Assembly (NCBI GenBank): GCA_903935355.1 | Contig: CAIZRK010000019.1 | Location: forward strand, 1 to 64,000 | Origin: an uncultured beta proteobacterium | GTDB taxonomy: Bacteria; Pseudomonadota; Gammaproteobacteria; Burkholderiales; Burkholderiaceae | Reading direction: 5' to 3' | Length of the DNA stretch: 64,000 bases | Shown here: positions 1 to 64,000 of the stretch, one piece after another | How the letters are laid out: each line of letters opens with the position of its first letter | Position numbering within the stretch: the stretch's first letter is position 1 | Position numbers and translations under genes: made by a program | Notes under the pieces: generated by a model | Told to the model about the DNA's origin: nothing | The model's database searches: none | What the model saw: the letters and a program-made list of their open reading frames with translations, nothing else

Positions 1-1
1 A

Positions 2-1228
2 GTTTTGGTAAAGGTTGGTGACACGGTAGAAAAAGAACAATCCATTGTGGTGCTCGAATCTGATAAAGCCACTATGGATGTCCCTTCGTCACACTCAGGT
101 GTCGTTAAAGAAGTCAAAGTGAAGGTGGGGGATTCTCTTTCAGAAGGTTCGGTTGTGGTGATCTTGGAGGGTGGCTTTACTACACCTGCTATTTCATCGA
201 CATTAGCTGTTCCAACTCCTGCACAATCTGTTTCAACCATTGAAGCTCCTATTCCAAGAGCCCCAGTGCCTCCTCCGGTAAGCGCTCCGGTAGCGCCAGC
301 TGATGAAACTATTAGTCACGCTAGTCCGTCAGTCCGTAAATTTGCTCGAGAGCTAGGTGTCACTGTTGCTCAAGTCAAAGGTTCAGGCCCTAAAGGGCGT
401 ATTACTCAAGAAGACGTGCAGGCATTTATTAAAGCGACAATGAGTGGCGGTGCCGGTAATCCTGCAGTAGCTCCATCTGGAGGTAGTTTAGGTGGTCTAA
501 ATTTAATTCCTTGGCCAATAGTGGATTTCACAAAGTTTGGTGAAGTCGAGCGTCAACCCCTTAACCGTATTAAGAAACTCACAGCAGCTAATTTAGGTCG
601 TAACTGGGTCATGATCCCTGCGGTGACGTACCACGAAGATGCAGACATTACTGATTTAGAAGCATTTCGTGTGCTTACAAATAAAGAAAATGAAAAGCAA
701 GGCGTCAAAATTACCATGCTTGCTTTCTTGATGAAGGCAGCAGTTGCAGCCCTTAAAAAATATCCTGAGTTTAATAGTTCTTTAGATGGTGATGACTTAG
801 TTCTCAAAAAGTATTTTAATATCGCTTTTGCTGCGGATACACCTAATGGTTTAGTTGTGCCAGTCATTCGCAATGCTGATAAAAAAGGCATTTATGAGCT
901 AGCACGGGAAACATCTGAACTTGCAGCACTGGCACGTGATGGCAAATTAAAGCCAGATCAAATGCAGGGTGCGAGTTTTACTATTTCATCTTTAGGCGGA
1001 ATTGGTGGAACTTATTTCTCACCAATTGTGAATGCTCCTGAAGTGGCTATTTTAGGTGTGAGTAAGGCCGCTATGAAGCCAGTGTGGGATGGTAAACAAT
1101 TTGCTCCACGCCTCATTTGCCCTTTGTCCTTATCTGCAGATCATCGAGTCATTGACGGCGCTCTAGCGACTCGTTTTAATGTCTATATCGCTCAACTTCT
1201 GTACGACTTCCGTCGTGCAGTACTGTAA
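2..1228 (+). CDS. aceF: dihydrolipoamide acetyltransferase (E2 of pyruvate dehydrogenase), 5' truncated
   Basis: E2 core of the pyruvate dehydrogenase complex; moves the acetyl group from lipoate to CoA in the cytoplasm. The reading frame is open to the window edge and begins inside a lipoyl domain, so the start and any earlier lipoyl domain lie upstream. Visible in order are the lipoyl-lysine loop (ESDKATM, lysine codon at about 65-67), a Pro/Ala-rich linker, a peripheral-subunit-binding domain (near HASPSVRKFARELG, about nt 315-450) and the acyltransferase domain ending in the catalytic DHRVIDG motif at about 1140. The E3 gene follows after 9 bp, so the two are probably one transcript with aceE upstream. 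The pyruvate rather than 2-oxoglutarate assignment rests on the E2/E3 sequence style and on E3 also being lipoylated. Confidence 0.95.
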   Translation, partial: VLVKVGDTVEKEQSIVVLESDKATMDVPSSHSGVVKEVKVKVGDSLSEGSVVVILEGGFTTPAISSTLAVPTPAQSVSTIEAPIPRAPVPPPVSAPVAPADETISHASPSVRKFARELGVTVAQVKGSGPKGRITQEDVQAFIKATMSGGAGNPAVAPSGGSLGGLNLIPWPIVDFTKFGEVERQPLNRIKKLTAANLGRNWVMIPAVTYHEDADITDLEAFRVLTNKENEKQGVKITMLAFLMKAAVAALKKYPEFNSSLDGDDLVLKKYFNIAFAADTPNGLVVPVIRNADKKGIYELARETSELAALARDGKLKPDQMQGASFTISSLGGIGGTYFSPIVNAPEVAILGVSKAAMKPVWDGKQFAPRLICPLSLSADHRVIDGALATRFNVYIAQLLYDFRRAVL

Positions 1229-1237
1229 GGATCCTTT

Positions 1238-3028
1238 ATGGCCAAGCAAATGATCCTCGTACCAGATATTGGTGACTATTCTAATGTTCCGGTGATTGAA
1301 GTTTTAATCAAAGTCGGTGATGTCATTGAAAAAGAGCAAGCATTATTAATTTTGGAGTCTGATAAAGCAACTATGGAAATTCCGGCTGATGCGCCAGGCA
1401 CTGTCATTAGTCTTGCTGTTAAACCGGGTGATAAAGTAAGCAAGGGTAGCGTTATTGCACAGATCGAAACAGCTACAGCTACAGTTGCAAAAGCTGCTCC
1501 TGCCGTCCAATCTCCAGCATCCACCCCACCATCCGTGACTGCATTACCTATCTCTGTACCTGTCGCAGGTCAATATAACGGTAAGGTCGATCACGACTGT
1601 GAGGTACTCGTGTTGGGGGCTGGCCCTGGTGGATATAGTGCAGCGTTTCGTAGCGCTGATTTGGGTATGAATACGATTTTGGTAGAGCGCTACTCTACTT
1701 TAGGCGGTGTTTGTCTGAATGTAGGATGTATTCCATCTAAAGCTTTGCTACATACCACCTCAGTAATGGATGAAGTAAAAACGATGTCTAAACATGGAAT
1801 TACTTATGGCGCACCCAAAATTGAAATTGATCAATTGCGTGCTTATAAGGATTTAGTGATCACCAAATTAACGGGTGGTCTAGCCGGCATGGCTAAAGCA
1901 CGAAAGGTAACTACAGTGCGCGGTATGGGGCGTTTCTTAGATGCGAACCATGTTGAAGTGGAATTGACTAGCGGCTCCGGTCAAGACCTCACTGGTAAAA
2001 AAGAAGTCATTCGTTTTCAGAAGGCTATTATTGCTGCAGGTAGTCAACCGGTAAAACTACCTTTCTTGCCGGAAGACCCTCGGATTGTAGACAGCACAGG
2101 TGCTCTCTTATTAAAGAGCATTCCTAAGCGCATGCTAGTCATTGGCGGCGGCATTATTGGTTTGGAGATGGCCACGGTCTACAGTACCTTAGGGTCACGC
2201 ATTGACATCGCTGAGATGATGGATGGTTTGATGGCCGGCGCTGATCGTGATTTAGAAAAGGTCTGGGAAAAGTTTAATGCTAGTCGCTTTGAAAAGATCA
2301 TGCTTAAAACCCGTGCGTCTAAAGCACAAGTGAAGGCTGACGGTATTGCCGTGAGTTTTGAGGGTGAAAATGCTCCTGCAGAGCCACAAACTTATGACTT
2401 GGTATTAGTTGCGGTTGGGCGCACGCCTAATGGTAAAAAGATTGATGCTGCTGCTGCAGGTGTACAAATAGATGAACGTGGCTTTATTCTCGTTGATAGA
2501 CAAATGCGGACTAATGTATCTAATATCTTCGCAATTGGTGATCTAGTTGGTCAACCCATGCTTGCGCACAAAGCAGTCCATGAAGGTCATGTGGCAGCTG
2601 AAGCGGCAGCAGGGCAGAAGTCTTATTTTGATGCCAAGCAAATTCCTTCAGTAGCCTATACCGACCCCGAAGTAGCTTGGGCTGGTTTAACCGAGGAACA
2701 ATGTAAAGCGCAAGGTATTGCTTATGAAAAGGGCTTGTTTCCGTGGGCCGCAAGTGGGCGTGCGATTGCTAATGGTCGTGATGAAGGCTTTACCAAGCTC
2801 ATTTTTGATGCTACTTCAAAACGCATTATTGGGGGTGGTATCGTTGGAACTCATGCTGGCGATCTAATCGGTGAGGTTTGTCTTGCAATCGAAATGGGCG
2901 CTGATGCTGTAGATATAGGCAAAACCATTCATCCCCATCCCACTTTAGGCGAGTCAGTTGGTTTGGCCGCAGAAGCGGCGCACGGGCATTGCACCGATTT
3001 GCCTCCCGTTAAAAAGAAAGCTCATTAA
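1238..3028 (+). CDS. lpdA: dihydrolipoamide dehydrogenase (E3) with N-terminal lipoyl domain
   Basis: Flavoprotein disulfide reductase that reoxidises dihydrolipoamide with NAD+. At 596 residues it is about 120 longer than a plain E3 because of an N-terminal lipoyl domain (lysine 43 in ESDKATM) joined by an Ala/Pro linker. Then come the FAD motif GAGPGG (127-132), the redox disulfide C159/C164 in GGVCLNVGCIPSK, an NAD-binding GGGIIG motif and the C-terminal HPHPTLGES segment with the dimer-interface catalytic His. The ATG follows aceF by 9 bp with a GGATCC-type purine stretch upstream. Lipoylated E3 proteins of this form are known from betaproteobacterial pyruvate dehydrogenases, which supports that assignment. 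Confidence 0.96.
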   Translation: MAKQMILVPDIGDYSNVPVIEVLIKVGDVIEKEQALLILESDKATMEIPADAPGTVISLAVKPGDKVSKGSVIAQIETATATVAKAAPAVQSPASTPPSVTALPISVPVAGQYNGKVDHDCEVLVLGAGPGGYSAAFRSADLGMNTILVERYSTLGGVCLNVGCIPSKALLHTTSVMDEVKTMSKHGITYGAPKIEIDQLRAYKDLVITKLTGGLAGMAKARKVTTVRGMGRFLDANHVEVELTSGSGQDLTGKKEVIRFQKAIIAAGSQPVKLPFLPEDPRIVDSTGALLLKSIPKRMLVIGGGIIGLEMATVYSTLGSRIDIAEMMDGLMAGADRDLEKVWEKFNASRFEKIMLKTRASKAQVKADGIAVSFEGENAPAEPQTYDLVLVAVGRTPNGKKIDAAAAGVQIDERGFILVDRQMRTNVSNIFAIGDLVGQPMLAHKAVHEGHVAAEAAAGQKSYFDAKQIPSVAYTDPEVAWAGLTEEQCKAQGIAYEKGLFPWAASGRAIANGRDEGFTKLIFDATSKRIIGGGIVGTHAGDLIGEVCLAIEMGADAVDIGKTIHPHPTLGESVGLAAEAAHGHCTDLPPVKKKAH

Positions 3029-3077
3029 CTTACTATGCGTTGATCTGTTTCATCTAAAACTAAAAGCCCTGAAAAAA

Positions 3078-3104
3078 TGAACTGACCCACAAAAGTTGGA
3101 CAGT
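3078..3104. repeat. relic of an IS3-family terminal inverted repeat
   Basis: The segment has the pattern TGAACTGACCC followed by ACAAAAGTTGGACAGT. It resembles the conserved ends of IS3-family elements (TGxACTGACCCC-x-AAAGTTGGACA) as I recall them. It lies between the convergent ends of lpdA and the phasin gene, with no transposase frame beside it, so if real it is a scar. No inverted partner was found nearby. Fourteen bases (AAAGTTGGACAGTT) recur in the same orientation at about 3911-3924, at the start of the exporter gene. Confidence 0.45.
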
Positions 3105-3138
3105 TTGATTAGGTTACCAGAAGGGATTGAGTTCGAAA

Positions 3139-3693
3139 TTACTTCTTCTTTATCACTTTGTTAGTTGTGCCGACATTTTTTATAGCAGTTTCAGCGGCAT
3201 TATTAAGGTTACTTTGGGCAACTTCAACGGCATGCTTGACGGCCTTCTGACTGGTTTCGTATACATTGGTAGCTGAGGCAATCGCCTGTTTCATTGCGTT
3301 TACTGCAGCATCTGAACCTGGGGGTGCATTTTTGGTCCAGTCTTCAACTAGGGAATTCATTTTCCTTTGACCGGCTTGAAATTCCTTTTCAGCTGATTTG
3401 GTGAAATTTTCTTGTGTTTCATGGGCCAACTCATATAAGTGACGACTATAAGCCATAATTTTCTCTGCCATTGGTGCGACAGCAGCAGCTTGATGTGCAA
3501 GGAGCTGTTGAATATCTTTAACTTCCAATGCTTTTTTTGCACTGCTCATGCTATCGCTCAAGCTTTGCTTGGCAATGTGCATATTTAGTTCTACTAATTT
3601 TTCAATGCTCTGAAGTGCTTGATTTGTAAGACCGCTCAAAGTTTCTAAATTGGCTTTCTGTGCTGCTGCAATCTGTTCAGGAGTTAAGTTCAT
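3139..3693 (-). CDS. phaP: phasin family protein (PHA granule-associated)
   Basis: Small amphipathic protein that coats polyhydroxyalkanoate granules and influences their size and number. The frame can extend upstream to 3756, but the start at 3693 (MNLTPEQIAAAQKANLETL) is preferred. It gives the standard phasin N-terminus and has an AAAGGGAT ribosome-binding site. The 184 residues are rich in Ala, Lys, Gln and Asn, with long predicted helices, no cysteine and a Lys-rich tail, as in the Phasin_2 family. It stands alone and converges on lpdA. A phasin implies PHA synthesis elsewhere in the genome; no phaC or phaA lies in this window. Confidence 0.88.
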   Translation of the reverse strand: MNLTPEQIAAAQKANLETLSGLTNQALQSIEKLVELNMHIAKQSLSDSMSSAKKALEVKDIQQLLAHQAAAVAPMAEKIMAYSRHLYELAHETQENFTKSAEKEFQAGQRKMNSLVEDWTKNAPPGSDAAVNAMKQAIASATNVYETSQKAVKHAVEVAQSNLNNAAETAIKNVGTTNKVIKKK

Positions 3694-3903
3694 TTTCGAT
3701 CCCTTTCGCTTGGATACCTTAGCTTTTGAGCCCACCATGAGCTCAATTTCAATCAATTTTCGATTCTTAATCTTCTATGATAAAGAATTTAATGTTGCAA
3801 CGCCATACAAATAATGCTAGTAGGGGGATTTAGGTAGATATTAGTAAAACAGCCTAAAATTGGCGGTTACTAGAAAAATTACAATCCATTTAGTTAGTTA
3901 TTT

Positions 3904-4791
3904 ATGAGTTTAAAGTTGGACAGTTATATTGCACCACTATTTGTACTGATTTGGAGTACGGGATTTGTGATTGCCCGCCTTGCAATGCCTTATGTAGAGC
4001 CTGCCACCTTCTTATTTTGGCGGTTTGCTGGGGTTTTAATGGCGATGGCAGCTTTAAGTTTGGTGTGGCGAATTACATGGCCAAGTTGGCCTCAAATTAA
4101 GCATATTGCTGTGGCAGGACTGTTATTGCAATTTGGCTATCTGCTGGGCGTATGGTTTGCTGTCCGCTTAGGAATGACTGCGGGCTTGGTTGCCATCATT
4201 GTAGGCTTACAACCTATCCTAACGGCTTGGTTTGCTGCATGGATCTCTGAAAAAGTTAGTCCGAGACAGTGGATTGGGTTGGGATTTGGATTTGCTGGGG
4301 TAGCACTAGTCGTTGCGGAAAAGATTGGTTTTACTCACATCCCATTCGCAAGTTATATCTTGGCATTTGCAGCTTTACTGTCCATTACCTTTGGAACGCT
4401 TTACCAGAAAAAATATTGCCCTGTATTTGATTTGCGAGCAGGCTCCTCAATTCAGTTTGGCGTATCTGCTATTTTATGTTTTGCCTGCATGTATTACTTT
4501 GAGTCTGGTGTGATGGTGTGGAATGCACCCGTCGTTGGCGCCTTATTATGGGCAATTTTTCCTCTGTCGATTGGTAGTATTAGCCTGCTATTCATGATGA
4601 TTCGCAAAGGAGCGGCTACAAAAGTGACTAGCTTGTTGTATTTAACGCCACCAACCACTGCAGCTATGGCCTGGCTTATATTTGATGAGCCATTCACAAT
4701 GATGATGGCAGGGGGTCTGGCGTTGACAATGGGGGGTGTAATTTTGGTAAATGCCCGTCAATCCAATAATGTGGCGACTATTGCTGAATAG
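3904..4791 (+). CDS. EamA/DMT-superfamily transporter
   Basis: Integral inner-membrane protein of 295 residues with about ten hydrophobic segments arranged as two EamA repeats. It is typical of drug/metabolite transporters that export amino acids or other metabolites. The first helix has the family-like sequence LIWSTGFVIARLAMPYVEP, and the second repeat carries LIFDEPFTMMMAGG near residue 260. The substrate cannot be read from sequence. The first codons (ATGAGTTTAAAGTTGGACAG) share 14 bases with the IS-end-like sequence at 3091-3106. No ribosome-binding site is obvious, so the true start may need checking. Confidence 0.82.
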   Translation: MSLKLDSYIAPLFVLIWSTGFVIARLAMPYVEPATFLFWRFAGVLMAMAALSLVWRITWPSWPQIKHIAVAGLLLQFGYLLGVWFAVRLGMTAGLVAIIVGLQPILTAWFAAWISEKVSPRQWIGLGFGFAGVALVVAEKIGFTHIPFASYILAFAALLSITFGTLYQKKYCPVFDLRAGSSIQFGVSAILCFACMYYFESGVMVWNAPVVGALLWAIFPLSIGSISLLFMMIRKGAATKVTSLLYLTPPTTAAMAWLIFDEPFTMMMAGGLALTMGGVILVNARQSNNVATIAE

Positions 4792-4900
4792 ATTGCACTA
4801 AAAGTTAGTTTATTTGCAGTGTTTTGGATTAATAAAGCTAACACCGCTGTCAAAGTTATTTATCATTCGGTATGTTGAAAGTTTTGGAAGGTATTTTGGA

Positions 4901-5947
4901 ATGCATGTGAATCGATTTTGGATCTTGGTTTTATCTTGCCTTTTTGCATTAGGCATCACTATCAATTCAATAGCTAGCGCCGCTACTACTGAAAAACAGA
5001 GTAAATCGACTAAAGCGAAATCAACTTCTGCTGCAAGCGCACCGCCAAGTGCAAAGACAACGCTAAAAATATCAAAATCCGCCAAAAAACCCCGGAGTGT
5101 ACGAACTACCGTTACTCGTTCATCTGATGCAGTTGTAGTTGGCCCCCCATCTTTAGCGACAGCTCTTGGGTTACGTGGGCAACACGATCAATTGAGTCTT
5201 AAATCAAGCGTAGCTATGGTTGTTAATCAAGATACTAAAGAAGTGTATTTTGAGAAAAATTCTTCTGTGAGTTTGCCTATAGCATCGATTACTAAATTAA
5301 TGACAGCAATGGTGATCCTAGACTCTAACCTTCCTCTAGAGGACACAATCGTCATTAATGCTGATGATGTGAATATTTATCGTACATCTCGCTTATCGGG
5401 GGGGACTGTTTTAACGCGTGAAGAAGCGCTTTTACTGGCCTTAATGTCATCTGAGAATCGGGCGGCCTATACCTTGGGAAGAAACTATCCAGGCGGAATA
5501 CCTGCATTTGTGGATGCCATGAATCGCAAGGCCAGAGAGATTGGCATGAGCCATTCGCATTTTGCTGACCCCACTGGCCTAATGAGTGAAAACGTAGCAT
5601 CAGCTGAAGATTTAACGCGTCTATTGAGTGCCGCCTATCAATACAAAATGATTCGAGAGTTTTCTACCTGGCCAACCCTGACTATGGTGATTAATCAACG
5701 GCCACAAAAGTTCTTAAATACCAACAGATTGGTGCGTGCTGGTGATATGGATATTGGACTACAAAAAACGGGCTTTATCAACGCAGCTGGTAAGTGCCTG
5801 GTGATGCAAGCGAGGGTAAACAATACGCCTTTGCTATTGGTATTTTTGGATTCTGTTGGAACCCAATCTCGATTTGCTGATGCTGTGCGAGTACGTGATT
5901 GGTATGAGCGCTCTGGAGAACCACAACCCATCCGCCGCTTAATGTAA
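4901..5947 (+). CDS. pbpG: D-alanyl-D-alanine endopeptidase, PbpG/PBP7-like
   Basis: Periplasmic serine peptidase (S11 family) that cuts peptidoglycan cross-links. From the ATG at 4901 (GGAAGG eight to nine bases upstream) it has 348 residues. A signal peptide (VNRFWILVLSCLFALG) is followed by a Lys/Ser/Ala-rich low-complexity stretch to about residue 75. The three penicillin-binding motifs are present: SITK (S129, K132), SEN (184-186) and KTG (289-291). The frame is open upstream to 4814, but that extension lacks a signal-peptide layout. It converges on the IclR gene with a 21-bp gap. PbpG fits better than DacA because no C-terminal amphipathic anchor domain is present. Confidence 0.87.
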   Translation: MHVNRFWILVLSCLFALGITINSIASAATTEKQSKSTKAKSTSAASAPPSAKTTLKISKSAKKPRSVRTTVTRSSDAVVVGPPSLATALGLRGQHDQLSLKSSVAMVVNQDTKEVYFEKNSSVSLPIASITKLMTAMVILDSNLPLEDTIVINADDVNIYRTSRLSGGTVLTREEALLLALMSSENRAAYTLGRNYPGGIPAFVDAMNRKAREIGMSHSHFADPTGLMSENVASAEDLTRLLSAAYQYKMIREFSTWPTLTMVINQRPQKFLNTNRLVRAGDMDIGLQKTGFINAAGKCLVMQARVNNTPLLLVFLDSVGTQSRFADAVRVRDWYERSGEPQPIRRLM

Positions 5948-5968
5948 AAGCATCAAGAGGAATGGTAA

Positions 5969-6787
5969 TTAATGGTTTGAGCCGCTCATTTTTGGTTTAA
6001 AGCCCATCCCCTTAGAAATCTGCAAAGCCGTCTCTTGAAGTGAGCGCAGCCAATCTGCCTGAATACGATCGGTAGGAGCGCTTAAGGATAGGCCAGCAAC
6101 CAGCTTTCCGCTGTCATCCAATATAGAGGCAGCGAAACAACTAACACCAAGTTCTAACTCTTCATTGTCTTTAGAGCTAGATAATTGGCGAACTTGATTC
6201 AGTTCAGCTTCAAGCTTACCCAAATCCGTAATACTATTTCTGGTATGGCCTGAAAGCCCAGTTCTAGTAACATAAGCGCGCACTTGGTTAGGGTCATCGC
6301 TAGCTAAAAATAATTTACCAACAGAAGTGAGGTGTAGTGGTGCGCGACCACCAATGGCACGGACCACTTGCATTCCTGATCGTTCACTATAAGCACGATC
6401 GACATAAACGATTTCATCTCCTTGCCGTACTGAAAGATTAATAGTTTCACCGGTAAGTTTATGAAGGGCACGCATAGGGGCTTGAGCCGCCTCACGAACT
6501 GACAGACGAGCTTTAACTAAGTTACCCAATTCCAATAACTTTAAACCCAAGCGGTAGGTGCCTCCATCACCACGCTCAACCAAGCGACAGGCTACTAAGT
6601 CATTTAAAATTCGGTGGGCAGTCGAAGGGTGAAGTGTAGTTTGTGCAGCTAAATCCTTTAGGCTGCTAGATTCTTCATGAACCGCTAAAGCATCGAGCAA
6701 ATTGATCATGCGATCAAGCACTTGAATAGCAGTTTTACTAGCTTCTCCAGGAATCTTTAGTGGCTTAAGTGGTTTACTTGTTGTCAT
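5969..6787 (-). CDS. IclR-family transcriptional regulator
   Basis: 272-residue repressor/activator with an N-terminal winged helix-turn-helix (about residues 22-80; ATTLHPSTAHRILNDLVACRLVERG) and a C-terminal IclR effector domain (about 100-260; FAASILDDSGKLVAGLSLSAP). The family binds small acids or aromatics. It is transcribed away from the kor-like operon. The 248-bp divergent region between them holds a perfect palindrome 34 bp from its start codon and an FNR box further on. It therefore probably represses itself and may control the 2-oxoacid oxidoreductase operon. The inducer is unknown; a substrate or product of that enzyme is a reasonable guess. Confidence 0.9.
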   Translation of the reverse strand: MTTSKPLKPLKIPGEASKTAIQVLDRMINLLDALAVHEESSSLKDLAAQTTLHPSTAHRILNDLVACRLVERGDGGTYRLGLKLLELGNLVKARLSVREAAQAPMRALHKLTGETINLSVRQGDEIVYVDRAYSERSGMQVVRAIGGRAPLHLTSVGKLFLASDDPNQVRAYVTRTGLSGHTRNSITDLGKLEAELNQVRQLSSSKDNEELELGVSCFAASILDDSGKLVAGLSLSAPTDRIQADWLRSLQETALQISKGMGFKPKMSGSNH

Positions 6788-6820
6788 GAGGATATTGTAG
6801 CGATTTTATGAAAAATTGCA

Positions 6821-6845
6821 TATTATGAAATCCTATTTCATAATA
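6821..6845. promoter_or_regulatory. perfect inverted repeat, candidate IclR operator
   Basis: Arms TATTATGAAAT and ATTTCATAATA are exact reverse complements, 11 bp each, separated by 3 bp (CCT). The GAAAT/ATTTC core resembles operators of IclR-family proteins. It lies 34-58 bp upstream of the IclR start codon and 54 bp before the FNR box of the divergent operon. It is therefore placed for autorepression and possibly joint control. Confidence 0.65.
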
Positions 6846-6898
6846 GACCAAGGAATCAGCACAAGCAAATATCTAAATATGCTGCATCTGCATAAGAT

Positions 6899-6912
6899 TT
6901 GATCTAAATCAA
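6899..6912. promoter_or_regulatory. FNR/ANR box upstream of the kor-like operon
   Basis: TTGAT-CTAA-ATCAA matches the FNR/ANR consensus TTGAT-N4-ATCAA at all ten defined positions. Its centre is about 130 bp before the TTG start of the korC-like gene. If bound at the usual -41.5 position, transcription would start near 6947, leaving a leader of about 90 nt. The protein would be an oxygen-sensing CRP/FNR regulator encoded outside this window. Confidence 0.72.
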
Positions 6913-7035
6913 GTCATTTGGCTTTATTAGATCCATGTAGCTAGTTGGAAGGGTTTACCTGAGTGTGAAGCTTCTCCAAGTGCGTAGAATTCATCTATCA
7001 GGATTTACTACTAATTAAATTACAGGAGATAGCCT

Positions 7036-8865
7036 TTGCAATCTGTAAACCTTAACCCAGATTACTTTCATAAGGTTGTTGATTGTCAGTGGGCTTGTCC
7101 GGCACATACTCCTGTTCCTGAATACATTCGACTGATTGCTCAAGGTCGTTATGCTGATGCTTACATGATTAATTGGGTGTCGAATGTTTTTCCTGGGGTA
7201 CTTGGTAGAACTTGCGATAGACCTTGCGAACCTGCTTGTCGTCGGGGTAGGGTAGAGGAGAATAATGGCGTCGATCCAGAGCCTGTAGCGATTTGTCGCT
7301 TAAAGCGAGTTGCTGCAGATAACAAGGGAGATGTGCAAGCGCGCATGCCTAGTATCTCCAAAAAAAATGGCAAGCAGATTGCATGCGTTGGCGCTGGCCC
7401 ATCCTCGTTAACAGTTGCCCGAGATCTAGCCCCATTGGGATATGACGTCACTATTTACGATAGTGAAATTAAAGCTGGAGGATTTATTCGTTCACAAATT
7501 CCACGATTTCGTTTACCAGAAACTGTGATTGACGAAGAGACGGGATACATTTTAAATCTAGATGTCCAGTTCAAATCTGAGCAGCGAGTAGATTCTCTTA
7601 AGGCTCTATTACATGAAGGATACGATGCGATTTTTATAGGTTCTGGAGCTCCGCGGGGAAGGGATTTAGATCTAGTTGGACGTAAAGAGGCTGACAATGA
7701 TATTCATCTTGGTATTAATTGGCTTGCATCCGTCTCCTTTGGCCATATTACTAAGGTAGAGGGAAAGGTAATCGTATTAGGTGGCGGCAATACTGCCATG
7801 GATTGTTGTCGATCGGCGCGGCGGCTAGGCAGCAATGATGTCAAGGTAATCGTCCGTAGCGGGTTTGATGAAATGAAAGCATCTCCTTGGGAAAAAGAAG
7901 ATGCTCTTCATGAAGGCATTCCCATCCTGAATTATCACGTACCGATCAGTTTTGAATGCAAAGATGGGAAATTGTTTGGAATGCGTTTTGAGATCGTTAA
8001 AGCTATTTATGATGATCAGGGGAATAGAACGCTGGTGCCATCGGGCGAACCTGAAGTTTTTATTGAGTGTGATTCCGTCCTGCTGGCAGTAGGACAAGAG
8101 AATGCATTCCCCTGGATTGAGAAGGATTGCGGTATTGAATTTAATCGCTATGGTTTACCAGTGCTAAACAAAAATACCTTCCAATCCACATTATCAAATG
8201 TATTTTTTGGTGGAGATGCCGCATATGGGCCAAAGAATATTATTACCGCTGTTGCTCAAGGTCATACTGCCGCAATCTCTATCGACCGGTATTTACATCA
8301 TGAAGATATTTCTATTAGACCACCACCTAAGGTGAATTTAATGTCCCAAAAAATGGGTATTCATGAATGGAGTTATCACAATGATGTTTCTAAAGATGAG
8401 CGCTATGCAGTCCCTTGGGCCGCAGCTGAAATAGCACTTTCTAGTATCCGTATTGAGGTCGAGCTAGGGTTTGATGAGGCAACTGCCTTTAAAGAGGCTA
8501 GTCGCTGTCTTAATTGCGATGTCCAAACCATCTTTACTAGAGAGACGTGTATTGAGTGCGATGGTTGTGTGGATATTTGCCCGATGGATTGCATTACATT
8601 CACAGTTGGAGGATCTATCGATGATCTTAGGACGCGCCTTAAAGCCCCAGCATTAAATCATGAGCAAGATTTATATGTATCTGATAATTTAAAGTCTGGC
8701 AGGATCATGGTCAAAGACGAGGATGTGTGTTTACATTGCGGCTTATGTGCTGAACGCTGTCCAACTGGTGCATGGGATATGCAGAAATTCTTACTTAGCA
8801 CAGTACAGGCAGGACCCCAATGCCGCGATAAGCAAATTGGTCATGCGGGAAGGGGGGTTATATGA
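7036..8865 (+). CDS. FAD/iron-sulfur NAD(P)H oxidoreductase subunit (GltD-like, KorC-type)
   Basis: Electron-transfer subunit expected to shuttle electrons between NAD(P) and the 2-oxoacid oxidoreductase encoded just downstream. The start is a TTG with CAGGAG seven bases upstream. In order over 609 residues: a GltD-like N-terminal cysteine domain (C17, C21, C60, C64, C68, C87); an FAD motif VGAGPS (118-123); an NAD(P) motif GGGNTAMD (249-256); a second flavin motif GGDAAYGP; and a C-terminal ferredoxin domain with two 4Fe-4S motifs (C505/508/511/515 and C565/568/571/575). It overlaps korA by 4 bp (ATGA). Glutamate synthase small subunit is unlikely because there is no gltB and the ferredoxin tail is extra. 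I recall such a third subunit from 2-oxoglutarate:NADP oxidoreductase of Azoarcus. Confidence 0.82.
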   Translation: MQSVNLNPDYFHKVVDCQWACPAHTPVPEYIRLIAQGRYADAYMINWVSNVFPGVLGRTCDRPCEPACRRGRVEENNGVDPEPVAICRLKRVAADNKGDVQARMPSISKKNGKQIACVGAGPSSLTVARDLAPLGYDVTIYDSEIKAGGFIRSQIPRFRLPETVIDEETGYILNLDVQFKSEQRVDSLKALLHEGYDAIFIGSGAPRGRDLDLVGRKEADNDIHLGINWLASVSFGHITKVEGKVIVLGGGNTAMDCCRSARRLGSNDVKVIVRSGFDEMKASPWEKEDALHEGIPILNYHVPISFECKDGKLFGMRFEIVKAIYDDQGNRTLVPSGEPEVFIECDSVLLAVGQENAFPWIEKDCGIEFNRYGLPVLNKNTFQSTLSNVFFGGDAAYGPKNIITAVAQGHTAAISIDRYLHHEDISIRPPPKVNLMSQKMGIHEWSYHNDVSKDERYAVPWAAAEIALSSIRIEVELGFDEATAFKEASRCLNCDVQTIFTRETCIECDGCVDICPMDCITFTVGGSIDDLRTRLKAPALNHEQDLYVSDNLKSGRIMVKDEDVCLHCGLCAERCPTGAWDMQKFLLSTVQAGPQCRDKQIGHAGRGVI

Positions 8866-10712
8866 AATACATCGAAGCAACTAATGATTTCGTCATTAAA
8901 TTTGCAAATGTGAATGGTTCTGGTTCGGCATCAGCTAATGAATTATTTGCTAAAGCAATTTTACGTATGGGCGTTCCAGTTAGCCCCCGCAATATCTTTC
9001 CAAGCAATATTCAAGGGATGCCCACTTGGTACGAAGCTCGTGTTAGTGAGAAGGGTTATCTGGGTAGACGCGGTGGTGTTGACATGATGGTTGCTATGAA
9101 TCCGCAAACTTGGGATGCTGATATTGCTGAGATTGAACCGGGCGGCTACCTTTTTTATGACTCTACACGTCCAATTCCTAAAGATCAATTTCGCGAGGAT
9201 ATAAGGGTAATTGGTGTCCCATTAACAGAAATAAGTAATTGCGCCTACAGTGAAGCAAGACAACGTCAATTATTTAAAAATATTATTTATGTGGGTGTCT
9301 TATCTGCATTGCTTAATGTAGATGTTGCTATTTTTGAAAAGTTATTTTCTGAGCAATACAAAGGCAAAGAAGCATTACTAGAGTCTAATATTAAAGCCTT
9401 TAATTTAGGCTATGAATACGCAAAGAAAAATATAACTGAAGCTCTTGGTATTAGAGTTCAGCGTTCAGACCAGGTGGGGGATCGTATTTTTACTGATGGT
9501 AATAGTGCAATTGGATTAGGTTGCGTGTATGGTGGTGCCACAGTGGCTGCCTGGTATCCCATAACACCTTCTTCATCTGTACCAGAAGCATTTGAAAAGT
9601 TTTGTAGAAAATACAGAGTTGATTCTTCTACCGGTCTGAATCGTTTCGCTATTGTTCAAGCAGAGGATGAACTTGCCTCTATAGGTATGGTGATTGGAGC
9701 AGGATGGAATGGTGCCAGAGCTTTCACCGCAACCTCTGGTCCCGGTATTTCTTTAATGTCAGAATTTATTGGCCTTGCTTATTTTGCCGAGATACCAGTC
9801 ACAATTATAAATGTGCAGCGTGGAGGACCCTCTACTGGCATGCCCACGCGCACACAGCAGTCTGATTTACTTTTCTGTGCCTATGCATCACATGGAGATA
9901 CTAAGCATGTCATGCTATTTCCTCAAGATCCTAATGAATGTTTTGAGCAGGCCGCTACCGCCTTAGATTTAGCTGAAAGGCTTCAAACCCCGATTTTTTT
10001 AATGACCGATTTAGATATCGGCATGAATCAAAGGCTTTGTGATCCTTTTGCTTGGGATGAGGGGAGAACTTATGATCGCGGTAAGGTAATGAGCGCTCAA
10101 GAGCTTGAGGCCGGAAAAGATTTTGGGCGCTATAAGGATGTTGATGGCGATGGAATTCCTTGGCGCACCATTCCTGGAGCCCATCCCTCGAAAGGTAGCT
10201 TCTTCACTAGGGGAACTACCCGCGATCCGTACGCTAGGTATTCTGAGAAGGGTGGCGACTATATCTACAACATGGAACGATTAATTCGTAAGTTTGAGAC
10301 GGCGGCAAGCCTGGTTCCTCAGCCGATTATTAAAAATAATAAGAAGCCAAGCAAGTTAGGTGTAATTTATTTTGGATCAACAACTCCAGCAATGGAAGAG
10401 GCGCTAGATTTATTAAGTAATGATGGAGTTTATATTGATGCCCTGCGCTTGAGGGCTTTCCCATTTCCTAAATCAGTGAAACAGTTTATTGATACCCATG
10501 ACATAGTGTTTGTAGTTGAGCAAAATCGAGATGCACAAATGCATACATTGCTAGTGACAGAGCTTAATCTAAATAATGAATCCTTAGTTAAAGTTCTTCA
10601 TTATGATGGTACTCCCATTACTGCGCGATTTATTGTTGGAGAAATTCATATTCATCTTGGCACAAAGGGTTCTAAAGGTGATGCAATAGCACCCCGTAAG
10701 GAGACGGCATGA
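8862..10712 (+). CDS. korA: 2-oxoacid:acceptor oxidoreductase, fused gamma-alpha subunit (KorA-like)
   Basis: Large subunit of a thiamine-pyrophosphate enzyme that converts a 2-oxoacid and CoA to acyl-CoA and CO2 with a low-potential electron acceptor. Residues 1-195 form the gamma (catalytic) domain and 200-616 the alpha domain, the fused arrangement of KorA-type enzymes. The alpha domain contains YPITPSS (232-238), QAEDELASIG (266-275) and GPSTGMPTR (322-330), all hallmark positions. It starts within the stop codon of the flavin subunit and its own stop overlaps korB (ATGA), so the three should be made in fixed ratio. 2-Oxoglutarate is the most likely substrate by subunit layout; pyruvate or branched-chain oxoacids are not excluded. 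Confidence 0.87.
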   Translation: MKYIEATNDFVIKFANVNGSGSASANELFAKAILRMGVPVSPRNIFPSNIQGMPTWYEARVSEKGYLGRRGGVDMMVAMNPQTWDADIAEIEPGGYLFYDSTRPIPKDQFREDIRVIGVPLTEISNCAYSEARQRQLFKNIIYVGVLSALLNVDVAIFEKLFSEQYKGKEALLESNIKAFNLGYEYAKKNITEALGIRVQRSDQVGDRIFTDGNSAIGLGCVYGGATVAAWYPITPSSSVPEAFEKFCRKYRVDSSTGLNRFAIVQAEDELASIGMVIGAGWNGARAFTATSGPGISLMSEFIGLAYFAEIPVTIINVQRGGPSTGMPTRTQQSDLLFCAYASHGDTKHVMLFPQDPNECFEQAATALDLAERLQTPIFLMTDLDIGMNQRLCDPFAWDEGRTYDRGKVMSAQELEAGKDFGRYKDVDGDGIPWRTIPGAHPSKGSFFTRGTTRDPYARYSEKGGDYIYNMERLIRKFETAASLVPQPIIKNNKKPSKLGVIYFGSTTPAMEEALDLLSNDGVYIDALRLRAFPFPKSVKQFIDTHDIVFVVEQNRDAQMHTLLVTELNLNNESLVKVLHYDGTPITARFIVGEIHIHLGTKGSKGDAIAPRKETA

Positions 10713-11764
10713 CATTTATTAATAAGCCTAGTCTTCACCATCCATCCCTTCATCAAAATAAAGTTGGCTATACTCGGCGTGACTATGAGGGTCGAATCTC
10801 TACCTTATGTGCTGGTTGTGGTCATGACTCAATTTCAGCCGCAATAGTACAAGCTTGCTGGGAGATGGATGTTGAACCGCATCGGGTAGCTAAGCTATCT
10901 GGAATTGGATGTAGCTCTAAGACGCCGGATTATTTTCTCGGTGCGTCACATGGTTTTAATACAGTACATGGACGAATGCCCTCGGTTTTAACAGGGGCTA
11001 ATCTTGCTAACCGTGAATTGCTCTATCTGGGTATCTCTGGGGATGGGGACTCTGCATCTATTGGTTTGGGTCAATTTGCTAATGCCATGCGCCGCAATGT
11101 GCGTATGGCTTACATTGTAGAAAACAATGGGGTCTATGGATTAACAAAAGGTCAATTTTCTGCTACCGCCGATCGTGGATCTAAGAGTAAAAAAGGCGTT
11201 GTTAATAATGACAGTCCAGTCGATCTAGTTGGCTTGGCACTACAACTAGGAGCTACTTATGTTGCACGGAGCTTTTCTGGTGATAAGGATCAATTGGTAC
11301 CCTTAATCAAAGGGGCTATTGGACATGGGGGTGCCGCCTTTATTGACGTAATCAGCCCCTGCGTCACCTTCAATAATCATGGTGGTAGCACTAAGAGTTA
11401 TGACTATGTTAGGCAGCATAATGAAGCAGTGAGTCGGATTGACTTTATACCAATTCATCAAGAAATCACAGCTGATTACTCCCAAGGTCAAGTTATTGAG
11501 GTTCAGCAGCATGATGGTTCATATTTGCGCTTACGTAAATTACATGAAGACTACGACCCTACAAATCGATATGAAGCACTCAGTTATATCAATGAGCATC
11601 AGGAGCGAGGTGAGGTAGTTACGGGGTTACTTTATTTAGACCCTCTTGCCACAGATCTTCATGAGGCCTTAAATACATGCACTGAGCCCCTGAATTCTTT
11701 TGGGTCTGAAGAACTCTGTCCTGGACGGGATGCATTAATGAAGATTAATCTCGAATTGCGTTAA
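10709..11764 (+). CDS. korB: 2-oxoacid:acceptor oxidoreductase, beta (TPP-binding) subunit (KorB-like)
   Basis: Carries thiamine pyrophosphate and a 4Fe-4S cluster and pairs with the gamma-alpha subunit. Of 351 residues, the cluster cysteines appear to be C34 and C37 (CAGCG), C68 (GIGCSS) and C218 (ISPCVTFNNH), the usual four-ligand pattern. The TPP motif is GDGD (111-114) with NN at 139-140, followed by YGLTKGQ (143-149), diagnostic of this enzyme family. There is no C-terminal ferredoxin domain, so electrons must leave through the KorC-type subunit or a free ferredoxin. Start overlap with korA indicates translational coupling. Presence in an otherwise aerobic-looking genome is notable because the family is often oxygen-sensitive. 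Confidence 0.89.
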   Translation: MTFINKPSLHHPSLHQNKVGYTRRDYEGRISTLCAGCGHDSISAAIVQACWEMDVEPHRVAKLSGIGCSSKTPDYFLGASHGFNTVHGRMPSVLTGANLANRELLYLGISGDGDSASIGLGQFANAMRRNVRMAYIVENNGVYGLTKGQFSATADRGSKSKKGVVNNDSPVDLVGLALQLGATYVARSFSGDKDQLVPLIKGAIGHGGAAFIDVISPCVTFNNHGGSTKSYDYVRQHNEAVSRIDFIPIHQEITADYSQGQVIEVQQHDGSYLRLRKLHEDYDPTNRYEALSYINEHQERGEVVTGLLYLDPLATDLHEALNTCTEPLNSFGSEELCPGRDALMKINLELR

Positions 11765-11783
11765 TTATTCTCAAGGTGAAAAC

Positions 11784-12224
11784 ATGACAGATCGTACGGT
11801 ATCGCAATCTATTACACACCGAAATTTAGTGACTCTACCACCTCGGGCGACTGTCTTAGAGGCAGCGAGAATAATGACGAAGGCCAATACTGGATCTGTT
11901 TTGATCATGTCAATAAGTGGTGAGCTACATGGAATATTGACTGAGCGAGACTTGATGACAAGGGTCCTATCTAAGGCCTTAAATCCTGCCACCACAAGTG
12001 TTTCTGAAGTAATGACGCCTAAGCCTTACTGTATAACTCCTGAGATGACAGTATCGAATGCGGTACTTATCATGATTGAGAGAGGTTTTAGGCATTTACC
12101 TATTACGGCACCATCAGGAAAAGTGCTTGGCATCTTTTCTGTGAGGGATGCGTTGCCAAGGGAAATCGGCGAGGCTGTCAGTCTTTCTGAGTTCTTAGAT
12201 CAAGCTGGTAATACCTTAGCTTAA
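11784..12224 (+). CDS. CBS-domain pair protein
   Basis: Stand-alone 146-residue protein made of two CBS modules (about residues 8-62 and 72-130; note GILTERDLMTRV and VMTPKPYCITPEMTV). CBS pairs bind adenine nucleotides such as AMP, ATP, NAD or SAM and report energy state. It lies 19 bp after korB with an AAGGTG ribosome-binding site, so it is almost surely in the same transcript. Its role is unknown; regulating the oxidoreductase by adenylate or NAD(P) level is an inference from context. CBS-only proteins often appear in FNR/ANR regulons of proteobacteria. Confidence 0.85.
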   Translation: MTDRTVSQSITHRNLVTLPPRATVLEAARIMTKANTGSVLIMSISGELHGILTERDLMTRVLSKALNPATTSVSEVMTPKPYCITPEMTVSNAVLIMIERGFRHLPITAPSGKVLGIFSVRDALPREIGEAVSLSEFLDQAGNTLA

Positions 12225-12267
12225 ATAATTAATTTTTCAATAAATTTGACTTATAGAGGATAGGTAA

Positions 12268-12504
12268 ATGCAAGAGAAAACAGCAAAAAATGCACCATAT
12301 GCACTTCAGGTTGAGGAGGGCAAAACTTATTATTGGTGTTCGTGTGGGATAAGTAAAACTCAACCTCTATGTGATGGGATGCATCAGGCGACAGATTGTG
12401 AGCCTTGGGAATATGTAGCCACTAAAACTGAAACCGTATTCTTTTGTGGTTGCAAGCAGTCAGAAAGCGCCCCTTTATGTGATGGCATGCATACTAAATT
12501 GTGA
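12268..12504 (+). CDS. tandem CDGSH iron-sulfur protein
   Basis: A 78-residue protein with two complete CDGSH (mitoNEET-type) 2Fe-2S motifs. The first uses C24, C26, C35 and H39; the second uses C60, C62, C71 and H75. Each fits C-x-C-x2-S-x3-P-x-C-D-G-x-H, but both have Met where Ser, Ala or Thr is usual (CDGMH). Such proteins are redox-active electron carriers or sensors in the cytoplasm. It follows the CBS gene by 43 bp with a GAGGATAGG ribosome-binding site and is last in the kor-like operon before a hairpin. Exact partners are not known; an electron-transfer or cluster-transfer role to the 2-oxoacid enzyme is inferred. Confidence 0.86.
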   Translation: MQEKTAKNAPYALQVEEGKTYYWCSCGISKTQPLCDGMHQATDCEPWEYVATKTETVFFCGCKQSESAPLCDGMHTKL

Positions 12505-12668
12505 TGCTTTAAGACTTTAAATTTACTTCATTTATGAAAGCTGGCTTAATTGCAAGCATTAAGTGTGACAGGCTCGAAATCTTTGACATTTAAATGATGA
12601 GCAGTATCTGAGTTATTAAGTAAGAATAAATGCGGTAACTGTCACTATTGCCTTGTTTAACTAACAAA

Positions 12669-12700
12669 CTAAATTGGCGAATACCAATTTAGCTATTTTT
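12669..12700 (+). terminator. rho-independent terminator-like hairpin
   Basis: Arms CTAAATTGG and CCAATTTAG form a perfect 9-bp stem around a 6-base loop, followed by CTATTTTTCTTT. The stem is AT-rich, so strength is uncertain. The position, 165 bp after the CDGSH gene and before the next FNR box, fits the end of the operon. Confidence 0.6.
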
Positions 12701-12725
12701 CTTTAGCAATCTATTCAAAGTTGGT

Positions 12726-12739
12726 TTGATATAGATCAA
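12726..12739. promoter_or_regulatory. FNR/ANR box upstream of the maoC-pta fusion gene
   Basis: TTGAT-ATAG-ATCAA, again a ten-of-ten match to the FNR/ANR consensus, centred about 100 bp before the ATG at 12833. Together with the site at 6899-6912 it frames the two transcription units of this island. Confidence 0.72.
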
Positions 12740-12832
12740 ATTAATAAGTAGTATTAATGACTTAGCCTCAAAAGCCATTAGATTGTCATATTCAAAGTTG
12801 AGTATTGAAAAAACTTACTTTGAAGATGAGCT

Positions 12833-14218
12833 ATGATTGAGAATACCACCTATGATGAAATTAAAATTGGCCAGTTTGCACGACTAGTTCGCACTCTTAC
12901 CGTAGATGATGTCAAAGCTTTTGCAGCTGTATCGGGCGATAACAACCCTGCGCATTTAGATGATGACTATGCTCGTTCATCTTTATTTCATGAGGTAATT
13001 GGTCATGGCATGTGGAGTGGTTCGTTAATTTCCGCAGTCCTTGGCACTCAATTTCCTGGGCCAGGAACAATTTATTTGGGTCAGACCTTAGAATTTAAAA
13101 GACCGGTAAAGATTGGTGATACTGTTACCATACTCATCACGGTATTGCACAAGAACGATGTAAAAAAATCAGTTACCTTGGAGTGCTTAGGAACTAATCA
13201 GCATATGGAAAAAGTTCTCATAGGTGAAGCAGTAGTATTGGCACCTACTGAAAAAGTAAAAATTGAAATTGGTGCTACTCCTGAGATTCATCTGTTCGAT
13301 CCTGAAGCAGGCCTTAAAAAACTATTAGCTCTTGGAGCGCATCTCGGTCCAGTTACTTGTGCTATTGTGCACCCCTGTGATGAAAATTCAATTTTAGGCG
13401 CAATGGATGCGGCTAAAAATAATCTCATCATTCCTATTCTAGTCGGCCCTGAAATTAGAATCCGTGAATTAGCACGGCATTTGGAAATTGATTTAAATGG
13501 CATTCAAATTATCCCAAGCTCCCATAGTCATCATGCTGCCAAAATTGCTGCAGAGCTAGCTGCTTCTGGTCAAGCCGAGGCATTGATGAAAGGTAGCTTA
13601 CATACCGATGAATTAATGCATGCAGTACTGGCTAACAATGCTTTGCTAACTAAACATCGCTTATCTCATATATTCCGTTTTGAGGCTCCCTTATATAGTA
13701 AGCCCTTATTTATATCGGATGCAGCTATTAATATAAAACCGAATCTAATTGAAAAACGAGATATAGTTCAAAATGCAATCAATTTATTCCACATCTTAAA
13801 TGACCATGACCCAAAGGTCGCAATTTTATCAGCCGTCGAAAATGTTGAACCAGATATTCCCTCTACGATTGATGCTGCAGCGCTTTGTAAAATGGCAGAT
13901 CGCGGACAAATTACTGGCGGTATTTTAGATGGTCCATTAGCTTTTGATAATGCGATTTCACCAGAAGCAGTTAAAGTCAAGAAAATACATTCTTTGGTCG
14001 CAGGAGACGCAGATATTCTAATAGTTCCAGATTTAGAATCTGGAAATATGTTGGCAAAACAATTGGATTATTTAGGTGGAGCAACTGCATGCGGCATTGT
14101 CCTAGGCGGTCGGGTGCCAATAGCCTTAACTAGTAGGGCAGATGGTCGAAATACTCGTATGGCCTCTGCCCTATTAGTAAAGCTCGTTGCCCATCATTAT
14201 CGTAACGAGAAACCCTAA
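12833..14218 (+). CDS. bifunctional MaoC hydratase / phosphate acyltransferase (Pta/Ptb-type)
   Basis: Two enzymes in one chain of 461 residues. Residues about 5-145 are a MaoC hot-dog domain with the R-hydratase motif GDNNPAHLD (about 35-43) and GHGMWSG, expected to hydrate enoyl-CoA to (R)-3-hydroxyacyl-CoA. Residues about 160-455 are a phosphotransacylase of the phosphotransbutyrylase type (CDENSILGAMDAA, ITGGILDGPLAFDNAIS, GGRVPIALTSRADG), which swaps CoA for phosphate on acyl-CoA. No acetate or butyrate kinase gene is adjacent, so use of the acyl phosphate for ATP is unproven. Alone in its unit and preceded by an FNR box. Downstream, the 162 bp to pyrD hold no clear terminator. Confidence 0.88.
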   Translation: MIENTTYDEIKIGQFARLVRTLTVDDVKAFAAVSGDNNPAHLDDDYARSSLFHEVIGHGMWSGSLISAVLGTQFPGPGTIYLGQTLEFKRPVKIGDTVTILITVLHKNDVKKSVTLECLGTNQHMEKVLIGEAVVLAPTEKVKIEIGATPEIHLFDPEAGLKKLLALGAHLGPVTCAIVHPCDENSILGAMDAAKNNLIIPILVGPEIRIRELARHLEIDLNGIQIIPSSHSHHAAKIAAELAASGQAEALMKGSLHTDELMHAVLANNALLTKHRLSHIFRFEAPLYSKPLFISDAAINIKPNLIEKRDIVQNAINLFHILNDHDPKVAILSAVENVEPDIPSTIDAAALCKMADRGQITGGILDGPLAFDNAISPEAVKVKKIHSLVAGDADILIVPDLESGNMLAKQLDYLGGATACGIVLGGRVPIALTSRADGRNTRMASALLVKLVAHHYRNEKP

Positions 14219-14380
14219 TTGGGAATAGATATGGCATCCACTTTCCAAGGGGCTTTTTTGTCCTCAATTTTCCCCAATGATTCTTTTGTAGATCGTAATT
14301 GTGTAATACGCTGAATTAAAGCTTAACTAGTAATTTGAGACTTCATTAAAGTAAGGATCTTTAATGCACGAAGAATTGCA

Positions 14381-15412
14381 TTAACGGCGAATAGCATCAG
14401 CACACTCTTTAATGAGTGCAGGCCCCTTAAAGATTAGTCCGCTATAAAGCTGAATCAAGCTAGCGCCAGCCGCGATCTTCTCTTGAGCATCGCCCCCCGA
14501 AAGAATGCCGCCCACTCCGATAATGGGTAGGTGATCTTGGAGCCTAGCTTTAAGTATTTTAATTACTTCAGTTGATGCTGATTTGACGGGTGCACCAGAT
14601 AAGCCGCCAGCTTCATTGCTATATTCCATCCCACTCACTGTTTCACGAGCAATTGTCGTATTGGTGGCAATAATGGCGTCAATTCTAAACTCGAGAGAAA
14701 GATCTGCAATGAGCTCGATATCGTTAAAGTTTAAGTCAGGAGCAATCTTTAAGAACAGGGGCTTGCGCTTACCAAAGCGGTCGCTTAAACGTGCACGAGC
14801 AATATCTAAAGTCCCAAGCAAGGATCTAAGCATTTCTTCGCCCTGCAGAGCACGAAGGTTTTGAGTATTTGGGGACGAGATATTCACAGTGATATAGGTG
14901 GCAATTTCATAAACTGCTTCCATTGCTAGGACATAATCGCTAGCAGCATCCTCTATGGGGGTGCTAGCATTTTTCCCAATATTGAGCCCTAGAACGCCAC
15001 CATTTTGCCAAAAACTAGATCGACGAACTCTTGCTACACAGGCATCTACGCCATCATTATTAAAGCCCATTCGATTAATAATGCCTTGGGCTACTGGCAA
15101 GCGAAACATCCGAGGTTTTGGATTGCCTGCTTGTGGCTTTGGGGTGACCGTGCCAATTTCTAAAAATCCAAATCCTAACGCAGCTAAAGCATCAATATGC
15201 TTACCGTCTTTATCAAGCCCGGCAGCTAAACCAACGGGATTCGGAAAAGTAATATCACAAAGGGTCCGTGGATCTGAAGCAGGCTGTTTTATCAAACATT
15301 GTAATAAGCCCCAGCGCTGTGCACGATCTAAATTGCTGAGCGTGAGATTATGCGCCTTTTCTGGATCCAGATTAAAAAGCCAAGGACGTAAAAATGAGTA
15401 ACTATCCACCAT
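14381..15412 (-). CDS. pyrD: dihydroorotate dehydrogenase (quinone), class 2
   Basis: Membrane-associated flavoenzyme of pyrimidine synthesis that oxidises dihydroorotate to orotate with ubiquinone. At 343 residues with an N-terminal helical region before the barrel (PWLFNLDPEKAHNLTL) it is class 2. The FMN barrel shows GLAAGLDKDGKHIDAL, the catalytic serine in NISSPNT and GVGGILSGGDAQEKIAAGA near the C-terminus. It starts 8 bp after the stop codon of bpt on the same strand, so it probably ends the transcript NUDIX-aat-bpt-pyrD. Confidence 0.96.
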   Translation of the reverse strand: MVDSYSFLRPWLFNLDPEKAHNLTLSNLDRAQRWGLLQCLIKQPASDPRTLCDITFPNPVGLAAGLDKDGKHIDALAALGFGFLEIGTVTPKPQAGNPKPRMFRLPVAQGIINRMGFNNDGVDACVARVRRSSFWQNGGVLGLNIGKNASTPIEDAASDYVLAMEAVYEIATYITVNISSPNTQNLRALQGEEMLRSLLGTLDIARARLSDRFGKRKPLFLKIAPDLNFNDIELIADLSLEFRIDAIIATNTTIARETVSGMEYSNEAGGLSGAPVKSASTEVIKILKARLQDHLPIIGVGGILSGGDAQEKIAAGASLIQLYSGLIFKGPALIKECADAIRR

Positions 15413-15420
15413 AGGTTTGA

Positions 15421-16167
15421 TTATGACTCAAGGATGAGTTGCCAATGATCATCAATTAAGCCCTCAATGGGTTGGAATTTCGCCTTATATGACATCTTTT
15501 TACTATTATGGATGTAATAGCCTAAATAGAGGTAGCTCAAGTTTAATTCTAAGGCCTGCGCAATTTGCCACAGGATACTGTAACTTCCAAAACTAGCAGT
15601 ACTGTCGGCTGTATCGTAGAAGGTATACACCGAAGAAATTCCATGCTCAAGGATATCGATCATACTTACCATCCGCAATCGCCCAGGATGGGGATCATGT
15701 GGCCCATCCCTAAACTCCACAATGCGGGAATTTACGCGACTTTGTAGTAAAAATTGCATGTATTGATCTTGATCATCATGGTCCATTTCACCACCAGCAT
15801 GACGTTGGCTTTGATAGCGCTCATATAGCTGATAATGCTCTTCTTGATATCCAAGATTTAATACACGTGCTTCAAGACCCTGGTGTTTTTTCCAGGCGCG
15901 ACGTTGACTCCGGCTAGGGACAAATTGCCCAATTAATATTCTGGTAGCTATACAGGCTTTGCATTCATCACAGTAAGGGCGATAGGTGTACAGACCACTG
16001 CGACGAAAGCCGGCATTAACTAATTCACCATAAAGATCGACATTGATCAAGTGTGACGGGGTGGCCACTTGAGATCGAGCTGTTTTACCTGGTAAATAGC
16101 TACAAGCATAGGGAGCTGTTGCATAAAACTGCAAAGCGGTGAGGGGTAGCTCTTTTAGCTGTGTCAT
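15421..16167 (-). CDS. bpt: aspartate/glutamate leucyltransferase (N-degron)
   Basis: Attaches Leu from Leu-tRNA to proteins with N-terminal Asp or Glu, marking them for ClpS/ClpAP degradation. Its 248 residues contain the ATE-family N-terminus ([19 protein letters not shown]) and a Cys-rich segment (YCDECKACI) that holds conserved cysteines. The C-terminal GNAT-like half has [14 protein letters not shown] and a YLGYYI segment. Its start codon overlaps the aat stop by 4 bp, so both aminoacyl transferases are translationally coupled. Annotated as ate in some genomes; the bacterial Bpt type is favoured by length and lineage. Confidence 0.92.
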
Positions 16168-16901
16168 AACCAGTGATTGAGAATCTCTTTATCGAAAAAC
16201 CATGGAATCTCTATATTAGATTGCTTTATCGACTCTTGCAGATTATTCAAAAATTCATCGCGGGGAATGGGTACCGCGCCTAATGAGCTTAGGTGACTTG
16301 TTTCTTGTTGACAATCAATCATTGACACTCCATTTTGCTCACACCAAGCACATAATGCCGCAAGGGCTAGCTTTGAGGCATTTGTTTGTCGACTAAACAT
16401 AGACTCACCAAAAACCATGCCCCCAAAGGCCACACAATATAGTCCACCAACTAGCGCAGCTCCTTTTTGGATTGCAATGCTATGGGCATGACCCTGTTCA
16501 TGTAGAGAAGCATATGCGTCCATAATCTCATGGGTAATCCAAGTACCATCTTGATTCTTTCTTTTACTAGTTGCGCATGAACGAACTACCGCACCGAAGT
16601 TACCATCCACTACAATTTGTTGGCCAGGCTCTTCTAGAAATTGCCTAATTGTTTTTTTTAAGGATTCATGACATTTAAATTTAGAAGGCCTCAATACCAT
16701 TCTGGGATCCGGAGACCACCACAATATAGGTTGATTATCAGAGTACCAAGGAAAGATGCCAAGTTGGTAGGCATCTGCTAGTTGCCCAGGATAAATGCGA
16801 TCACTAACTGCAATTAAGCCGGGAACGTTCGGATCGGGATCTGCATGAACAAAGGGGTTAGGAAAAGGATCACCAGCACCTAACCAGGCGATATTACTCA
16901 T
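16164..16901 (-). CDS. aat: leucyl/phenylalanyl-tRNA--protein transferase
   Basis: Adds Leu or Phe to N-terminal Arg or Lys of substrate proteins for N-degron degradation. The start at 16901 ([16 protein letters not shown]) gives 245 residues and the family N-terminus; the frame also opens upstream inside the NUDIX gene. Conserved blocks include [35 protein letters not shown] and GGLYGV-like [19 protein letters not shown] near residue 155. It begins 4 bp after the NUDIX stop and overlaps bpt. No strong ribosome-binding site is seen, suggesting coupling to upstream translation. Confidence 0.94.
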
Positions 16902-16905
16902 ATTT

Positions 16906-17466
16906 TTAAATTCGCTCGCTTGGCAAAATATCTCGGGAGCGAACGCTAATTTCAGTAGCACCATTCAGTACCCCGGATGCAAGGTCGGCAAAATACCATT
17001 CGAGAGTTTGTTTGACTGTTGGGAAAGCAATATCTTTCCAGGGAATTTCACTCTCATGAAATAATCCTACCTCTAGACTTTCTTCTCCAGCTGCAAAATA
17101 TGCAGAGTTCATATTCGCTAAGTAAAAAATATGAACTTGCTCTGCATGTGGCACATTTAATAAGGAATAGAGCGGTCCTATCTCTACAATAGCGCCTGCC
17201 TCTTCGAAGGTTTCTCTAGCGGCACCTGCGCTCGTACTTTCACCTAACTCCATAAATCCAGCAGGTAATGTCCAATATCCATAGCGTGGTTCGATAGCGC
17301 GACGGCATAGGAGGACTTTGTCTTTATAGATCGGGATACAGCCAACTACATTGCGCGGATTAAGATAATGAATACTGCCGCAAGATTCGCATACATGACG
17401 CTCACGCGAGTCATCTGCTGGAATTTTGATCGTCAGCATTGAGGCACAGTTTGAGCAAAACTTCAT
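16906..17466 (-). CDS. NUDIX hydrolase with N-terminal zinc ribbon
   Basis: 186-residue pyrophosphohydrolase. The N-terminus has a zinc-ribbon pattern of two CxxC pairs (CSNC at 4-7 and CESC at about 26-29). The Nudix box GFMELGESTSAGAARETFEEAG at about 68-90 contains all metal-binding glutamates. Zinc-ribbon NUDIX proteins include NADH pyrophosphatase NudC, but this one is shorter and lacks a clear NudC signature, so the substrate is left open (NADH or another nucleoside diphosphate derivative). It sits 9 bp after pabBC and just before aat on the same strand. Confidence 0.88.
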   Translation of the reverse strand: MKFCSNCASMLTIKIPADDSRERHVCESCGSIHYLNPRNVVGCIPIYKDKVLLCRRAIEPRYGYWTLPAGFMELGESTSAGAARETFEEAGAIVEIGPLYSLLNVPHAEQVHIFYLANMNSAYFAAGEESLEVGLFHESEIPWKDIAFPTVKQTLEWYFADLASGVLNGATEISVRSRDILPSERI

Positions 17467-17475
17467 CTTTGCTTT

Positions 17476-19305
17476 CTAAAAATAGGCAAGTATTGCGCCA
17501 CGTAGCGCATTGGTAAGCATAATCTCATCAGCCATTAAAACATCTGCAATAGTGAGGTTGACTTCATGGGTATTGTATAAAGGATCATTGAGGAACTTGG
17601 CACGCATAACACCAGGAAGAACCCCCGCAGAAATTGGTGGGGTTAGCCATTGAGAACTTCTTTTAGGCTTGATAAAAATACTAGTTCTTCCACCTTCAGT
17701 TACAAAGCCGTTCTGATTGATAAAAAGAGCATCAAAACCACCTTGATCAACAGATCTTCGCCATGCTTGATCATAAATTTCTCGAGAGTTAGTTTTGTGT
17801 CTCAGTAATACGTTGCCGGAATACATGACTGCATCGTCTGGATTAATTAGCACATCTTTGGCCCAAAAGAGTTTTACCTTTTCTGGAAGGGCCTCTAAGG
17901 GGGCCGAATGCACAGTTAACAAACCAAGATGATCTAAATCTAATCTGAGTCGGTACGGTTGATTGCACTGTAAGTCTACACAGGACTGTAATATTAGTGT
18001 TTTTGCTATACCCCAATCAAATCCGATTCCTAATGCCGAAGCAGATATGCACATGCGCTTTAAATGATCTTCTAGCATTTGCGCTTGACCATTTTGGACG
18101 AGGATGGTTTCAAATAATCCCACTGCACTCGGAAGGTTTGTTAGGAAAGAGGACTTTATCAGGCATTCTTCCCATTCCTCCTTAGCCTCAGAATCAATTG
18201 TAATGCCAGCACCAATACCTAAAATAAAAGGTGCTGCATGGGTCATTGGATCAAGGTTAATTTCAATTGTACGAATTGGAACGCTAAGGGCAAAATCGCC
18301 ATTCGGATCAAACCAACCTAATGCTCCACAGTAATAGCCGCGGTCATTAGACTCTAACTCTTGAATAAGCTGCATGCTGCGTTTCTTTGGTGCACCAGTA
18401 ACCGAGCCACATGGAAAAACTGCGGCCAAAATATCGAATAGTTTTAAGTTCGGTTTTGCTTGAGCTTTTACTGTTGAGGTCATTTGTAAAACATCACCAT
18501 GCCTTGCTACCTCAAATAGTTTAGGAACGCTTACCGTCCCTGGTAAGGCTAAGCGGCTAAGATCATTGCGTAAGAGATCCACAATCATGACATTTTCAGC
18601 TTGATTCTTGGGATCTTGTGAGAGGTGGCTAGCAGATTCGCCTTCATCGTTTATGGCTCTAGCAGTACCTTTCATTGGCATTGCTATTAAGGTTTGACCG
18701 GTTCGTTGAATGAATAATTCTGGCGACTGAGAAAGAATGTAATGTGATTTATCTTTAATAAAAGCCCCAAAGCGACCAGGCTGGCGCTTGCGAAGTCGAG
18801 CATATAAAGCGAGAGGATCACCATATACTTCACCAATTACTTGATAGGTGAGATTTATTTGGTAAGTATCTCCATTGCGAATATATTCCTGAATTGACTC
18901 AATATCTTTGGCAAAACCTACTTTACCTAAAGATGTGCTTACATTTGCTACACCAGCACTTTGATTGTTAGGATCTAAACTGCCAATTGTCCTAATGAGA
19001 TAGCTATCAACTTCATCTTTCGACAGTTTTTGGAAGGATTGAAAAGACCAGGCCTGAATAAGCGGATGAGCGCTCGGTCTTTGAACAAGATTATGAAATT
19101 GACGGCCTAGTTCATAGGCAAAAGCAGTAACTACAAATTCACCTCGTGCAAGAGCAGCAGAGATTTCTTGAAGGCAATGTTCTGTAGCTTGAAGATTATC
19201 ATCAGGATTTTTCTCTTCGTAAATACACCAGTACTTAAGAGGATATTGATAAAGACGGCTCGAGGGATTAGATACAGTACTCTGCGCATCATCGAGCAAA
19301 ATCAT
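17476..19305 (-). CDS. pabBC: aminodeoxychorismate synthase component I fused to aminodeoxychorismate lyase
   Basis: Makes p-aminobenzoate for folate in two steps. Residues about 1-375 are a chorismate-binding PabB domain (SQSPELFIQRTGQTLIAMPMKGT, CGSVTGAPKKRSMQLI, GAGITIDS). Residues about 390-609 are a class IV PLP aminotransferase-like PabC domain (VGLFETILVQNG, NGFVTEGGRTSIF, ITNAL-like LTNALRGAI). The fusion explains the length of 609. The glutamine amidotransferase PabA is not here. It is transcribed with the NUDIX gene 9 bp downstream. The cyclophilin gene upstream on the same strand ends 32 bp before its start. Confidence 0.93.
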   Translation of the reverse strand: MILLDDAQSTVSNPSSRLYQYPLKYWCIYEEKNPDDNLQATEHCLQEISAALARGEFVVTAFAYELGRQFHNLVQRPSAHPLIQAWSFQSFQKLSKDEVDSYLIRTIGSLDPNNQSAGVANVSTSLGKVGFAKDIESIQEYIRNGDTYQINLTYQVIGEVYGDPLALYARLRKRQPGRFGAFIKDKSHYILSQSPELFIQRTGQTLIAMPMKGTARAINDEGESASHLSQDPKNQAENVMIVDLLRNDLSRLALPGTVSVPKLFEVARHGDVLQMTSTVKAQAKPNLKLFDILAAVFPCGSVTGAPKKRSMQLIQELESNDRGYYCGALGWFDPNGDFALSVPIRTIEINLDPMTHAAPFILGIGAGITIDSEAKEEWEECLIKSSFLTNLPSAVGLFETILVQNGQAQMLEDHLKRMCISASALGIGFDWGIAKTLILQSCVDLQCNQPYRLRLDLDHLGLLTVHSAPLEALPEKVKLFWAKDVLINPDDAVMYSGNVLLRHKTNSREIYDQAWRRSVDQGGFDALFINQNGFVTEGGRTSIFIKPKRSSQWLTPPISAGVLPGVMRAKFLNDPLYNTHEVNLTIADVLMADEIMLTNALRGAILAYF

Positions 19306-19337
19306 TGCTTTGACTCCAGATCCGGTGGATGTGGTGG

Positions 19338-19913
19338 TTATTTTATGATTGTTGCGGATTCAATGATGACTGCTTTGCTCGGAACATCAGCCATGCGCCC
19401 CATTTTTGGAGATGAAGCAATCATCGTAGGTATTTTACGTATTGCATCAATGGTTTGTGTACCAGAAATAACCTTCCCAAATACGGTGTAGCCATTACCC
19501 ATCGCATTGGGATAATTTAAACCCTCATTATTATTGACGTTAATAAAAAATTGAGCTGTAGCTGAATCAGGATCAGAGGTGCGTGCCATCGCAATAGTGT
19601 ATGTTTGGTTCTTTAAGCCATTTTGCGCTTCTGAAGCAACTGGCGCATCAGTAGGTTTTTGATTTAGATCAGCAGTAAAGCCCCCACCTTGAATCATGAA
19701 GCTATCAATTACCCGATGAAAGATAGTGCCATTATAAAATCCACTTTTGACATAATTTAAAAAGTTGGCAGTGGTCTTTGGTGCCTTGACTTCATCAAGC
19801 TCTACAACAAAGTTGCCCATAGTGGTTTTAAATTCAACCTTAGGCCCTGCCATAGCAAAACTACTTGCTAAGCAAGAGATAATTAAAAAAGCGCTGGCGA
19901 TAATTTTACGCAT
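19338..19913 (-). CDS. ppiA: peptidyl-prolyl cis-trans isomerase, cyclophilin type, periplasmic
   Basis: Proline isomerase that helps proteins fold. A signal peptide of about 22 residues (IIASAFLIISCLASSFAMAG) indicates periplasmic export. The cyclophilin fold follows, with FHRVIDSFMIQGGGF (catalytic Arg and Gln region), TAQFFINVNNN and YTVFGKVISGTQTID. At 191 residues it matches the short bacterial PpiA class. The cytosolic PpiB is excluded by the leader. A DsbA-like isomerase gene ends 47 bp upstream. Confidence 0.93.
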   Translation of the reverse strand: MRKIIASAFLIISCLASSFAMAGPKVEFKTTMGNFVVELDEVKAPKTTANFLNYVKSGFYNGTIFHRVIDSFMIQGGGFTADLNQKPTDAPVASEAQNGLKNQTYTIAMARTSDPDSATAQFFINVNNNEGLNYPNAMGNGYTVFGKVISGTQTIDAIRKIPTMIASSPKMGRMADVPSKAVIIESATIIK

Positions 19914-19960
19914 GATATTTCCTTAGATTAGAGTGGTGAGTATGCTGTCAATTGTATTGT

Positions 19961-20608
19961 TCACAAACCATTGGGCACTTGGCCTGCATAGCAGTAAGAA
20001 GTTTCTTCAAACATTCCAGGGCGATTAAGGTAGTCCACCACCCAATCTATAGTATCGAGTCCCCAAAAGCACTGTTTGCCAATAACTAGGGAAGGCACAC
20101 CAAATGCGCCATCATTTTTGGCTTGATTGGTGTTGGCAAATAATTGAGCTTTAACTGCGGGATCATTTGGTTTCAAAGTATTGCTGGGTAAGCCTATGTA
20201 TAGACAAAAATCTGCCCAAGATAAATTTGGGTCTTTACCTTCGACCCAAACATATTCAAAGGCACGCTCTACCATTGCCCAATTGGCTTTTTCTTGTGCT
20301 AACAAGCGTTGCGCAGCTACAGTCAAAAAAGGGTGGTGCTCTGGAAATCGAAAAGGAATTCCGAGTTTTTCTGCCACCCATACGCAGTATTGATAGGTAT
20401 GCGGTCTCTTAGCCGCTATCTCGCCGGGACCTTGATTATCGGTCGCCCTAAAAAGACCCCCCAAGAGGATGGGCACAGGCTCAATCTCTAATTTATCTCC
20501 TAAACGATGGCGCTGTTTCACATAGAAATAAGAAAATGGAGAAATAATGTCATAGTAAAAAGTAGCTTTGATGGGCTCGTCAATTAGATCTTTATTCTCG
20601 GTATTCAT
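19961..20608 (-). CDS. DsbA-family 2-hydroxychromene-2-carboxylate isomerase-like protein
   Basis: 215-residue thioredoxin-fold protein of the kappa-GST/HCCA isomerase group. The N-terminal strand has FYYDIISPFSYFYVKQRHRL, with Ser instead of the CxxC of DsbA. The C-terminal half has GAFGVPSLVIGKQCFWGLD, where the cis-proline loop GVPS binds glutathione. In naphthalene degraders such enzymes isomerise chromene carboxylate, but no aromatic pathway is adjacent, so the real substrate is unknown. It overlaps the rarA stop codon by 4 bp and is presumably cotranscribed with it. Confidence 0.83.
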   Translation of the reverse strand: MNTENKDLIDEPIKATFYYDIISPFSYFYVKQRHRLGDKLEIEPVPILLGGLFRATDNQGPGEIAAKRPHTYQYCVWVAEKLGIPFRFPEHHPFLTVAAQRLLAQEKANWAMVERAFEYVWVEGKDPNLSWADFCLYIGLPSNTLKPNDPAVKAQLFANTNQAKNDGAFGVPSLVIGKQCFWGLDTIDWVVDYLNRPGMFEETSYCYAGQVPNGL

Positions 20609-21918
20609 TTCTTTTTGTACTCCGAATCTAGTTTTCGCAATAAAGCCATTTTTTCTGCAATCTGCACTTCTAACCCACGATCTACTGGCTTGTACCAGTG
20701 GGGGTCTGCCATTCCCTCAGGTAGGTAAGTTTCGCCGGCAGCATAACCCTGTGGCTCATCATGGGCATAGCGATATGCCTTCCCGTGTCCCAGCTCTTTC
20801 ATAAGCTTAGTGGGGGCGTTTCGGAGATGGTTGGGTACAGATTTACTCTGATCATTAGCCACATAAGCTCGAGCTGCATTAAAGGCTTTATAACTAGCAT
20901 TACTTTTAGCTGCAACCGCTAAATAGACTACTGCTTGACCTAGGGCCAACTCGCCTTCTGGTGAGCCTAGACGCTCAAACGTTTGAGCGGCATCATTAGC
21001 TAGTTGCATTGCTCTTGGGTCAGCCAAGCCAATATCTTCCCAGGCCATCCGTATAATGCGTCGCGCTAGGTAACGTGGATCAGCGCCACCATCAAGCATA
21101 CGGCAAAACCAGTAGAGTGCAGCATCGGGATTGGAGCCCCTCACCGATTTATGTAAGGCAGAGATTTGATCATAAAAATGATCGCCACCTTTATCAAAAC
21201 GCCTTGCAGAAGTAGTAAGTGCATTTTGGATAAACTGATCATCTACTTTACGTATGTGAGATCCGGGCATGCATAAGGCATTACGAACTTGTTCAACTAG
21301 GTTCAGTAAGCGCCGAGCGTCTCCATCTGCATGAGATATTAAACTATCAATTGCAGCGTCTTCAAACTCGACATCAGGTAATGCAGATTGATGTGCACGC
21401 TCGAATAACTGCTTGAGTTCTGCTACGCTCAATGATTTCAGGACATAGACTTGAGCGCGCGATAGAAGAGCAGAGTTCACCTCAAAAGAGGGATTTTCTG
21501 TTGTGGCGCCAATGAAAGTAAAGAGCCCTGATTCCACATGAGGTAAGAGCGCATCCTGTTGGCTTTTATTGAAGCGATGAATTTCATCAACAAATAAAAT
21601 AGTTTGTTTGTCGTATTGTGCTAAATTTTGTTGTGCTTGTTCAATGGATTCTCTAATTTCTTTTACGCCAGCTAGTACTGCAGATATAGCTATGAACTCT
21701 CGATCAAAAGCTTTTGCAGAAAGTCTTGCCAGAGTGGTTTTACCAACACCAGGAGGACCCCACAAAATCATCGAATGGGGTTTTCCAGATGCAAAGGCCA
21801 AATTGAGTGGCTTACCTTCAGCTAATAAATGGGTTTGGCCAATGACTTCATTAATCATCTTAGGGCGTAGTTCCTCGGCCAATGGTGGCGGCGGAGTGTT
21901 ATCAAAAAGGTTACCCAT
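20605..21918 (-). CDS. rarA: replication-associated recombination ATPase RarA (MgsA)
   Basis: AAA+ ATPase related to clamp loaders that acts at stalled replication forks. From the ATG at 21918 (MGNLFDNTPPPPLAEELRP) it has 437 residues; an upstream TTG at 21945 would overlap the neighbour and is less likely. Walker A is GPPGVGKTT, Walker B with the family-specific extension is DEIHRFNKSQQDALL, and sensor 1 is GATTENPSF. The C-terminal tetramerisation region has SEYKAFNAA-like SYKAFNAARAYV and YKYPHD-like YRYAHDEPQGYAAGETYLPEGM. The DUF3429 gene ends 13 bp upstream. In many proteobacteria it follows lolA; not so here. Confidence 0.95.
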   Translation of the reverse strand: MGNLFDNTPPPPLAEELRPKMINEVIGQTHLLAEGKPLNLAFASGKPHSMILWGPPGVGKTTLARLSAKAFDREFIAISAVLAGVKEIRESIEQAQQNLAQYDKQTILFVDEIHRFNKSQQDALLPHVESGLFTFIGATTENPSFEVNSALLSRAQVYVLKSLSVAELKQLFERAHQSALPDVEFEDAAIDSLISHADGDARRLLNLVEQVRNALCMPGSHIRKVDDQFIQNALTTSARRFDKGGDHFYDQISALHKSVRGSNPDAALYWFCRMLDGGADPRYLARRIIRMAWEDIGLADPRAMQLANDAAQTFERLGSPEGELALGQAVVYLAVAAKSNASYKAFNAARAYVANDQSKSVPNHLRNAPTKLMKELGHGKAYRYAHDEPQGYAAGETYLPEGMADPHWYKPVDRGLEVQIAEKMALLRKLDSEYKKK

Positions 21919-21931
21919 GAATATCTGACTA

Positions 21932-22411
21932 TCAGTTTTGTACAAAAATAATTACTACGGCTGCCCAGCCCAAGCAAGCTGCTGATACATAAGTGAGTCG
22001 AGCACGTAGAGTTATAAAAGCATCTCTGGCCTCATTATTAGCAAAATAGTATTGATATGTTTCTTTATCAATATTGAGCTGGATAACTAAAGCCGATGCC
22101 AAAATGACTAAACCGACAGGAATGTAGATATGGAGTGCCACCCAAGCAATTAATGCTGGTATTACACCCCAGATCCACGCGTTACGGTCTTCCCAGCGAT
22201 CGCCAGGGGGTAAGTTACCTAAGGTATGTAAATTAGCACCCCAGTGTAATGCCCCCATAAATGAAGTAATAATGGCGCCATAGGCCGCTAGCGATTCTGC
22301 GCTCAGATAATTAAGAGGGGTAGGCGCCAATTGAACCATCAGCGCTAAACCAACAAAAGGGATCAAGCCTGCATATGCCAATTTAAGAACAAGGGATGGA
22401 AGTGGATTCAC
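21932..22411 (-). CDS. DUF3429 family membrane protein
   Basis: 159-residue inner-membrane protein with about five hydrophobic helices. The pattern YAGLIPFVGLALMV near the N-terminus, then AAYGAIITSFMGALHWGANL (about residues 43-62), is typical of DUF3429 proteins, whose function is unknown. It lies 13 bp before rarA and 58 bp after the hbd stop on the same strand, so cotranscription with rarA is likely. The conserved His-Trp-Gly in the second helix is the only distinctive feature. Confidence 0.75.
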   Translation of the reverse strand: MNPLPSLVLKLAYAGLIPFVGLALMVQLAPTPLNYLSAESLAAYGAIITSFMGALHWGANLHTLGNLPPGDRWEDRNAWIWGVIPALIAWVALHIYIPVGLVILASALVIQLNIDKETYQYYFANNEARDAFITLRARLTYVSAACLGWAAVVIIFVQN

Positions 22412-22469
22412 GGAATGACTTTATAAATAATGCGTTACAAGGTAGATTCGATTAATTTTGGGAAAGAGC

Positions 22470-23324
22470 TTATTGATCATAGGTGTATACGCCGCGTCCC
22501 GTCTTACGACCTAAATATCCTGCAGCAACCATTTCACGTAAAAGTGGGCATGCCCGGTATTTGGAATCGCTAAAGTTTTCAAAATAGACCTCCATCACCG
22601 CCAAGCAAGTATCCAAACCTATCAAATCAGCTAAAGCTAGTGGGCCAATAGGCTGATTACAGCCTAATTTCATGCCAGCATCAATATCCTCTGGGCTAGC
22701 AAGTCCTTCGGATAAAACAAAGAAGGCTTCATTAATCATTGGTAAAAGAATCCGATTTACCACAAACCCCGGAGAATTCTTAACGGTAATGGGTTCTTTA
22801 CCAATTCTTTTTGCCATTTCAATAATCGCAGCATGGGTTGCATCGCTTGTTTGTAGCCCTCGAATTACTTCAACTAACGCCATTAAGGGTGGTGGATTAA
22901 AAAAGTGCATGCCAATAAAGCGACTTGGCGCAGAATCGAGCGCGGCTAATTTAGTAATCGATAGGGATGAAGTATTTGTAGCAATAATGGTGTCTTTACT
23001 GACAATCTCATCTACCTGTTTTAAGATCTTTTCTTTAACGGTCTGGTTTTCTGTAGCTGCTTCAATCACGAGTTGCAGCCCTTTAAAATCCTCATAAGAG
23101 GTACTGCCTTTAATTCTTTTTAATGCAGCTTCCTTAGCTTGAACACTCAAAGTCTCTTTTTTTACAAGGCGATCTAAACTCTTGCTAATTTGAACTAAGC
23201 CACGATCAACTGCTGCTTCGTTAATGTCAACCATTACGACGTCTAAACCAGCAACTGCACAAACTTGAGCAATGCCATTTCCCATCGTGCCTGCGCCAAT
23301 CACTCCAACAGATTGAATCTTCAT
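22470..23324 (-). CDS. hbd: 3-hydroxybutyryl-CoA dehydrogenase
   Basis: NAD(P)-dependent oxidoreductase interconverting acetoacetyl-CoA and (S)-3-hydroxybutyryl-CoA. The start at 23324 (MKIQSVGVIGAGTMGNGIAQ) has an AAGGAAA ribosome-binding site; the upstream extension overlaps the GST gene. Of 284 residues, the Rossmann motif GAGTMG is at 10-15, ATNTSSLSI carries the CoA/NAD contact Ser, the catalytic His is in GMHFFNPP, and the C-terminal domain has DLIGLDTCLAVMEV and GRKTGRGVYTYD. It begins 1 bp after the GST gene's stop. Confidence 0.94.
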   Translation of the reverse strand: MKIQSVGVIGAGTMGNGIAQVCAVAGLDVVMVDINEAAVDRGLVQISKSLDRLVKKETLSVQAKEAALKRIKGSTSYEDFKGLQLVIEAATENQTVKEKILKQVDEIVSKDTIIATNTSSLSITKLAALDSAPSRFIGMHFFNPPPLMALVEVIRGLQTSDATHAAIIEMAKRIGKEPITVKNSPGFVVNRILLPMINEAFFVLSEGLASPEDIDAGMKLGCNQPIGPLALADLIGLDTCLAVMEVYFENFSDSKYRACPLLREMVAAGYLGRKTGRGVYTYDQ

Positions 23325-23325
23325 A

Positions 23326-24060
23326 CTATTTCCTTTTTTTATATTGGGTTGAGCCAAACAAATGCTCTCGCGCTTTGTCATCAGTCAAAGGTTTGCGAAG
23401 AGCAGTTAATACTTCGACTCCGCGCTTTACTGCTGGTCGTTCACTAATCATTTCAAACCAATGTTTGAAATGGGGGTAATCATTAATATCCATTCCCTGA
23501 TTTTTCCAGTTCCGAGTCCAAGGAAAAATCGCTATATCAGCGATAGAATAGGCTCTACCGGCGATATAAGGATTATTTTTCAATTGATGATCCAAAACAC
23601 TATACAAACGTTTTGCTTCATTTGTATAACGGTTTATGGCATATTCAATTTTCTCGGGTGCATAGAGACGAAAATGGTGATTTTGTCCCAGCATGGGGCC
23701 TAGTCCACCCATTTGGAACATTAACCACTGCAATACTTCATACTTTGCCCTGGTAGATTTAGGTAAAAATTGACCTGTTTTACCGGCTAAATAGAGCAAG
23801 ATTGCGCCAGACTCAAACAAATGAATTGGTTTTCCATCGGGGCCATGTGGATCGGTAATAGCAGGAATTTTGTTATTTGGACTGATAGCTAGGAACTCTG
23901 CCTCAAACTGACTCCCAGCGCTAATATCAATCGGGTGCGCTATCCAATCTTTACCGAGCTTATACCCGCACTCTTCAAGCATGATATGCACCTTGTGACC
24001 ATTGGGTGTTGGCCAGCTATACACATTAATTGCACCTTTTTTTAGTTTGCTAGTTACCAT
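23326..24060 (-). CDS. glutathione S-transferase, YfcG/YghU (Nu) type
   Basis: 244-residue GST-fold protein. The N-terminal thioredoxin domain has VYSWPTPNGHKVHIMLEECG and SPNNKIPAITDP, and LFESGAILLYLA binds glutathione's gamma-glutamyl group. The C-terminal helical domain has QWLMFQMGGLGPMLGQNHHF, a signature of the Nu-class disulfide-bond oxidoreductases YfcG and YghU. Those enzymes reduce disulfides or peroxides with bound glutathione rather than conjugate xenobiotics. It sits between the aminotransferase and hbd genes on the same strand with gaps of 21 and 1 bp. Confidence 0.88.
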   Translation of the reverse strand: MVTSKLKKGAINVYSWPTPNGHKVHIMLEECGYKLGKDWIAHPIDISAGSQFEAEFLAISPNNKIPAITDPHGPDGKPIHLFESGAILLYLAGKTGQFLPKSTRAKYEVLQWLMFQMGGLGPMLGQNHHFRLYAPEKIEYAINRYTNEAKRLYSVLDHQLKNNPYIAGRAYSIADIAIFPWTRNWKNQGMDINDYPHFKHWFEMISERPAVKRGVEVLTALRKPLTDDKAREHLFGSTQYKKRK

Positions 24061-24081
24061 TTTTTTAAATCCTTCATTTTT

Positions 24082-25284
24082 TTAAAGCGCCTGCAATCGT
24101 TCTAAGCCAGTGGTTAATGTGCTCTCTTGTTTTGCAAAACAAAAACGGATTACGCCTGACTCCACTGCATCTTCATAAAAAGCAGAAACGGGAATTGCTG
24201 CCACACCTTTTTCAGTAGTCAGCCAAGCACAAAATTGATCTTCTGTTAGTTTGGCCTCAGGAATATCAAGGCGCGAGTAGTCAACACATTGAAAATAAGT
24301 GGCTGGACATGGCAGTAACTTAAATCGGGTTTTCTTAAGACCTGCTTGAAAAAAATCACGCTTAGATTGATAAAAGGAAGGAAGATCTAAATAGCGCCTT
24401 TCTTCGTCAAGATACTGAGCTAAACCATATTGCATTGGTGTATTTACTGTAAACACATTGAACTGGTGAACTTTACGAAATTCTTTCATCAGTGCGGCAG
24501 GAGCAGCCACATAGCCCACTTTCCAACCAGTGACATGATAAGTTTTACCAAAACTAGAAACCAAAAAGCTTCTAGAAGCTAAAAGGGGATTGGATGCGAT
24601 ACTGTGGTGCTGCATACCGTCATATACCATATGCTCATAAACTTCATCACTTAAAATGAGCGCATCGCCATCCTTAACTAAATCTGCCAATCGATCTAGA
24701 TCAGTTTTTTGCCACACCATACCTGTCGGGTTATGAGGCGAATTAATGATAATTAATCGTGTTTTTTTATTGATTGTTTTGGCTAAAGCTTCCCACGGAA
24801 TTTCATATGAACTAACTTGATTTTTTTCGTCGCGTCTGACTTGTAATGCAAGTGCGATTGCTTTGCCACCTGCCAATTCTATTGAGGGGCGATAACTATC
24901 ATATGCGGGTTCAAGAATGATGACTTCATCATTCGGACCAACACAAGATAGAATAGCCGTCAAAATCCCTTGTGTTCCGCCAGCAGTAATCGTAATTTCA
25001 GTATCGGGGTTGTAATGTTTCCCATACAATTTGCCTATCTTTTTAGCTATACCGGTGCGCAAATTAGCAACCCCAATCATGGGAGGGTATTGATTAAGGT
25101 CGGCAAGCATCGCTTCATTCACCTTATTAATCAGTGCTCGATCACAGGGGAAGTCTGGAAAACCTTGACCTAAATTGATTGCCTGGTATTTAGCGGCTAA
25201 TGCCGACATTACCGTAAATATGGTTGTACCTACCTTGGGAAGGCGGCTAGGAAAGTCTGGAGTAGAGGGTTGCTTATGGTCCAT
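24082..25284 (-). CDS. class I/II PLP aminotransferase, YbdL-like
   Basis: 400-residue pyridoxal-phosphate aminotransferase. The PLP lysine is in SSFGKTYHVTGWKVGY (about residue 240); NSPHNPTGMVW, SDEVYEHMVYDG and the C-terminal RFCFAKQ carry other cofactor and carboxylate contacts. The N-terminal AINLGQGFPDFPCD and the FGKTYHVTGWK block are close to YbdL, a methionine/kynurenine-type aminotransferase. It is the first gene of the minus-strand run with GST and hbd and is divergent from yaaA, with a 68-bp gap. Substrate is inferred from family likeness only. Confidence 0.86.
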   Translation of the reverse strand: MDHKQPSTPDFPSRLPKVGTTIFTVMSALAAKYQAINLGQGFPDFPCDRALINKVNEAMLADLNQYPPMIGVANLRTGIAKKIGKLYGKHYNPDTEITITAGGTQGILTAILSCVGPNDEVIILEPAYDSYRPSIELAGGKAIALALQVRRDEKNQVSSYEIPWEALAKTINKKTRLIIINSPHNPTGMVWQKTDLDRLADLVKDGDALILSDEVYEHMVYDGMQHHSIASNPLLASRSFLVSSFGKTYHVTGWKVGYVAAPAALMKEFRKVHQFNVFTVNTPMQYGLAQYLDEERRYLDLPSFYQSKRDFFQAGLKKTRFKLLPCPATYFQCVDYSRLDIPEAKLTEDQFCAWLTTEKGVAAIPVSAFYEDAVESGVIRFCFAKQESTLTTGLERLQAL

Positions 25285-25352
25285 GTGGGCGGATTAAGGC
25301 AAATAAGATGGGTAGTCGCTAGAATGGAAGTAATACATATTTAAATTGTGCC

Positions 25353-26129
25353 ATGCTGATCGTTCTTTCCCCCGCTAAATCCTTAGATTACAAAACCCCC
25401 GTTAAGGTGAAGTCTTCGACCTTGCCAGAATTTGTCGCTGAATCAGCACAGCTTATTGCTGATTTGAAGAAGTTGGCCCCTCAAGAGGTGGCTAATCTCA
25501 TGGGCCTTTCGGACAAGCTAGCCGCTTTAAATGTGGGCCGTTATCGCGATTGGACTAAGAAATTTACCAAGGAAAACAGTAAACCCGCTATTTATGCCTT
25601 TGATGGTGATGTCTACGATGGTTTTGATGTTAAGACCCTTAGCGCTAAATCCCTCGATTTTGCCCAGGAACATATTCGGATTTTGTCAGGGCTTTATGGG
25701 GCCTTAAGGCCTTTAGATTTGATGCAGGCTTACCGATTAGAAATGGGCACTTCTTTTAAAAATGCTAGGGGCAAAGATTTGTATGCTTTTTGGGGGGATC
25801 GGGTGACCAATTCCCTTAAATCTATTCTGGAGAAGCAAAAGAATCCCTTATTGCTAAATTTAGCTTCTGAGGAGTACTTTAAGGTGATAAAAGCCAAAGA
25901 ATTAAATTGCACTCTTATTACGCCGATATTCCAAGATGCAAAAGATGGCAAGTACAAAATTATTTCATTTTATGCAAAAAGGGCTCGTGGATTAATGGCA
26001 CGTTATGTAGTAGAAAATCGTATTACGAATGTAGATGATCTCAAAGACTTTAATTTAGATGGTTATCAATTCATTGCTTCTGAATCCAAGCCGGAAAAAC
26101 CGGTATTTCGACGTGCGGAGAAAAAATAA
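25353..26129 (+). CDS. yaaA: peroxide stress protein YaaA (DUF328/UPF0246)
   Basis: Cytosolic DNA-binding protein that limits free iron and oxidative DNA damage after peroxide stress in Escherichia coli. The 258 residues match the family end to end: [12 protein letters not shown] at the N-terminus, [13 protein letters not shown] (about 80-92), [30 protein letters not shown] (about 105-135) and [14 protein letters not shown]. The ATG at 25353 follows a weak ribosome-binding region. The DUF2863 gene starts 2 bp after its stop and is presumably cotranscribed. Confidence 0.94.
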
Positions 26130-26131
26130 TC

Positions 26132-27343
26132 ATGGCTGTTCATCGCACTAAATCCTCACAACGCACTTCACCAGATGTGGAGCGCTTGGTAGCGGATTCT
26201 ATTTCCTTAGCAGCGTCTGGTAGCAAAATAGAAGACCTTTTTTGGGAAGATCATTTGAACCTGCGTTTGATGCGCCTGTTAAAGAGTCAGAATCAAAATG
26301 TAATTGACGCGGCCTTAGACCAAACCTTCCGAATTAATACAGTTGCATTTGAAGTTTTGGCTGATAGTGCAGAAACGCTAGCTGAGTCCTTAGTGATGGA
26401 GCATGATGGCGAGCAATGGGAGGTTCTCCTGCTCGCACTTCCAATAGTCGCCCATACTCGTTATCAAATTCCTTCTGGACCTCTATCAGTCGCAGCGGTA
26501 GAAGCGACGGCAACTGCTTTGCACAATGCTATAGCCTCGCCTGATACACGCTTGGCGATAGTTCCGTGGTTATATAGCATTGACCAAATGCCGCATTCCC
26601 ACTGTCAAACGCGATTGTTAACAGAGGCATTGGCTAATGCAGCGATTGCGGGTACTGAAATTAAATTAGAGCTACGTGACATGTTAGAAACTATTGCAGT
26701 GTTAGCTGATCCCCGATTTATTATCGCCGCAATTGCTGCGCGATCAGGTGCTCCTTTGTTTCGCTGGCAAGCTGAACCCCCCGCCAGAATAGAGCGTGGC
26801 ATGAGCTTAATTGGATGGCAAAACGCTATGCAAGACTCTGCCTTAGCGCTACTACCTGGTTGTGAATTTGAGCTGCTCTTACCAGAAGCCTACTTTACCA
26901 ACTGCCGTTTGGCAGATAAGCACGTTAGGCCTTTAAGTATTAGAGCGGCAGCGAATTTTTTAGAAAGCACGTTGGGGATTTTGCCCGCCGGCTTATCTTG
27001 TGTTGTGGGCGCCTTTGGTGAGGAGCAGGCAGATGAGTATCGAATTTCCTTTAGCGCCAAAGGTTCATCTGAGATTATGTATGGTGTGATTTGGCCTTTA
27101 TATGATCGCGAAAGTGTTGCAAACGATGCCTTAAATGATCTTTCAGAAGACGAAAGCCCAATTAAAAAAATCTGTGATGCCTTGCGTGATGCTGGTATTG
27201 AAGATGTGTTCCGTCACGCAATGCTATTTGAGCCTGAGTTATGTGATGATTGTGGTGCGCCCCTGTTTCCAGATCGATCTGGAGAGGCGGTTCATGCAGA
27301 GATGCCTGACGACGCGCCCACCCAACAACCCTTATTTCACTAG
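26132..27343 (+). CDS. DUF2863 family protein
   Basis: 403-residue soluble protein of unknown function found in Burkholderiales; I assign DUF2863 from overall appearance. It is acidic and Ala/Leu-rich, without signal peptide or membrane segment. The C-terminus has a single CDDCGAPLFPD motif, which could bind a metal together with another site. The start codon lies 2 bp after the yaaA stop, so it is likely translated from the same message. A strong bidirectional hairpin follows at 27366-27400. Confidence 0.7.
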   Translation: MAVHRTKSSQRTSPDVERLVADSISLAASGSKIEDLFWEDHLNLRLMRLLKSQNQNVIDAALDQTFRINTVAFEVLADSAETLAESLVMEHDGEQWEVLLLALPIVAHTRYQIPSGPLSVAAVEATATALHNAIASPDTRLAIVPWLYSIDQMPHSHCQTRLLTEALANAAIAGTEIKLELRDMLETIAVLADPRFIIAAIAARSGAPLFRWQAEPPARIERGMSLIGWQNAMQDSALALLPGCEFELLLPEAYFTNCRLADKHVRPLSIRAAANFLESTLGILPAGLSCVVGAFGEEQADEYRISFSAKGSSEIMYGVIWPLYDRESVANDALNDLSEDESPIKKICDALRDAGIEDVFRHAMLFEPELCDDCGAPLFPDRSGEAVHAEMPDDAPTQQPLFH

Positions 27344-27365
27344 TTCTGATCAACAGAGGTGGTGC

Positions 27366-27400
27366 AATTAAAAAGCCGAGAAAATCTCGGCTTTTTAATT
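27366..27400. terminator. bidirectional rho-independent terminator
   Basis: A perfect 15-bp stem (core AAAAGCCGAG / CTCGGCTTTT, extended by AATTA / TAATT) encloses a 5-base loop AAAAT. T-runs on both strands suit termination of the plus-strand yaaA-DUF2863 unit and the minus-strand mdh unit, which converge here. Confidence 0.9.
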
Positions 27401-27417
27401 AAAACGCTTTGCAGTTT

Positions 27418-27798
27418 TTAGTTTTGAGTAAATGGCTCAGCACCGGCAAATAAATGGGGTAGCTTACCCGTTTTCATTTCTGTCGTTTGGCAGAAATCCG
27501 CTAGGCGAGTACCAGATTTAATATTAAACAGCATGGCCTTATTACCCAACACTACAAGATCATGACCTGTGGTCGTGTTCTTGTAGCGTAAGCTGCCAGG
27601 TAAAGAAGTTTGGCGATCCATATCGTAAGTCTTTGATTCCCAAGTTAAGCGAACCTTTTCAGTAGTGCCTGAAGTTTTAAATTGTTTGCTTTCACTACAA
27701 GACCACGTAAAGACTTCATCACTAGCTTGTACTTTTGCACCCCAAAAAATGGCTGCAGTAGCAAGGCTAACAACAATGATGGATTGCTTCATATTCAT
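27418..27798 (-). CDS. exported MliC-like (lysozyme inhibitor family) protein
   Basis: About 126 residues with an N-terminal signal peptide (QSIIVVSLATAAIFWGAKVQA). The mature part has two cysteines (SCSESKQF and DFCQTTE) and a small beta-barrel-like pattern (VRLTWESKTYDMDR, SLRYKNTTTGHDLVVLG, AMLFNIKSGTRLADFC). This resembles MliC/PliC C-type lysozyme inhibitors. There is no lipobox, so it would be periplasmic and not a lipoprotein. Starts at 27798 and 27792 are both served by AAGGA. It overlaps or abuts the mdh stop region and is probably translated with it. Family assignment is moderate. Confidence 0.6.
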   Translation of the reverse strand: MNMKQSIIVVSLATAAIFWGAKVQASDEVFTWSCSESKQFKTSGTTEKVRLTWESKTYDMDRQTSLPGSLRYKNTTTGHDLVVLGNKAMLFNIKSGTRLADFCQTTEMKTGKLPHLFAGAEPFTQN

Positions 27799-27805
27799 AA
27801 AGTCC

Positions 27806-28795
27806 TTAAGAGAGTAAATGTTTAACACCAGCTTGTTCTTCTAACAATTCATTCAGAGTGTGCGTCATGCGCTCACGTGAGAACGCATCGATTTCCAAAC
27901 CTTCAACCATTTTGTACTCACCATTTTCGCAAATTACTGGGAATCCGTAAATGACTTCTGCAGGAATTTCGTACTCGCCTTTTGAAGGAATGCCCATGGT
28001 GACCCATTTGCCGTTAGTGCCCAGAACCCAATCATGAATATGATCGATTGCAGCATTAGCAGCAGAAGCCGCTGAAGATAAACCACGTGCATCAATAATG
28101 GCGGCGCCACGCTTACCAACGGTAGGAATGAAGGTGTCTTTATTCCATGTAGCATCATTGATGAGGTCTTTTACAGATTGGCCGCCAATGGTTGCAAAGC
28201 GATAGTCTGGATACATTGTTGGGCTATGGTTACCCCAAACAATTAACTTTTCGATTTCAGCTACAGGCTTATTTAACTTGTTAGCCAATTGTGATAGCGC
28301 ACGGTTATGGTCTAAACGTAACATAGCTGTGAAATTCTTAGCTGGTATATCTGGCGCGGATTTCATGGCGATATACGCATTAGTATTTGCTGGGTTACCA
28401 ACCACTAATACTTTGACAGTCTTCTTAGCCACAGCATTTAATGCTTTGCCTTGGGCTGTAAAAATTTGCGCATTAGCAGAGAGCAAATCCTTGCGTTCCA
28501 TTCCGGGGCCACGTGGTCGTGCGCCAACTAATAAAGCTACGTCGATATCTTTAAATGCAGTCATTGGATCAGAGTGAGCTGTCATCCCAGCTAATAATGG
28601 GAATGCACAGTCTTCTAATTCCATCATGACGCCACCTAGAGCCTTTTGGGCCTTTTCGTCTGGGATTTCAAGCAACTGAAGAATAACGGGCTGATCTTTG
28701 CCTAGCAAGTCGCCATTGGCGATGCGAAAAAGAAGGGAATATCCGATTTGACCGGCTGCGCCGGTTACGGCGACACGCATTGGGGCTTTTGCCAT
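27806..28795 (-). CDS. mdh: malate dehydrogenase (NAD)
   Basis: TCA-cycle enzyme interconverting malate and oxaloacetate. The 329 residues are of the cytosolic-type MDH group used by betaproteobacteria: NAD motif [17 protein letters not shown] at 10-26, substrate arginines in [39 protein letters not shown] and the catalytic His in [11 protein letters not shown]. It is divergent from the GntR gene. The 149 bp between them contain a perfect 22-bp palindrome, so regulation by that GntR protein is probable. Confidence 0.96.
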
Positions 28796-28885
28796 TACTT
28801 ATAACTCCAGTTGAGGTTAAGAGGTTAATTAATAAAAACTTTTCTATTATTCGTTCAGTGTAGGGACTTTCCATTTACACTGTCA

Positions 28886-28907
28886 ACATGTCTTATATAA
28901 GACATGT
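28886..28907. promoter_or_regulatory. perfect 22-bp palindrome, candidate GntR operator
   Basis: Two abutting 11-bp arms, ACATGTCTTAT and ATAAGACATGT, are exact reverse complements. It lies 38-59 bp before the GntR start and about 91-112 bp before the mdh start. GntR/HutC proteins typically bind short AT-centred palindromes of this kind, and the placement suits autoregulation and possibly mdh control. No second copy was seen ahead of sdhC or gltA. Confidence 0.68.
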
Positions 28908-28944
28908 AGCAGTTTGAATTTTATCCAATAGATTTGATAATGGA

Positions 28945-29688
28945 GTGAATTTGTCGGTTATTTCTTTACCTGTTGCCTCATTTAGCCCTCTTTATGAGCA
29001 GATCAAGGCGATGATTTTGGCTAGTTTGCAGGCTTCTGAATGGTTGCCTGGCGAAGCAATACCCAGTGAAATAGAGCTGGCAGCCCGATATTCTGTGAGT
29101 CAGGGTACGGTTCGCAAGGCCATTGATGAATTGGCCGCTGAAAATTTATTAGTTCGAAGGCAGGGTAAGGGTACTTTTGTAGCAACCCATCAAGAAGAGG
29201 ATTGGCAATATCGATTTTTACGTCTTGCCCCTGATTCTGGGCAAAAATTTCATCTCAAAAACCAGTTTTTGGCCTGCGAGATAGCTAGTTCTGACTCTAA
29301 TCTTGCTAAATTGCTTAAATTAAAGGCAAATGACCCCATTTTTCGAATTGTTCGCGTACAAAGCTTTGCAGGCAAACCGATTGTTTTTGAAGAGATTTGG
29401 TTGCCAGAAGCCCGCTTTAAGGGCTTAACGTTGGAAGCACTGATTGCATGGCAAGGAACTATGTATGCGTTTTATGAAAGCCAATACGCCACCCATATGG
29501 TTCGCGCTGAAGAAAAGATTAAAGCCTTGCCCGCAGACCAGAGTTTGGCAGCTTACCTCCACTTACCGATGGGCAGTTCCTTACTCTCAATAGAGAGGGT
29601 GGCTTTTACCTACGGGAATAAACCAGTAGAAATTCGTCATGCTTGGTACGACACTTCACAACAACATTATGAAAACAAATTAAATTAA
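28945..29688 (+). CDS. GntR-family regulator, HutC/UTRA type
   Basis: About 247 residues: a winged helix-turn-helix (about 14-78; ARYSVSQGTVRKAIDELAAENLLVRRQGKGTFV) and a UTRA ligand-binding domain (about 95-240; FRIVRVQSFAGKPIVFEEIWLP, PMGSSLLSIERVAFTYGNKPVEIRHAWYD). The UTRA fold usually senses a small metabolite. A GTG at 28945 is taken as start; a TTG at 28951 five bases after GGAG would remove two residues and is equally plausible. Located between mdh and sdhCDAB-gltA, it is well placed to control TCA-cycle genes, but this is inference. Confidence 0.9.
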   Translation: MNLSVISLPVASFSPLYEQIKAMILASLQASEWLPGEAIPSEIELAARYSVSQGTVRKAIDELAAENLLVRRQGKGTFVATHQEEDWQYRFLRLAPDSGQKFHLKNQFLACEIASSDSNLAKLLKLKANDPIFRIVRVQSFAGKPIVFEEIWLPEARFKGLTLEALIAWQGTMYAFYESQYATHMVRAEEKIKALPADQSLAAYLHLPMGSSLLSIERVAFTYGNKPVEIRHAWYDTSQQHYENKLN

Positions 29689-29823
29689 CTTCTTAAAGAG
29701 AGCTTCATCCGTAAAAACCATTACAAAAGCCAAAAAATCCCCAAGGACTCTGTGGTTTCCAATAGAATATGTTGCGATACAACAAAGTCACACTGAACCT
29801 CCACCTAAAAATAGAGATTGCCC

Positions 29824-30243
29824 ATGGTTGATGCACAGAACGCAGTAAAAAAAGATAAGCCGGTTTTCCGGAATATTGGTTTAGCCCAATTAATTCATTA
29901 CCGCCTACCTTGGGCTGGTAAGGTTTCCATTCTTCACCGCATCAGCGGTGCAGTCCTCTTTCTCATGCTGCCATTTCTTTTATATCTTCTTGATCAAAGT
30001 CTTGCATCAGAATTGAGTTATCAAAAGTTCCAAGCCCTCACTAGCCATTTTTTAGTAAAGATTATTTGCCTTGGCTTAATTTGGAGCTTCTTGCACCACT
30101 TTTGTGCTGGTATTCGGTATCTCTTACTCGATTTAGAAATCGGGGTTGAAAAAAATGAAGCAAATCGCTCTGCCATTTTTGTCTTTGTTTTAGGAGTGGT
30201 ATTGACTGCGATTGTGGGTCTCAAATTATTCGGCTTGTACTAA
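29824..30243 (+). CDS. sdhC: succinate dehydrogenase cytochrome b556 subunit
   Basis: Membrane anchor of complex II that holds heme b and the ubiquinone site with SdhD. The 140-residue protein has three transmembrane helices. The SILHRISGAVLF segment at the first helix contains the quinone-site Ser and Arg, and the axial heme His region is SFLHHFCAGIRYLLLD. The ATG at 29824 is preferred over an in-frame TTG two codons upstream. First gene of sdhCDABE; the 135-bp region before it shows no motif I can name. Confidence 0.94.
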   Translation: MVDAQNAVKKDKPVFRNIGLAQLIHYRLPWAGKVSILHRISGAVLFLMLPFLLYLLDQSLASELSYQKFQALTSHFLVKIICLGLIWSFLHHFCAGIRYLLLDLEIGVEKNEANRSAIFVFVLGVVLTAIVGLKLFGLY

Positions 30244-30267
30244 GCGCACTTCATTTAAGGAAACCTC

Positions 30268-30633
30268 ATGCCTATTTATCAAATTGGACCTAAGCGCTTA
30301 GTAGTGGGTGCTCATTACGGTCTTAAAGAGTGGATTATTCAGCGTGTAACAGCGATTGTGATGGTGGTATTTACAATTGTCTTATTGATCGACTACACCA
30401 TCACGGGTAGCGCTACTTATGAAGGATGGTCTGCGTTATTTAGTAACCAGTTCATGAAGTTATTGACGCTCTTAGCTTTTATTAGCTTGTTTTATCACGC
30501 TTGGATTGGTATTCGCGACATTTGGATGGATTACATTAAGCCTGTAAGTATCCGCTTAACTCTGCAAGTGTTATCTGTTTTGTATCTCGTAGCCTGTGCG
30601 GCCTATGCCGTACAAATTTTGTGGAAAGTGTAA
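30268..30633 (+). CDS. sdhD: succinate dehydrogenase membrane anchor subunit
   Basis: Second complex II anchor, 121 residues, three transmembrane helices. GLKEWIIQRVTAIVMVV near the N-terminus and FYHAWIGIRDIWMDYIKP (heme/quinone-site His and Asp-Tyr) match the family. It begins 24 bp after sdhC with an AAGGAAA ribosome-binding site and ends 4 bp before the sdhA start. Confidence 0.94.
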   Translation: MPIYQIGPKRLVVGAHYGLKEWIIQRVTAIVMVVFTIVLLIDYTITGSATYEGWSALFSNQFMKLLTLLAFISLFYHAWIGIRDIWMDYIKPVSIRLTLQVLSVLYLVACAAYAVQILWKV

Positions 30634-30637
30634 TTCG

Positions 30638-32416
30638 ATGACCGCGATTAAAAAAGTATTGCCACGCCGCCGTTTTGATGCGGTGATTATTGGTGCAGGT
30701 GGTTCTGGTATGCGTGCTTCTTTGCAGTTAGCAGAAGCCGGCCTGAACGTTGCGGTTTTAACGAAAGTCTTCCCAACTCGATCACATACCGTTGCTGCTC
30801 AAGGCGGCATTGGTGCTTCACTCGGTAATATGAGCGAAGATAATTGGCACTATCACTTTTACGACACGATTAAAGGCTCTGACTGGTTGGGTGACCAAGA
30901 TGTGATTGAATTTATGTGTCGTGAAGCTCCTAAAGCGGTATATGAGCTTGAGCATTTTGGTATGCCTTTTGACCGTAATCCTGACGGTACGATATATCAG
31001 CGGCCATTCGGTGGGCATACTGCAAACTATGGTGAAAAGCCTGTACAACGTGCTTGCGCTGCAGCGGATCGTACTGGACATGCGATGTTGCATACCTTAT
31101 ATCAACGTAACGTTCGCGCAAAAACGAACTTCTTTGTCGAGTGGCTTGCGCTTGACTTAATCCGTGATGATGCTGGGGACGTAGTTGGCGTGACAGCTCT
31201 CGAAATGGAAACAGGTCAAGTTTATATTCTGGAAGCCAAAGTAGTTTTGATGGCGACTGGTGGGGCGGGTCGTATTTGGGATGCGTCTACTAATGCATTT
31301 ATTAATACTGGTGATGGTATGGGTCTGGCTGCCCGCGCAGGAATTCCATTAGAAGATATGGAATTTTGGCAATTTCACCCCACTGGCGTAGCTGGTGCTG
31401 GTGTATTGCTAACTGAAGGTTGTCGCGGTGAGGGTGGTATCTTGCGCAATAAAGATGGCGAACGATTCATGGAGCGCTATGCACCAACCCTGAAAGATTT
31501 GGCGCCACGCGATTTTGTATCACGCTCAATGGACCAAGAGATTAAAGAAGGCCGTGGTTGCGGTCCTAACGGTGACTATGTAGTTCTGGATTTGACCCAC
31601 ATTGGCGCTGAGACCATCATGAAGCGCCTGCCTTCAGTTTATGAAATCGGTATTAACTTTGCTAACGTTGATGTTACTAAAGAGCCTATACCAGTCGTAC
31701 CAACAATTCATTATCAGATGGGCGGTATTCCTACCAATATCAATGGGCAAGTAGTTGTTCCTGGTAACGGTAAGTCAAATGAGCTAGTCAATGGTTTGTA
31801 TGCAATTGGTGAGTGCTCTTGCGTATCCGTCCACGGGGCTAACCGTTTAGGTACTAATTCATTGCTGGACTTATTGGTATTTGGTCGAGCTGCAGGCAAT
31901 CATATCGTTGGTATGGACCTCAAAAATCGTGAATTTAAACCCCTACCTGCGAATGCTGGTGAGCAAACGATGGCACGTATTACTGCTTTAGATAACTCTA
32001 CCTCAGGTGAATATGCGCAAGACGTTGCTAACGATATTCGAAAAACCATGCAAAAGTATGCTGGTGTATTTAGAAATCAGGAATTAATGGACGAAGGTGT
32101 GCGTCAAATGGCCAAGTTAACTGAGCGTGCCAAGCACTTGTGGCTTAAAGATAAGTCTGAGATTTTTAATACTGCGCGTATTGAAGCCTTAGAGGTGGCG
32201 AACTTGGTTGAAACTGCTAATGCAACGATGATTTCTGCTGCAGCACGTAAAGAAAGTCGTGGGGCTCATTCTCATGATGACTTCCCACTTCGTGATGATG
32301 ATAGTTGGATGAAACATACGCTTTGGTATAGCGAAGGCAATCGCTTAGATTACAAGCCTGTGCAACTAAAACCATTGACTGTTGATTCAGTTCCTCCAAA
32401 AGAACGCACTTTCTAA
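30638..32416 (+). CDS. sdhA: succinate dehydrogenase flavoprotein subunit
   Basis: Catalytic subunit that oxidises succinate to fumarate with covalently bound FAD. The ATG at 30638 (MTAIKKVLPRRRFDAVIIGAGGSG) gives 592 residues; the frame is open upstream only because it overlaps sdhD. The dinucleotide motif GAGGSG is at 19-24, and the FAD-linking His is H50 in RSHTVAAQGG. FHPTGVAGAGVLLTEGCRGEGG and HGANRLGTNSLLDLLVFGR carry substrate-binding residues. The sdhB gene starts 27 bp later. Confidence 0.97.
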   Translation: MTAIKKVLPRRRFDAVIIGAGGSGMRASLQLAEAGLNVAVLTKVFPTRSHTVAAQGGIGASLGNMSEDNWHYHFYDTIKGSDWLGDQDVIEFMCREAPKAVYELEHFGMPFDRNPDGTIYQRPFGGHTANYGEKPVQRACAAADRTGHAMLHTLYQRNVRAKTNFFVEWLALDLIRDDAGDVVGVTALEMETGQVYILEAKVVLMATGGAGRIWDASTNAFINTGDGMGLAARAGIPLEDMEFWQFHPTGVAGAGVLLTEGCRGEGGILRNKDGERFMERYAPTLKDLAPRDFVSRSMDQEIKEGRGCGPNGDYVVLDLTHIGAETIMKRLPSVYEIGINFANVDVTKEPIPVVPTIHYQMGGIPTNINGQVVVPGNGKSNELVNGLYAIGECSCVSVHGANRLGTNSLLDLLVFGRAAGNHIVGMDLKNREFKPLPANAGEQTMARITALDNSTSGEYAQDVANDIRKTMQKYAGVFRNQELMDEGVRQMAKLTERAKHLWLKDKSEIFNTARIEALEVANLVETANATMISAAARKESRGAHSHDDFPLRDDDSWMKHTLWYSEGNRLDYKPVQLKPLTVDSVPPKERTF

Positions 32417-32443
32417 GCGATAGATAGATAAGAGAGATAGAAG

Positions 32444-33148
32444 ATGAGTGATATTCGTATATTTGAAATTTACCGCTACGATCCAGATGTCGATGCAGCC
32501 CCACGCATGGAGCGCTATGAATTAGAGCTCACTGGCGAGCGTATGTTACTAGATGCCTTGATTTCATTAAAGAAGCAAGATGAGACGATTTCTTATCGCC
32601 GCTCATGTCGTGAAGGTGTTTGTGGTTCTGATGCAATGAATATCAACGGTAAAAATGGTTTGGCCTGTTTAACCAATATGTTGACGTTACCCAAGGTGAT
32701 CACACTGCGTCCATTACCTGGTTTGCCAGTAGTACGCGATTTGATTGTAGATATGACATTGTTCTTTAAACAATACTTGTCTATTAAGCCTTATTTAGTG
32801 AACGACAATCCACCTCCAGAAAAAGAGCGCCTTCAGAGTCCTGAAGAGCGTGAAGAGTTAAATGGTTTGTATGAGTGCATCTTATGTGCGTCCTGCTCTA
32901 CTTCCTGTCCGTCATTTTGGTGGAATCCAGATAAATTCGTAGGCCCAGCAGGTTTATTACAGGCGTATCGTTTTATTGCCGATAGTCGTGATGAAGAAAC
33001 AGCCCGTCGCTTGGATAACCTAGAAGATCCTTACCGTTTATTCCGTTGTCATACCATCATGAACTGCGTTGATGTTTGTCCTAAACATTTGAATCCCACC
33101 AAGGCAATTGGCAAGATCAAGGAGTTAATGGTACGCAGGTCGGTATGA
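32444..33148 (+). CDS. sdhB: succinate dehydrogenase iron-sulfur subunit
   Basis: Carries electrons from FAD to quinone through three clusters. The 2Fe-2S ligands are C55, C60, D63 and C75 ([12 protein letters not shown]), the Asp-containing set as in Escherichia coli. The 4Fe-4S motif is [12 protein letters not shown] (about 146-157), and the 3Fe-4S motif is [17 protein letters not shown] (about 203-219). 234 residues, full length. Its stop overlaps sdhE by 4 bp. Confidence 0.97.
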
Positions 33149-33414
33149 CATTAGGTAATGCAGAGTTATATCGATTAAAGAGTGATGCTCGTAGGGGTTT
33201 GCTTGAAAATGATTTAATTTTGCAGCGTTTTTTTGAGCGCCATGGCGCCCAGTTAAGCGTTGATGAAGGTAAAGTATTGGGTCAATTATTAGCTTTAGAA
33301 GACAATGATTTGATGGATTTGTTGATCGGTAGAAAAGATTCTGTAGTAGCGCTGGAAAAAGAGTTGCAATTAGACTCTTATAAAACAGTTTTACAAAAGC
33401 TGAGGGAGAGGTAA
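33145..33414 (+). CDS. sdhE: FAD assembly factor SdhE
   Basis: Small cytosolic protein that promotes covalent flavinylation of SdhA. The 89 residues contain the conserved RGLLE motif (R17-E21) that contacts SdhA, then [12 protein letters not shown] and [16 protein letters not shown]. Start overlaps the sdhB stop (ATGA), so production is coupled. An 84-bp gap separates it from gltA. Confidence 0.93.
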
Positions 33415-33498
33415 TTCAGCATTTTGGTGCATGTTAGTAGTAAGGACACAAGAACGAATAGTGTATTAATCATCAATTTGAATGACTAAGGATTAGAA

Positions 33499-34812
33499 AT
33501 GATTGAATCGGACATCAAGGCAAAACTCTCGTTTTCAGATGGCACACCAGACATTGATCTGCCAATTTATAAGGGCACTATTGGCCCTGACGTAATCGAT
33601 ATTCGTAAACTCTATGGTCAGACAGGAAAGTTCACTTACGACTCTGGTTTTCTATCTACTGCATCGTGTAATAGCAAAATTACATATATCGATGGCGACA
33701 TTGGTGAATTGCTATACCGCGGTTACCCCATTGAAGATTTAGCGCATAACTGTGATTTCTTAGAAGTTTGCTACTTATTAATCAATGGCGAACTACCAAA
33801 CGAAAAACAGAAGAACGACTTTGAAGCAATGGTGATGCATCACACTATGGTGCACGAACAAATGCAATTTTTCTTACGTGGTTTCCGTAGGGATGCGCAT
33901 CCAATGTCTGTGCTGACAGGTTTGGTTGGTGCAATGGCCGCCTTTTATCATGATTCCATCGATTACAGTCAGCCCCATGCACGCGAAGTTGCCCAAATTC
34001 GCTTAATTGCAAAGATGCCTACTTTAGTTGCAATGGCTTATAAATATTCAGTTGGTCAGCCATTTATCTATCCAGATAATTCCTTGTCCTACACTGCAAA
34101 CTTTATGCGAATGATGTTTGCTACTCCTTGTGAAGAGTACAAAGTGAATCCAGTATTAGTTCGCGCCTTGGATCGCATCTTTATATTGCATGCAGATCAT
34201 GAGCAAAATGCTTCTACTTCAACAGTGCGTTTATGCGGTTCTTCTGGCACAAATCCATTTGCAGCCATTTCTGCTGGAATTGCTTGTCTTTGGGGTCCTG
34301 CTCATGGTGGAGCTAATGAAGCTTGTTTGCAAATGCTCAATGAGATTCAGGCCAATGGTGGTGTAGAACGAATTGGCGAATTCATTGCTCAAGTTAAGGA
34401 TAAAAACTCTAACGTACGTTTAATGGGCTTTGGCCATCGTGTTTATAAAAACTTTGACCCACGTGCTAAATTGATGCGTGAAACTTGCTATGAAGTCTTG
34501 AAGGAGATGGGCCTTGAAAATGACCCATTATTCAAGTTAGCAATGACTCTTGAGAAGATTGCCTTAGAAGATGACTATTTCGTGAGTCGTAAGCTCTATC
34601 CAAACGTTGACTTCTACTCTGGCATTGTTCAGCGTGCTCTAGGTATTCCTACAGAAATGTTCACCTGTGTATTTGCCTTGGCAAGAACAGTGGGCTGGAT
34701 TGCTCAGTGGGAAGAAATGATTACCGATCCTGAATATAAGATTGGCCGTCCACGTCAGTTATATGTTGGAGAAACTTCACGCAAGGTTCCTAACATTTCT
34801 GTTCGTAAATAA
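33499..34812 (+). CDS. gltA: citrate synthase (type II)
   Basis: Condenses oxaloacetate and acetyl-CoA. 437 residues, the size of the hexameric, NADH-regulated type II enzyme. Catalytic regions: [17 protein letters not shown] (substrate His), [15 protein letters not shown] (catalytic His), [14 protein letters not shown] (oxaloacetate His/Arg) and [15 protein letters not shown] (catalytic Asp). It follows sdhE, and leuC starts 18 bp after its stop, so it may share transcripts on both sides. Confidence 0.97.
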
Positions 34813-34830
34813 GAGATTTAAAGGGCTTTC

Positions 34831-36240
34831 ATGTCACGTACGCTTTATGACAAATTGTGGGATGACCATGTCGTCTATTCTGAAAAAGACGGCACGGCCA
34901 CAATTTATGTTGATCGCCAGTTATTGCATGAGGTAACAAGTCCCCAAGCTTTTGAAGGATTGAATTTGGCTGGGCGTCAGGTATGGCGCATCTCTGCCAA
35001 TTTAGCTGTTTCAGATCATAACGTTCCTACGACAGATCGCTCTGAAGGTATTACGGATCCTATTTCCAAGTTGCAAGTTGATACCTTAGATCAAAATTGC
35101 GATGCTTATGGCATTACCCAATACAAGATGAACGATCCCCGCCAAGGGATTGTGCATGTTATAGGGCCAGAGCAGGGTGCTACTTTACCTGGAATGACTG
35201 TTGTTTGTGGAGATTCACATACAAGTACTCATGGGGCATTTGGAGCCCTTGCATTTGGTATTGGCACTTCTGAAGTTGAGCATGTCTTGGCAACTCAAAC
35301 CTTGCTGATGAAGAAAAGTAAGAACATGTTAGTTAAGGTGGATGGCCGTTTGCAACCTGGTTCGACCGCTAAAGATATCGTATTGGCTGTGATAGGTAAA
35401 ATTGGTACTGCTGGAGGCACTGGTTACACCATTGAGTTTGCTGGTGAGGCCATTCGAAATTTATCGATGGAAGGGCGGATGACTTTGTGCAATATGGCAA
35501 TTGAAGCTGGCGCTCGCGCTGGCTTAGTTGCTGTTGATGAAACCACAATTGAATATATCCAAGGTAGGCCATATGCCCCTACGGGCGAAGCAATGCGGCA
35601 CGCCTTGCAATACTGGCGAACCTTACATTCAGATGAAGGTGCAAAGTTTGATGCGGTAGTTGAGATGCGCGCTGAAGAAATTGCTCCTCAGGTGACCTGG
35701 GGAACCTCACCCGAAATGGTTTTAGCTATTAGCGATCGAGTGCCTGATCCAGAAAAAGAGCGTGATGCGAACAAACGATCCGCAATGGAACGTGCTTTGG
35801 AATATATGGGGCTGGCACCCAATACCTTGCTGAGTAATATTTCTGTAGATAAAGTGTTTATTGGCTCTTGCACTAATAGTCGCATAGAGGATATTCGTGC
35901 TGCCGCTAAGGTGGTAGATCGCTTAGGTAAAAAAGTGTCTGCAAATGTAAAGCTAGCCTTAGTCGTACCCGGATCTGGTTTGGTTAAAGCGCAAGCAGAG
36001 CGTGAGGGCTTGGATAGGGTATTTAAGGCTGCTGGTTTTGAGTGGCGCGAGCCAGGTTGTTCGATGTGCTTGGCAATGAATGCCGATCGTCTTGAGCCAG
36101 GTGAGCGTTGCGCTTCTACCTCAAATCGTAATTTTGAAGGTCGTCAAGGAAATGGCGGAAGAACTCATTTAGTAAGCCCTGCAATGGCAGCCGCTGCTGC
36201 AATAGAAGGTCATTTCGTTGACATTCGCAAGATTTCTTAA
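34831..36240 (+). CDS. leuC: 3-isopropylmalate dehydratase large subunit
   Basis: Aconitase-family enzyme of leucine synthesis. The 469 residues contain [33 protein letters not shown], the first cluster cysteine in [14 protein letters not shown] (about residue 349) and the CxxC pair in GCSMCLAMN (about 409 and 412), which together hold the 4Fe-4S cluster. Downstream a small lipoprotein gene separates it from its partner leuD. ATG is preceded by AAAGGG. Confidence 0.97.
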
Positions 36241-36250
36241 AGGAATTATC

Positions 36251-36463
36251 GTGTTTAAACTATCTTCGCTCACAATGATAAAAAAATTAACGATTGTTGC
36301 TGTTGTTGGTCTTGTGGTATCAGCATGTAGTAGCACTATGGAAGGTGTTGGGAAAGATCTCCAGAACATGGGCAACTCTATGAGTAGTAATAGCACTAAC
36401 TCAAGCACAAATAATCAATCCCAAACCAAGGGTAAAGATGTTGTTGTGACTCCGGTTAAGTAA
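36251..36463 (+). CDS. small entericidin-like lipoprotein
   Basis: 70-residue lipoprotein. A GTG at 36251 with AGGA six bases upstream is the preferred start; the ATG at 36275 ([20 protein letters not shown]) is an alternative. A hydrophobic leader ends in the lipobox VSAC, followed by a short polar Ser/Asn/Gln-rich tail. [13 protein letters not shown] resembles entericidin A/B peptides (GxGxDIxxxG). It lies between leuC (10 bp upstream) and leuD (5 bp downstream) on the same strand and must be on the leucine transcript. Its role is unknown; entericidins elsewhere are membrane-active toxin/antidote peptides. Confidence 0.78.
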
Positions 36464-36468
36464 AAATC

Positions 36469-37116
36469 ATGGATAAATTTACGGTATACAAGGGCTTAGT
36501 AGCACCGCTTAACCGCGAGAATGTGGATACCGACGCTATTATTCCTAAGCAGTTCTTAAAGTCGATTAAGAAAACTGGCTTTGGGCAAAACTTATTTGAC
36601 GAATGGCGTTATCTTGATCATGGTGAGCCTGGGCAAGACTGTAGTAATCGACCCATTAATCCCGACTTTTTCTTAAATCAGCCGCGCTACCAAGCTGCTG
36701 GAATTTTGCTTGCCCGTAAAAACTTTGGTTGTGGCAGTTCACGAGAACATGCACCATGGGCCTTGGATCAATTTGGCTTTAGGGCAGTGATTGCCCCAAG
36801 TTTTGCCGATATTTTCTACAATAATTGCTTTAAGAATGGTCTTTTACCGATTGTCCTGACTGAGATGCAGGTTGACCATTTATTCAATGAAACCTTCGCT
36901 TTTACTGGATATCAGCTCACTATTGACCTAGATCGACAAGAAGTGATAGCTCCCGATGGCACTGCCTATAGCTTTGATGTTGACCCATTCAGAAAGCATT
37001 GCCTACTCAATGGTTTGGACGATATTGGCTTAACCCTGCAACATGCAGATAAAATCAAGGCTTACGAAGCTGAGCGCATTTTGAAAATGCCTTGGCTTGC
37101 TACACAATTGCCATAA
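36469..37116 (+). CDS. leuD: 3-isopropylmalate dehydratase small subunit
   Basis: Swivelling subunit of isopropylmalate isomerase, partner of LeuC. The 215 residues start with [27 protein letters not shown], and the substrate-binding loop [19 protein letters not shown] is at about 83-101, followed by [20 protein letters not shown]. Full length. leuB starts 23 bp later after an AAGG ribosome-binding site. Confidence 0.97.
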
Positions 37117-37139
37117 TTTTATCGAGTTAAAGGCCTTTC

Positions 37140-38210
37140 ATGAAAATTGCAGTCCTCCCGGGCGATGGTATCGGTCCGGAAATCGTTGCCCAGGCCGTTA
37201 AGGTATTAAACGTTCTTGGCCCTAAATTTGATCTTGAGACAGCCCCCGTCGGTGGTGCTGCCTACGATATTGATGGTCACCCATTGCCACCAGCCACCCT
37301 AGAACTTGCCAAAAAGGCTGATGCGATTTTGTTTGGTGCTGTTGGCGACTGGAAATACGATTCCCTTCCTCGCGAGCACCGCCCAGAACAAGCTATTCTG
37401 GGTTTGCGTAAGCATTTGGAGTTATTTGCTAATTTTCGTCCTGCTATTTGCTATGACGAATTGACTGCCGCCTCTAGTCTTAAGCCCGAAATCGTCGGTG
37501 GTTTAGATATTTTGATTATTCGTGAACTCAACGGTGACATTTACTTTGGCCAACCCAGAGGAATACGTACTTCAGAGTTACCCTTGTTCAAGGGGGCAAG
37601 AGAAGGTTACGACATGATGCATTACTGCGAGCCTGAAATTGAGCGTATTGGCCGCGTAGCATTTGAGGCTGCACGTAAGCGTGGCAAAAAAGTCTGCAGT
37701 GTTGATAAGGCAAACGTCTTAGAAACTTCGCAACTCTGGCGTGAGGTCATGATTCGGGTTGCTAAGGACTATCTTGATGTCGAGTTATCCCATATGTATG
37801 TGGATAATGCCGCAATGCAATTGGTTAAAGCGCCTAAGGCATTTGATGTGGTGGTAACCGGTAATCTATTTGGAGATATTCTTTCGGATGAGGCAGCAAT
37901 GTTGACTGGTTCTATTGGCATGCTACCTTCAGCATCTTTAGATAAAAATAATAAAGGCTTATATGAACCTAGTCATGGTTCAGCGCCTGATATTGCTGGC
38001 AAGGGCATTGCTAATCCGTTGGCTACCATTTTGTCCGTAGCGATGATGCTACGTTATAGCTTGGGCATGCCTGCACAGGCAGATCAGATAGAATCTGCAG
38101 TTCAAAACGTCTTGGCTCAAGGCTTACGTACTGCAGATATTTATACCGAGGGTACTCGAAAAGTGTCCACTGTAGAGATGGGTGATGCCGTCGTTGCAGC
38201 GCTTTCTTAA
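37140..38210 (+). CDS. leuB: 3-isopropylmalate dehydrogenase
   Basis: Oxidatively decarboxylates 3-isopropylmalate with NAD+ in leucine synthesis. 356 residues; N-terminal [26 protein letters not shown] (substrate arginines), [17 protein letters not shown] (catalytic Lys), and the metal Asp residues in [23 protein letters not shown] loop [20 protein letters not shown]. Typical for the leuCDB order of Burkholderiales. Confidence 0.97.
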
Positions 38211-38246
38211 AATTCATTTATTACATTTATTAGATAGTTGATCCTG

Positions 38247-39404
38247 ATGGCAAATACAAATACACCTTTGGTAGGTTTAGTCGGCTGGCGTGGAATGGTT
38301 GGGAGCGTTCTCATGGAAAGAATGCTGGCTGAAAAAGACTTTGATCTGATTGAGCCAATCTTTTTTAGTACTAGCCAAGCGGGTGCTGAAGTTCCCTTAT
38401 TTAATGGTCAAAAAGTGACCAAGAATGAACATACTTTGCAAAATGCCAATGACATTGCCGCTTTAAGTCGTTGCGACATTATCTTGACTTGCCAAGGGGG
38501 TGATTACACCAATTTGGTGTTTCCTAAATTACGCGCTGCTGGTTGGTCGGGCCATTGGATTGACGCTGCTAGTGCTTTACGCATGAAAGATGATGCGGTA
38601 TTAGTTTTAGACCCCGTAAATCGACCAGTCATTGATAAAGCATTGACGGCAGGTGGCAAGAACTGGATTGGTAGTAACTGTACAGTGAGTTTGATGATGA
38701 TGGCTATGGGGGGCTTAGTAAAAGCTGATATGGTTGAGTGGATTAGCGCGATGACTTACCAAGCTGCATCTGGAGCTGGCGCACAAAATATGCGAGAATT
38801 ACTTTTGCAAATGGGTGCATTACGCGATTGCGTTGCCACTGAATTAGACGATCCTTCTTCTTGGATCTTGGATATTGATCACAAGATTACTGAAACCTTG
38901 CGTTCAGCTGATTTTCCAAAGAAAAATTTCCGCAATACCCCTTTAGCTGGTAGCTTGATTCCATGGATCGATGTGCCCGTTGAGCATGGTCAGACTAAAG
39001 AAGAGTGGAAGGGTGGTGCTGAGTTCAACAAGATTTTAGGACGCCCTGCATTTCGTACAAATGGCAGTATTCCAGTTGATGGCATATGTGTTCGTATTGG
39101 AGCAATGCGTTGTCACTCACAAGGCTTAACAGTAAAGCTCAAAAAAGATATTCCGCTTGCTGAAATTGAGACAATTTTGGCTAATGATAGCCCTTGGGTC
39201 AAAGTTATCCCAAATGATCGAGAAACTACCGAGCGTGATTTGTCTCCGGCGGCAGTGAGCGGCACCTTGACAATACCTATAGGCAGAATTCATAAAATGG
39301 CCATGGGTCCTGAATATCTAGCAGCCTTTACAGTTGGCGATCAACTGTTGTGGGGTGCTGCAGAACCCTTGCGCCGCATGCTCCGGATCTTGCTTGAGCA
39401 TTGA
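38247..39404 (+). CDS. asd: aspartate-semialdehyde dehydrogenase
   Basis: Reduces aspartyl phosphate to the semialdehyde, the branch point to lysine, threonine, methionine and diaminopimelate. The ATG at 38247 ([20 protein letters not shown]) is preferred to an in-frame TTG 9 bp earlier; neither has a strong ribosome-binding site. 385 residues; NADP motif GWRGMVGS, catalytic Cys145 in [14 protein letters not shown] and the substrate/catalytic His region [11 protein letters not shown]. The stop overlaps the next start (TGATG). Confidence 0.95.
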
Positions 39405-40771
39405 TGGTACGCATTAGCCAACCTCTATTAATAAGACTTCTTTGCTTATTTTGGCTCAGTTGGTCATGTGCGGTTTCTGCAATCTCTTTAGGCTCTGCCA
39501 GATTGCTATCAAAGCCTGGTGAACCACTTCGAGTAGAAATTCCGATTCGGGTGGGTGCTGATGAGCAGGGCTCATTAGCCAGCCTAGAGGCAGTTATGCC
39601 ATCAAAGGCTATTTATGAACGTCTCGGAATTTCTTCAAAAGTATTAAATTTCAATGCTCAGTCAATGGTATATCGGAACAAGCAAGAGCAGTTAATGGTT
39701 TTAGTTGAAACCGTTAATCCCATTCCACTCTCTGATGATCCATTTATTGATCTCTTAGTTAATCTCAAATGGTCTGCTGGGAGTCTAGCTAAAACTTTCA
39801 CCTTGCTCATAGGGGATGCACAAAAGATCTTGGTGAGGCCTGGGCAAACTTTATCTGAAATTGCTGCTCAGATGGCCCCGCAATTAGATGGTGCCACTAT
39901 AGATCAAACCATGATGGCTTTGTTTAAAGCCAATCCAGATGCTTTTGCTAGCGGTAGTATTAATCGCCTTAATGCAGGTGTAGAGCTTAATAAACCGAGT
40001 CAGGCACTCTTGCGATCCATTAGCCCAGCACAAGCCAATCAATTTGTTGCTGAGTCTAACGCCCAATGGCATGCCGAACAGGATTCTAAAGGCAGCTTAG
40101 AGGGCAAGAGTGCGCCCAAAAAGGATGCTGAGCCCACCTTAAAGGATAGGCTCAAGATTGGCTCTAGTACGCAAGGTAATGCAGAAGAGCAGCGCTATAC
40201 CGAAGAATTGGTTGCCCAAGAAAAAGTACTTGAGCAGACTAAAGTACGGGTAGCGCAATTGGAAAAGAATATTGCTGATTTACAGAAGCTATTAGATAAA
40301 TCGAAAGATAAATCACAAGAGAAACAAGCAGTAGAGAGTACTTTTGGTCTTGGCGCATTTGCACCTGCAATTTTGGCATTAGTCCTCATGGTCTTTACTG
40401 GTTTATTGCTTTGGCTCTTAGCAAAGAATGCCCGCCACTCTGAAATCGCTAATTTTACTAAGCCAACTTCCCCCATTCCTCATGGTAATTTGCCTGAAAG
40501 GGCTAAGGCTTTATTTGCAGAAATTGACTTAGATCTTCCGCCTAGCAAGCTAAATCCATCTTCTATCCAAGTACTTATTGCGAAAAATAATCTACAAGCC
40601 GATACCTTGCGCGTCAAATTAAATTTAGCTCGTGCCTACATCACGATTGAAGATTTTTCTGCCGCCAAAAAATCCTTGGAAGAAATTTTGCAAGTAAGTG
40701 GCCCCATTGATCCCAGCATTACCATTGAAGCTCAGGGTTTGTTATCAGAGCTCTCACATCGAAATCACTAG
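39404..40771 (+). CDS. fimV: FimV/HubP-like polar membrane protein
   Basis: 455-residue single-pass protein. Parts in order: signal peptide (LLCLFWLSWSCAVSA); FimV N-terminal domain (about 27-125; LGSARLLSKPGEPLRVEIPI); a LysM-like segment (about 145-205; RPGQTLSEIAAQM); a charged region with coiled coil (about 265-305; EELVAQEKVLEQTKVRVAQLEK); a transmembrane helix (about 320-345); and a cytoplasmic TPR-like FimV C-domain (INLARAYI-like LNLARAYITIEDFSAAKKSLEEIL). FimV/HubP proteins organise poles and type IV pili. Much shorter than Pseudomonas FimV. It sits between asd and truA, the usual location. Confidence 0.85.
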   Translation: MVRISQPLLIRLLCLFWLSWSCAVSAISLGSARLLSKPGEPLRVEIPIRVGADEQGSLASLEAVMPSKAIYERLGISSKVLNFNAQSMVYRNKQEQLMVLVETVNPIPLSDDPFIDLLVNLKWSAGSLAKTFTLLIGDAQKILVRPGQTLSEIAAQMAPQLDGATIDQTMMALFKANPDAFASGSINRLNAGVELNKPSQALLRSISPAQANQFVAESNAQWHAEQDSKGSLEGKSAPKKDAEPTLKDRLKIGSSTQGNAEEQRYTEELVAQEKVLEQTKVRVAQLEKNIADLQKLLDKSKDKSQEKQAVESTFGLGAFAPAILALVLMVFTGLLLWLLAKNARHSEIANFTKPTSPIPHGNLPERAKALFAEIDLDLPPSKLNPSSIQVLIAKNNLQADTLRVKLNLARAYITIEDFSAAKKSLEEILQVSGPIDPSITIEAQGLLSELSHRNH

Positions 40772-40780
40772 AGTTTTATC

Positions 40781-41611
40781 ATGCGCATTGCTCTTGGTTT
40801 GCAATATGAGGGTAGCCTGTACTCTGGCTGGCAGTCTCAGCTTAGTAGAAATACGATTCAGGACGTTCTAGAAAAAGCTATTTCTGATTTTATCGGAGAG
40901 GAAGGCCTCAAAGATAGCCCGCTACGAGTCGCCACTGCGGGTAGAACGGATACGGGGGTGCATGCTTTGGGTCAGGTGGTGCACTTTGATACCAGTGTAG
41001 AGCGTGAGAATTGGTCATGGGTGAGGGGGGTAAATTCTTTCTTACCCCAATCCATTGTGGTCAATTGGGCGCAATCTGTCTCAGATGAGTTTAGTGCGCG
41101 CTTTTCTGCATACGAACGCACTTATATCTATGCATTACACGCAGGACCATGTCGCTCCCCGATGGCAGCGTCTCGCGCAGGTTATTTGATGATGCCCCCT
41201 GACCGTTGGTTTGATATTGATGCGATGAAGCAAGCTGCTCAATGCCTAATTGGCGAACATGATTTCAGCTCATTTCGGTCATCGGAGTGTCAAAGTACAA
41301 CACCTATAAAGACTCTTTATTGCATTGAGATTGTTTCTAATGAGCCTTGGCTATATTTTAAGATTCGGGGAAATGCTTTTTTGCACCATATGGTGCGCAA
41401 TTTGGTGGGCAGTTTTTTAATGATTGGTACTGGCAAGCATGAGCCTGAATGGATGGCCGATGTCCTAATAGCTAAAGATCGAAGTATGGCTGCGCCGACG
41501 TTTTCACCTGATGGCTTATATTTAGCGAAAATTGCTTACCCAGAGCAATTTCATATTCCAGGCCCTTGGCTAGCGAATTCTTGGTTGCCAAAAGACCTGA
41601 TCGCCCTATAA
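40781..41611 (+). CDS. truA: tRNA pseudouridine(38-40) synthase
   Basis: Modifies uridines in the tRNA anticodon stem-loop. The 276 residues contain the catalytic aspartate D57 in [17 protein letters not shown], then [25 protein letters not shown] and [21 protein letters not shown]. Starts 9 bp after fimV and is followed by trpF after 16 bp, a gene order common in betaproteobacteria. Confidence 0.96.
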
Positions 41612-41627
41612 GCCTTATTATTTCACC

Positions 41628-42302
41628 ATGGGCTTATTCGCTTACTCACCAGGTCACACTAGGATCAAAATTTGTGGTCTCAAAACGCCCGCAGATGTCG
41701 ATGCAGCTGTTTTAGCAGGGGTTGATGCAGTGGGTTTTGTGTTCTACCCACCAAGCCCTAGGGCTGTGACCCCTAATATCGCTGCTTCTTTGATATCAAG
41801 GCTTCCGGTAGGGGTGGATGCGGTTGGATTGCTTGTAAATGCCTCAGATGCTGAATTTAGTGCCATCCGGGCTGCTGCACCGATTACTTTATGGCAGTTT
41901 CATGGGGATGAATCGCCAGAGGAGTGCCGTAGGCTCGCTGCGGGTGACCCTTGGATGAAAGCTGCCCGAATTGGTGCTCAGTTCCCATTTGATGATTTTT
42001 CCCTACAATATAGCCAAGCTAACGCTTTTTTGCTAGATGCCCTAGTTGAGGGATATGGTGGAGGAGGCGTTCCTTTTGATTGGCAAGGGATTCCAAAAGC
42101 ATGGGTAAGCGCAAACGCGCCTCGGGTCGTTTTGAGTGGTGGATTGAACGCACACAACGTGGGCGAGGCAATCGCTCGTCTGCATCCTTGTGCGGTTGAC
42201 GTCTCTAGTGGCGTAGAAATTAGCAAGGGTGTTAAAGATCACGCATTGATGAAGGAGTTTGTTCAAGCAGTGCGTGCAGCCGATGCCAACGCATCACCCT
42301 AA
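41628..42302 (+). CDS. trpF: phosphoribosylanthranilate isomerase
   Basis: Third-stage enzyme of tryptophan synthesis (Amadori rearrangement). 224-residue TIM barrel; KICGLKTPADVDAAVLAGVDAVGFVFYPPSPR carries the catalytic Cys, LLVNAS, LWQFHGDE, and VVLSGGLNAHNVGEAI with VDVSSGVEISKGVKDH near the C-terminus bind phosphate. trpB starts 28 bp later. No leader peptide or attenuator was seen upstream. Confidence 0.96.
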   Translation: MGLFAYSPGHTRIKICGLKTPADVDAAVLAGVDAVGFVFYPPSPRAVTPNIAASLISRLPVGVDAVGLLVNASDAEFSAIRAAAPITLWQFHGDESPEECRRLAAGDPWMKAARIGAQFPFDDFSLQYSQANAFLLDALVEGYGGGGVPFDWQGIPKAWVSANAPRVVLSGGLNAHNVGEAIARLHPCAVDVSSGVEISKGVKDHALMKEFVQAVRAADANASP

Positions 42303-42330
42303 TTTGCTGTAACTAATCAAAGAGGTAAAT

Positions 42331-43524
42331 ATGTACGATAAGCCAGATGCACGAGGACACTTTGGTCCTTATGGTGGCGTATTTGTTTCTGAAACTCTCA
42401 TGTTTGCTTTAGATGAGCTCAAAGCAGCTTATGCCAAATATCAACATGATCCAGAGTTTCTTGAGGAATTCCGCTACGAACTCAAGCATTTTGTTGGCCG
42501 TCCATCACCCGTCTATCACGCTAAGCGTTGGAGTGAATTGCTAGGTGGTGCACAGATCTATCTCAAGCGTGAAGATTTAAACCACACTGGCGCTCATAAA
42601 ATTAATAATGTGATTGGTCAGGCAATGCTAGCTAAGCGCATGGGAAAACCCCGCATCATTGCAGAAACTGGTGCAGGGCAGCATGGCGTTGCTACGGCAA
42701 CCATTTGTGCGCGCTTTGGCTTAGATTGCACTGTGTATCAAGGTTCTGTAGATGTTGCTCGTCAGGCACAGAATGTTTACCGCATGAAGCTACTTGGCGC
42801 TAAGGTTGTCCCTGTTGAGTCTGGTACTAAGACACTTAAAGATGCGCTCAATGAAGCAATGCGTGACTGGGTTACTAATGTCGAGGACACCTTTTACATT
42901 ATTGGAACTGTAGCTGGCCCTCATCCATATCCCATGATGGTCAGAGATTTTCAGAGTGTCATTGGTGAGGAGTGCAAGGTGCAAATGCCTGAGCTAACTG
43001 GCCGTCAACCTGACTATGTAATGGCTTGCGTTGGAGGCGGCTCAAATGCGATGGGGATTTTTTATCCTTATATTGATTATTCAGATGTGAAATTAATAGG
43101 CGTAGAGGCTGCAGGTCACGGACTTAATAGCGGCTTGCATTCTGCTGCATTATGCGTAGGTAAGCCAGGGGTATTACATGGCAACCGTACTTATTTATTA
43201 CAAGATGAAAATGGTCAAATTTCTGAAACACATTCTGTCTCTGCAGGCATGGACTATCCCGGCGTTGGTCCTGAGCACGCTTGGTTAAAAGATTCTGGCC
43301 GGGCTGATTATGTTGCGATCACTGATGAAGAAGCGCTTAAAGCTTTTCATGATTGCTGTCGAATTGAAGGAATTATTCCTGCTTTGGAGTCCGCTCATGC
43401 AATTGCCTACGCCTGCAAACTTGCCGCAACACTTCCTAAAGACAAAACCATTTTGGTGAACTTATCTGGGCGTGGAGATAAAGATATGCACACTGTTGCC
43501 CTAGCAACCGGTTCTGAAGGTTAA
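42331..43524 (+). CDS. trpB: tryptophan synthase beta chain
   Basis: PLP enzyme joining indole and serine. 397 residues; PLP lysine K90 in [27 protein letters not shown] (indole/serine site), phosphate loop [12 protein letters not shown] and [16 protein letters not shown]. An AGAGG ribosome-binding site precedes the ATG. trpA follows after 14 bp for the alpha2beta2 complex. Confidence 0.98.
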
Positions 43525-43538
43525 ATCTTAATTTATTT

Positions 43539-44336
43539 ATGTCAAAAATTAGAGCACTTTTTAAAGAATTAAAAGCGGAAGGCAAAAAAGGATTGATTCC
43601 TTTTATTACCGCTGGTGATCCTGACCCAAAACTCACTGTCGAACTTATGCATGCATTAGTTCGTGGCGGTTCCAATGTAATTGAATTGGGAGTACCTTTT
43701 TCAGATCCGATGGCAGATGGTCCTGTGATTCAGCGCTCTTCAGAAAGAGCCTTAAGCCATGGCGTTACTTTGCATGGTTGCTTAGAAATGGTTAAAGAGT
43801 TTCGTAAGACTGATGCAAATACGCCAGTTGTTTTAATGGGCTATGCCAACCCAGTAGAGCAAATGGGAGCCGAGCGTTTTGCTACTGATGCAAAATCTGC
43901 CGGTGTAGATGGTGTCCTGGTGGTGGATTACCCGCCTGAAGAGTGTGTCGATTTTGCAGCCAGAATGCGTATAGCAGGCGTAGACCCCATTTTCTTATTG
44001 GCACCTACCTCATCACTACTACGCATTAAAGAAGCAGCCAAAATAGCATCTGGATATATTTATTACGTATCTATGCGAGGTGTTACTGGGGCCTCCCATC
44101 TCAATACGCTCGATGTGGCCAGTATTATTCCTAAAATACGCGAAGAAACGGCTATTCCGATCGCTGTAGGATTTGGTATTAACGATGCTGCCAGTGCTAA
44201 AGCGGTATCTAAAACCGCCGATGCAGTGGTTATCGGTAGCCGTATTATTCGTCTTTTAGAGGAGGCGCCACCAGGTCAAGCGGTACAATTGCTTGAAACC
44301 TTCATACGTGAAATTCGCGTCGCTTTAGATAGTTAA
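43539..44336 (+). CDS. trpA: tryptophan synthase alpha chain
   Basis: Cleaves indole-3-glycerol phosphate to indole, which is channelled to TrpB. 265-residue barrel with catalytic E49 ([11 protein letters not shown]) and D60 (ADGPVIQ), [12 protein letters not shown] and phosphate-binding VGFGIND. accD begins 21 bp later, as in many proteobacteria. Confidence 0.97.
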
Positions 44337-44357
44337 TGCATTGGATAGTGAGAACGA

Positions 44358-45245
44358 ATGAGTTGGATTGATAAACTACTACCCCCCCAAATTCAGCATA
44401 CTGATCCTGCGAATCGCAAATCAGTTCCAGAAGGCTTGTGGGTTAAGTGCCCTAGTTGTGAAGTTGTGCTTTACAGCACGGATATAGAGGCTAATTTATC
44501 GGTCTGCCCAAAATGTAGTCACCACATGCGCATTAGCGCACGTCAGCGGCTTGATAGCCTCTTAGATCCCAAGGGCCGATATGAAATCGGTGCTGATATT
44601 TACCCAATTGACCCGCTCAAATTTAAAGACTCGAAGAAATATCCGGATCGTTTAAAACAAGCGAATGACGCTTCTGGTGAATCTGAGGCCTTAGTTGTGA
44701 TGGGTGGCAAGATTGAGAGCATCCCAGTGGTAGCTGCCTGTTTTGAGTTTCAGTACATGGGTGGCTCAATGGGATCCGTAGTGGGTGAGCGTTTTGTTCG
44801 CGGTGTTCAAGAAGCCATTGCTAAAAAATGTGCATTTATTTGTGTCTCTGCTACTGGCGGCGCTCGCATGCAGGAGAGTTTGCTATCTCTTTTCCAGATG
44901 GCTAAAACAAACTCGATGTTGACCTTGCTATCCAAAAAAGGCTTGCCTTATATCAGTGTTCTTACCGACCCTACGATGGGTGGAATCTCTGCAAGCTTTG
45001 CCTTTATGGGTGATGTAGTGATGGCAGAACCTAAAGCTTTAATTGGATTTGCAGGCCCACGCGTCATTGAACAGACTGTTCGAGAAAAATTGCCAGAAGG
45101 GTTTCAGCGTTCTGAGTTCCTGATGCAAAAGGGTGGTATCGATATGATTGTGGATCGGCGCCAAATGCGCAGAGAAATTGCTCATTTATTAGCATTACTT
45201 CAACGGCTTCCAGAGCCTGCGTTAGCAAGTAGCGCAGCAGTTTAA
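44358..45245 (+). CDS. accD: acetyl-CoA carboxylase carboxyltransferase beta subunit
   Basis: Transfers carboxyl from biotin to acetyl-CoA together with AccA, first step of fatty-acid synthesis. 295 residues; an N-terminal zinc ribbon (C31, C34, C50, C53) precedes the crotonase-like domain ([67 protein letters not shown]). Located between trpA and folC, the standard order. Confidence 0.98.
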
Positions 45246-45249
45246 GCGC

Positions 45250-46575
45250 TTGAGTACAGCACACCAAGCCCCCATTCTTTTTTCTAGCCTTAAGGCTTGG
45301 CTTGATTATCTCGAAACTGCTCACCCAGTCGGAATTGACATGGGTCTTGAGAGAATCAATCGAGTAAAAGATGCCTTGGGCCTTCATTTTGACTGCCCAA
45401 TTATTACGGTAGCTGGCACCAATGGCAAAGGCTCTACTTGCGCATACCTAGAAAGCATTTTGTTGGCTTCGGGATATCGCGTGGGGTGTCACATGTCGCC
45501 ACACCTTCTCGTGTTTAATGAGCGAGCTCGCGTCAATGGAGAAGAGGCAAAAGATGAGTTATTGCTAGAGCATTTTGCGGTTGTTGAAAAAGCCCGAGTT
45601 AGCTTGCTTAATGCGCCTACCTTAACCTATTTTGAGTTCACTACTTTAGCCATCATGCATCTATTTTCTAAATCGGGTCTTGATGCAGTCATACTGGAAG
45701 TGGGTATGGGTGGCAGATTAGACGCTGTAAATATCGTGGATGCTGATTGCGCCATCGTAACGAGTATTGATATTGACCATGCAGATTATTTAGGGGGGAC
45801 TAGAGAACTCATTGGTTTAGAAAAAGCTGGTATTTTTCGCGCAGGTAAGATTGTTGTCTGTGGCGACCCAGTACCACCCCAATCTTTAATTGATTATGCT
45901 GAAAAATTAGCTTGCGATCTTTGGTTGCAAGGTCGTGATTACAACTTTCAAGGTGATAAACAGCAGTGGGGCTGGGCAGGACGACAGAAGCGCTTTAGTG
46001 GCCTGGGATACCCCGCTCTGCGAGGCGCTAATCAGATTTTGAATGCCTCTGCAGTCATAGCTGCTCTCATGGCCTTACACCAGCGCTTGCCAGTGAGCGC
46101 ACAAGATATCCGCAATGGCTTTGCATTGGTGGAGTTGCCAGGGCGCTTTCAGGTCCTTCCTGGCCAGCCTACCGTGGTACTGGACGTGGCCCATAACCCC
46201 CATGCAGCTGCTACCTTAGCCCAAGGTCTAGATAAAATGGGTTATCACCCCTATACCTACGCTATTTTTGGAGCTATGGCAGATAAAGATATTGCCGGAG
46301 TTATTAGGCCCCTTTTGGGAATTGTTGATTTTTGGTTTTGCACAGATTTACCGACTCCACGAGCTGCAAGTGCAAGTGCACTGGCCCAGCAGCTCAATGA
46401 ACAGGGGGTTAAGGTCAAAAACGGTGCTGATGGGGGTATTGAGTGTTTTTCTGATCCTGCTGCTGCGTATCAAAAAGCGCTTTCTAAAGCGGGTGAGGGT
46501 GATAGAATTGTGACCTTCGGATCCTTCTATACCGTGGCCGGCGTAATGGCTTATCGAAACAACCAGGCGCATTGA
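45250..46575 (+). CDS. folC: dihydrofolate synthase / folylpolyglutamate synthase
   Basis: Adds glutamate to dihydropteroate and then to folates. 441 residues, Mur-ligase fold: ATP loop TVAGTNGKGSTCAYLESIL (about 53-71), LEVGMGGRLDAVNIVDAD, SIDIDHADYLGG and DVAHNPHAAATLAQGL. The start is a TTG at 45250, 4 bp after the accD stop, with no good ribosome-binding site; initiation may depend on accD translation. No in-frame ATG occurs before residue 31, which would remove conserved sequence. Confidence 0.95.
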   Translation: MSTAHQAPILFSSLKAWLDYLETAHPVGIDMGLERINRVKDALGLHFDCPIITVAGTNGKGSTCAYLESILLASGYRVGCHMSPHLLVFNERARVNGEEAKDELLLEHFAVVEKARVSLLNAPTLTYFEFTTLAIMHLFSKSGLDAVILEVGMGGRLDAVNIVDADCAIVTSIDIDHADYLGGTRELIGLEKAGIFRAGKIVVCGDPVPPQSLIDYAEKLACDLWLQGRDYNFQGDKQQWGWAGRQKRFSGLGYPALRGANQILNASAVIAALMALHQRLPVSAQDIRNGFALVELPGRFQVLPGQPTVVLDVAHNPHAAATLAQGLDKMGYHPYTYAIFGAMADKDIAGVIRPLLGIVDFWFCTDLPTPRAASASALAQQLNEQGVKVKNGADGGIECFSDPAAAYQKALSKAGEGDRIVTFGSFYTVAGVMAYRNNQAH

Positions 46576-46578
46576 TCC

Positions 46579-47382
46579 ATGATTCGTTTACCGAAGCTTT
46601 TTAAGCGAAACCCAAAGGCTGATGACCTCCATAGAGGTTCAGCAGGGAATCGTCGTACTGCCCCAAAATTTGTTCCTCGTAGCTTCCAGCGTGCTCAAGA
46701 GAGCGAGGACTTGGCTCTAACTGAAGATCCAGAGCAGCAACGTGCACGTCATCGCCTGATTGGTGCAGCAGTTTTGGTTTTAATTGCGGTAATTGGACTC
46801 CCTCGTATTTTGGATAACAAACCAAAATCAGTTAATAACGATATCGCCATTAATATTGTGACAAGCTTGCCTATGCCAGGCTCTAGCACTCAACCCACAG
46901 ATGCAAAGGTAGAGACTAAGTCACCAGAAAAGCCAATTACTCAGACCCCTGAACAAAGTACACCTAAAGCGACTATTGCCCCAGCACCAGAACCTAAAGT
47001 AGAAGCCAAGATTGAATCCAAGCCAGCCACTCCAAATAAAGTACCCGCCCTTGGTTTGGCAGTAGGTGAAGAAGTAGTAGCTAACCCTAGCAAACAAAAA
47101 ATAGAAGAAGCCCCGCTCAAGGTGGGCGCAAACAATGGTACTGGAAAATTTGTAATTCAGATTGGAGCTTTTGCTTCAGAAGAGCGAGCTAAAGGTTGGA
47201 TTAATAAAATGAAGGATCAAAAGATTCCGAATTACGTTATTAATAAAACTGGTACAGACGGCACTAATTTATTTGTTTTGCGAGCTGGCCCATTTACGGA
47301 TAGAGATACTGCTGAAGCAGCCGAGAAAAAAGTTAAAGCCATGGGTCTTTCTCCTCGATTGGTAGAGGTGGGGGCTCAATAA
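46579..47382 (+). CDS. SPOR-domain membrane protein
   Basis: 267-residue bitopic protein. A basic cytoplasmic N-terminus, one transmembrane helix (about 61-78; LIGAAVLVLIAVIGLPRIL), a Pro/Lys/Glu-rich periplasmic linker (about 95-185) and a C-terminal SPOR domain (about 188-266; GKFVIQIGAFASEERAKGWI, LFVLRAGPFTDRDTAEAAEKKVKAMG). SPOR domains bind denuded glycan at the division septum, so a cell-division role like DedD is likely; folC-dedD-cvpA-purF is the familiar order. It ends with a 1-bp overlap with cvpA. Confidence 0.9.
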   Translation: MIRLPKLFKRNPKADDLHRGSAGNRRTAPKFVPRSFQRAQESEDLALTEDPEQQRARHRLIGAAVLVLIAVIGLPRILDNKPKSVNNDIAINIVTSLPMPGSSTQPTDAKVETKSPEKPITQTPEQSTPKATIAPAPEPKVEAKIESKPATPNKVPALGLAVGEEVVANPSKQKIEEAPLKVGANNGTGKFVIQIGAFASEERAKGWINKMKDQKIPNYVINKTGTDGTNLFVLRAGPFTDRDTAEAAEKKVKAMGLSPRLVEVGAQ

Positions 47383-47948
47383 TGGAATATTTATCCACCC
47401 TAGCTTTAACTACGGTGGATTATTTCACCCTAGTGGTCTTGCTAGTATCTGCCTTGGTGGGAATTTCTCGGGGTTTATTTAAAGAGGTTTTGGCTTTAGC
47501 CTCTTGGTTTGTTGCTGCTTGGGTTGCTTACCATTACACCAGTTATCTCTCTACCGAATGGCTTTCGACATTTCGTATGGATGAACTCTTAAGCCTAGGT
47601 GTGAGCTTCTTAATTCTGTTTATCTTGACCTTAGTAGTTTGCGGATTAATTGGCAGTGTGATTCAAAAAATTATTCTGTCAGTTGGTTTGAGCATGACTG
47701 ATCGTTTTCTGGGGCTCATTTTTGGTTTACTGCGTGGTGGTCTGATCGTAGTAGTGATGGCTACACTCGCGGCATTAACACCGATACCTCAGAGTGTAGC
47801 TTGGCAAAAAGCCATCACACGACCAGCTATCGATATGGCAACGGGATTAATTAAAGGTTGGCTTCCTTCTGACTGGGCAAAACAGTTAGGCGAGGCAATG
47901 CCTAAAATTACTCCCACTGTTACACCTTCTTTAACCATAGGGATATAG
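47382..47948 (+). CDS. cvpA: CvpA family inner-membrane protein
   Basis: 188 residues with four transmembrane helices (VDYFTLVVLLVSALVGISRGLFKEVLALASW at the N-terminus; MTDRFLGLIFGLLRGGLIVVVMATL). CvpA is needed for colicin V production in Escherichia coli and more generally linked to envelope homeostasis; its molecular role is unsettled. The start shares one base with the stop of the SPOR gene, and purF follows by 4 bp. Confidence 0.92.
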   Translation: MEYLSTLALTTVDYFTLVVLLVSALVGISRGLFKEVLALASWFVAAWVAYHYTSYLSTEWLSTFRMDELLSLGVSFLILFILTLVVCGLIGSVIQKIILSVGLSMTDRFLGLIFGLLRGGLIVVVMATLAALTPIPQSVAWQKAITRPAIDMATGLIKGWLPSDWAKQLGEAMPKITPTVTPSLTIGI

Positions 47949-47952
47949 GCTT

Positions 47953-49491
47953 ATGTGCGGCGTCGTCGGAACAGTTTCCCACTCACCAGTTAATCAACTG
48001 ATTTATGACGCCTTGCTACTATTGCAACATCGTGGTCAGGATGCGGCAGGCATGGCAACTATGAACGGCAACTCGTTCACTATGCATAAAGCGAATGGTC
48101 TGGTTCGTGATGTCTTTAGAACACGCAATATGCGTAGTTTGGTAGGAAGCGCTGGTATTGGACAAGTCCGTTATCCAACTGCTGGCTCAGCTAGCAGTGA
48201 AGAGGAAGCGCAACCGTTTTACGTAAGTGCACCATACGGAATTATTTTGGCTCACAACGGTAATCTAACTAATGCTGCTAGCTTGCGTGTGGAGATGGCT
48301 TATCGCGACCGCCGGCATATTAATACCAGTTCTGATACCGAGGTATTGCTCAACGTTTTAGCTGATGAACTCCAAAAAGAAACAAATAGTACTGCTTTAG
48401 ATGAAAGCGCTATGTTTAACGCTGTTACGGAATTAACTAAGCGCGTTAAGGGGTCTTACGCAGTAGTTTCTTTAATCGCGGGCTATGGTTTATTGGCATT
48501 TCGTGACCCATTTGGTATTCGTCCATTGTGCATTGGACGAATTGATACGCCAAAGGGTCCAGAGTGGATGATTGCCTCGGAATCAGTGGCTCTAGAAGGT
48601 TTAGGATTTACCTTCGTGCGTGATGTTAATCCCGGTGAAGCGATTTACATTGATTTGGACGGTAATTTTTATACACGTCAATGTGTGGCAAATGCTGTTT
48701 TAACTCCTTGCATCTTTGAATACGTATATATGGCACGTCCAGACTCTACGATTGATGGGGTGACAGTCTATAACGTGCGGATGCGTATGGGCGACTATTT
48801 AGCAGAGAAAATTCGTAAAGAAACCAATGTAAATGAAATTGACGTGGTGATGCCAATTCCTGATTCAAGTCGTCCAGCAGCAATGCAAGTGGCTAAGCGT
48901 TTGGGGGTTGACTATCGTGAAGGTTTCTTTAAGAACCGCTATATCGGTCGTACCTTCATCATGCCTGGTCAAGCGGTCCGTAAAAAGTCAGTACGTCAAA
49001 AACTCAATGCCATGCGTATAGAATTTAAAGATAAAACGGTATTAATTGTGGATGATTCTATTGTGCGTGGTACGACCTCATTTGAGATAGTGCAAATGGC
49101 TCGTGAATCTGGTGCTAAAAAGGTAATTTTTGCTTCTGCCGCACCTCCAGTGCGATATCCCAATGTATATGGTATTGACATGCCAACTCGGAGTGAATTG
49201 GTAGCTTATGGCCGTACTGATGAGGAAATTAATAAGTTGATTGGTGCTGATCAGTTGATCTATCAAAGTATTGAAGATATGAAACAAGCTGTAAAGGATG
49301 TTAATCCCCATATTCAGAACTTCGAAGCCTCATGTTTCGATGGGCATTACATCACCGGAGATATTAACGAATCTTATTTGGATGCGCTTGAGGCTGCTCG
49401 GAATACCTCTGAGGCTATGGCTGATCGTCAGCGTGATTCAAGTGATTTTGCCCGCTCGCAACTGCATTTACATTTAGCTACCGAAGACTAA
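47953..49491 (+). CDS. purF: amidophosphoribosyltransferase
   Basis: First committed enzyme of purine synthesis. 512 residues; the N-terminal nucleophile Cys2 (MCGVVGTVSHS) is exposed after Met removal, glutaminase signatures QHRGQDAAGM and RYPTAGSAS follow, and the phosphoribosyltransferase domain has the PRPP loop VLIVDDSIVRGTTS. The PRPP-site loop FFKNRYIGRTFIMP is intact. Last gene of the long folC-purF group before a 71-bp gap. Confidence 0.97.
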   Translation: MCGVVGTVSHSPVNQLIYDALLLLQHRGQDAAGMATMNGNSFTMHKANGLVRDVFRTRNMRSLVGSAGIGQVRYPTAGSASSEEEAQPFYVSAPYGIILAHNGNLTNAASLRVEMAYRDRRHINTSSDTEVLLNVLADELQKETNSTALDESAMFNAVTELTKRVKGSYAVVSLIAGYGLLAFRDPFGIRPLCIGRIDTPKGPEWMIASESVALEGLGFTFVRDVNPGEAIYIDLDGNFYTRQCVANAVLTPCIFEYVYMARPDSTIDGVTVYNVRMRMGDYLAEKIRKETNVNEIDVVMPIPDSSRPAAMQVAKRLGVDYREGFFKNRYIGRTFIMPGQAVRKKSVRQKLNAMRIEFKDKTVLIVDDSIVRGTTSFEIVQMARESGAKKVIFASAAPPVRYPNVYGIDMPTRSELVAYGRTDEEINKLIGADQLIYQSIEDMKQAVKDVNPHIQNFEASCFDGHYITGDINESYLDALEAARNTSEAMADRQRDSSDFARSQLHLHLATED

Positions 49492-49562
49492 TAAGAGACA
49501 CCTAGACCGTCTTAATGTAGTTATCTACAAGCATTTCTGAAATTCGGTGTCAAAATAGCAAC

Positions 49563-50771
49563 ATGAAGAACAAATCTACCCGAAAAAAACCTGATTTTTC
49601 CAAGTTGGCACCTGAAACTTTAGCGGTTCGCGCTGGAACCCGTCGCACAGCTGAATACCAAGAGCATTCTGAAGCGATGTTTTTAACCTCCAGTTTTTGC
49701 TTTGATAGTGCTCAATTGGCAGCTGATGGTTTTGCGCACGCTGATCAAGGTTTTATATATTCCCGCTTTACCAATCCGACAGTAAGCATGTTCCAAGATC
49801 GGCTTGCTGCTTTAGAAGGTGGTGAGGCCTGTATTGCTACTGCTTCCGGAATGTCCGCTATTCTAACGATGGCGATGGCACATCTGCAAGCAGGCGACCA
49901 TGTCATTTGTTCACGCTCGGTATTTGGTGCGACTATTCAGTTGTTCACTACTATCCTAGGCCGCTTTGGCATCACGACAACTTATGTTGATCTTGCTGAT
50001 GTCAAAGACTGGCAGGATGCAGTCCAGCCTAATACCAAATTGTTTTACTTGGAAACGCCATCTAACCCATTAACAGAAATTGCAGATATCAAGGCCATAT
50101 CGAAGGTCGCAAAAAAAGCCAAAGCTTTATTTGCCGTAGATAACTGTTTTTGTACGCCTGCGTTGCAAAAACCTCTAGCACTTGGGGCTGATGTTGTTAT
50201 TCATTCGGCCACGAAATATCTCGATGGTCAGGGTAGAGTAGTTGGCGGCGCTATTGTGGGTAGTAATGACTTTGTCATGGGTAAAGTCTTCCCCTATGTG
50301 CGTACTGCTGGACCAACACTTTCTGCTTTTAATGCTTGGGTCTTTCTTAAGGGATTAGAGACGCTTAATTTGCGTATGCATCAGCAAAGCCAGAGTGCGC
50401 TCCAGTTAGCACAGTGGCTAGAAAAGCAGCCTAGCGTAGAGCGCGTATATCACCCCAGCCTGAAATCGCATCCCCAGTATGCTTTGGCAAAACGTCAGCA
50501 AAAAGCCGGTGGGGCGATTGTAGCTTTTACTTTGAAGGGCGGTAAAAGGGCAGCATTTAATCTTATAAATCAAACTAAGCTTTGCTCTATCACAGCAAAT
50601 TTAGGAGATACCAGAACAACTATTACTCATCCAGCAACTACTACACACTGCAGAGTCTCTCTAGCAGAACGCAAGGCTGCTGGAATTACGGACGGCTTAG
50701 TGCGTATTGCAGTAGGCCTTGAAAATATTAACGATTTGAAGAGCGATCTCATTGGCGGACTCAAAAAATAA
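49563..50771 (+). CDS. metZ: O-succinylhomoserine sulfhydrylase
   Basis: PLP enzyme making homocysteine from O-succinylhomoserine and sulfide. 402 residues of the Cys/Met-metabolism family: YSRFTNPTVSMFQDRLAALEGGEACIATASGMSAI, PLP lysine K218 in HSATKYLDGQGRVVGG, and C-terminal SLAERKAAGITDGLVRIAVGLE. metZ directly downstream of purF is the usual context in pseudomonads and Burkholderiales, which favours this over cystathionine gamma-synthase. A methyltransferase gene starts 22 bp later. Confidence 0.93.
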   Translation: MKNKSTRKKPDFSKLAPETLAVRAGTRRTAEYQEHSEAMFLTSSFCFDSAQLAADGFAHADQGFIYSRFTNPTVSMFQDRLAALEGGEACIATASGMSAILTMAMAHLQAGDHVICSRSVFGATIQLFTTILGRFGITTTYVDLADVKDWQDAVQPNTKLFYLETPSNPLTEIADIKAISKVAKKAKALFAVDNCFCTPALQKPLALGADVVIHSATKYLDGQGRVVGGAIVGSNDFVMGKVFPYVRTAGPTLSAFNAWVFLKGLETLNLRMHQQSQSALQLAQWLEKQPSVERVYHPSLKSHPQYALAKRQQKAGGAIVAFTLKGGKRAAFNLINQTKLCSITANLGDTRTTITHPATTTHCRVSLAERKAAGITDGLVRIAVGLENINDLKSDLIGGLKK

Positions 50772-50793
50772 TCACGTGCATCAAAGTAAGCTA

Positions 50794-51426
50794 ATGGGTT
50801 TTGCTGATGCCACACAGTTCTGGAATGAACGCTTTGATAATGATGAGTTCATATTCGGAAAAGAGCCTAATGAATATCTTGTCTGGCAAGCAAGTAAATA
50901 TTTAAGTGTTGGAGATAAGGTACTTTGTATAGCAGATGGTGAAGGGCGTAATGGAGTTTGGTTAGCTAAGCGAGGTATGCAGGTAGTTGGGTTTGATGTA
51001 TCTGATGTCGCTCTCGTTAAAGCAAAGCAGTTTGCTAAAGATAATCAAATTAAAGTTGAGTACTCGCTTAATGATACTGATGGATTTGAGTGGCTACCTA
51101 ATTGCTATGATGCGATTATGGCAATCTTTATTCAGTTTGCTGATCCTGCAATGCGCGCTAGAATTTTTAAACAAGTGTATACCGCTCTGAAACCAAATGG
51201 AATATTCATTCTTCAAGGCTATACACCAAAACAGCTTGAATATAAAACAGGTGGCCCGTCTTTAATTGATCATCTATACACTGAAGAAATGATTTCTGAG
51301 CTTGCAAAGGATTTTGAAATCCTAGATCTGCGTTGTTATGAAAAGGAGTTATCCGAGGGCGCAAGACATACTGGCATGTCTGCTCTATTGGGGCTTACAG
51401 CTAAGAAACCACCATTAAATTATTAG
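50794..51426 (+). CDS. class I SAM-dependent methyltransferase
   Basis: 210 residues from the ATG at 50794 (MGFADATQFWNERFDNDEFIFG). GTG at 50776 and a frame opening inside metZ are alternatives; no strong ribosome-binding site is present. SAM-binding motif I is VLCIADGEGRNGVWLAKRG, motif II VVGFDVSDVAL, and IMAIFIQFADPAMR occupies motif IV. N-terminal FWNERFDNDEFIFGKEPNEYL resembles TehB/thiopurine methyltransferase-like proteins. Substrate unknown. It is followed 14 bp later by a rhodanese gene, perhaps hinting at sulfur, tellurite or selenium metabolism, but that is conjecture. Confidence 0.85.
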   Translation: MGFADATQFWNERFDNDEFIFGKEPNEYLVWQASKYLSVGDKVLCIADGEGRNGVWLAKRGMQVVGFDVSDVALVKAKQFAKDNQIKVEYSLNDTDGFEWLPNCYDAIMAIFIQFADPAMRARIFKQVYTALKPNGIFILQGYTPKQLEYKTGGPSLIDHLYTEEMISELAKDFEILDLRCYEKELSEGARHTGMSALLGLTAKKPPLNY

Positions 51427-51440
51427 TTAAAACCACCGCT

Positions 51441-51770
51441 ATGAATCCATTTGAATTTCTTAAAAATGCCATAATGCCAAAACCTGCAGAGCCTCTTCCT
51501 GAAGGAGCTCTCTTGATCGATGTGCGATCTCCAGTAGAGTTTGCCGGTGGGAGTATTCATGGGGCCATTCATATTCCAGTTGATCGAATTCATCTGATTA
51601 ATGCGCATAAGCCAAAGATTGATTTGAGTCGACCCATTGTGGTGTTCTGTGCCTCGGGTATGCGCTCTAGCTCTGCTCGTCGTCAACTACTATCGATGGG
51701 CTATGAAACTGTGATTAATGGCGGCGGGATTTCTAATCTATCCATTCGGTTATCCAACCCAAACCATTAA
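51441..51770 (+). CDS. rhodanese-like domain protein, cytosolic
   Basis: Single rhodanese domain, 109 residues, without signal peptide. ALLIDVRSPVEFAGGSIHGAIHIP is the CDC25/rhodanese strand, and the active-site loop is CASGMRS with Cys70. It could act as a sulfurtransferase or persulfide carrier (PspE/GlpE type). Probably cotranscribed with the methyltransferase 14 bp upstream. After its stop lies 420 bp holding only a regulator relic and a terminator. Confidence 0.9.
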   Translation: MNPFEFLKNAIMPKPAEPLPEGALLIDVRSPVEFAGGSIHGAIHIPVDRIHLINAHKPKIDLSRPIVVFCASGMRSSSARRQLLSMGYETVINGGGISNLSIRLSNPNH

Positions 51771-51940
51771 TTGTTCATGCATGCTTATGAGCATGACTCT
51801 TAGGTGAAATTTGACATTACCCACAAGGGTTACTGCTTAATTCGTTTACAAGGGGCCATTTTCTATTTCGATCCTTCCTAGGTAAGAATCCTCCTAATCT
51901 GCTATCGTTCTCTTTTGTCTGCTTCGTAATTGGCTCCAGC

Positions 51941-52096
51941 GCCCCAGTTTTTAGACGCGAAGATATGGGTTTAATGATGGATGTTAAGTTTGAGACCATT
52001 AGTAGGGCGCTAGCTTCCATGGCAGAGCAAGGATTAATAACTAATGTGAGTCGCTTGAGTGTACAAATACCAAGCCTTCAAAAGTTAAGGGAGTTT
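51941..52096 (+). pseudogene. decayed C-terminal helix-turn-helix of an FNR/CRP-family regulator
   Basis: Within the 420-bp gap after the rhodanese gene, one frame reads VFRREDMGLMMDVKFETISR, then ALASMAEQGLI. This lines up with the DNA-recognition helix of FNR-type proteins (consensus R-x-DIGxxLGLxxETISRxLxxxxxxGLI). The frame closes upstream at 51812-51814 without a cyclic-nucleotide domain, and the downstream sequence to 52204 loses similarity. I see no start codon with a ribosome-binding site. It is best read as the remnant of a lost fnr-like gene; a small intact DNA-binding peptide from ATG 51965 is a weaker alternative. Confidence 0.65.
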
Positions 52097-52131
52097 TCCC
52101 AGATGGGGTTTAAGACTTTAATTGACCAAGA

Positions 52132-52155
52132 AAAAAGCTGCCTAGGCAGCTTTTT
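52132..52155. terminator. bidirectional terminator hairpin
   Basis: AAAAAGCTGCC and GGCAGCTTTTT are perfect 11-bp arms around TA, with T-runs on both strands. Located between the plus-strand regulator relic and the minus-strand HiPIP gene, it can end transcripts from both sides. Confidence 0.85.
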
Positions 52156-52190
52156 ATCGATTAGCACTACAAAGCTAATTCACTGTAGTA

Positions 52191-52499
52191 TTAAGCCTTC
52201 TTAGCGTAAGCAGAACACCAGCCTTTAGCAGCAACTTGCTTAGAGCCAAATAAAGAGCAGCCACCAGCAGTTGGCGAGCCTTTAGCTTGGTAGAGTGCAC
52301 AGTTATCACACTCTTGCCCAGCAGCGTACTTAGGATATTTTGCTTTATCTACTGAAGTTGCAACTGCTTTATAACCAAGAGCAGCAGCTTGTGGATCTGT
52401 TTCAGCAACCATGGTTTGAGCCTGAACAGTACCATTTAAAGCTAATGTGCAAGCACCAGCAGCTGACAAAATCATAAATTGACGACGACTATTTTTCAT
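52191..52499 (-). CDS. high-potential iron-sulfur protein, Tat-exported
   Basis: 102-residue periplasmic electron carrier with a 4Fe-4S cluster. The leader has the twin-arginine motif SRRQFM (4-9) and a hydrophobic stretch to about residue 27. The HiPIP cysteines are C64, C67, C81 and C95 with the usual spacing (CDNCALY, GGCSLFG, GWCSAY). HiPIPs donate electrons to terminal oxidases or reaction centres and accept them from cytochromes or from thiosulfate/sulfite oxidation. Divergent from an exported rhodanese gene, which suits a sulfur-oxidation electron path but does not prove it. Confidence 0.93.
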   Translation of the reverse strand: MKNSRRQFMILSAAGACTLALNGTVQAQTMVAETDPQAAALGYKAVATSVDKAKYPKYAAGQECDNCALYQAKGSPTAGGCSLFGSKQVAAKGWCSAYAKKA

Positions 52500-52645
52500 A
52501 CTATCTCCATTAAATAGGAATGCTATAGGGAAGCCTAAATGGCTTTCTGAATCACATCATATTGATTGGAGATATGGTATCAATAGGGGTTTCTCTGTAT
52601 TAAGTTTATTGAATGACTAGTCCACACTATCAACTATATACATAA

Positions 52646-52661
52646 ATGCGTATAGAAGCAT
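52646..52661. promoter_or_regulatory. candidate ArsR-type operator upstream of the exported rhodanese gene
   Basis: ATGCGTATAGAAGCAT matches 15 of 16 bases of the reverse complement of 61067-61082, the site in front of the ArsR gene. Outer ends form AATGC-N8-GCATT. It lies 44-59 bp before the ATG at 52705, next to a TTGAAT (52661) and a TATAAAT-like box, so a bound repressor would cover the promoter. Confidence 0.62.
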
Positions 52662-52704
52662 TGAATGAGTATTTTTGCCCTATAAATATATAAAAAAGGT
52701 TTTT

Positions 52705-53286
52705 ATGAAAAAATTAATTGCCATTAGCTTTATGTTGTTTTCTGGCATTGTTAGTGCACAAGCTACTCCAACAAGCCCTGAACTATTACAGATCATGGAA
52801 AAGTCGACAAAGTTTATTGTCAATACTGGAAAGGGCCCAGTTGAAATTACCCGTGTAATGACTACTTGCGCTAAAAACAAGGGGTGGCTCCAGCCATTGA
52901 TTCCGATTAAAGGCGTCGTTCCCGTGGATGAAATCGATGTCCTTAATGCTCTTAACGATAAAGATTCAATTGTGGTAGATATGCGTGTAGTAGATGATCG
53001 CGTTAAGGGAACGATTCCTGGTTCGGTAGGTATTCCTTATACTGAAGTAGCCATGCGGATGGATGAGTTGGGCTGCAAAAAACCGCCCGCTGGCTCGACT
53101 AAATGGGATTGCTCAAAAGCTAAGAAAGTCTACGCTTTTTGTAACGGCCCTGTTTGTCCACAAAGTCCCATGGCTATGTCTGCAATGACTCGTGACGGTT
53201 TTCCGCCTACAAAAATTTACTATTACCGTGGCGGCATGCTTGATTGGGACGCACTTGGACTGACGATCGTTAAGGGCGAGTTCTAA
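52705..53286 (+). CDS. exported rhodanese-domain protein
   Basis: 193 residues from the ATG at 52705 (AAAAGG eight bases upstream). A signal peptide (MKKLIAISFMLFSGIVSAQA) directs it to the periplasm. The rhodanese domain covers about 75-190: DSIVVDMRVVDDRVKGTIPGSVGIPY and the active-site region FCNGPVCPQS with C146 and C151, an unusual two-cysteine loop. Additional cysteines at about 55, 124 and 136 could form disulfides. It may carry sulfane sulfur in the periplasm. Divergent from HiPIP, with a putative ArsR operator between them. Confidence 0.88.
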   Translation: MKKLIAISFMLFSGIVSAQATPTSPELLQIMEKSTKFIVNTGKGPVEITRVMTTCAKNKGWLQPLIPIKGVVPVDEIDVLNALNDKDSIVVDMRVVDDRVKGTIPGSVGIPYTEVAMRMDELGCKKPPAGSTKWDCSKAKKVYAFCNGPVCPQSPMAMSAMTRDGFPPTKIYYYRGGMLDWDALGLTIVKGEF

Positions 53287-53313
53287 TAAAAGGAATTAAT
53301 TTCTTTCGAGCGT

Positions 53314-53342
53314 AAAAGGAGCTGCGGCTCCTTTTGTTTTTT
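53314..53342. terminator. rho-independent terminator
   Basis: AAAAGGAGC and GCTCCTTTT pair perfectly around TGCG and are followed by GTTTTTTG. It lies between the exported rhodanese gene and the convergent tolC gene and can serve both strands. Confidence 0.88.
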
Positions 53343-53368
53343 GCTTATCCCCATTCTTTGAAAGCTTC

Positions 53369-54751
53369 TTATTGAAGATGGGCGTTCACTAAAGTTAAAT
53401 CTTGCTCTGAAATCTCACCCGTCAGGGCTGCTAAGCGTAGCCTGTTCAGCAAATAGTTAACTTTTTCCATATATAGTGCATAGTCAGTGGTGATAAGTTC
53501 ACTTTCTGCGCCTAGAAGCTCCATGGTGGAGCGTGCACCTACTGAATAACCATTTCGAGTGGCGCTTAATCTAGCCTCTCCTGTTTTTTGTGCATTGGAT
53601 AGGGCAATGATTTTATCTTTAGCGCTATGAAGTGAAAGCCAGACCGTTCTAAGGGTTCTCTCGAGATTTAGCTCAGACTTAGAATATTCTGCCTTAGTTT
53701 TTTCAACTAAAAGCAATGTCTCTTCTTGTTTAGCAGTGCGGTAACCACCGGTATAGAGCGGAATTGACAATTGCAGTCCAACTAAATAGTTATTGGTGGA
53801 CGTATTGCTAGCAGTTCCAAAATCTCCAGAGCCATTTAACTTATCTTTAGAGGATTGTGCTACTGCATCTAATTTCGGAGAGTTAATTGCGCCATATTTT
53901 TCCGCCTCTTCCTTAGCCACTTTTTCTTGGACAGAGAGCATTTGAAGCTGGATATTTTGCGTTTTTAACTTTCCTAAATAGCTATCCATGCTTGGAAGAG
54001 TAAGGTTATTTACATTGAATGCAATTTTCAACTTATCGACTTTAGCTGGGCTACCAAACAGGTCCTGCAGAGATAGTTTTTTAATGGCCAAATTAGTATC
54101 GGCTTCTAGCACATGCACCTTGCTAGAATCTAACCTTGCCGAGACTTCTTGCATATCTGTTTGGCTGGCGTCTCCAAGCTTGAAGCGTTTTTCTATTTCT
54201 TGGCGTGTTTTGCTTATAGCACTTTCTTGTTTTTTAGCCAATCGTAATGTTTCTTCAGCTGTTAGGACGTCAAAATAACGTTCAGCTACTAATAAAATAA
54301 GATTTTGTTGGGCTACTTGTAGGCCAAGATTCGATGCATCAGCCGACATATTAAGTTGACGACTTTGCGCTAGACGTTCGCGATTGTAAATTGATTGAGT
54401 GGCTGATAGGGTATAGCGATTAACGAAGCCATTATTAATTGAGGTATTAAAATTAGCGCCATTAAAGGTCCCCATTCCTGGTGCATAGAATTGCGCACCA
54501 GATACTGCGGTGTTATAGCTCATACTGCCAGTGAGAGCGGTAAGGTTAACATTAGGCAACCACAAGGAGCTGCCTTGATCTCGACGTTTTTCACCTGCCA
54601 TTTGCTCATAACGACTGGCAATAAATTCTGGATCACGGTTTTGCGCTTCATGCCAAACGTCCATCAAGCTAGTCGCAAAAGATGGGCTAGATGACATACT
54701 CAATAGCATGAAAGAAGCTAACGCAAGAGGCTTAAATCTGAGAAGTTTCAT
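53369..54751 (-). CDS. TolC-family outer-membrane efflux protein
   Basis: 460-residue outer-membrane channel. Signal peptide (LALASFMLLSMSSSPSFA), then two TolC repeats with DVWHEAQNRDPEFIASRYEQMAGEKRRDQG and QLSIPLYTGGYRTAKQEETLLLVEKTK, and long helical stretches. It should form the exit duct for an efflux or type I secretion system. It lies 14 bp after the DUF2892 gene, which follows the RND pump gene on the same strand, so the three form one operon. No adaptor gene is present in it. Confidence 0.92.
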   Translation of the reverse strand: MKLLRFKPLALASFMLLSMSSSPSFATSLMDVWHEAQNRDPEFIASRYEQMAGEKRRDQGSSLWLPNVNLTALTGSMSYNTAVSGAQFYAPGMGTFNGANFNTSINNGFVNRYTLSATQSIYNRERLAQSRQLNMSADASNLGLQVAQQNLILLVAERYFDVLTAEETLRLAKKQESAISKTRQEIEKRFKLGDASQTDMQEVSARLDSSKVHVLEADTNLAIKKLSLQDLFGSPAKVDKLKIAFNVNNLTLPSMDSYLGKLKTQNIQLQMLSVQEKVAKEEAEKYGAINSPKLDAVAQSSKDKLNGSGDFGTASNTSTNNYLVGLQLSIPLYTGGYRTAKQEETLLLVEKTKAEYSKSELNLERTLRTVWLSLHSAKDKIIALSNAQKTGEARLSATRNGYSVGARSTMELLGAESELITTDYALYMEKVNYLLNRLRLAALTGEISEQDLTLVNAHLQ

Positions 54752-54765
54752 GGGCGCCTTGTGAT

Positions 54766-54975
54766 TTATGCTCCAGCCTTTAGGCCAAGCTTTCTAATAA
54801 TGCTTTCCATCAGACACCATTTGGTAATACCGCTTTGTAAAATATTAGCACCTACAAAGGCGGTAAATGCTAGAAACCATTCACTCACAAACCATGGGCT
54901 ACCTGGATAACCTAGAGCTAAAGATATCAAAATAAAGCTTCCTGCGATAATGCGAACGAGTTGCCAAGATGTCAT
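54766..54975 (-). CDS. DUF2892 membrane protein
   Basis: 69-residue protein with two transmembrane segments (LVRIIAGSFILISLALGYPG and WFLAFTAFVGANILQSGIT), ending in CLMESIIRKLGLKAG. This is the DUF2892/YgaP-type membrane module, usually fused or adjacent to rhodanese domains in sulfide/persulfide handling. Here it lies between the RND gene (24 bp upstream) and tolC (14 bp downstream), an unusual insertion in an efflux operon. Confidence 0.82.
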   Translation of the reverse strand: MTSWQLVRIIAGSFILISLALGYPGSPWFVSEWFLAFTAFVGANILQSGITKWCLMESIIRKLGLKAGA

Positions 54976-54999
54976 GGTATTTTTCTTTCTTAAAAGTAA

Positions 55000-57900
55000 T
55001 TAATGAATTGAATTGTTAATTTTGTCCACTCTCTTTGAAAAGGCAGAGTAGTAAAGCAGGGGAATGACTACTAATGTCAAAGCAGTTGATACCAAGATTC
55101 CAAAGATTAATGAAATTGCTAAGCCATTAAAAATAGGGTCATCCAGTATGAAAAAAGCTCCTAGCATTGCTGCTAATCCTGTTAAGGCGATTGGCTGAGC
55201 TCTAGTAATGGCAGCATTAACAACTGCATTTTTAAAGTCCATACCATCACGAACTTGTAGCGCAATAAAATCAACCAGTAATATGGAATTACGCACAATA
55301 ATGCCAGCTAAAGCAATCATGCCAATCATTGAAGTAGCAGTAAATTGAGCACGCAACAAGGCGTGTCCAGGCATTACCCCAATGATTGTTAGTGGAATTG
55401 GGGCCATGATGATAAGGGGTATGAGATAGGATCCAAAATGAGCCACTACCAGTAAATAAATCAAAATTAAGCCAACAGCATAAGCGGCCCCCATATCGCG
55501 GAAGGTCTCATAAGTTATCTGCCACTCCCCATCCCATTTAATGGCGTAATTACTATAAGGATCTTCAGGCACGTCAATAAAAAACTCTTCAACAGGTTTT
55601 CCTTGGGGATCTTTAATGTCTTTGCTAGCTGATCTAATTGAAAATAAACCATACAAAGGACTATCAGTTTTACCAGCAGCATCGCCAATTACATAGCTCA
55701 CAGGTAAAAGATCCTTGTGATAAATAATCTGTTCACGATCGGCATCTACCACACTCACTAGCTGGCCAAGAGGAATTGCTTCACGCTGTGAGTTTCGCAC
55801 TGTAAGCTTGAGCAGTTCATTTAAAGAGTTTTGTTTTCTCTCTGGAAGGCGTATTTGGGTGGCAGCTGGATATTTAGATTCATCATGGACATAGGCGATA
55901 TTTTCACCGGCTAATCCAGCCCTAAGTGTAGTAACGATTGCTTGTTGTGAAACTCCCATGAGGCTAGCCTTGCGGCGGTCAATTACCAGAAATTGCTTAG
56001 GAGATTTTGCGACGCTACTATCGTCAACACCTACGATGCCATCAGTTTTTTCAAATGCAGCTCTTACTGATTTACTTACGCTCAGCCTTCCCTCGGAAGT
56101 AGGACCATAAATCTCAGCAACGATTGGAGAGAGAACGGGTGGTCCAGGAGGCACTTCAACAACCTTAACATTTCCACCATATTTTTTTACAATCTCTACT
56201 AAAGTAGGGCGAATGCGATTAGCGATGACATGGCTTTGTTCACTACGATGATGTTTGTCAACTAGATTAACTTGTATATCACCCATGGCAGGATGTTGTC
56301 TAAAGTAGTATTGACGTACTAAGCCGTTAAAGTTAATCGGGGCTGCCGTTCCAGCATAGATTTCATAGCTACTTACTTCGGGATTCTTCGATAGTGCTAC
56401 GCCCATCTCTCGCAATACATCTGAAGTCTTTTCAACTCTAGTTGAAGGCGGCATATCTAGAATGATTTGAAATTCTGATTTGTTATCAAATGGCAGCATT
56501 TTCAAAACAACAAGCCCTGTCATTGGTAGTGAAATTGATATAAAAATAGCGGCAACTACACCTATAGCCAGAAATCGACGATTTCTTTTACCATGCTGAT
56601 CACTCAAGAGTGGCGAGAATATTTTCTGAAATTGAGGGGCTATCCAATTTGCTAAATTGAAATGCGGTTTTTTATCGCTATTTGGGTTGCTTAACCATAT
56701 TCTTGCCATCCATGGTGTCACGATAAAGGCAATCGCTAGTGAGAGGAGCATCCCCATGCTAGAGTTAATTGGAATGGGGCTCATATAAGGCCCCATTAAG
56801 CCTGTGATAAATGCCATAGGTAGCAGGGCAGCTATGACGGTAAACGTAGCAAGAATAGTGGGGCCACCAACCTCATCTACAGCACCGGGAATAATTTCTT
56901 TTAAAGTCTTATTGGGAAATAGGAGCTGATGCCTGTGGATGTTTTCAACAACTACAATTGCATCATCGACTAATATGCCGATAGAGAATATTAAAGCAAA
57001 GAGGGAAACGCGGTTAATCGTAAAGCCCCAGGCCCACGAAGCAAATAGCGTCGCTGATAGCGTTAAGACCACAGCAGATCCTACGATGATCGATTCTCTT
57101 TTACCAAGAGCGAAAAAAATTAATGCCACAACTGATAGGGTGGCAAAAATGAGTTTTTGGATAAGCTTACTTGCTTTTTCGTCAGCCGTTTCCCCATAGT
57201 TACGTGCTATTGAAACTTCAATATCCTTTGGTATTACAGTAGCTTTAAGGGTCTCAATCTGCTTAATTACTTTATTAGAAACATCAACAGCATTTTCACC
57301 AGGTTTTTTAGTTATGGAGATCGTGACGGCAGGATATTCAGCTAAAGCTTGATCCTTATTACTTGCATGCCAAACAAGGCGTTGGTTTTGAATTGGGCCT
57401 TCGACCACACTTGCGATATCTTTGATGTATATAGGAATGCCCATTCGTACGCCTAGAGCGATGTCTTGAACATCTTTCGAGTTTTGTAAAAATGGTCCAG
57501 TTTCAATCGCAACGGCCCCTTGGTCACCTAATATATCTCCAGCGGGCATACCTAAGTTGGCAGCCTCCAATGCCATCCTGATTTCAGTAATGGTGATACC
57601 TTTTGCCACCATTTTTTGCGGGTCAATTTCAATGCGGATTGCTCTCTTTGGGCCGCCTATCGTAGCAACCTCACGCGTACCCTTGACTCTTTTTAAGTCA
57701 ATCTCAATTCGATTGGCTATCTTTTCAAGCTCATAGGGTGTTATAGCCACATTCTTTGAATATAGGGTCAAAGATAAAATGGGCACATCATCAATGCCTT
57801 TGGGTTTGATGATAGCGGGTAGAACGCCAAGACTCTTGGGCAACCAATCTGAGTTTGCGGCAACTGTATCGTGCAACCTTACCAATGCTTCCGTTCTAGG

Positions 57901-58218
57901 CACACCAACCTTAAACTGAACAGTTATTACAGCAAGGCCAGATTGCGACATTGACATGACATGCTCAATACCAGCAATTTGAGATAAGACTTGTTCTGCA
58001 GGTGTTGATACCATTTCCTCAACATTTTTGGCGCTAGCACCTGGAAATGGAATGATGACGTTAGCCATCGTGACATTAATTTGGGGCTCTTCTTCACGCG
58101 GAGTGACGATAATGGCAAATAAACCAAGCAATAAAGCGAGTATTGCCAGCAATGGCGTAATTTGAGCGTTTTGAAAAAATGCAGCTATACGACCTGAAAT
58201 ACCCATTTTTTTATCCAT
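55000..58218 (-). CDS. RND-family efflux transporter permease
   Basis: 1072-residue proton-driven inner-membrane pump. N-terminal helix LLAILALLLGLFAIIVTPREEEPQINV, a first porter domain, then about twelve transmembrane helices in two halves; the proton-relay helix contains ILVDDAIVVVENIHRH, and the second half has ALAGIIVRNSILLVDFIAL. The REEEPQI element puts it in the AcrB/HAE1-like group without metal-specific CusA traits that I can see. Start at 58218 (MDKKMGISGR) is preferred to a TTG three codons earlier. It should work with the TolC protein; the periplasmic adaptor must be encoded elsewhere. Confidence 0.92.
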   Translation of the reverse strand: MDKKMGISGRIAAFFQNAQITPLLAILALLLGLFAIIVTPREEEPQINVTMANVIIPFPGASAKNVEEMVSTPAEQVLSQIAGIEHVMSMSQSGLAVITVQFKVGVPRTEALVRLHDTVAANSDWLPKSLGVLPAIIKPKGIDDVPILSLTLYSKNVAITPYELEKIANRIEIDLKRVKGTREVATIGGPKRAIRIEIDPQKMVAKGITITEIRMALEAANLGMPAGDILGDQGAVAIETGPFLQNSKDVQDIALGVRMGIPIYIKDIASVVEGPIQNQRLVWHASNKDQALAEYPAVTISITKKPGENAVDVSNKVIKQIETLKATVIPKDIEVSIARNYGETADEKASKLIQKLIFATLSVVALIFFALGKRESIIVGSAVVLTLSATLFASWAWGFTINRVSLFALIFSIGILVDDAIVVVENIHRHQLLFPNKTLKEIIPGAVDEVGGPTILATFTVIAALLPMAFITGLMGPYMSPIPINSSMGMLLSLAIAFIVTPWMARIWLSNPNSDKKPHFNLANWIAPQFQKIFSPLLSDQHGKRNRRFLAIGVVAAIFISISLPMTGLVVLKMLPFDNKSEFQIILDMPPSTRVEKTSDVLREMGVALSKNPEVSSYEIYAGTAAPINFNGLVRQYYFRQHPAMGDIQVNLVDKHHRSEQSHVIANRIRPTLVEIVKKYGGNVKVVEVPPGPPVLSPIVAEIYGPTSEGRLSVSKSVRAAFEKTDGIVGVDDSSVAKSPKQFLVIDRRKASLMGVSQQAIVTTLRAGLAGENIAYVHDESKYPAATQIRLPERKQNSLNELLKLTVRNSQREAIPLGQLVSVVDADREQIIYHKDLLPVSYVIGDAAGKTDSPLYGLFSIRSASKDIKDPQGKPVEEFFIDVPEDPYSNYAIKWDGEWQITYETFRDMGAAYAVGLILIYLLVVAHFGSYLIPLIIMAPIPLTIIGVMPGHALLRAQFTATSMIGMIALAGIIVRNSILLVDFIALQVRDGMDFKNAVVNAAITRAQPIALTGLAAMLGAFFILDDPIFNGLAISLIFGILVSTALTLVVIPLLYYSAFSKRVDKINNSIH

Positions 58219-58260
58219 TTGATACAAGCTAATCTATTTAATTTACAATAGTATATTATA

Positions 58261-58287
58261 TAAATAGATAAACTATCTATCTATTTA
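58261..58287. promoter_or_regulatory. inverted repeat upstream of the RND pump gene
   Basis: TAAATAGATA and TATCTATTTA are perfect 10-bp arms with a 7-base spacer, 43-69 bp before the RND start codon. All-AT except for one G:C pair per arm, so it is an operator candidate rather than a terminator. It does not match the ATGC-N8-GCAT element seen at the ArsR and rhodanese promoters. Confidence 0.5.
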
Positions 58288-58302
58288 TCTTAGATCTTTA
58301 GT

Positions 58303-59205
58303 TTATTGAAGATATAGGCCAATACAAAGTAACGCAGCATAAAAATGGACAAAAATAATATTCCAGAAGATGAGGTTTTTAATACTTTCTTGGCTAGTAT
58401 GATGATTTTTAAGCTTTTGGGCGCAGATCAAAAATCCCGGTAAAGCTATAAGCGATAGCGAGGATGTTGTTGGAATTAGAATTAGAAATATCCCTAATAA
58501 CTGGGTAAAGTAGGCCACAAGGATAAAGCCTAAGTACCACTTCCACTGCGACTGAGATCTAGATTTAACCGCTAAAGTAAATTTTTTAGCTAGTTTGTCT
58601 GCCTTGATATCAGGTACTTGATTTAAAAATAGAATGTTGGCCACCATCAGACCAAAAGCAACACCCATAAAAATAGCACCCAAATCAACGGTATGAGTCT
58701 GAAGGGTGGCAAATCCAATAACCACCAGTGACCAAGCAAGAGCAATTGCGATTTCCCCCCAAGCGCCCCTAGACATTAGTTGTAGAGGTGGCGCTGAATA
58801 TGCCCATGCAATTGTTAAGCCCAAAATACCTATAGGAGCTAAAGCCCACGTACTTTGGGAGCACAGATAAATACCAAGCAATGTTGACGCCATTAGCAAG
58901 AGCAATCCTAGGCCAAAGATCTGGCGAGGCCTCAGGATTAGATTCTGAATATAACGACTACCACCAGTAAAAGGACTTACGCGATCTTCATTAATGGCAT
59001 CACATCCATTGATGTGATCATAGTAATCATTCAGCAGATTTGCGCCGGCATGCACCAATAAGGTAAGACCAATGGCCAAAGCATTGATTGGCCATTCTAG
59101 GGTTATCTGTGCTTTTGCACTCAGCAGTCCAATCAGGCATCCTAAAAAGGTGATCAGCAAGAAGGCAGGTCTGGTTGCCAGCACATAATCTTTTATGTTT
59201 GCCAT
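58303..59205 (-). CDS. UbiA-superfamily prenyltransferase, MenA-like
   Basis: 300-residue integral membrane enzyme with about eight helices. The prenyl-diphosphate motif NDYYDHINGCD (about 60-70) followed by PFTGGSRYIQ, and the second motif NQVPDIKADK (about 192-201), are those of MenA/UbiA proteins and look most like MenA. Betaproteobacteria of this kind use ubiquinone and no other men gene is here, so a menaquinone role is doubtful; the acceptor is unknown. It begins 18 bp after the modC stop on the same strand, so it is part of modBC-prenyltransferase. Confidence 0.83.
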   Translation of the reverse strand: MANIKDYVLATRPAFLLITFLGCLIGLLSAKAQITLEWPINALAIGLTLLVHAGANLLNDYYDHINGCDAINEDRVSPFTGGSRYIQNLILRPRQIFGLGLLLLMASTLLGIYLCSQSTWALAPIGILGLTIAWAYSAPPLQLMSRGAWGEIAIALAWSLVVIGFATLQTHTVDLGAIFMGVAFGLMVANILFLNQVPDIKADKLAKKFTLAVKSRSQSQWKWYLGFILVAYFTQLLGIFLILIPTTSSLSLIALPGFLICAQKLKNHHTSQESIKNLIFWNIIFVHFYAALLCIGLYLQ

Positions 59206-59223
59206 TTACACCAAAATATGAAC

Positions 59224-60339
59224 TTAAGATTCCTGGTCAATGAAGCGTCGAGGATCATTAATAGGCCTTAAGGGCATTATGTGAATTTGATCGCTATCAA
59301 ATTCTATATACATTTGACCTCCAAGGATCATGCCTAAACGCTTAACCTCTGCAGACGAGGCCTCCCAATTCACCAACTGATCGCTATTAAGTATTTTTAA
59401 CTGAATAACTGCAATCTGTCCTAGGCTGCTAATCTGCTCAACCGTTGCTGGTACGCTTATTCCAGAGGGCATTTGATGTATGCTTATGCCAGATTGGGGT
59501 ATCACCCAGGCAACTGCGACATGGGGTGGAATTTTCCCTTTGTCTGCCACGGTAAATGCTTGATTGCAACCATGCCAAGTAAGGCTGCCAGCATTAAATA
59601 CCCCATGAAACATATTGTTAATACCAACCAATTCGGCAACACGTGAGTTGCGAGGTTTCTGGAATAGGGTTTGAGGTGAGGCAGTTTGCAGACCAATGCC
59701 TCTATCAATTACCGTAATTCGGTCAGCCAATAAATTAGCTTCGCGTAAATCGTGGGTAACCAAGAGTATGGGGATGTTTAGATCCTTACGTAAATCGGCT
59801 AAGGTTTTATACAAACTTTGTCTAGTTGGAGCATCGATTGCCGAAAAGGGTTCATCGAGCAATAGGATTTTAGGCTGACGCGCTAATGCTCTAGCTAGAG
59901 CGACACGCTGTTGTTGTCCGCCTGATAATTGATTGGGCATCCGCTTAGCAAGTTCGGAAATGCCCATTCGATCAAGTAACTCCATCGCTATCGTTTTACG
60001 CTTGTTTGCGCTTAAGCCAGAATTTTGCAATGGAATGTACACATTCTCTAAGGCAGTGAGATGAGGAAATAGTGCGTATTGCTGAAAAAGAAACCCACAT
60101 GAACGCTTTGCGGGGCTGAGTGATTTAGTGATTCCATGGATTTCATCTCCTAAAAACCAGATTTCACCATCACATTCTATAAACCCAGTACTGGCATTAT
60201 TTAATCCAGCAATAGTCCTCAATACTGTCGTCTTACCGCTGCCTGAGGGGCCAACTAGGGCATGTAATTCTCCCGAGAAGCAATCTAAGCTCATCTGTAT
60301 TGGCATTGGCATACTTTGGGAAACTTTAATTTTGAGCAT
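59224..60339 (-). CDS. modC: molybdate ABC transporter ATP-binding protein
   Basis: 371 residues. Walker A GPSGSGKTT (30-38), signature LSGGQQQRVALARALA, Walker B ILLLDEPFSAID and the switch His in LLVTHDL. The C-terminal third (about 235-371) is a TOBE/mop-like domain that binds molybdate in ModC. The 1-bp overlap with modB supports a dedicated transporter. Family-level alternative: sulfate or iron ABC ATPase; pairing with the ModB-like permease and the nearby SoxC molybdoenzyme favours molybdate. Confidence 0.88.
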   Translation of the reverse strand: MLKIKVSQSMPMPIQMSLDCFSGELHALVGPSGSGKTTVLRTIAGLNNASTGFIECDGEIWFLGDEIHGITKSLSPAKRSCGFLFQQYALFPHLTALENVYIPLQNSGLSANKRKTIAMELLDRMGISELAKRMPNQLSGGQQQRVALARALARQPKILLLDEPFSAIDAPTRQSLYKTLADLRKDLNIPILLVTHDLREANLLADRITVIDRGIGLQTASPQTLFQKPRNSRVAELVGINNMFHGVFNAGSLTWHGCNQAFTVADKGKIPPHVAVAWVIPQSGISIHQMPSGISVPATVEQISSLGQIAVIQLKILNSDQLVNWEASSAEVKRLGMILGGQMYIEFDSDQIHIMPLRPINDPRRFIDQES

Positions 60340-60995
60340 TATTTTTGAGCTCTTGATCGATTACTTGAGCTTTGTCCAAAGACTCCATAAGAAAGAGAAA
60401 TGGCAATTAGTGAGATTGCAAGTAAAAGTAAAGAAAGGGCGCCTGCACCAGCTGTATCAAAGCTTTGAACCTTGTCGTAAATGGCAATCGATACAGTTTT
60501 AGTTTCTCCAGGTATCGCCCCACCAACCATCAGCACAACGCCAAATTCACCTAGGGTATGAGCAAATGTTAGAACCATAGCGCTGATAATTCCGCGCCAG
60601 GCCAATGGCAATTCAATGAGGCGAAAGATTTGCCAATTAGAGAGTCCGCTCACTTGTGCTGCTTCAATAATTTCAGGATTAATCGCCTCAAAAGCACGTT
60701 GTATGGGTTGAATAGCAAAAGGGAGGTTAACTATTAAAGAGGCAATCAAAATACCAGCAAATGAAAATACCAAGGGGGTGCCAAAAATAGTTTTCCCACT
60801 CAATCCCACTAAAAAGTAGTAACCAAGCACGGTTGGAGGCAAAACCAAGGGGAGGGCTAGCGCAGCCTCCACCCAGGGGCGGCTCTTTTTGAGCTTTAAA
60901 AGCTGGTGTGCCACCCAAATACCAAATGGCAATATAAGAACTAATGTCCAAAAAGCCAGCTTTAAAGAGAGAAGAATTGCAAGTGTATCCATCAA
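60339..60995 (-). CDS. modB: molybdate ABC transporter permease
   Basis: 218-residue permease with about five transmembrane helices. LVLPPTVLGYYFLVGLSGK (about 48-66) and the EAA loop EAAQVSGLSNWQIFRLIELPLAWRGI (about 135-160) identify the ModB/CysT group; GEFGVVLMVGG and PGETKTVSIAIYD are typical of ModB. First gene of the minus-strand unit. No modA (binding protein) lies upstream; the neighbour is the divergent ArsR gene 103 bp away, so ModA must be elsewhere. Confidence 0.88.
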   Translation of the reverse strand: MMDTLAILLSLKLAFWTLVLILPFGIWVAHQLLKLKKSRPWVEAALALPLVLPPTVLGYYFLVGLSGKTIFGTPLVFSFAGILIASLIVNLPFAIQPIQRAFEAINPEIIEAAQVSGLSNWQIFRLIELPLAWRGIISAMVLTFAHTLGEFGVVLMVGGAIPGETKTVSIAIYDKVQSFDTAGAGALSLLLLAISLIAISLSYGVFGQSSSNRSRAQK

Positions 60996-61061
60996 ATGAG
61001 ATTGTATTACTTGCTAACACTAGGGTATATCACTATATCGACTTACCAAACTCAAGTGTCA

Positions 61062-61087
61062 AATACATGCATCTATACGCATATATT
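61062..61087. promoter_or_regulatory. candidate ArsR autoregulatory operator between modB and arsR
   Basis: AATACATGC and GCATATATT are inverted arms (8 of 9 paired) with an 8-base spacer. Inside it, 61067-61082 on the minus strand reads ATGCGTATAGATGCAT, matching 52646-52661 at 15 of 16 bases. It ends 12 bp before the ArsR ATG and overlaps the likely -10 region (TATATT). Confidence 0.65.
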
Positions 61088-61098
61088 GTTAAATTTTA

Positions 61099-61440
61099 AT
61101 GAATAGTAAAGCTAGAGTTAAAAAAGCAACCAAGGATCTATCACCAAAAGCGATGGAAAAGGTTATTGCAAAAGTGGCCGATTATTTTGGGGTTCTTTCA
61201 GAGCCTTCTCGTTTGCGCATTATGTATGTTATTTGTAGCGGTGAAAAATCAGTTTCAGAAGTACAACAAGTATGTGGATCAAGCCAAGCCAATGTTTCTA
61301 GGCATTTAACGGCTCTATTCAATGCAGGTATTTTGCTTAGACGTAAACAAGGTGTGACTGTTTATTACTCCATTGCAGATAACGCAACGGTAGAAATGTG
61401 CCAAATAGTCTGTACCAGGATTGCGGAAAGCTTGCGTTAA
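61099..61440 (+). CDS. ArsR-family transcriptional regulator of the sox region
   Basis: 113-residue winged-helix repressor. DYFGVLSEPSRLRIMYVICSGEKSVSEVQQVCGSS-type helices 28-62, recognition helix SQANVSRHLTALFNAGIL (61-79) and wing RRKQGVTVYYSI. Cysteines are C46, C59, C101 and C105; paired cysteines in this family can sense metals or reactive sulfur, but C46 is four positions from where SqrR/BigR proteins place theirs, so sensing chemistry is unclear. soxC starts 37 bp later on the same strand. Divergent from modB; a candidate operator lies in its own promoter. Confidence 0.86.
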   Translation: MNSKARVKKATKDLSPKAMEKVIAKVADYFGVLSEPSRLRIMYVICSGEKSVSEVQQVCGSSQANVSRHLTALFNAGILLRRKQGVTVYYSIADNATVEMCQIVCTRIAESLR

Positions 61441-61477
61441 TTTTTTTAAAGAAAATATTTATCAAAGTAGAGGTCAA

Positions 61478-62878
61478 ATGACTAAGAAACACATTGAGTT
61501 AAGTGCAAAGGACGTTTCAGTAGTTGAGAAACCGGCCAATTGTGCGCGTTTGGTTAGGGCCCCGGAGCATTTTGTCTCCCAAGAACTTATTGCTGATATC
61601 AATGCCAATGGCCTTGATGAGACTCGTCGTGGTTTCTTGCGTAAGGGCATTATGTCTGCAATTGGGGGTGCTACTGCTAGCCTTGCTGCCCCCCTTGCAT
61701 TTGCTGCTGGCGAAGGCGAACCTGCGATCCTTGAAAAGCAAGTTTGGCAAACCACATTAGGTAAAAATGTGGCCACAATGCCTTATGGAACGCCCTCTAT
61801 TTATGAGGAAAACTTAATTCGTAGGGAGTCCCCCGGTTTGACTAGGGTCTCCGCTGCCTCTGTAGCTTTCACGCCCTTGCAAGGTTTATTCGGAATTATT
61901 ACCCCTAATGGCTTGCATTTTGAAAGGCAGCATCAAGGTTGGTACAACATTAATCCAGAAATACATCGGTTGATGGTTAATGGCTTAGTAAAGAATAGCC
62001 GTGTATTTACGATGAATGATTTAATGCGTTTGCCATCTGTATCGCGTATTCATTTTATCGAGTGCGGGGCAAATACTGGTTTGGAGTGGGGGAATGTGGC
62101 AGTTCCTACAGTGCAGTACACCCACGGAATGTTGTCATGCTGTGAGTTTACGGGCGTACCTCTGAAGGTGTTACTCGATGAGTGTGGCGCCGATCTGAAA
62201 AAAGGTAAGTTCATGCTTGCCGAAGGTGGTGATGGATCCGGTATGACTCGTACCGTTAATTTAGATGACGTTATAAATGATGCAATTGTTGCCTGGGGTA
62301 TGAATGGTGAAATGTTGCGGCCAGAAAACGGCTTTCCATTGCGCTTAGTGGTGCCAGGCGTTCAAGGCGTGAGCTGGGTTAAATGGCTACGTCGCTTGGA
62401 GGTAGGTGATATGCCTTACGCTACTAAAGATGAGGCAGTTCATTACAACGATTTAATGCCTGATGGCTTAGCACGTCAATACACCTCAATTCAAGAATGT
62501 AAGTCTGTTATTACAACGCCATCAGGCGGCCAGCAATTACTCGATAAAGGTTTTTATAACGTTAGCGGTATGGCTTGGTCTGGTCGTGGAAAAATCAGGC
62601 GTGTTGACGTTTCATTTGATGGTGGCAATAACTGGCGCACCGCCCGCTTAGAAACCCCCATTTTGACTAAATCGGTTACTCGTTTCAATATTGATTGGAC
62701 CTGGGACGGCTCTCCTGCAATTCTTCAGTCGCGTGCGATTGATGATACTGGATATACGCAACCCTCCATCAAATTGTTACGTGATGTAAGGGGTACACGC
62801 TCCATTTATCATAACAATGCAATTCAATCATGGAAGGTTAGTTCAAATGGGGAGGTTAGTAATGTACAAGTTGGATAA
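61478..62878 (+). CDS. soxC: sulfite dehydrogenase molybdopterin subunit SoxC
   Basis: Molybdenum subunit of the periplasmic sulfane dehydrogenase Sox(CD)2, which oxidises protein-bound sulfane sulfur during thiosulfate oxidation. The ATG at 61478 has AGAGG four bases upstream; a longer frame overlaps arsR. Of 466 residues, a Tat leader (TRRGFLRKGIMSAIGGATA, Arg50-Arg51) sits unusually far in, after about 48 residues. The molybdenum Cys is C196 in HFIECGANTG. The oxidoreductase domain and a Mo-co dimerisation domain (about 350-460; YNVSGMAWSGRGKIRRVDVSFDGG) follow. Overlaps soxD by 17 bp. Confidence 0.95.
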   Translation: MTKKHIELSAKDVSVVEKPANCARLVRAPEHFVSQELIADINANGLDETRRGFLRKGIMSAIGGATASLAAPLAFAAGEGEPAILEKQVWQTTLGKNVATMPYGTPSIYEENLIRRESPGLTRVSAASVAFTPLQGLFGIITPNGLHFERQHQGWYNINPEIHRLMVNGLVKNSRVFTMNDLMRLPSVSRIHFIECGANTGLEWGNVAVPTVQYTHGMLSCCEFTGVPLKVLLDECGADLKKGKFMLAEGGDGSGMTRTVNLDDVINDAIVAWGMNGEMLRPENGFPLRLVVPGVQGVSWVKWLRRLEVGDMPYATKDEAVHYNDLMPDGLARQYTSIQECKSVITTPSGGQQLLDKGFYNVSGMAWSGRGKIRRVDVSFDGGNNWRTARLETPILTKSVTRFNIDWTWDGSPAILQSRAIDDTGYTQPSIKLLRDVRGTRSIYHNNAIQSWKVSSNGEVSNVQVG

Positions 62879-63944
62879 ATTAACCGCTCACATTGGGTTT
62901 GCAGCTTTTTTAGCATTTAGTGCTCAAATAAGCTTTGCTCAATCCGATTCCGCAAAATTTCCTGGTATTGGCCGGGTTGCTACGCCTGCTGAAGTGGCAG
63001 CTTGGGATATTGATGTGCGTCCAGACTTTAAGGGTTTACCAAAGGGGTCTGGCTCTGTAGAAAAGGGTCAAGTAATTTGGGAGGCTAAATGTGCAAACTG
63101 TCACGGTACATTTGGAGAGTCCAATGAAATCTTTACTCCGATCATCGGCGGCACCACTACTGACGACGTCAAAAAAGGAAGGGTAGCCTCACTATCAGAT
63201 AGCAAACAGCCACAGAGAACGACCATTATGAAGGTGGCAACGGTTTCTTCTTTGTGGGACTATATCTACCGAGCCATGCCTTGGAATGCTCCTAGATCCT
63301 TATCTGCAGACGAAACTTATGCATTAGTTGCCTATCTTCTAAGTATTGCTGAGGTTATACCTGATGATTATGTACTCTCAAATGCCAATATTTCTGATGT
63401 GCAAAATAAAATGCCAAACCGAAATGGCATGACACTCAAGCACGGTCTTTGGAATACAAAGGGTAAGCCCGATGTGAATGGCAGCACTTGCATGTCTAAC
63501 TGTGTGGCATTTATACAGATCGGCTCAGAACTTCCTGATTACGCAAGAAATGCACATGGCAATATTGCAGAGCAAAATCGCCAATATGGGCCTTTCCGAG
63601 GAGCGGACTCCACAAAGCCACCACTTGCTAAATTACCAGGTGCCTCAGCTGAGGGCTTAGCCCACGCCTCAGAAACGCATGCTGTTGTAAAAGGCCCTGC
63701 AGCCTTATTTAAGAACGAGAATTGCTCGGCGTGCCATGCAATGAGTGCTAAGCTAGTTGGCCCTTCCATTACCGATATTTCTGCAAAATATCAGGGGCAG
63801 AGCGGGGCTCTGGATAAATTGATGGCTAAGGTGAAGAATGGTGGTTCAGGTATCTGGGGTCCTATACCGATGCCTCCACAGGCGCAGTTATCTGACGAAG
63901 ATCGCAAGAGTTTAGTGACATGGATACTTTCTGGTGGTAAATAA
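62862..63944 (+). CDS. soxD: diheme cytochrome c subunit SoxD
   Basis: Electron-accepting partner of SoxC in the periplasm. The ATG at 62862 with GGAGG seven bases upstream, inside the soxC end, gives 360 residues with a signal peptide (LTAHIGFAAFLAFSAQISFAQ). Two heme c motifs: CANCH (77-81) and CSACH (288-292); a likely Met ligand lies in IPMPPQ near the C-terminus. The 56 bases after the stop show no gene start; soxYZAXB would be expected further downstream but is not visible. Confidence 0.93.
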   Translation: MYKLDKLTAHIGFAAFLAFSAQISFAQSDSAKFPGIGRVATPAEVAAWDIDVRPDFKGLPKGSGSVEKGQVIWEAKCANCHGTFGESNEIFTPIIGGTTTDDVKKGRVASLSDSKQPQRTTIMKVATVSSLWDYIYRAMPWNAPRSLSADETYALVAYLLSIAEVIPDDYVLSNANISDVQNKMPNRNGMTLKHGLWNTKGKPDVNGSTCMSNCVAFIQIGSELPDYARNAHGNIAEQNRQYGPFRGADSTKPPLAKLPGASAEGLAHASETHAVVKGPAALFKNENCSACHAMSAKLVGPSITDISAKYQGQSGALDKLMAKVKNGGSGIWGPIPMPPQAQLSDEDRKSLVTWILSGGK

Positions 63945-64000
63945 TGGGAATTAGGTACATACCTTAATGTTGGGCAAGATTAATAATATTTAAAATAGAA

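Follow-up and report, generated by a model that had tools for sequence, protein, structure and literature searches.

A gene block with korC-korA-korB and two perfect FNR boxes, inserted between iclR and pyrD in a Polynucleobacter lineage: a putative low-oxygen 2-oxoacid oxidoreductase

The window analysed here (the whole stretch of 64,000 nucleotides, from an uncultured beta proteobacterium) contains a block of about 7.5 kb which, judged from gene order, entered one Polynucleobacter lineage at a site between iclR and pyrD. We favour, with a probability of about 0.6, the reading that the korC-korA-korB operon of this block would encode an NAD(P)-linked oxidoreductase of 2-oxoglutarate or another 2-oxoacid, of the kind of the Azoarcus evansii enzyme (KGOR), induced when oxygen is scarce and present alongside the ordinary 2-oxoglutarate dehydrogenase. 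Enzymes of this type are known, while little seems to have been written on the switch and on the genes that often accompany them.

Results

Layout and insertion of the block

The features of the region are the following, in coordinates of the window:

5969 to 6787, minus strand: gene of an IclR-family regulator (Pfam IclR_C and HTH_IclR), a flanking core gene outside the insertion
6821 to 6845: palindrome of 25 bp, TATTATGAAAT-CCT-ATTTCATAATA, between iclR and korC, a candidate operator of what we take to be the IclR type
6899 to 6912: perfect FNR box, 137 nt 5' of the korC start codon
7036 to 8865, plus strand: korC, TTG start, GltD-like FAD/NAD(P) subunit having Fe-S domains at both its N- and its C-terminus
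8862 to 10712, plus strand: korA, fused gamma-alpha subunit of a 2-oxoacid oxidoreductase
10709 to 11764, plus strand: korB, TPP and [4Fe-4S] subunit
11784 to 12224, plus strand: gene of a two-CBS-domain protein (Pfam), a candidate adenylate sensor
12268 to 12504, plus strand: gene of a double CDGSH-type [2Fe-2S] protein (Pfam), both motifs reading CDGMH
12669 to 12692, plus strand: terminator-like hairpin with a T-run, at the end of the kor operon
12726 to 12739: perfect FNR box, 107 nt 5' of the MaoC-phosphotransacylase start
12833 to 14218, plus strand: MaoC-phosphotransacylase fusion (bifunctional enoyl-CoA hydratase/phosphate acetyltransferase, NF006045)
14381 to 15412, minus strand: presumably pyrD (dihydroorotate dehydrogenase), right flank of the insertion

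Open reading frames and protein families bear out, at 7036 to 14218, the gene order given by an earlier sequence-only reading: korC, korA and korB joined by two ATGA overlaps (korC/korA and korA/korB, by the ORF calls in the window), then the CBS gene, the double CDGSH gene, the hairpin and the MaoC-phosphotransacylase gene. The hairpin is one of 8 terminator-like sites found in the region for 5.2 expected, and no known RNA element of Rfam reaches its gathering score between 5900 and 15000.

We regard the block as an insertion because iclR and pyrD are neighbours in all ten relatives examined. Among 36 other genomes of the genus, the identity of iclR is 84-88% in 24 and 70-83% in 10. The earlier reading had made the island span 6788 to 14218; the island genes are indeed there, but the old iclR promoter, with the palindrome at 6821-6845, takes up part of 6788-7035; one half of this palindrome resembles the sequence upstream of iclR in most of the ten relatives. 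We considered the IclR regulator as a member of the island and rejected it, as iclR sits beside pyrD in relatives which have no KorCAB there; the palindrome that resembles its operator may still affect korC. No 9-mer is common to 6788-7035 and 14218-14381, where the direct repeats of a mobile element were sought, and there is no step in GC content (0.37-0.48 per kb over the first 25 kb, with its minimum at 12-13 kb).

The KorCAB enzyme

KorA passes the NCBIfam model TIGR03710 (593.5 bits for a cut-off of 482.75); it remains below the cut-off of 2-oxoglutarate-specific models (167.7 vs 579) and far under those of the pyruvate-specific models (for example 60.8 vs 550). KorB stays below the cut-off of TIGR02177 (199.2 vs 261.9), and neither KorB nor KorC passes any NCBIfam cut-off among the matches listed. 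The YPITP motif of KorA (Y232-P236) and its carboxylate arginine R320 are invariant in 96 aligned rows, and so are, in 93 rows, the GDG motif of KorB (G111-G113) and its four cysteines C34, C37, C68 and C218, the ligands of one predicted [4Fe-4S]. By their sequences, KorA and KorB have the features tested of the 2-oxoacid:acceptor oxidoreductase superfamily (OAFO). From the cysteines of KorC, which include two C-terminal ferredoxin-type motifs, we infer that this subunit would hold four [4Fe-4S] clusters; the cysteines and the loop VRSGFxEMKASPWEKE are nearly invariant in 87 rows. In the same 87 rows R274 and K281, of interest for NADP+ specificity, are invariant, and so is S275, which stands where the five aligned solved relatives of KorC have the second arginine of an RR pair.

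The nearest solved chain to KorA is 6n2n_A; in sequence this enzyme and the Sulfolobus StOFOR are both distant (224.6 bits or less). According to the accessible part of the StOFOR1 paper, five residues of that enzyme line the substrate, and changing one of them, Asp468a, abolished the use of 2-oxoglutarate (PMC5020499). Four of the five (Ser41, Thr349, Lys49b, Leu123b) are kept in the window enzyme as S48, T325, K71 and L145, which are invariant in 96 and 93 rows; the position of Asp468a is T452 in the window KorA. The same part of that paper gives the pyruvate-specific DaPFOR an Ile and an Asn in its pocket where the window enzyme keeps Lys and Leu (PMC5020499). The Pfam and NCBIfam matches support the assignment of KorCAB as a 2-oxoacid:CoA oxidoreductase whose NAD(P) subunit is a flavin protein. 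A SucA-type dehydrogenase and an acetate kinase are also encoded in the genome.

FNR boxes and the FNR protein

The pattern TTGAT-N4-ATCAA occurs 19 times without mismatch in the genome, while the control, the same pattern read backwards, occurs once; the perfect boxes which had been noticed at 6899-6912 and 12726-12739 are both there. The window has a third one, at 59287, inside an ORF. Matches with up to two mismatches are only slightly above chance in the window (76 vs 55.4 expected), and hence we drew the evidence from the perfect boxes. By the ORF calls, 8 of the 19 lie between genes: before ccoN, a Usp gene, a DsrE gene, both units of the island and others; a ninth precedes the likely start of fnr. 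The absence of an FNR protein from the genome, once named as an argument against oxygen control, does not apply: such a protein is encoded, passes NF008365 narrowly (229.3 vs 228) and carries CX2CX5C in the form CSVCVLGQFC. Its gene is near the genes of the cbb3 oxidase, which carry an FNR box themselves. Because of the 19 boxes for 1 in the control and of this protein near box-bearing cbb3 genes, the boxes of the window are credible.

Of 84 regions upstream of korC, 18 hold a box with at most one mismatch, when 200 shuffles gave 0.6 on average and never more than 3; perfect boxes are found in 7 of the 84 (0.015 by shuffling), and 11 boxes are placed 115-150 nt upstream (0.09 by shuffling), although the shuffle control overstates independence, the 84 regions being related. 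Since the box is present in only 18 regions, and 66 have none, FNR control of korCAB is likely in some lineages, not in all. In P. finlandensis (locus L075), where KorCAB lies at another genomic site, a perfect box is found 145 nt before korC; this locus, from the isolate MWH-Mekk-B1, has the genes korCAB-CBS-CDGSH. Seven loci of the genus have an upstream region that can be read, and in four of them the 350 nt before korC hold no box. One of the four, L062, carries a box with one mismatch 499 nt from korC, ahead of a CDGSH gene which precedes korC.

No clear -10 element was seen by eye at the class II distance, and the promoter scan shows no excess (15 sites vs 22.3 expected), one listed site overlapping the box at 12726. 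In titles and abstract openings of the literature we found no description of a KGOR-type operon as an FNR target; in the part of the P. asymbioticus paper available to us, cbb3 subunits are listed in the tables and the word 'fnr' does not occur (PMC7522526).

KorCAB and its companion genes in relatives

KorA of the window type has at least 573 confirmed relatives, and the KorCAB-type enzyme is found in many records of Variovorax, Ramlibacter and Rhodoferax. The FNR protein is matched in 49 of 61 genomes of the genus (E<=1e-70). With such numbers, the view of the sequence-only reading that the set is unexpected in an aerobic-looking betaproteobacterium finds no support. Among the 92 loci with room, korC precedes korA in 91; the 4-bp overlaps recur at 74 of 91 C/A junctions and at 79 of 93 A/B junctions.

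The start codon of korC is TTG in 72 of 84 loci, that of korA and korB being mostly ATG. A single-linkage clustering with shadow ORFs mixed in gives further neighbours: in up to 19 loci what we take to be an RnfB-like ferredoxin, and in 13 a presumably hemerythrin-like gene.

Of the 87 loci with room, 59 have a CBS gene 18-110 bp downstream of korB (tblastn, measured gaps; 53 of 87 by phmmer with a strict gap rule), and the remaining 28 lack it. A CDGSH gene is present in 8 of 94 KorCAB loci, all in the Polynucleobacter clade, and the double form was found only there; the ligand Cys and His are kept in 9 rows, one of which is truncated at the last His. The match of the MaoC fusion to NF006045 is full-length and above the cut-off (683.4 bits vs 282). 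In flanks of at most about 9 kb, searched at E<=1e-6, the gene is near KorCAB in none of the 97 other loci; the best relative in the genus is 44% identical, and an FNR box precedes 1 of 30 homologues. This gene is probably transcribed separately and was probably acquired separately. The proposal that the six genes form one conserved unit fails on the 0 of 97 loci for MaoC-phosphotransacylase and the 8 of 94 for CDGSH; the scattering of linkage in relatives, named earlier as a counter-argument, is half true.

Discussion

The 2-oxoacid:CoA oxidoreductase, the FNR protein, the korC boxes in other genera and the insertion of the block are supported; the conserved set of six genes in the original interpretation is not. 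In the reading we favour, falling oxygen would lead FNR to activate the kor operon. KorAB would bind TPP and decarboxylate 2-oxoglutarate (possibly also pyruvate and other 2-oxoacids), yielding, in the direction we infer, acyl-CoA; the electrons would pass from the [4Fe-4S] of KorB to KorC and, through its clusters and FAD, reduce NAD(P)+. Lipoate dehydrogenase complexes are inhibited by NADH, and KorCAB would take over the 2-oxoacid step once they slow down. The CBS protein probably adjusts KorCAB to the adenylate charge; the double CDGSH protein probably supports the Fe-S chemistry of the enzyme or accepts electrons. MaoC-phosphotransacylase could convert acyl-CoA to acyl phosphate, from which the acetate kinase encoded elsewhere could make ATP. 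Several observations speak against this reading: the 66 korC regions without a box, T452 at the position of Asp468a, the KorA score under the 2-oxoglutarate-specific cut-offs, S275 in KorC, the 28 loci lacking a CBS gene, and the want of a clear -10 element or of an excess in the promoter scan.

In another reading, the chief substrate would be pyruvate or a branched or aromatic 2-oxoacid, and the block, with MaoC-phosphotransacylase, a fermentative route from acyl-CoA to acyl phosphate and ATP. The perfect FNR box on both units and the acetate kinase agree with such a route, and T452 in place of Asp468a leaves the use of 2-oxoglutarate unproved. We nevertheless find it rather doubtful, given that none of the 97 other loci joins MaoC-phosphotransacylase to KorCAB and that the pocket keeps Lys and Leu, not the Ile and Asn of DaPFOR; the low scores of KorA on the pyruvate-specific models point the same way, although it is below the 2-oxoglutarate ones too. 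It is unlikely, in our opinion, that KorCAB chiefly serves to supply a ferredoxin or a reductase with low-potential electrons, the role proposed in anaerobic aromatic degraders, with NAD(P) as a side acceptor. The ferredoxin-type motifs of KorC would suit this role; among named plasmid relatives, the closest one outside Variovorax belongs to Aromatoleum aromaticum; and in the available text on Thauera aromatica KorAB supplies benzoyl-CoA reductase (PMC9973337); yet many records of Variovorax, Ramlibacter and Rhodoferax have the enzyme, and no benzoyl-CoA reductase family appears among the clustered neighbours.

That the boxes are incidental, the operon being constitutive or under the divergent IclR regulator, seems to us quite improbable. 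The palindrome between iclR and korC and the 66 box-free regions would fit; iclR, however, is kept beside pyrD where that site has no KorCAB, P. finlandensis has its box at a similar distance with KorCAB elsewhere, and the korC boxes are enriched and clustered in position.

An NAD(P)-linked enzyme induced at low oxygen, as we favour, could be part of a wider scheme, which we offer as speculation unlikely to hold as a whole: KorCAB with CBS as a general substitute, at low oxygen and gated by energy charge, for the lipoate 2-oxoglutarate dehydrogenase of Burkholderiales. FNR would set the amount of enzyme, CBS would read AMP/ATP and gate it, the conserved UUG start of korC would cap synthesis of the flavoprotein, Polynucleobacter would have added the double CDGSH protein as electron acceptor or cluster donor, and the whole would move between genomic sites as an island. 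In betaproteobacteria of fresh water and soil, an Fe-S enzyme class usually discussed in anaerobes or aromatic degraders is here linked to likely control by oxygen, and CBS is named as its frequent partner, with a role open to testing. This offers a view of how very small freshwater bacteria may sustain the 2-oxoacid step near oxic-anoxic boundaries.

Comparison with known systems

The closest kind is the KGOR of A. evansii, reportedly a 2-oxoglutarate:NADP+ oxidoreductase (attributed to Ebenau-Jehle et al. 2003). From what is accessible of PMC10134865, which assigns a KGOR subunit to the GltD-like family, we liken the two by description: both are betaproteobacterial with a GltD-like NAD(P) subunit. 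In the window, too, this flavoprotein subunit is encoded together with the core subunits. The nearest relative from the genus group of A. evansii is on plasmid 2 of A. aromaticum EbN1 (NC_006824.1), in the order CBS-KorC-KorA-KorB; its KorC, KorA and KorB are 66-72% identical to those of the window, and its KorC loop is the same apart from D/E changes. The accessible parts of papers on EbN1 (PMC9765128) and on Cupriavidus JMP134 (PMC2842291) say nothing of a korCAB operon. Unlike the window, the EbN1 cluster adjoins acyl-CoA dehydrogenase genes and has no FNR box with at most one mismatch in 17.5 kb; its CBS-domain gene precedes korC and encodes a different protein, with no tblastn match to the window CBS. 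A further plasmid hit, at locus L219, bears no annotation and was left out of the comparison.

The solved enzymes 6n2n (presumably the OGOR of Magnetococcus marinus) and Sulfolobus StOFOR (5b46-5b48) share with the window the fused gamma-alpha plus beta core and the YPITP motif. StOFOR also shares the pocket Lys and Leu with the window KorB; unlike KorCAB it is, in the accessible text, a two-subunit enzyme without ferredoxin domain (PMC5020499). Plasmid relatives of the MaoC fusion bear the same bifunctional name of NF006045 proteins; relatives at loci L230, L231 and L233 adjoin an acetate kinase, while the window gene stands alone with its own FNR box. Finally, E. coli-type FNR regulons have the same box, the CX2CX5C of FNR and boxed ccoN and Usp genes as here; a KGOR-type operon that FNR likely controls would be a departure from them.

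Gene content and linkage of the island

The island is real: the ATGA overlaps joining korC to korA and korA to korB, the CBS and CDGSH genes, the hairpin and the MaoC-phosphotransacylase gene, all announced by the sequence-only reading, were recovered by open reading frame, family and terminator searches.

Features of the island (genes from ORFs and family searches)
7036-8865, korC
8862-10712, korA
10709-11764, korB
11784-12224, two-CBS protein gene
12268-12504, double CDGSH protein gene
12669-12692, terminator-like hairpin, between the CDGSH and MaoC-phosphotransacylase genes
12833-14218, MaoC-phosphotransacylase fusion gene

KorC is GltD-like, with Fe-S domains at both its N- and C-terminus. 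Because of the hairpin, the MaoC-phosphotransacylase gene is probably a transcription unit of its own, separate from the kor genes.

The six genes had been read as one unit; as conserved linkage, this holds for the kor genes and partly for the CBS gene, but not for the rest. Among 94 loci (our window and three duplicates excluded), korC lies 5' of korA in 91 of the 92 with room, and of 87 with room, 59 have the CBS gene 18-110 bp downstream of korB and 28 have none; plasmid 2 of A. aromaticum EbN1 has a different CBS-domain protein ahead of korC. The double CDGSH gene (tblastn, >50% identity) was found in only 8/94 loci, every one in the clade of the window, and stands 5' of korC in two of them (L062 and L105). 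Neither the MaoC-phosphotransacylase gene nor iclR has a match at E<=1e-6 in the 97 other KorCAB loci, with flanks to about 9 kb. Single-linkage clusters also gave, downstream on the opposite strand in up to 19 loci (e.g. locus L083, 8802-9470), a gene which we take to be an RnfB-like ferredoxin gene and, about 2.5 kb ahead of korA in 13 loci, a presumably hemerythrin-like gene.

The korC gene of the window starts at 7036 with TTG, as do 72 of 84 other loci (GTG 8, ATG 3, unclear 1), although part of these TTG calls may be wrong, an in-frame ATG lying further upstream in some loci. The start is ATG for korA in 87/91 loci and for korB in 93/93, and 4-bp overlaps are found in 74/91 (korC/korA) and 79/93 (korA/korB). 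Our guess is that the TTG start caps translation of the first subunit, the others being made by coupling.

Origin of the island

KorA is present in 8 of 61 same-genus genomes, our own counted. At least 573 KorA relatives were confirmed in named genomes (Rhodoferax, Variovorax, Ramlibacter, Simplicispira and others), the best 80 being retained. A KorA+KorB tree of 92 rows, built by a fast method, places the window in a 9-row clade (SH-aLRT 95) of same-genus loci and the MAG rows L076, L080 and L105, nested in wider diversity. Hence the lineage probably acquired KorCAB a single time and has since often lost or relocated it. The KorAB of three MAG contigs (L077, L080, L124) group with Burkholderiales despite the titles Bordetella parapertussis, Thermoflexus hugenholtzii and Desulfovibrionaceae; these titles or bins may be wrong.

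In 10/10 relatives examined, which were picked from iclR matches, iclR adjoins pyrD, while six genes separate them in the window; three of the ten (G034, G001, G003) have KorCAB at another site. This means that iclR is a core neighbour of the island. A 25-bp IclR-type palindrome (6821-6845) lies between iclR and korC; in island-free relatives one of its halves is better kept than the other.

The closest MaoC-phosphotransacylase relatives among 101 genomes are 63% identical (another family) and 44% identical (same genus). The genome also encodes a phosphotransacylase paralogue 42% identical to the fusion, beside acetate kinase; at this locus (L073, G000:C19:95000-106000) it also adjoins a 792-aa ORF with a 1-mismatch FNR box 114 nt ahead of it, at locus position 10143.

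FNR boxes and the FNR protein

The two perfect FNR boxes claimed for the window (6899-6912 and 12726-12739) are present in a pattern scan. When as many as 2 mismatches are allowed, 76 matches are counted in the window against 55.4 expected, little over chance. Across the whole genome (1.80 Mb in 44 contigs, 94.1% completeness), 19 boxes are perfect; the control pattern, read backwards, occurs once. Eight of the 19 lie outside ORFs by our calls: ahead of korC, of the MaoC-phosphotransacylase gene, of ccoN, of a Usp gene, of a DsrE gene, of a partial gene with a secreted-protein-like start and of an unnamed 83-aa ORF (the last two without Pfam match), and between a YjgF gene and a presumably cytochrome-like gene without Pfam match. 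A ninth is inside a probable N-terminal over-extension of the fnr ORF. This box, at 4166-4179 of locus L049, stands immediately 5' of the likely fnr start, which suggests autoregulation of fnr.

An FNR protein, which the sequence-only reading required, is encoded in the genome, within the cbb3 gene region; it has the C-X2-C-X5-C motif and clears the NF008365 cut-off by a narrow margin. It has matches at E<=1e-70 in 49 of 61 same-genus genomes (none in 7, weaker only in 5), so FNR is normal in the genus.

Within 350 nt of korC, a box of no more than 1 mismatch occurs in 18 of 84 distinct upstream regions, our own included, against 0.6 in 200 dinucleotide shuffles, and a perfect one in 7 (0.015 in shuffles), 11 boxes being placed 115-150 nt 5' of korC (0.09 in shuffles); as these regions are related and non-independent, the enrichment is weaker than the figures look. 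The boxes are spread over several branches of the KorA+KorB tree. The other 66 regions, including the listed Variovorax loci, have no such box. Seven same-genus loci have a readable upstream: the box is perfect in two (the window and L075, from P. finlandensis), has 1 mismatch in L076 and is absent within 350 nt of korC in four; in one of these four, L062, a 1-mismatch box lies 245 nt ahead of the CDGSH gene heading the operon. For the MaoC-phosphotransacylase gene, only the copy of the window, 1 in 30 homologues, has a box (at most 1 mismatch, at most 400 nt upstream), though 20 of the 30 are partial alignments whose true upstream is perhaps outside the scan. The island is probably oxygen-regulated.

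Substrate and direction

In alignment with StOFOR1, a Sulfolobus relative of solved structure, residues S41, T349, K49b and L123b are kept as S48, T325, K71 and L145, and D468 corresponds to T452 of our KorA. In StOFOR1, K49I and D468A are reported to abolish activity on 2-oxoglutarate (Yan 2016, PMC5020499). The aligned pocket thus favours, without proving it, a broad or 2-oxoglutarate enzyme rather than a pyruvate-only one. In KorC, the loop VRSGFxEMKASPWEKE is near-invariant over 87 rows, with Ser where five aligned solved relatives have the second Arg of an RR pair. With NAD(P) as acceptor, the redox potentials should direct the reaction towards acyl-CoA. Since the genome also encodes a SucA-type 2-oxoglutarate dehydrogenase, KorCAB would provide an additional route for low oxygen.

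Comparison with known enzymes

We found no description of FNR control of this enzyme, or of a CBS or CDGSH partner for it, among the titles and opening abstract lines screened, a weak absence given the limited search. The enzyme itself is of a known kind: 2-oxoglutarate:NADP+ oxidoreductase (KGOR) of Azoarcus evansii is cited in PMC8163825, one of its subunits is classed among GltD-like proteins in PMC10134865, and KorAB of Thauera aromatica is cited in PMC9973337. The island is not categorically new: it places an enzyme of a familiar type in a regulatory and genomic context that is new.
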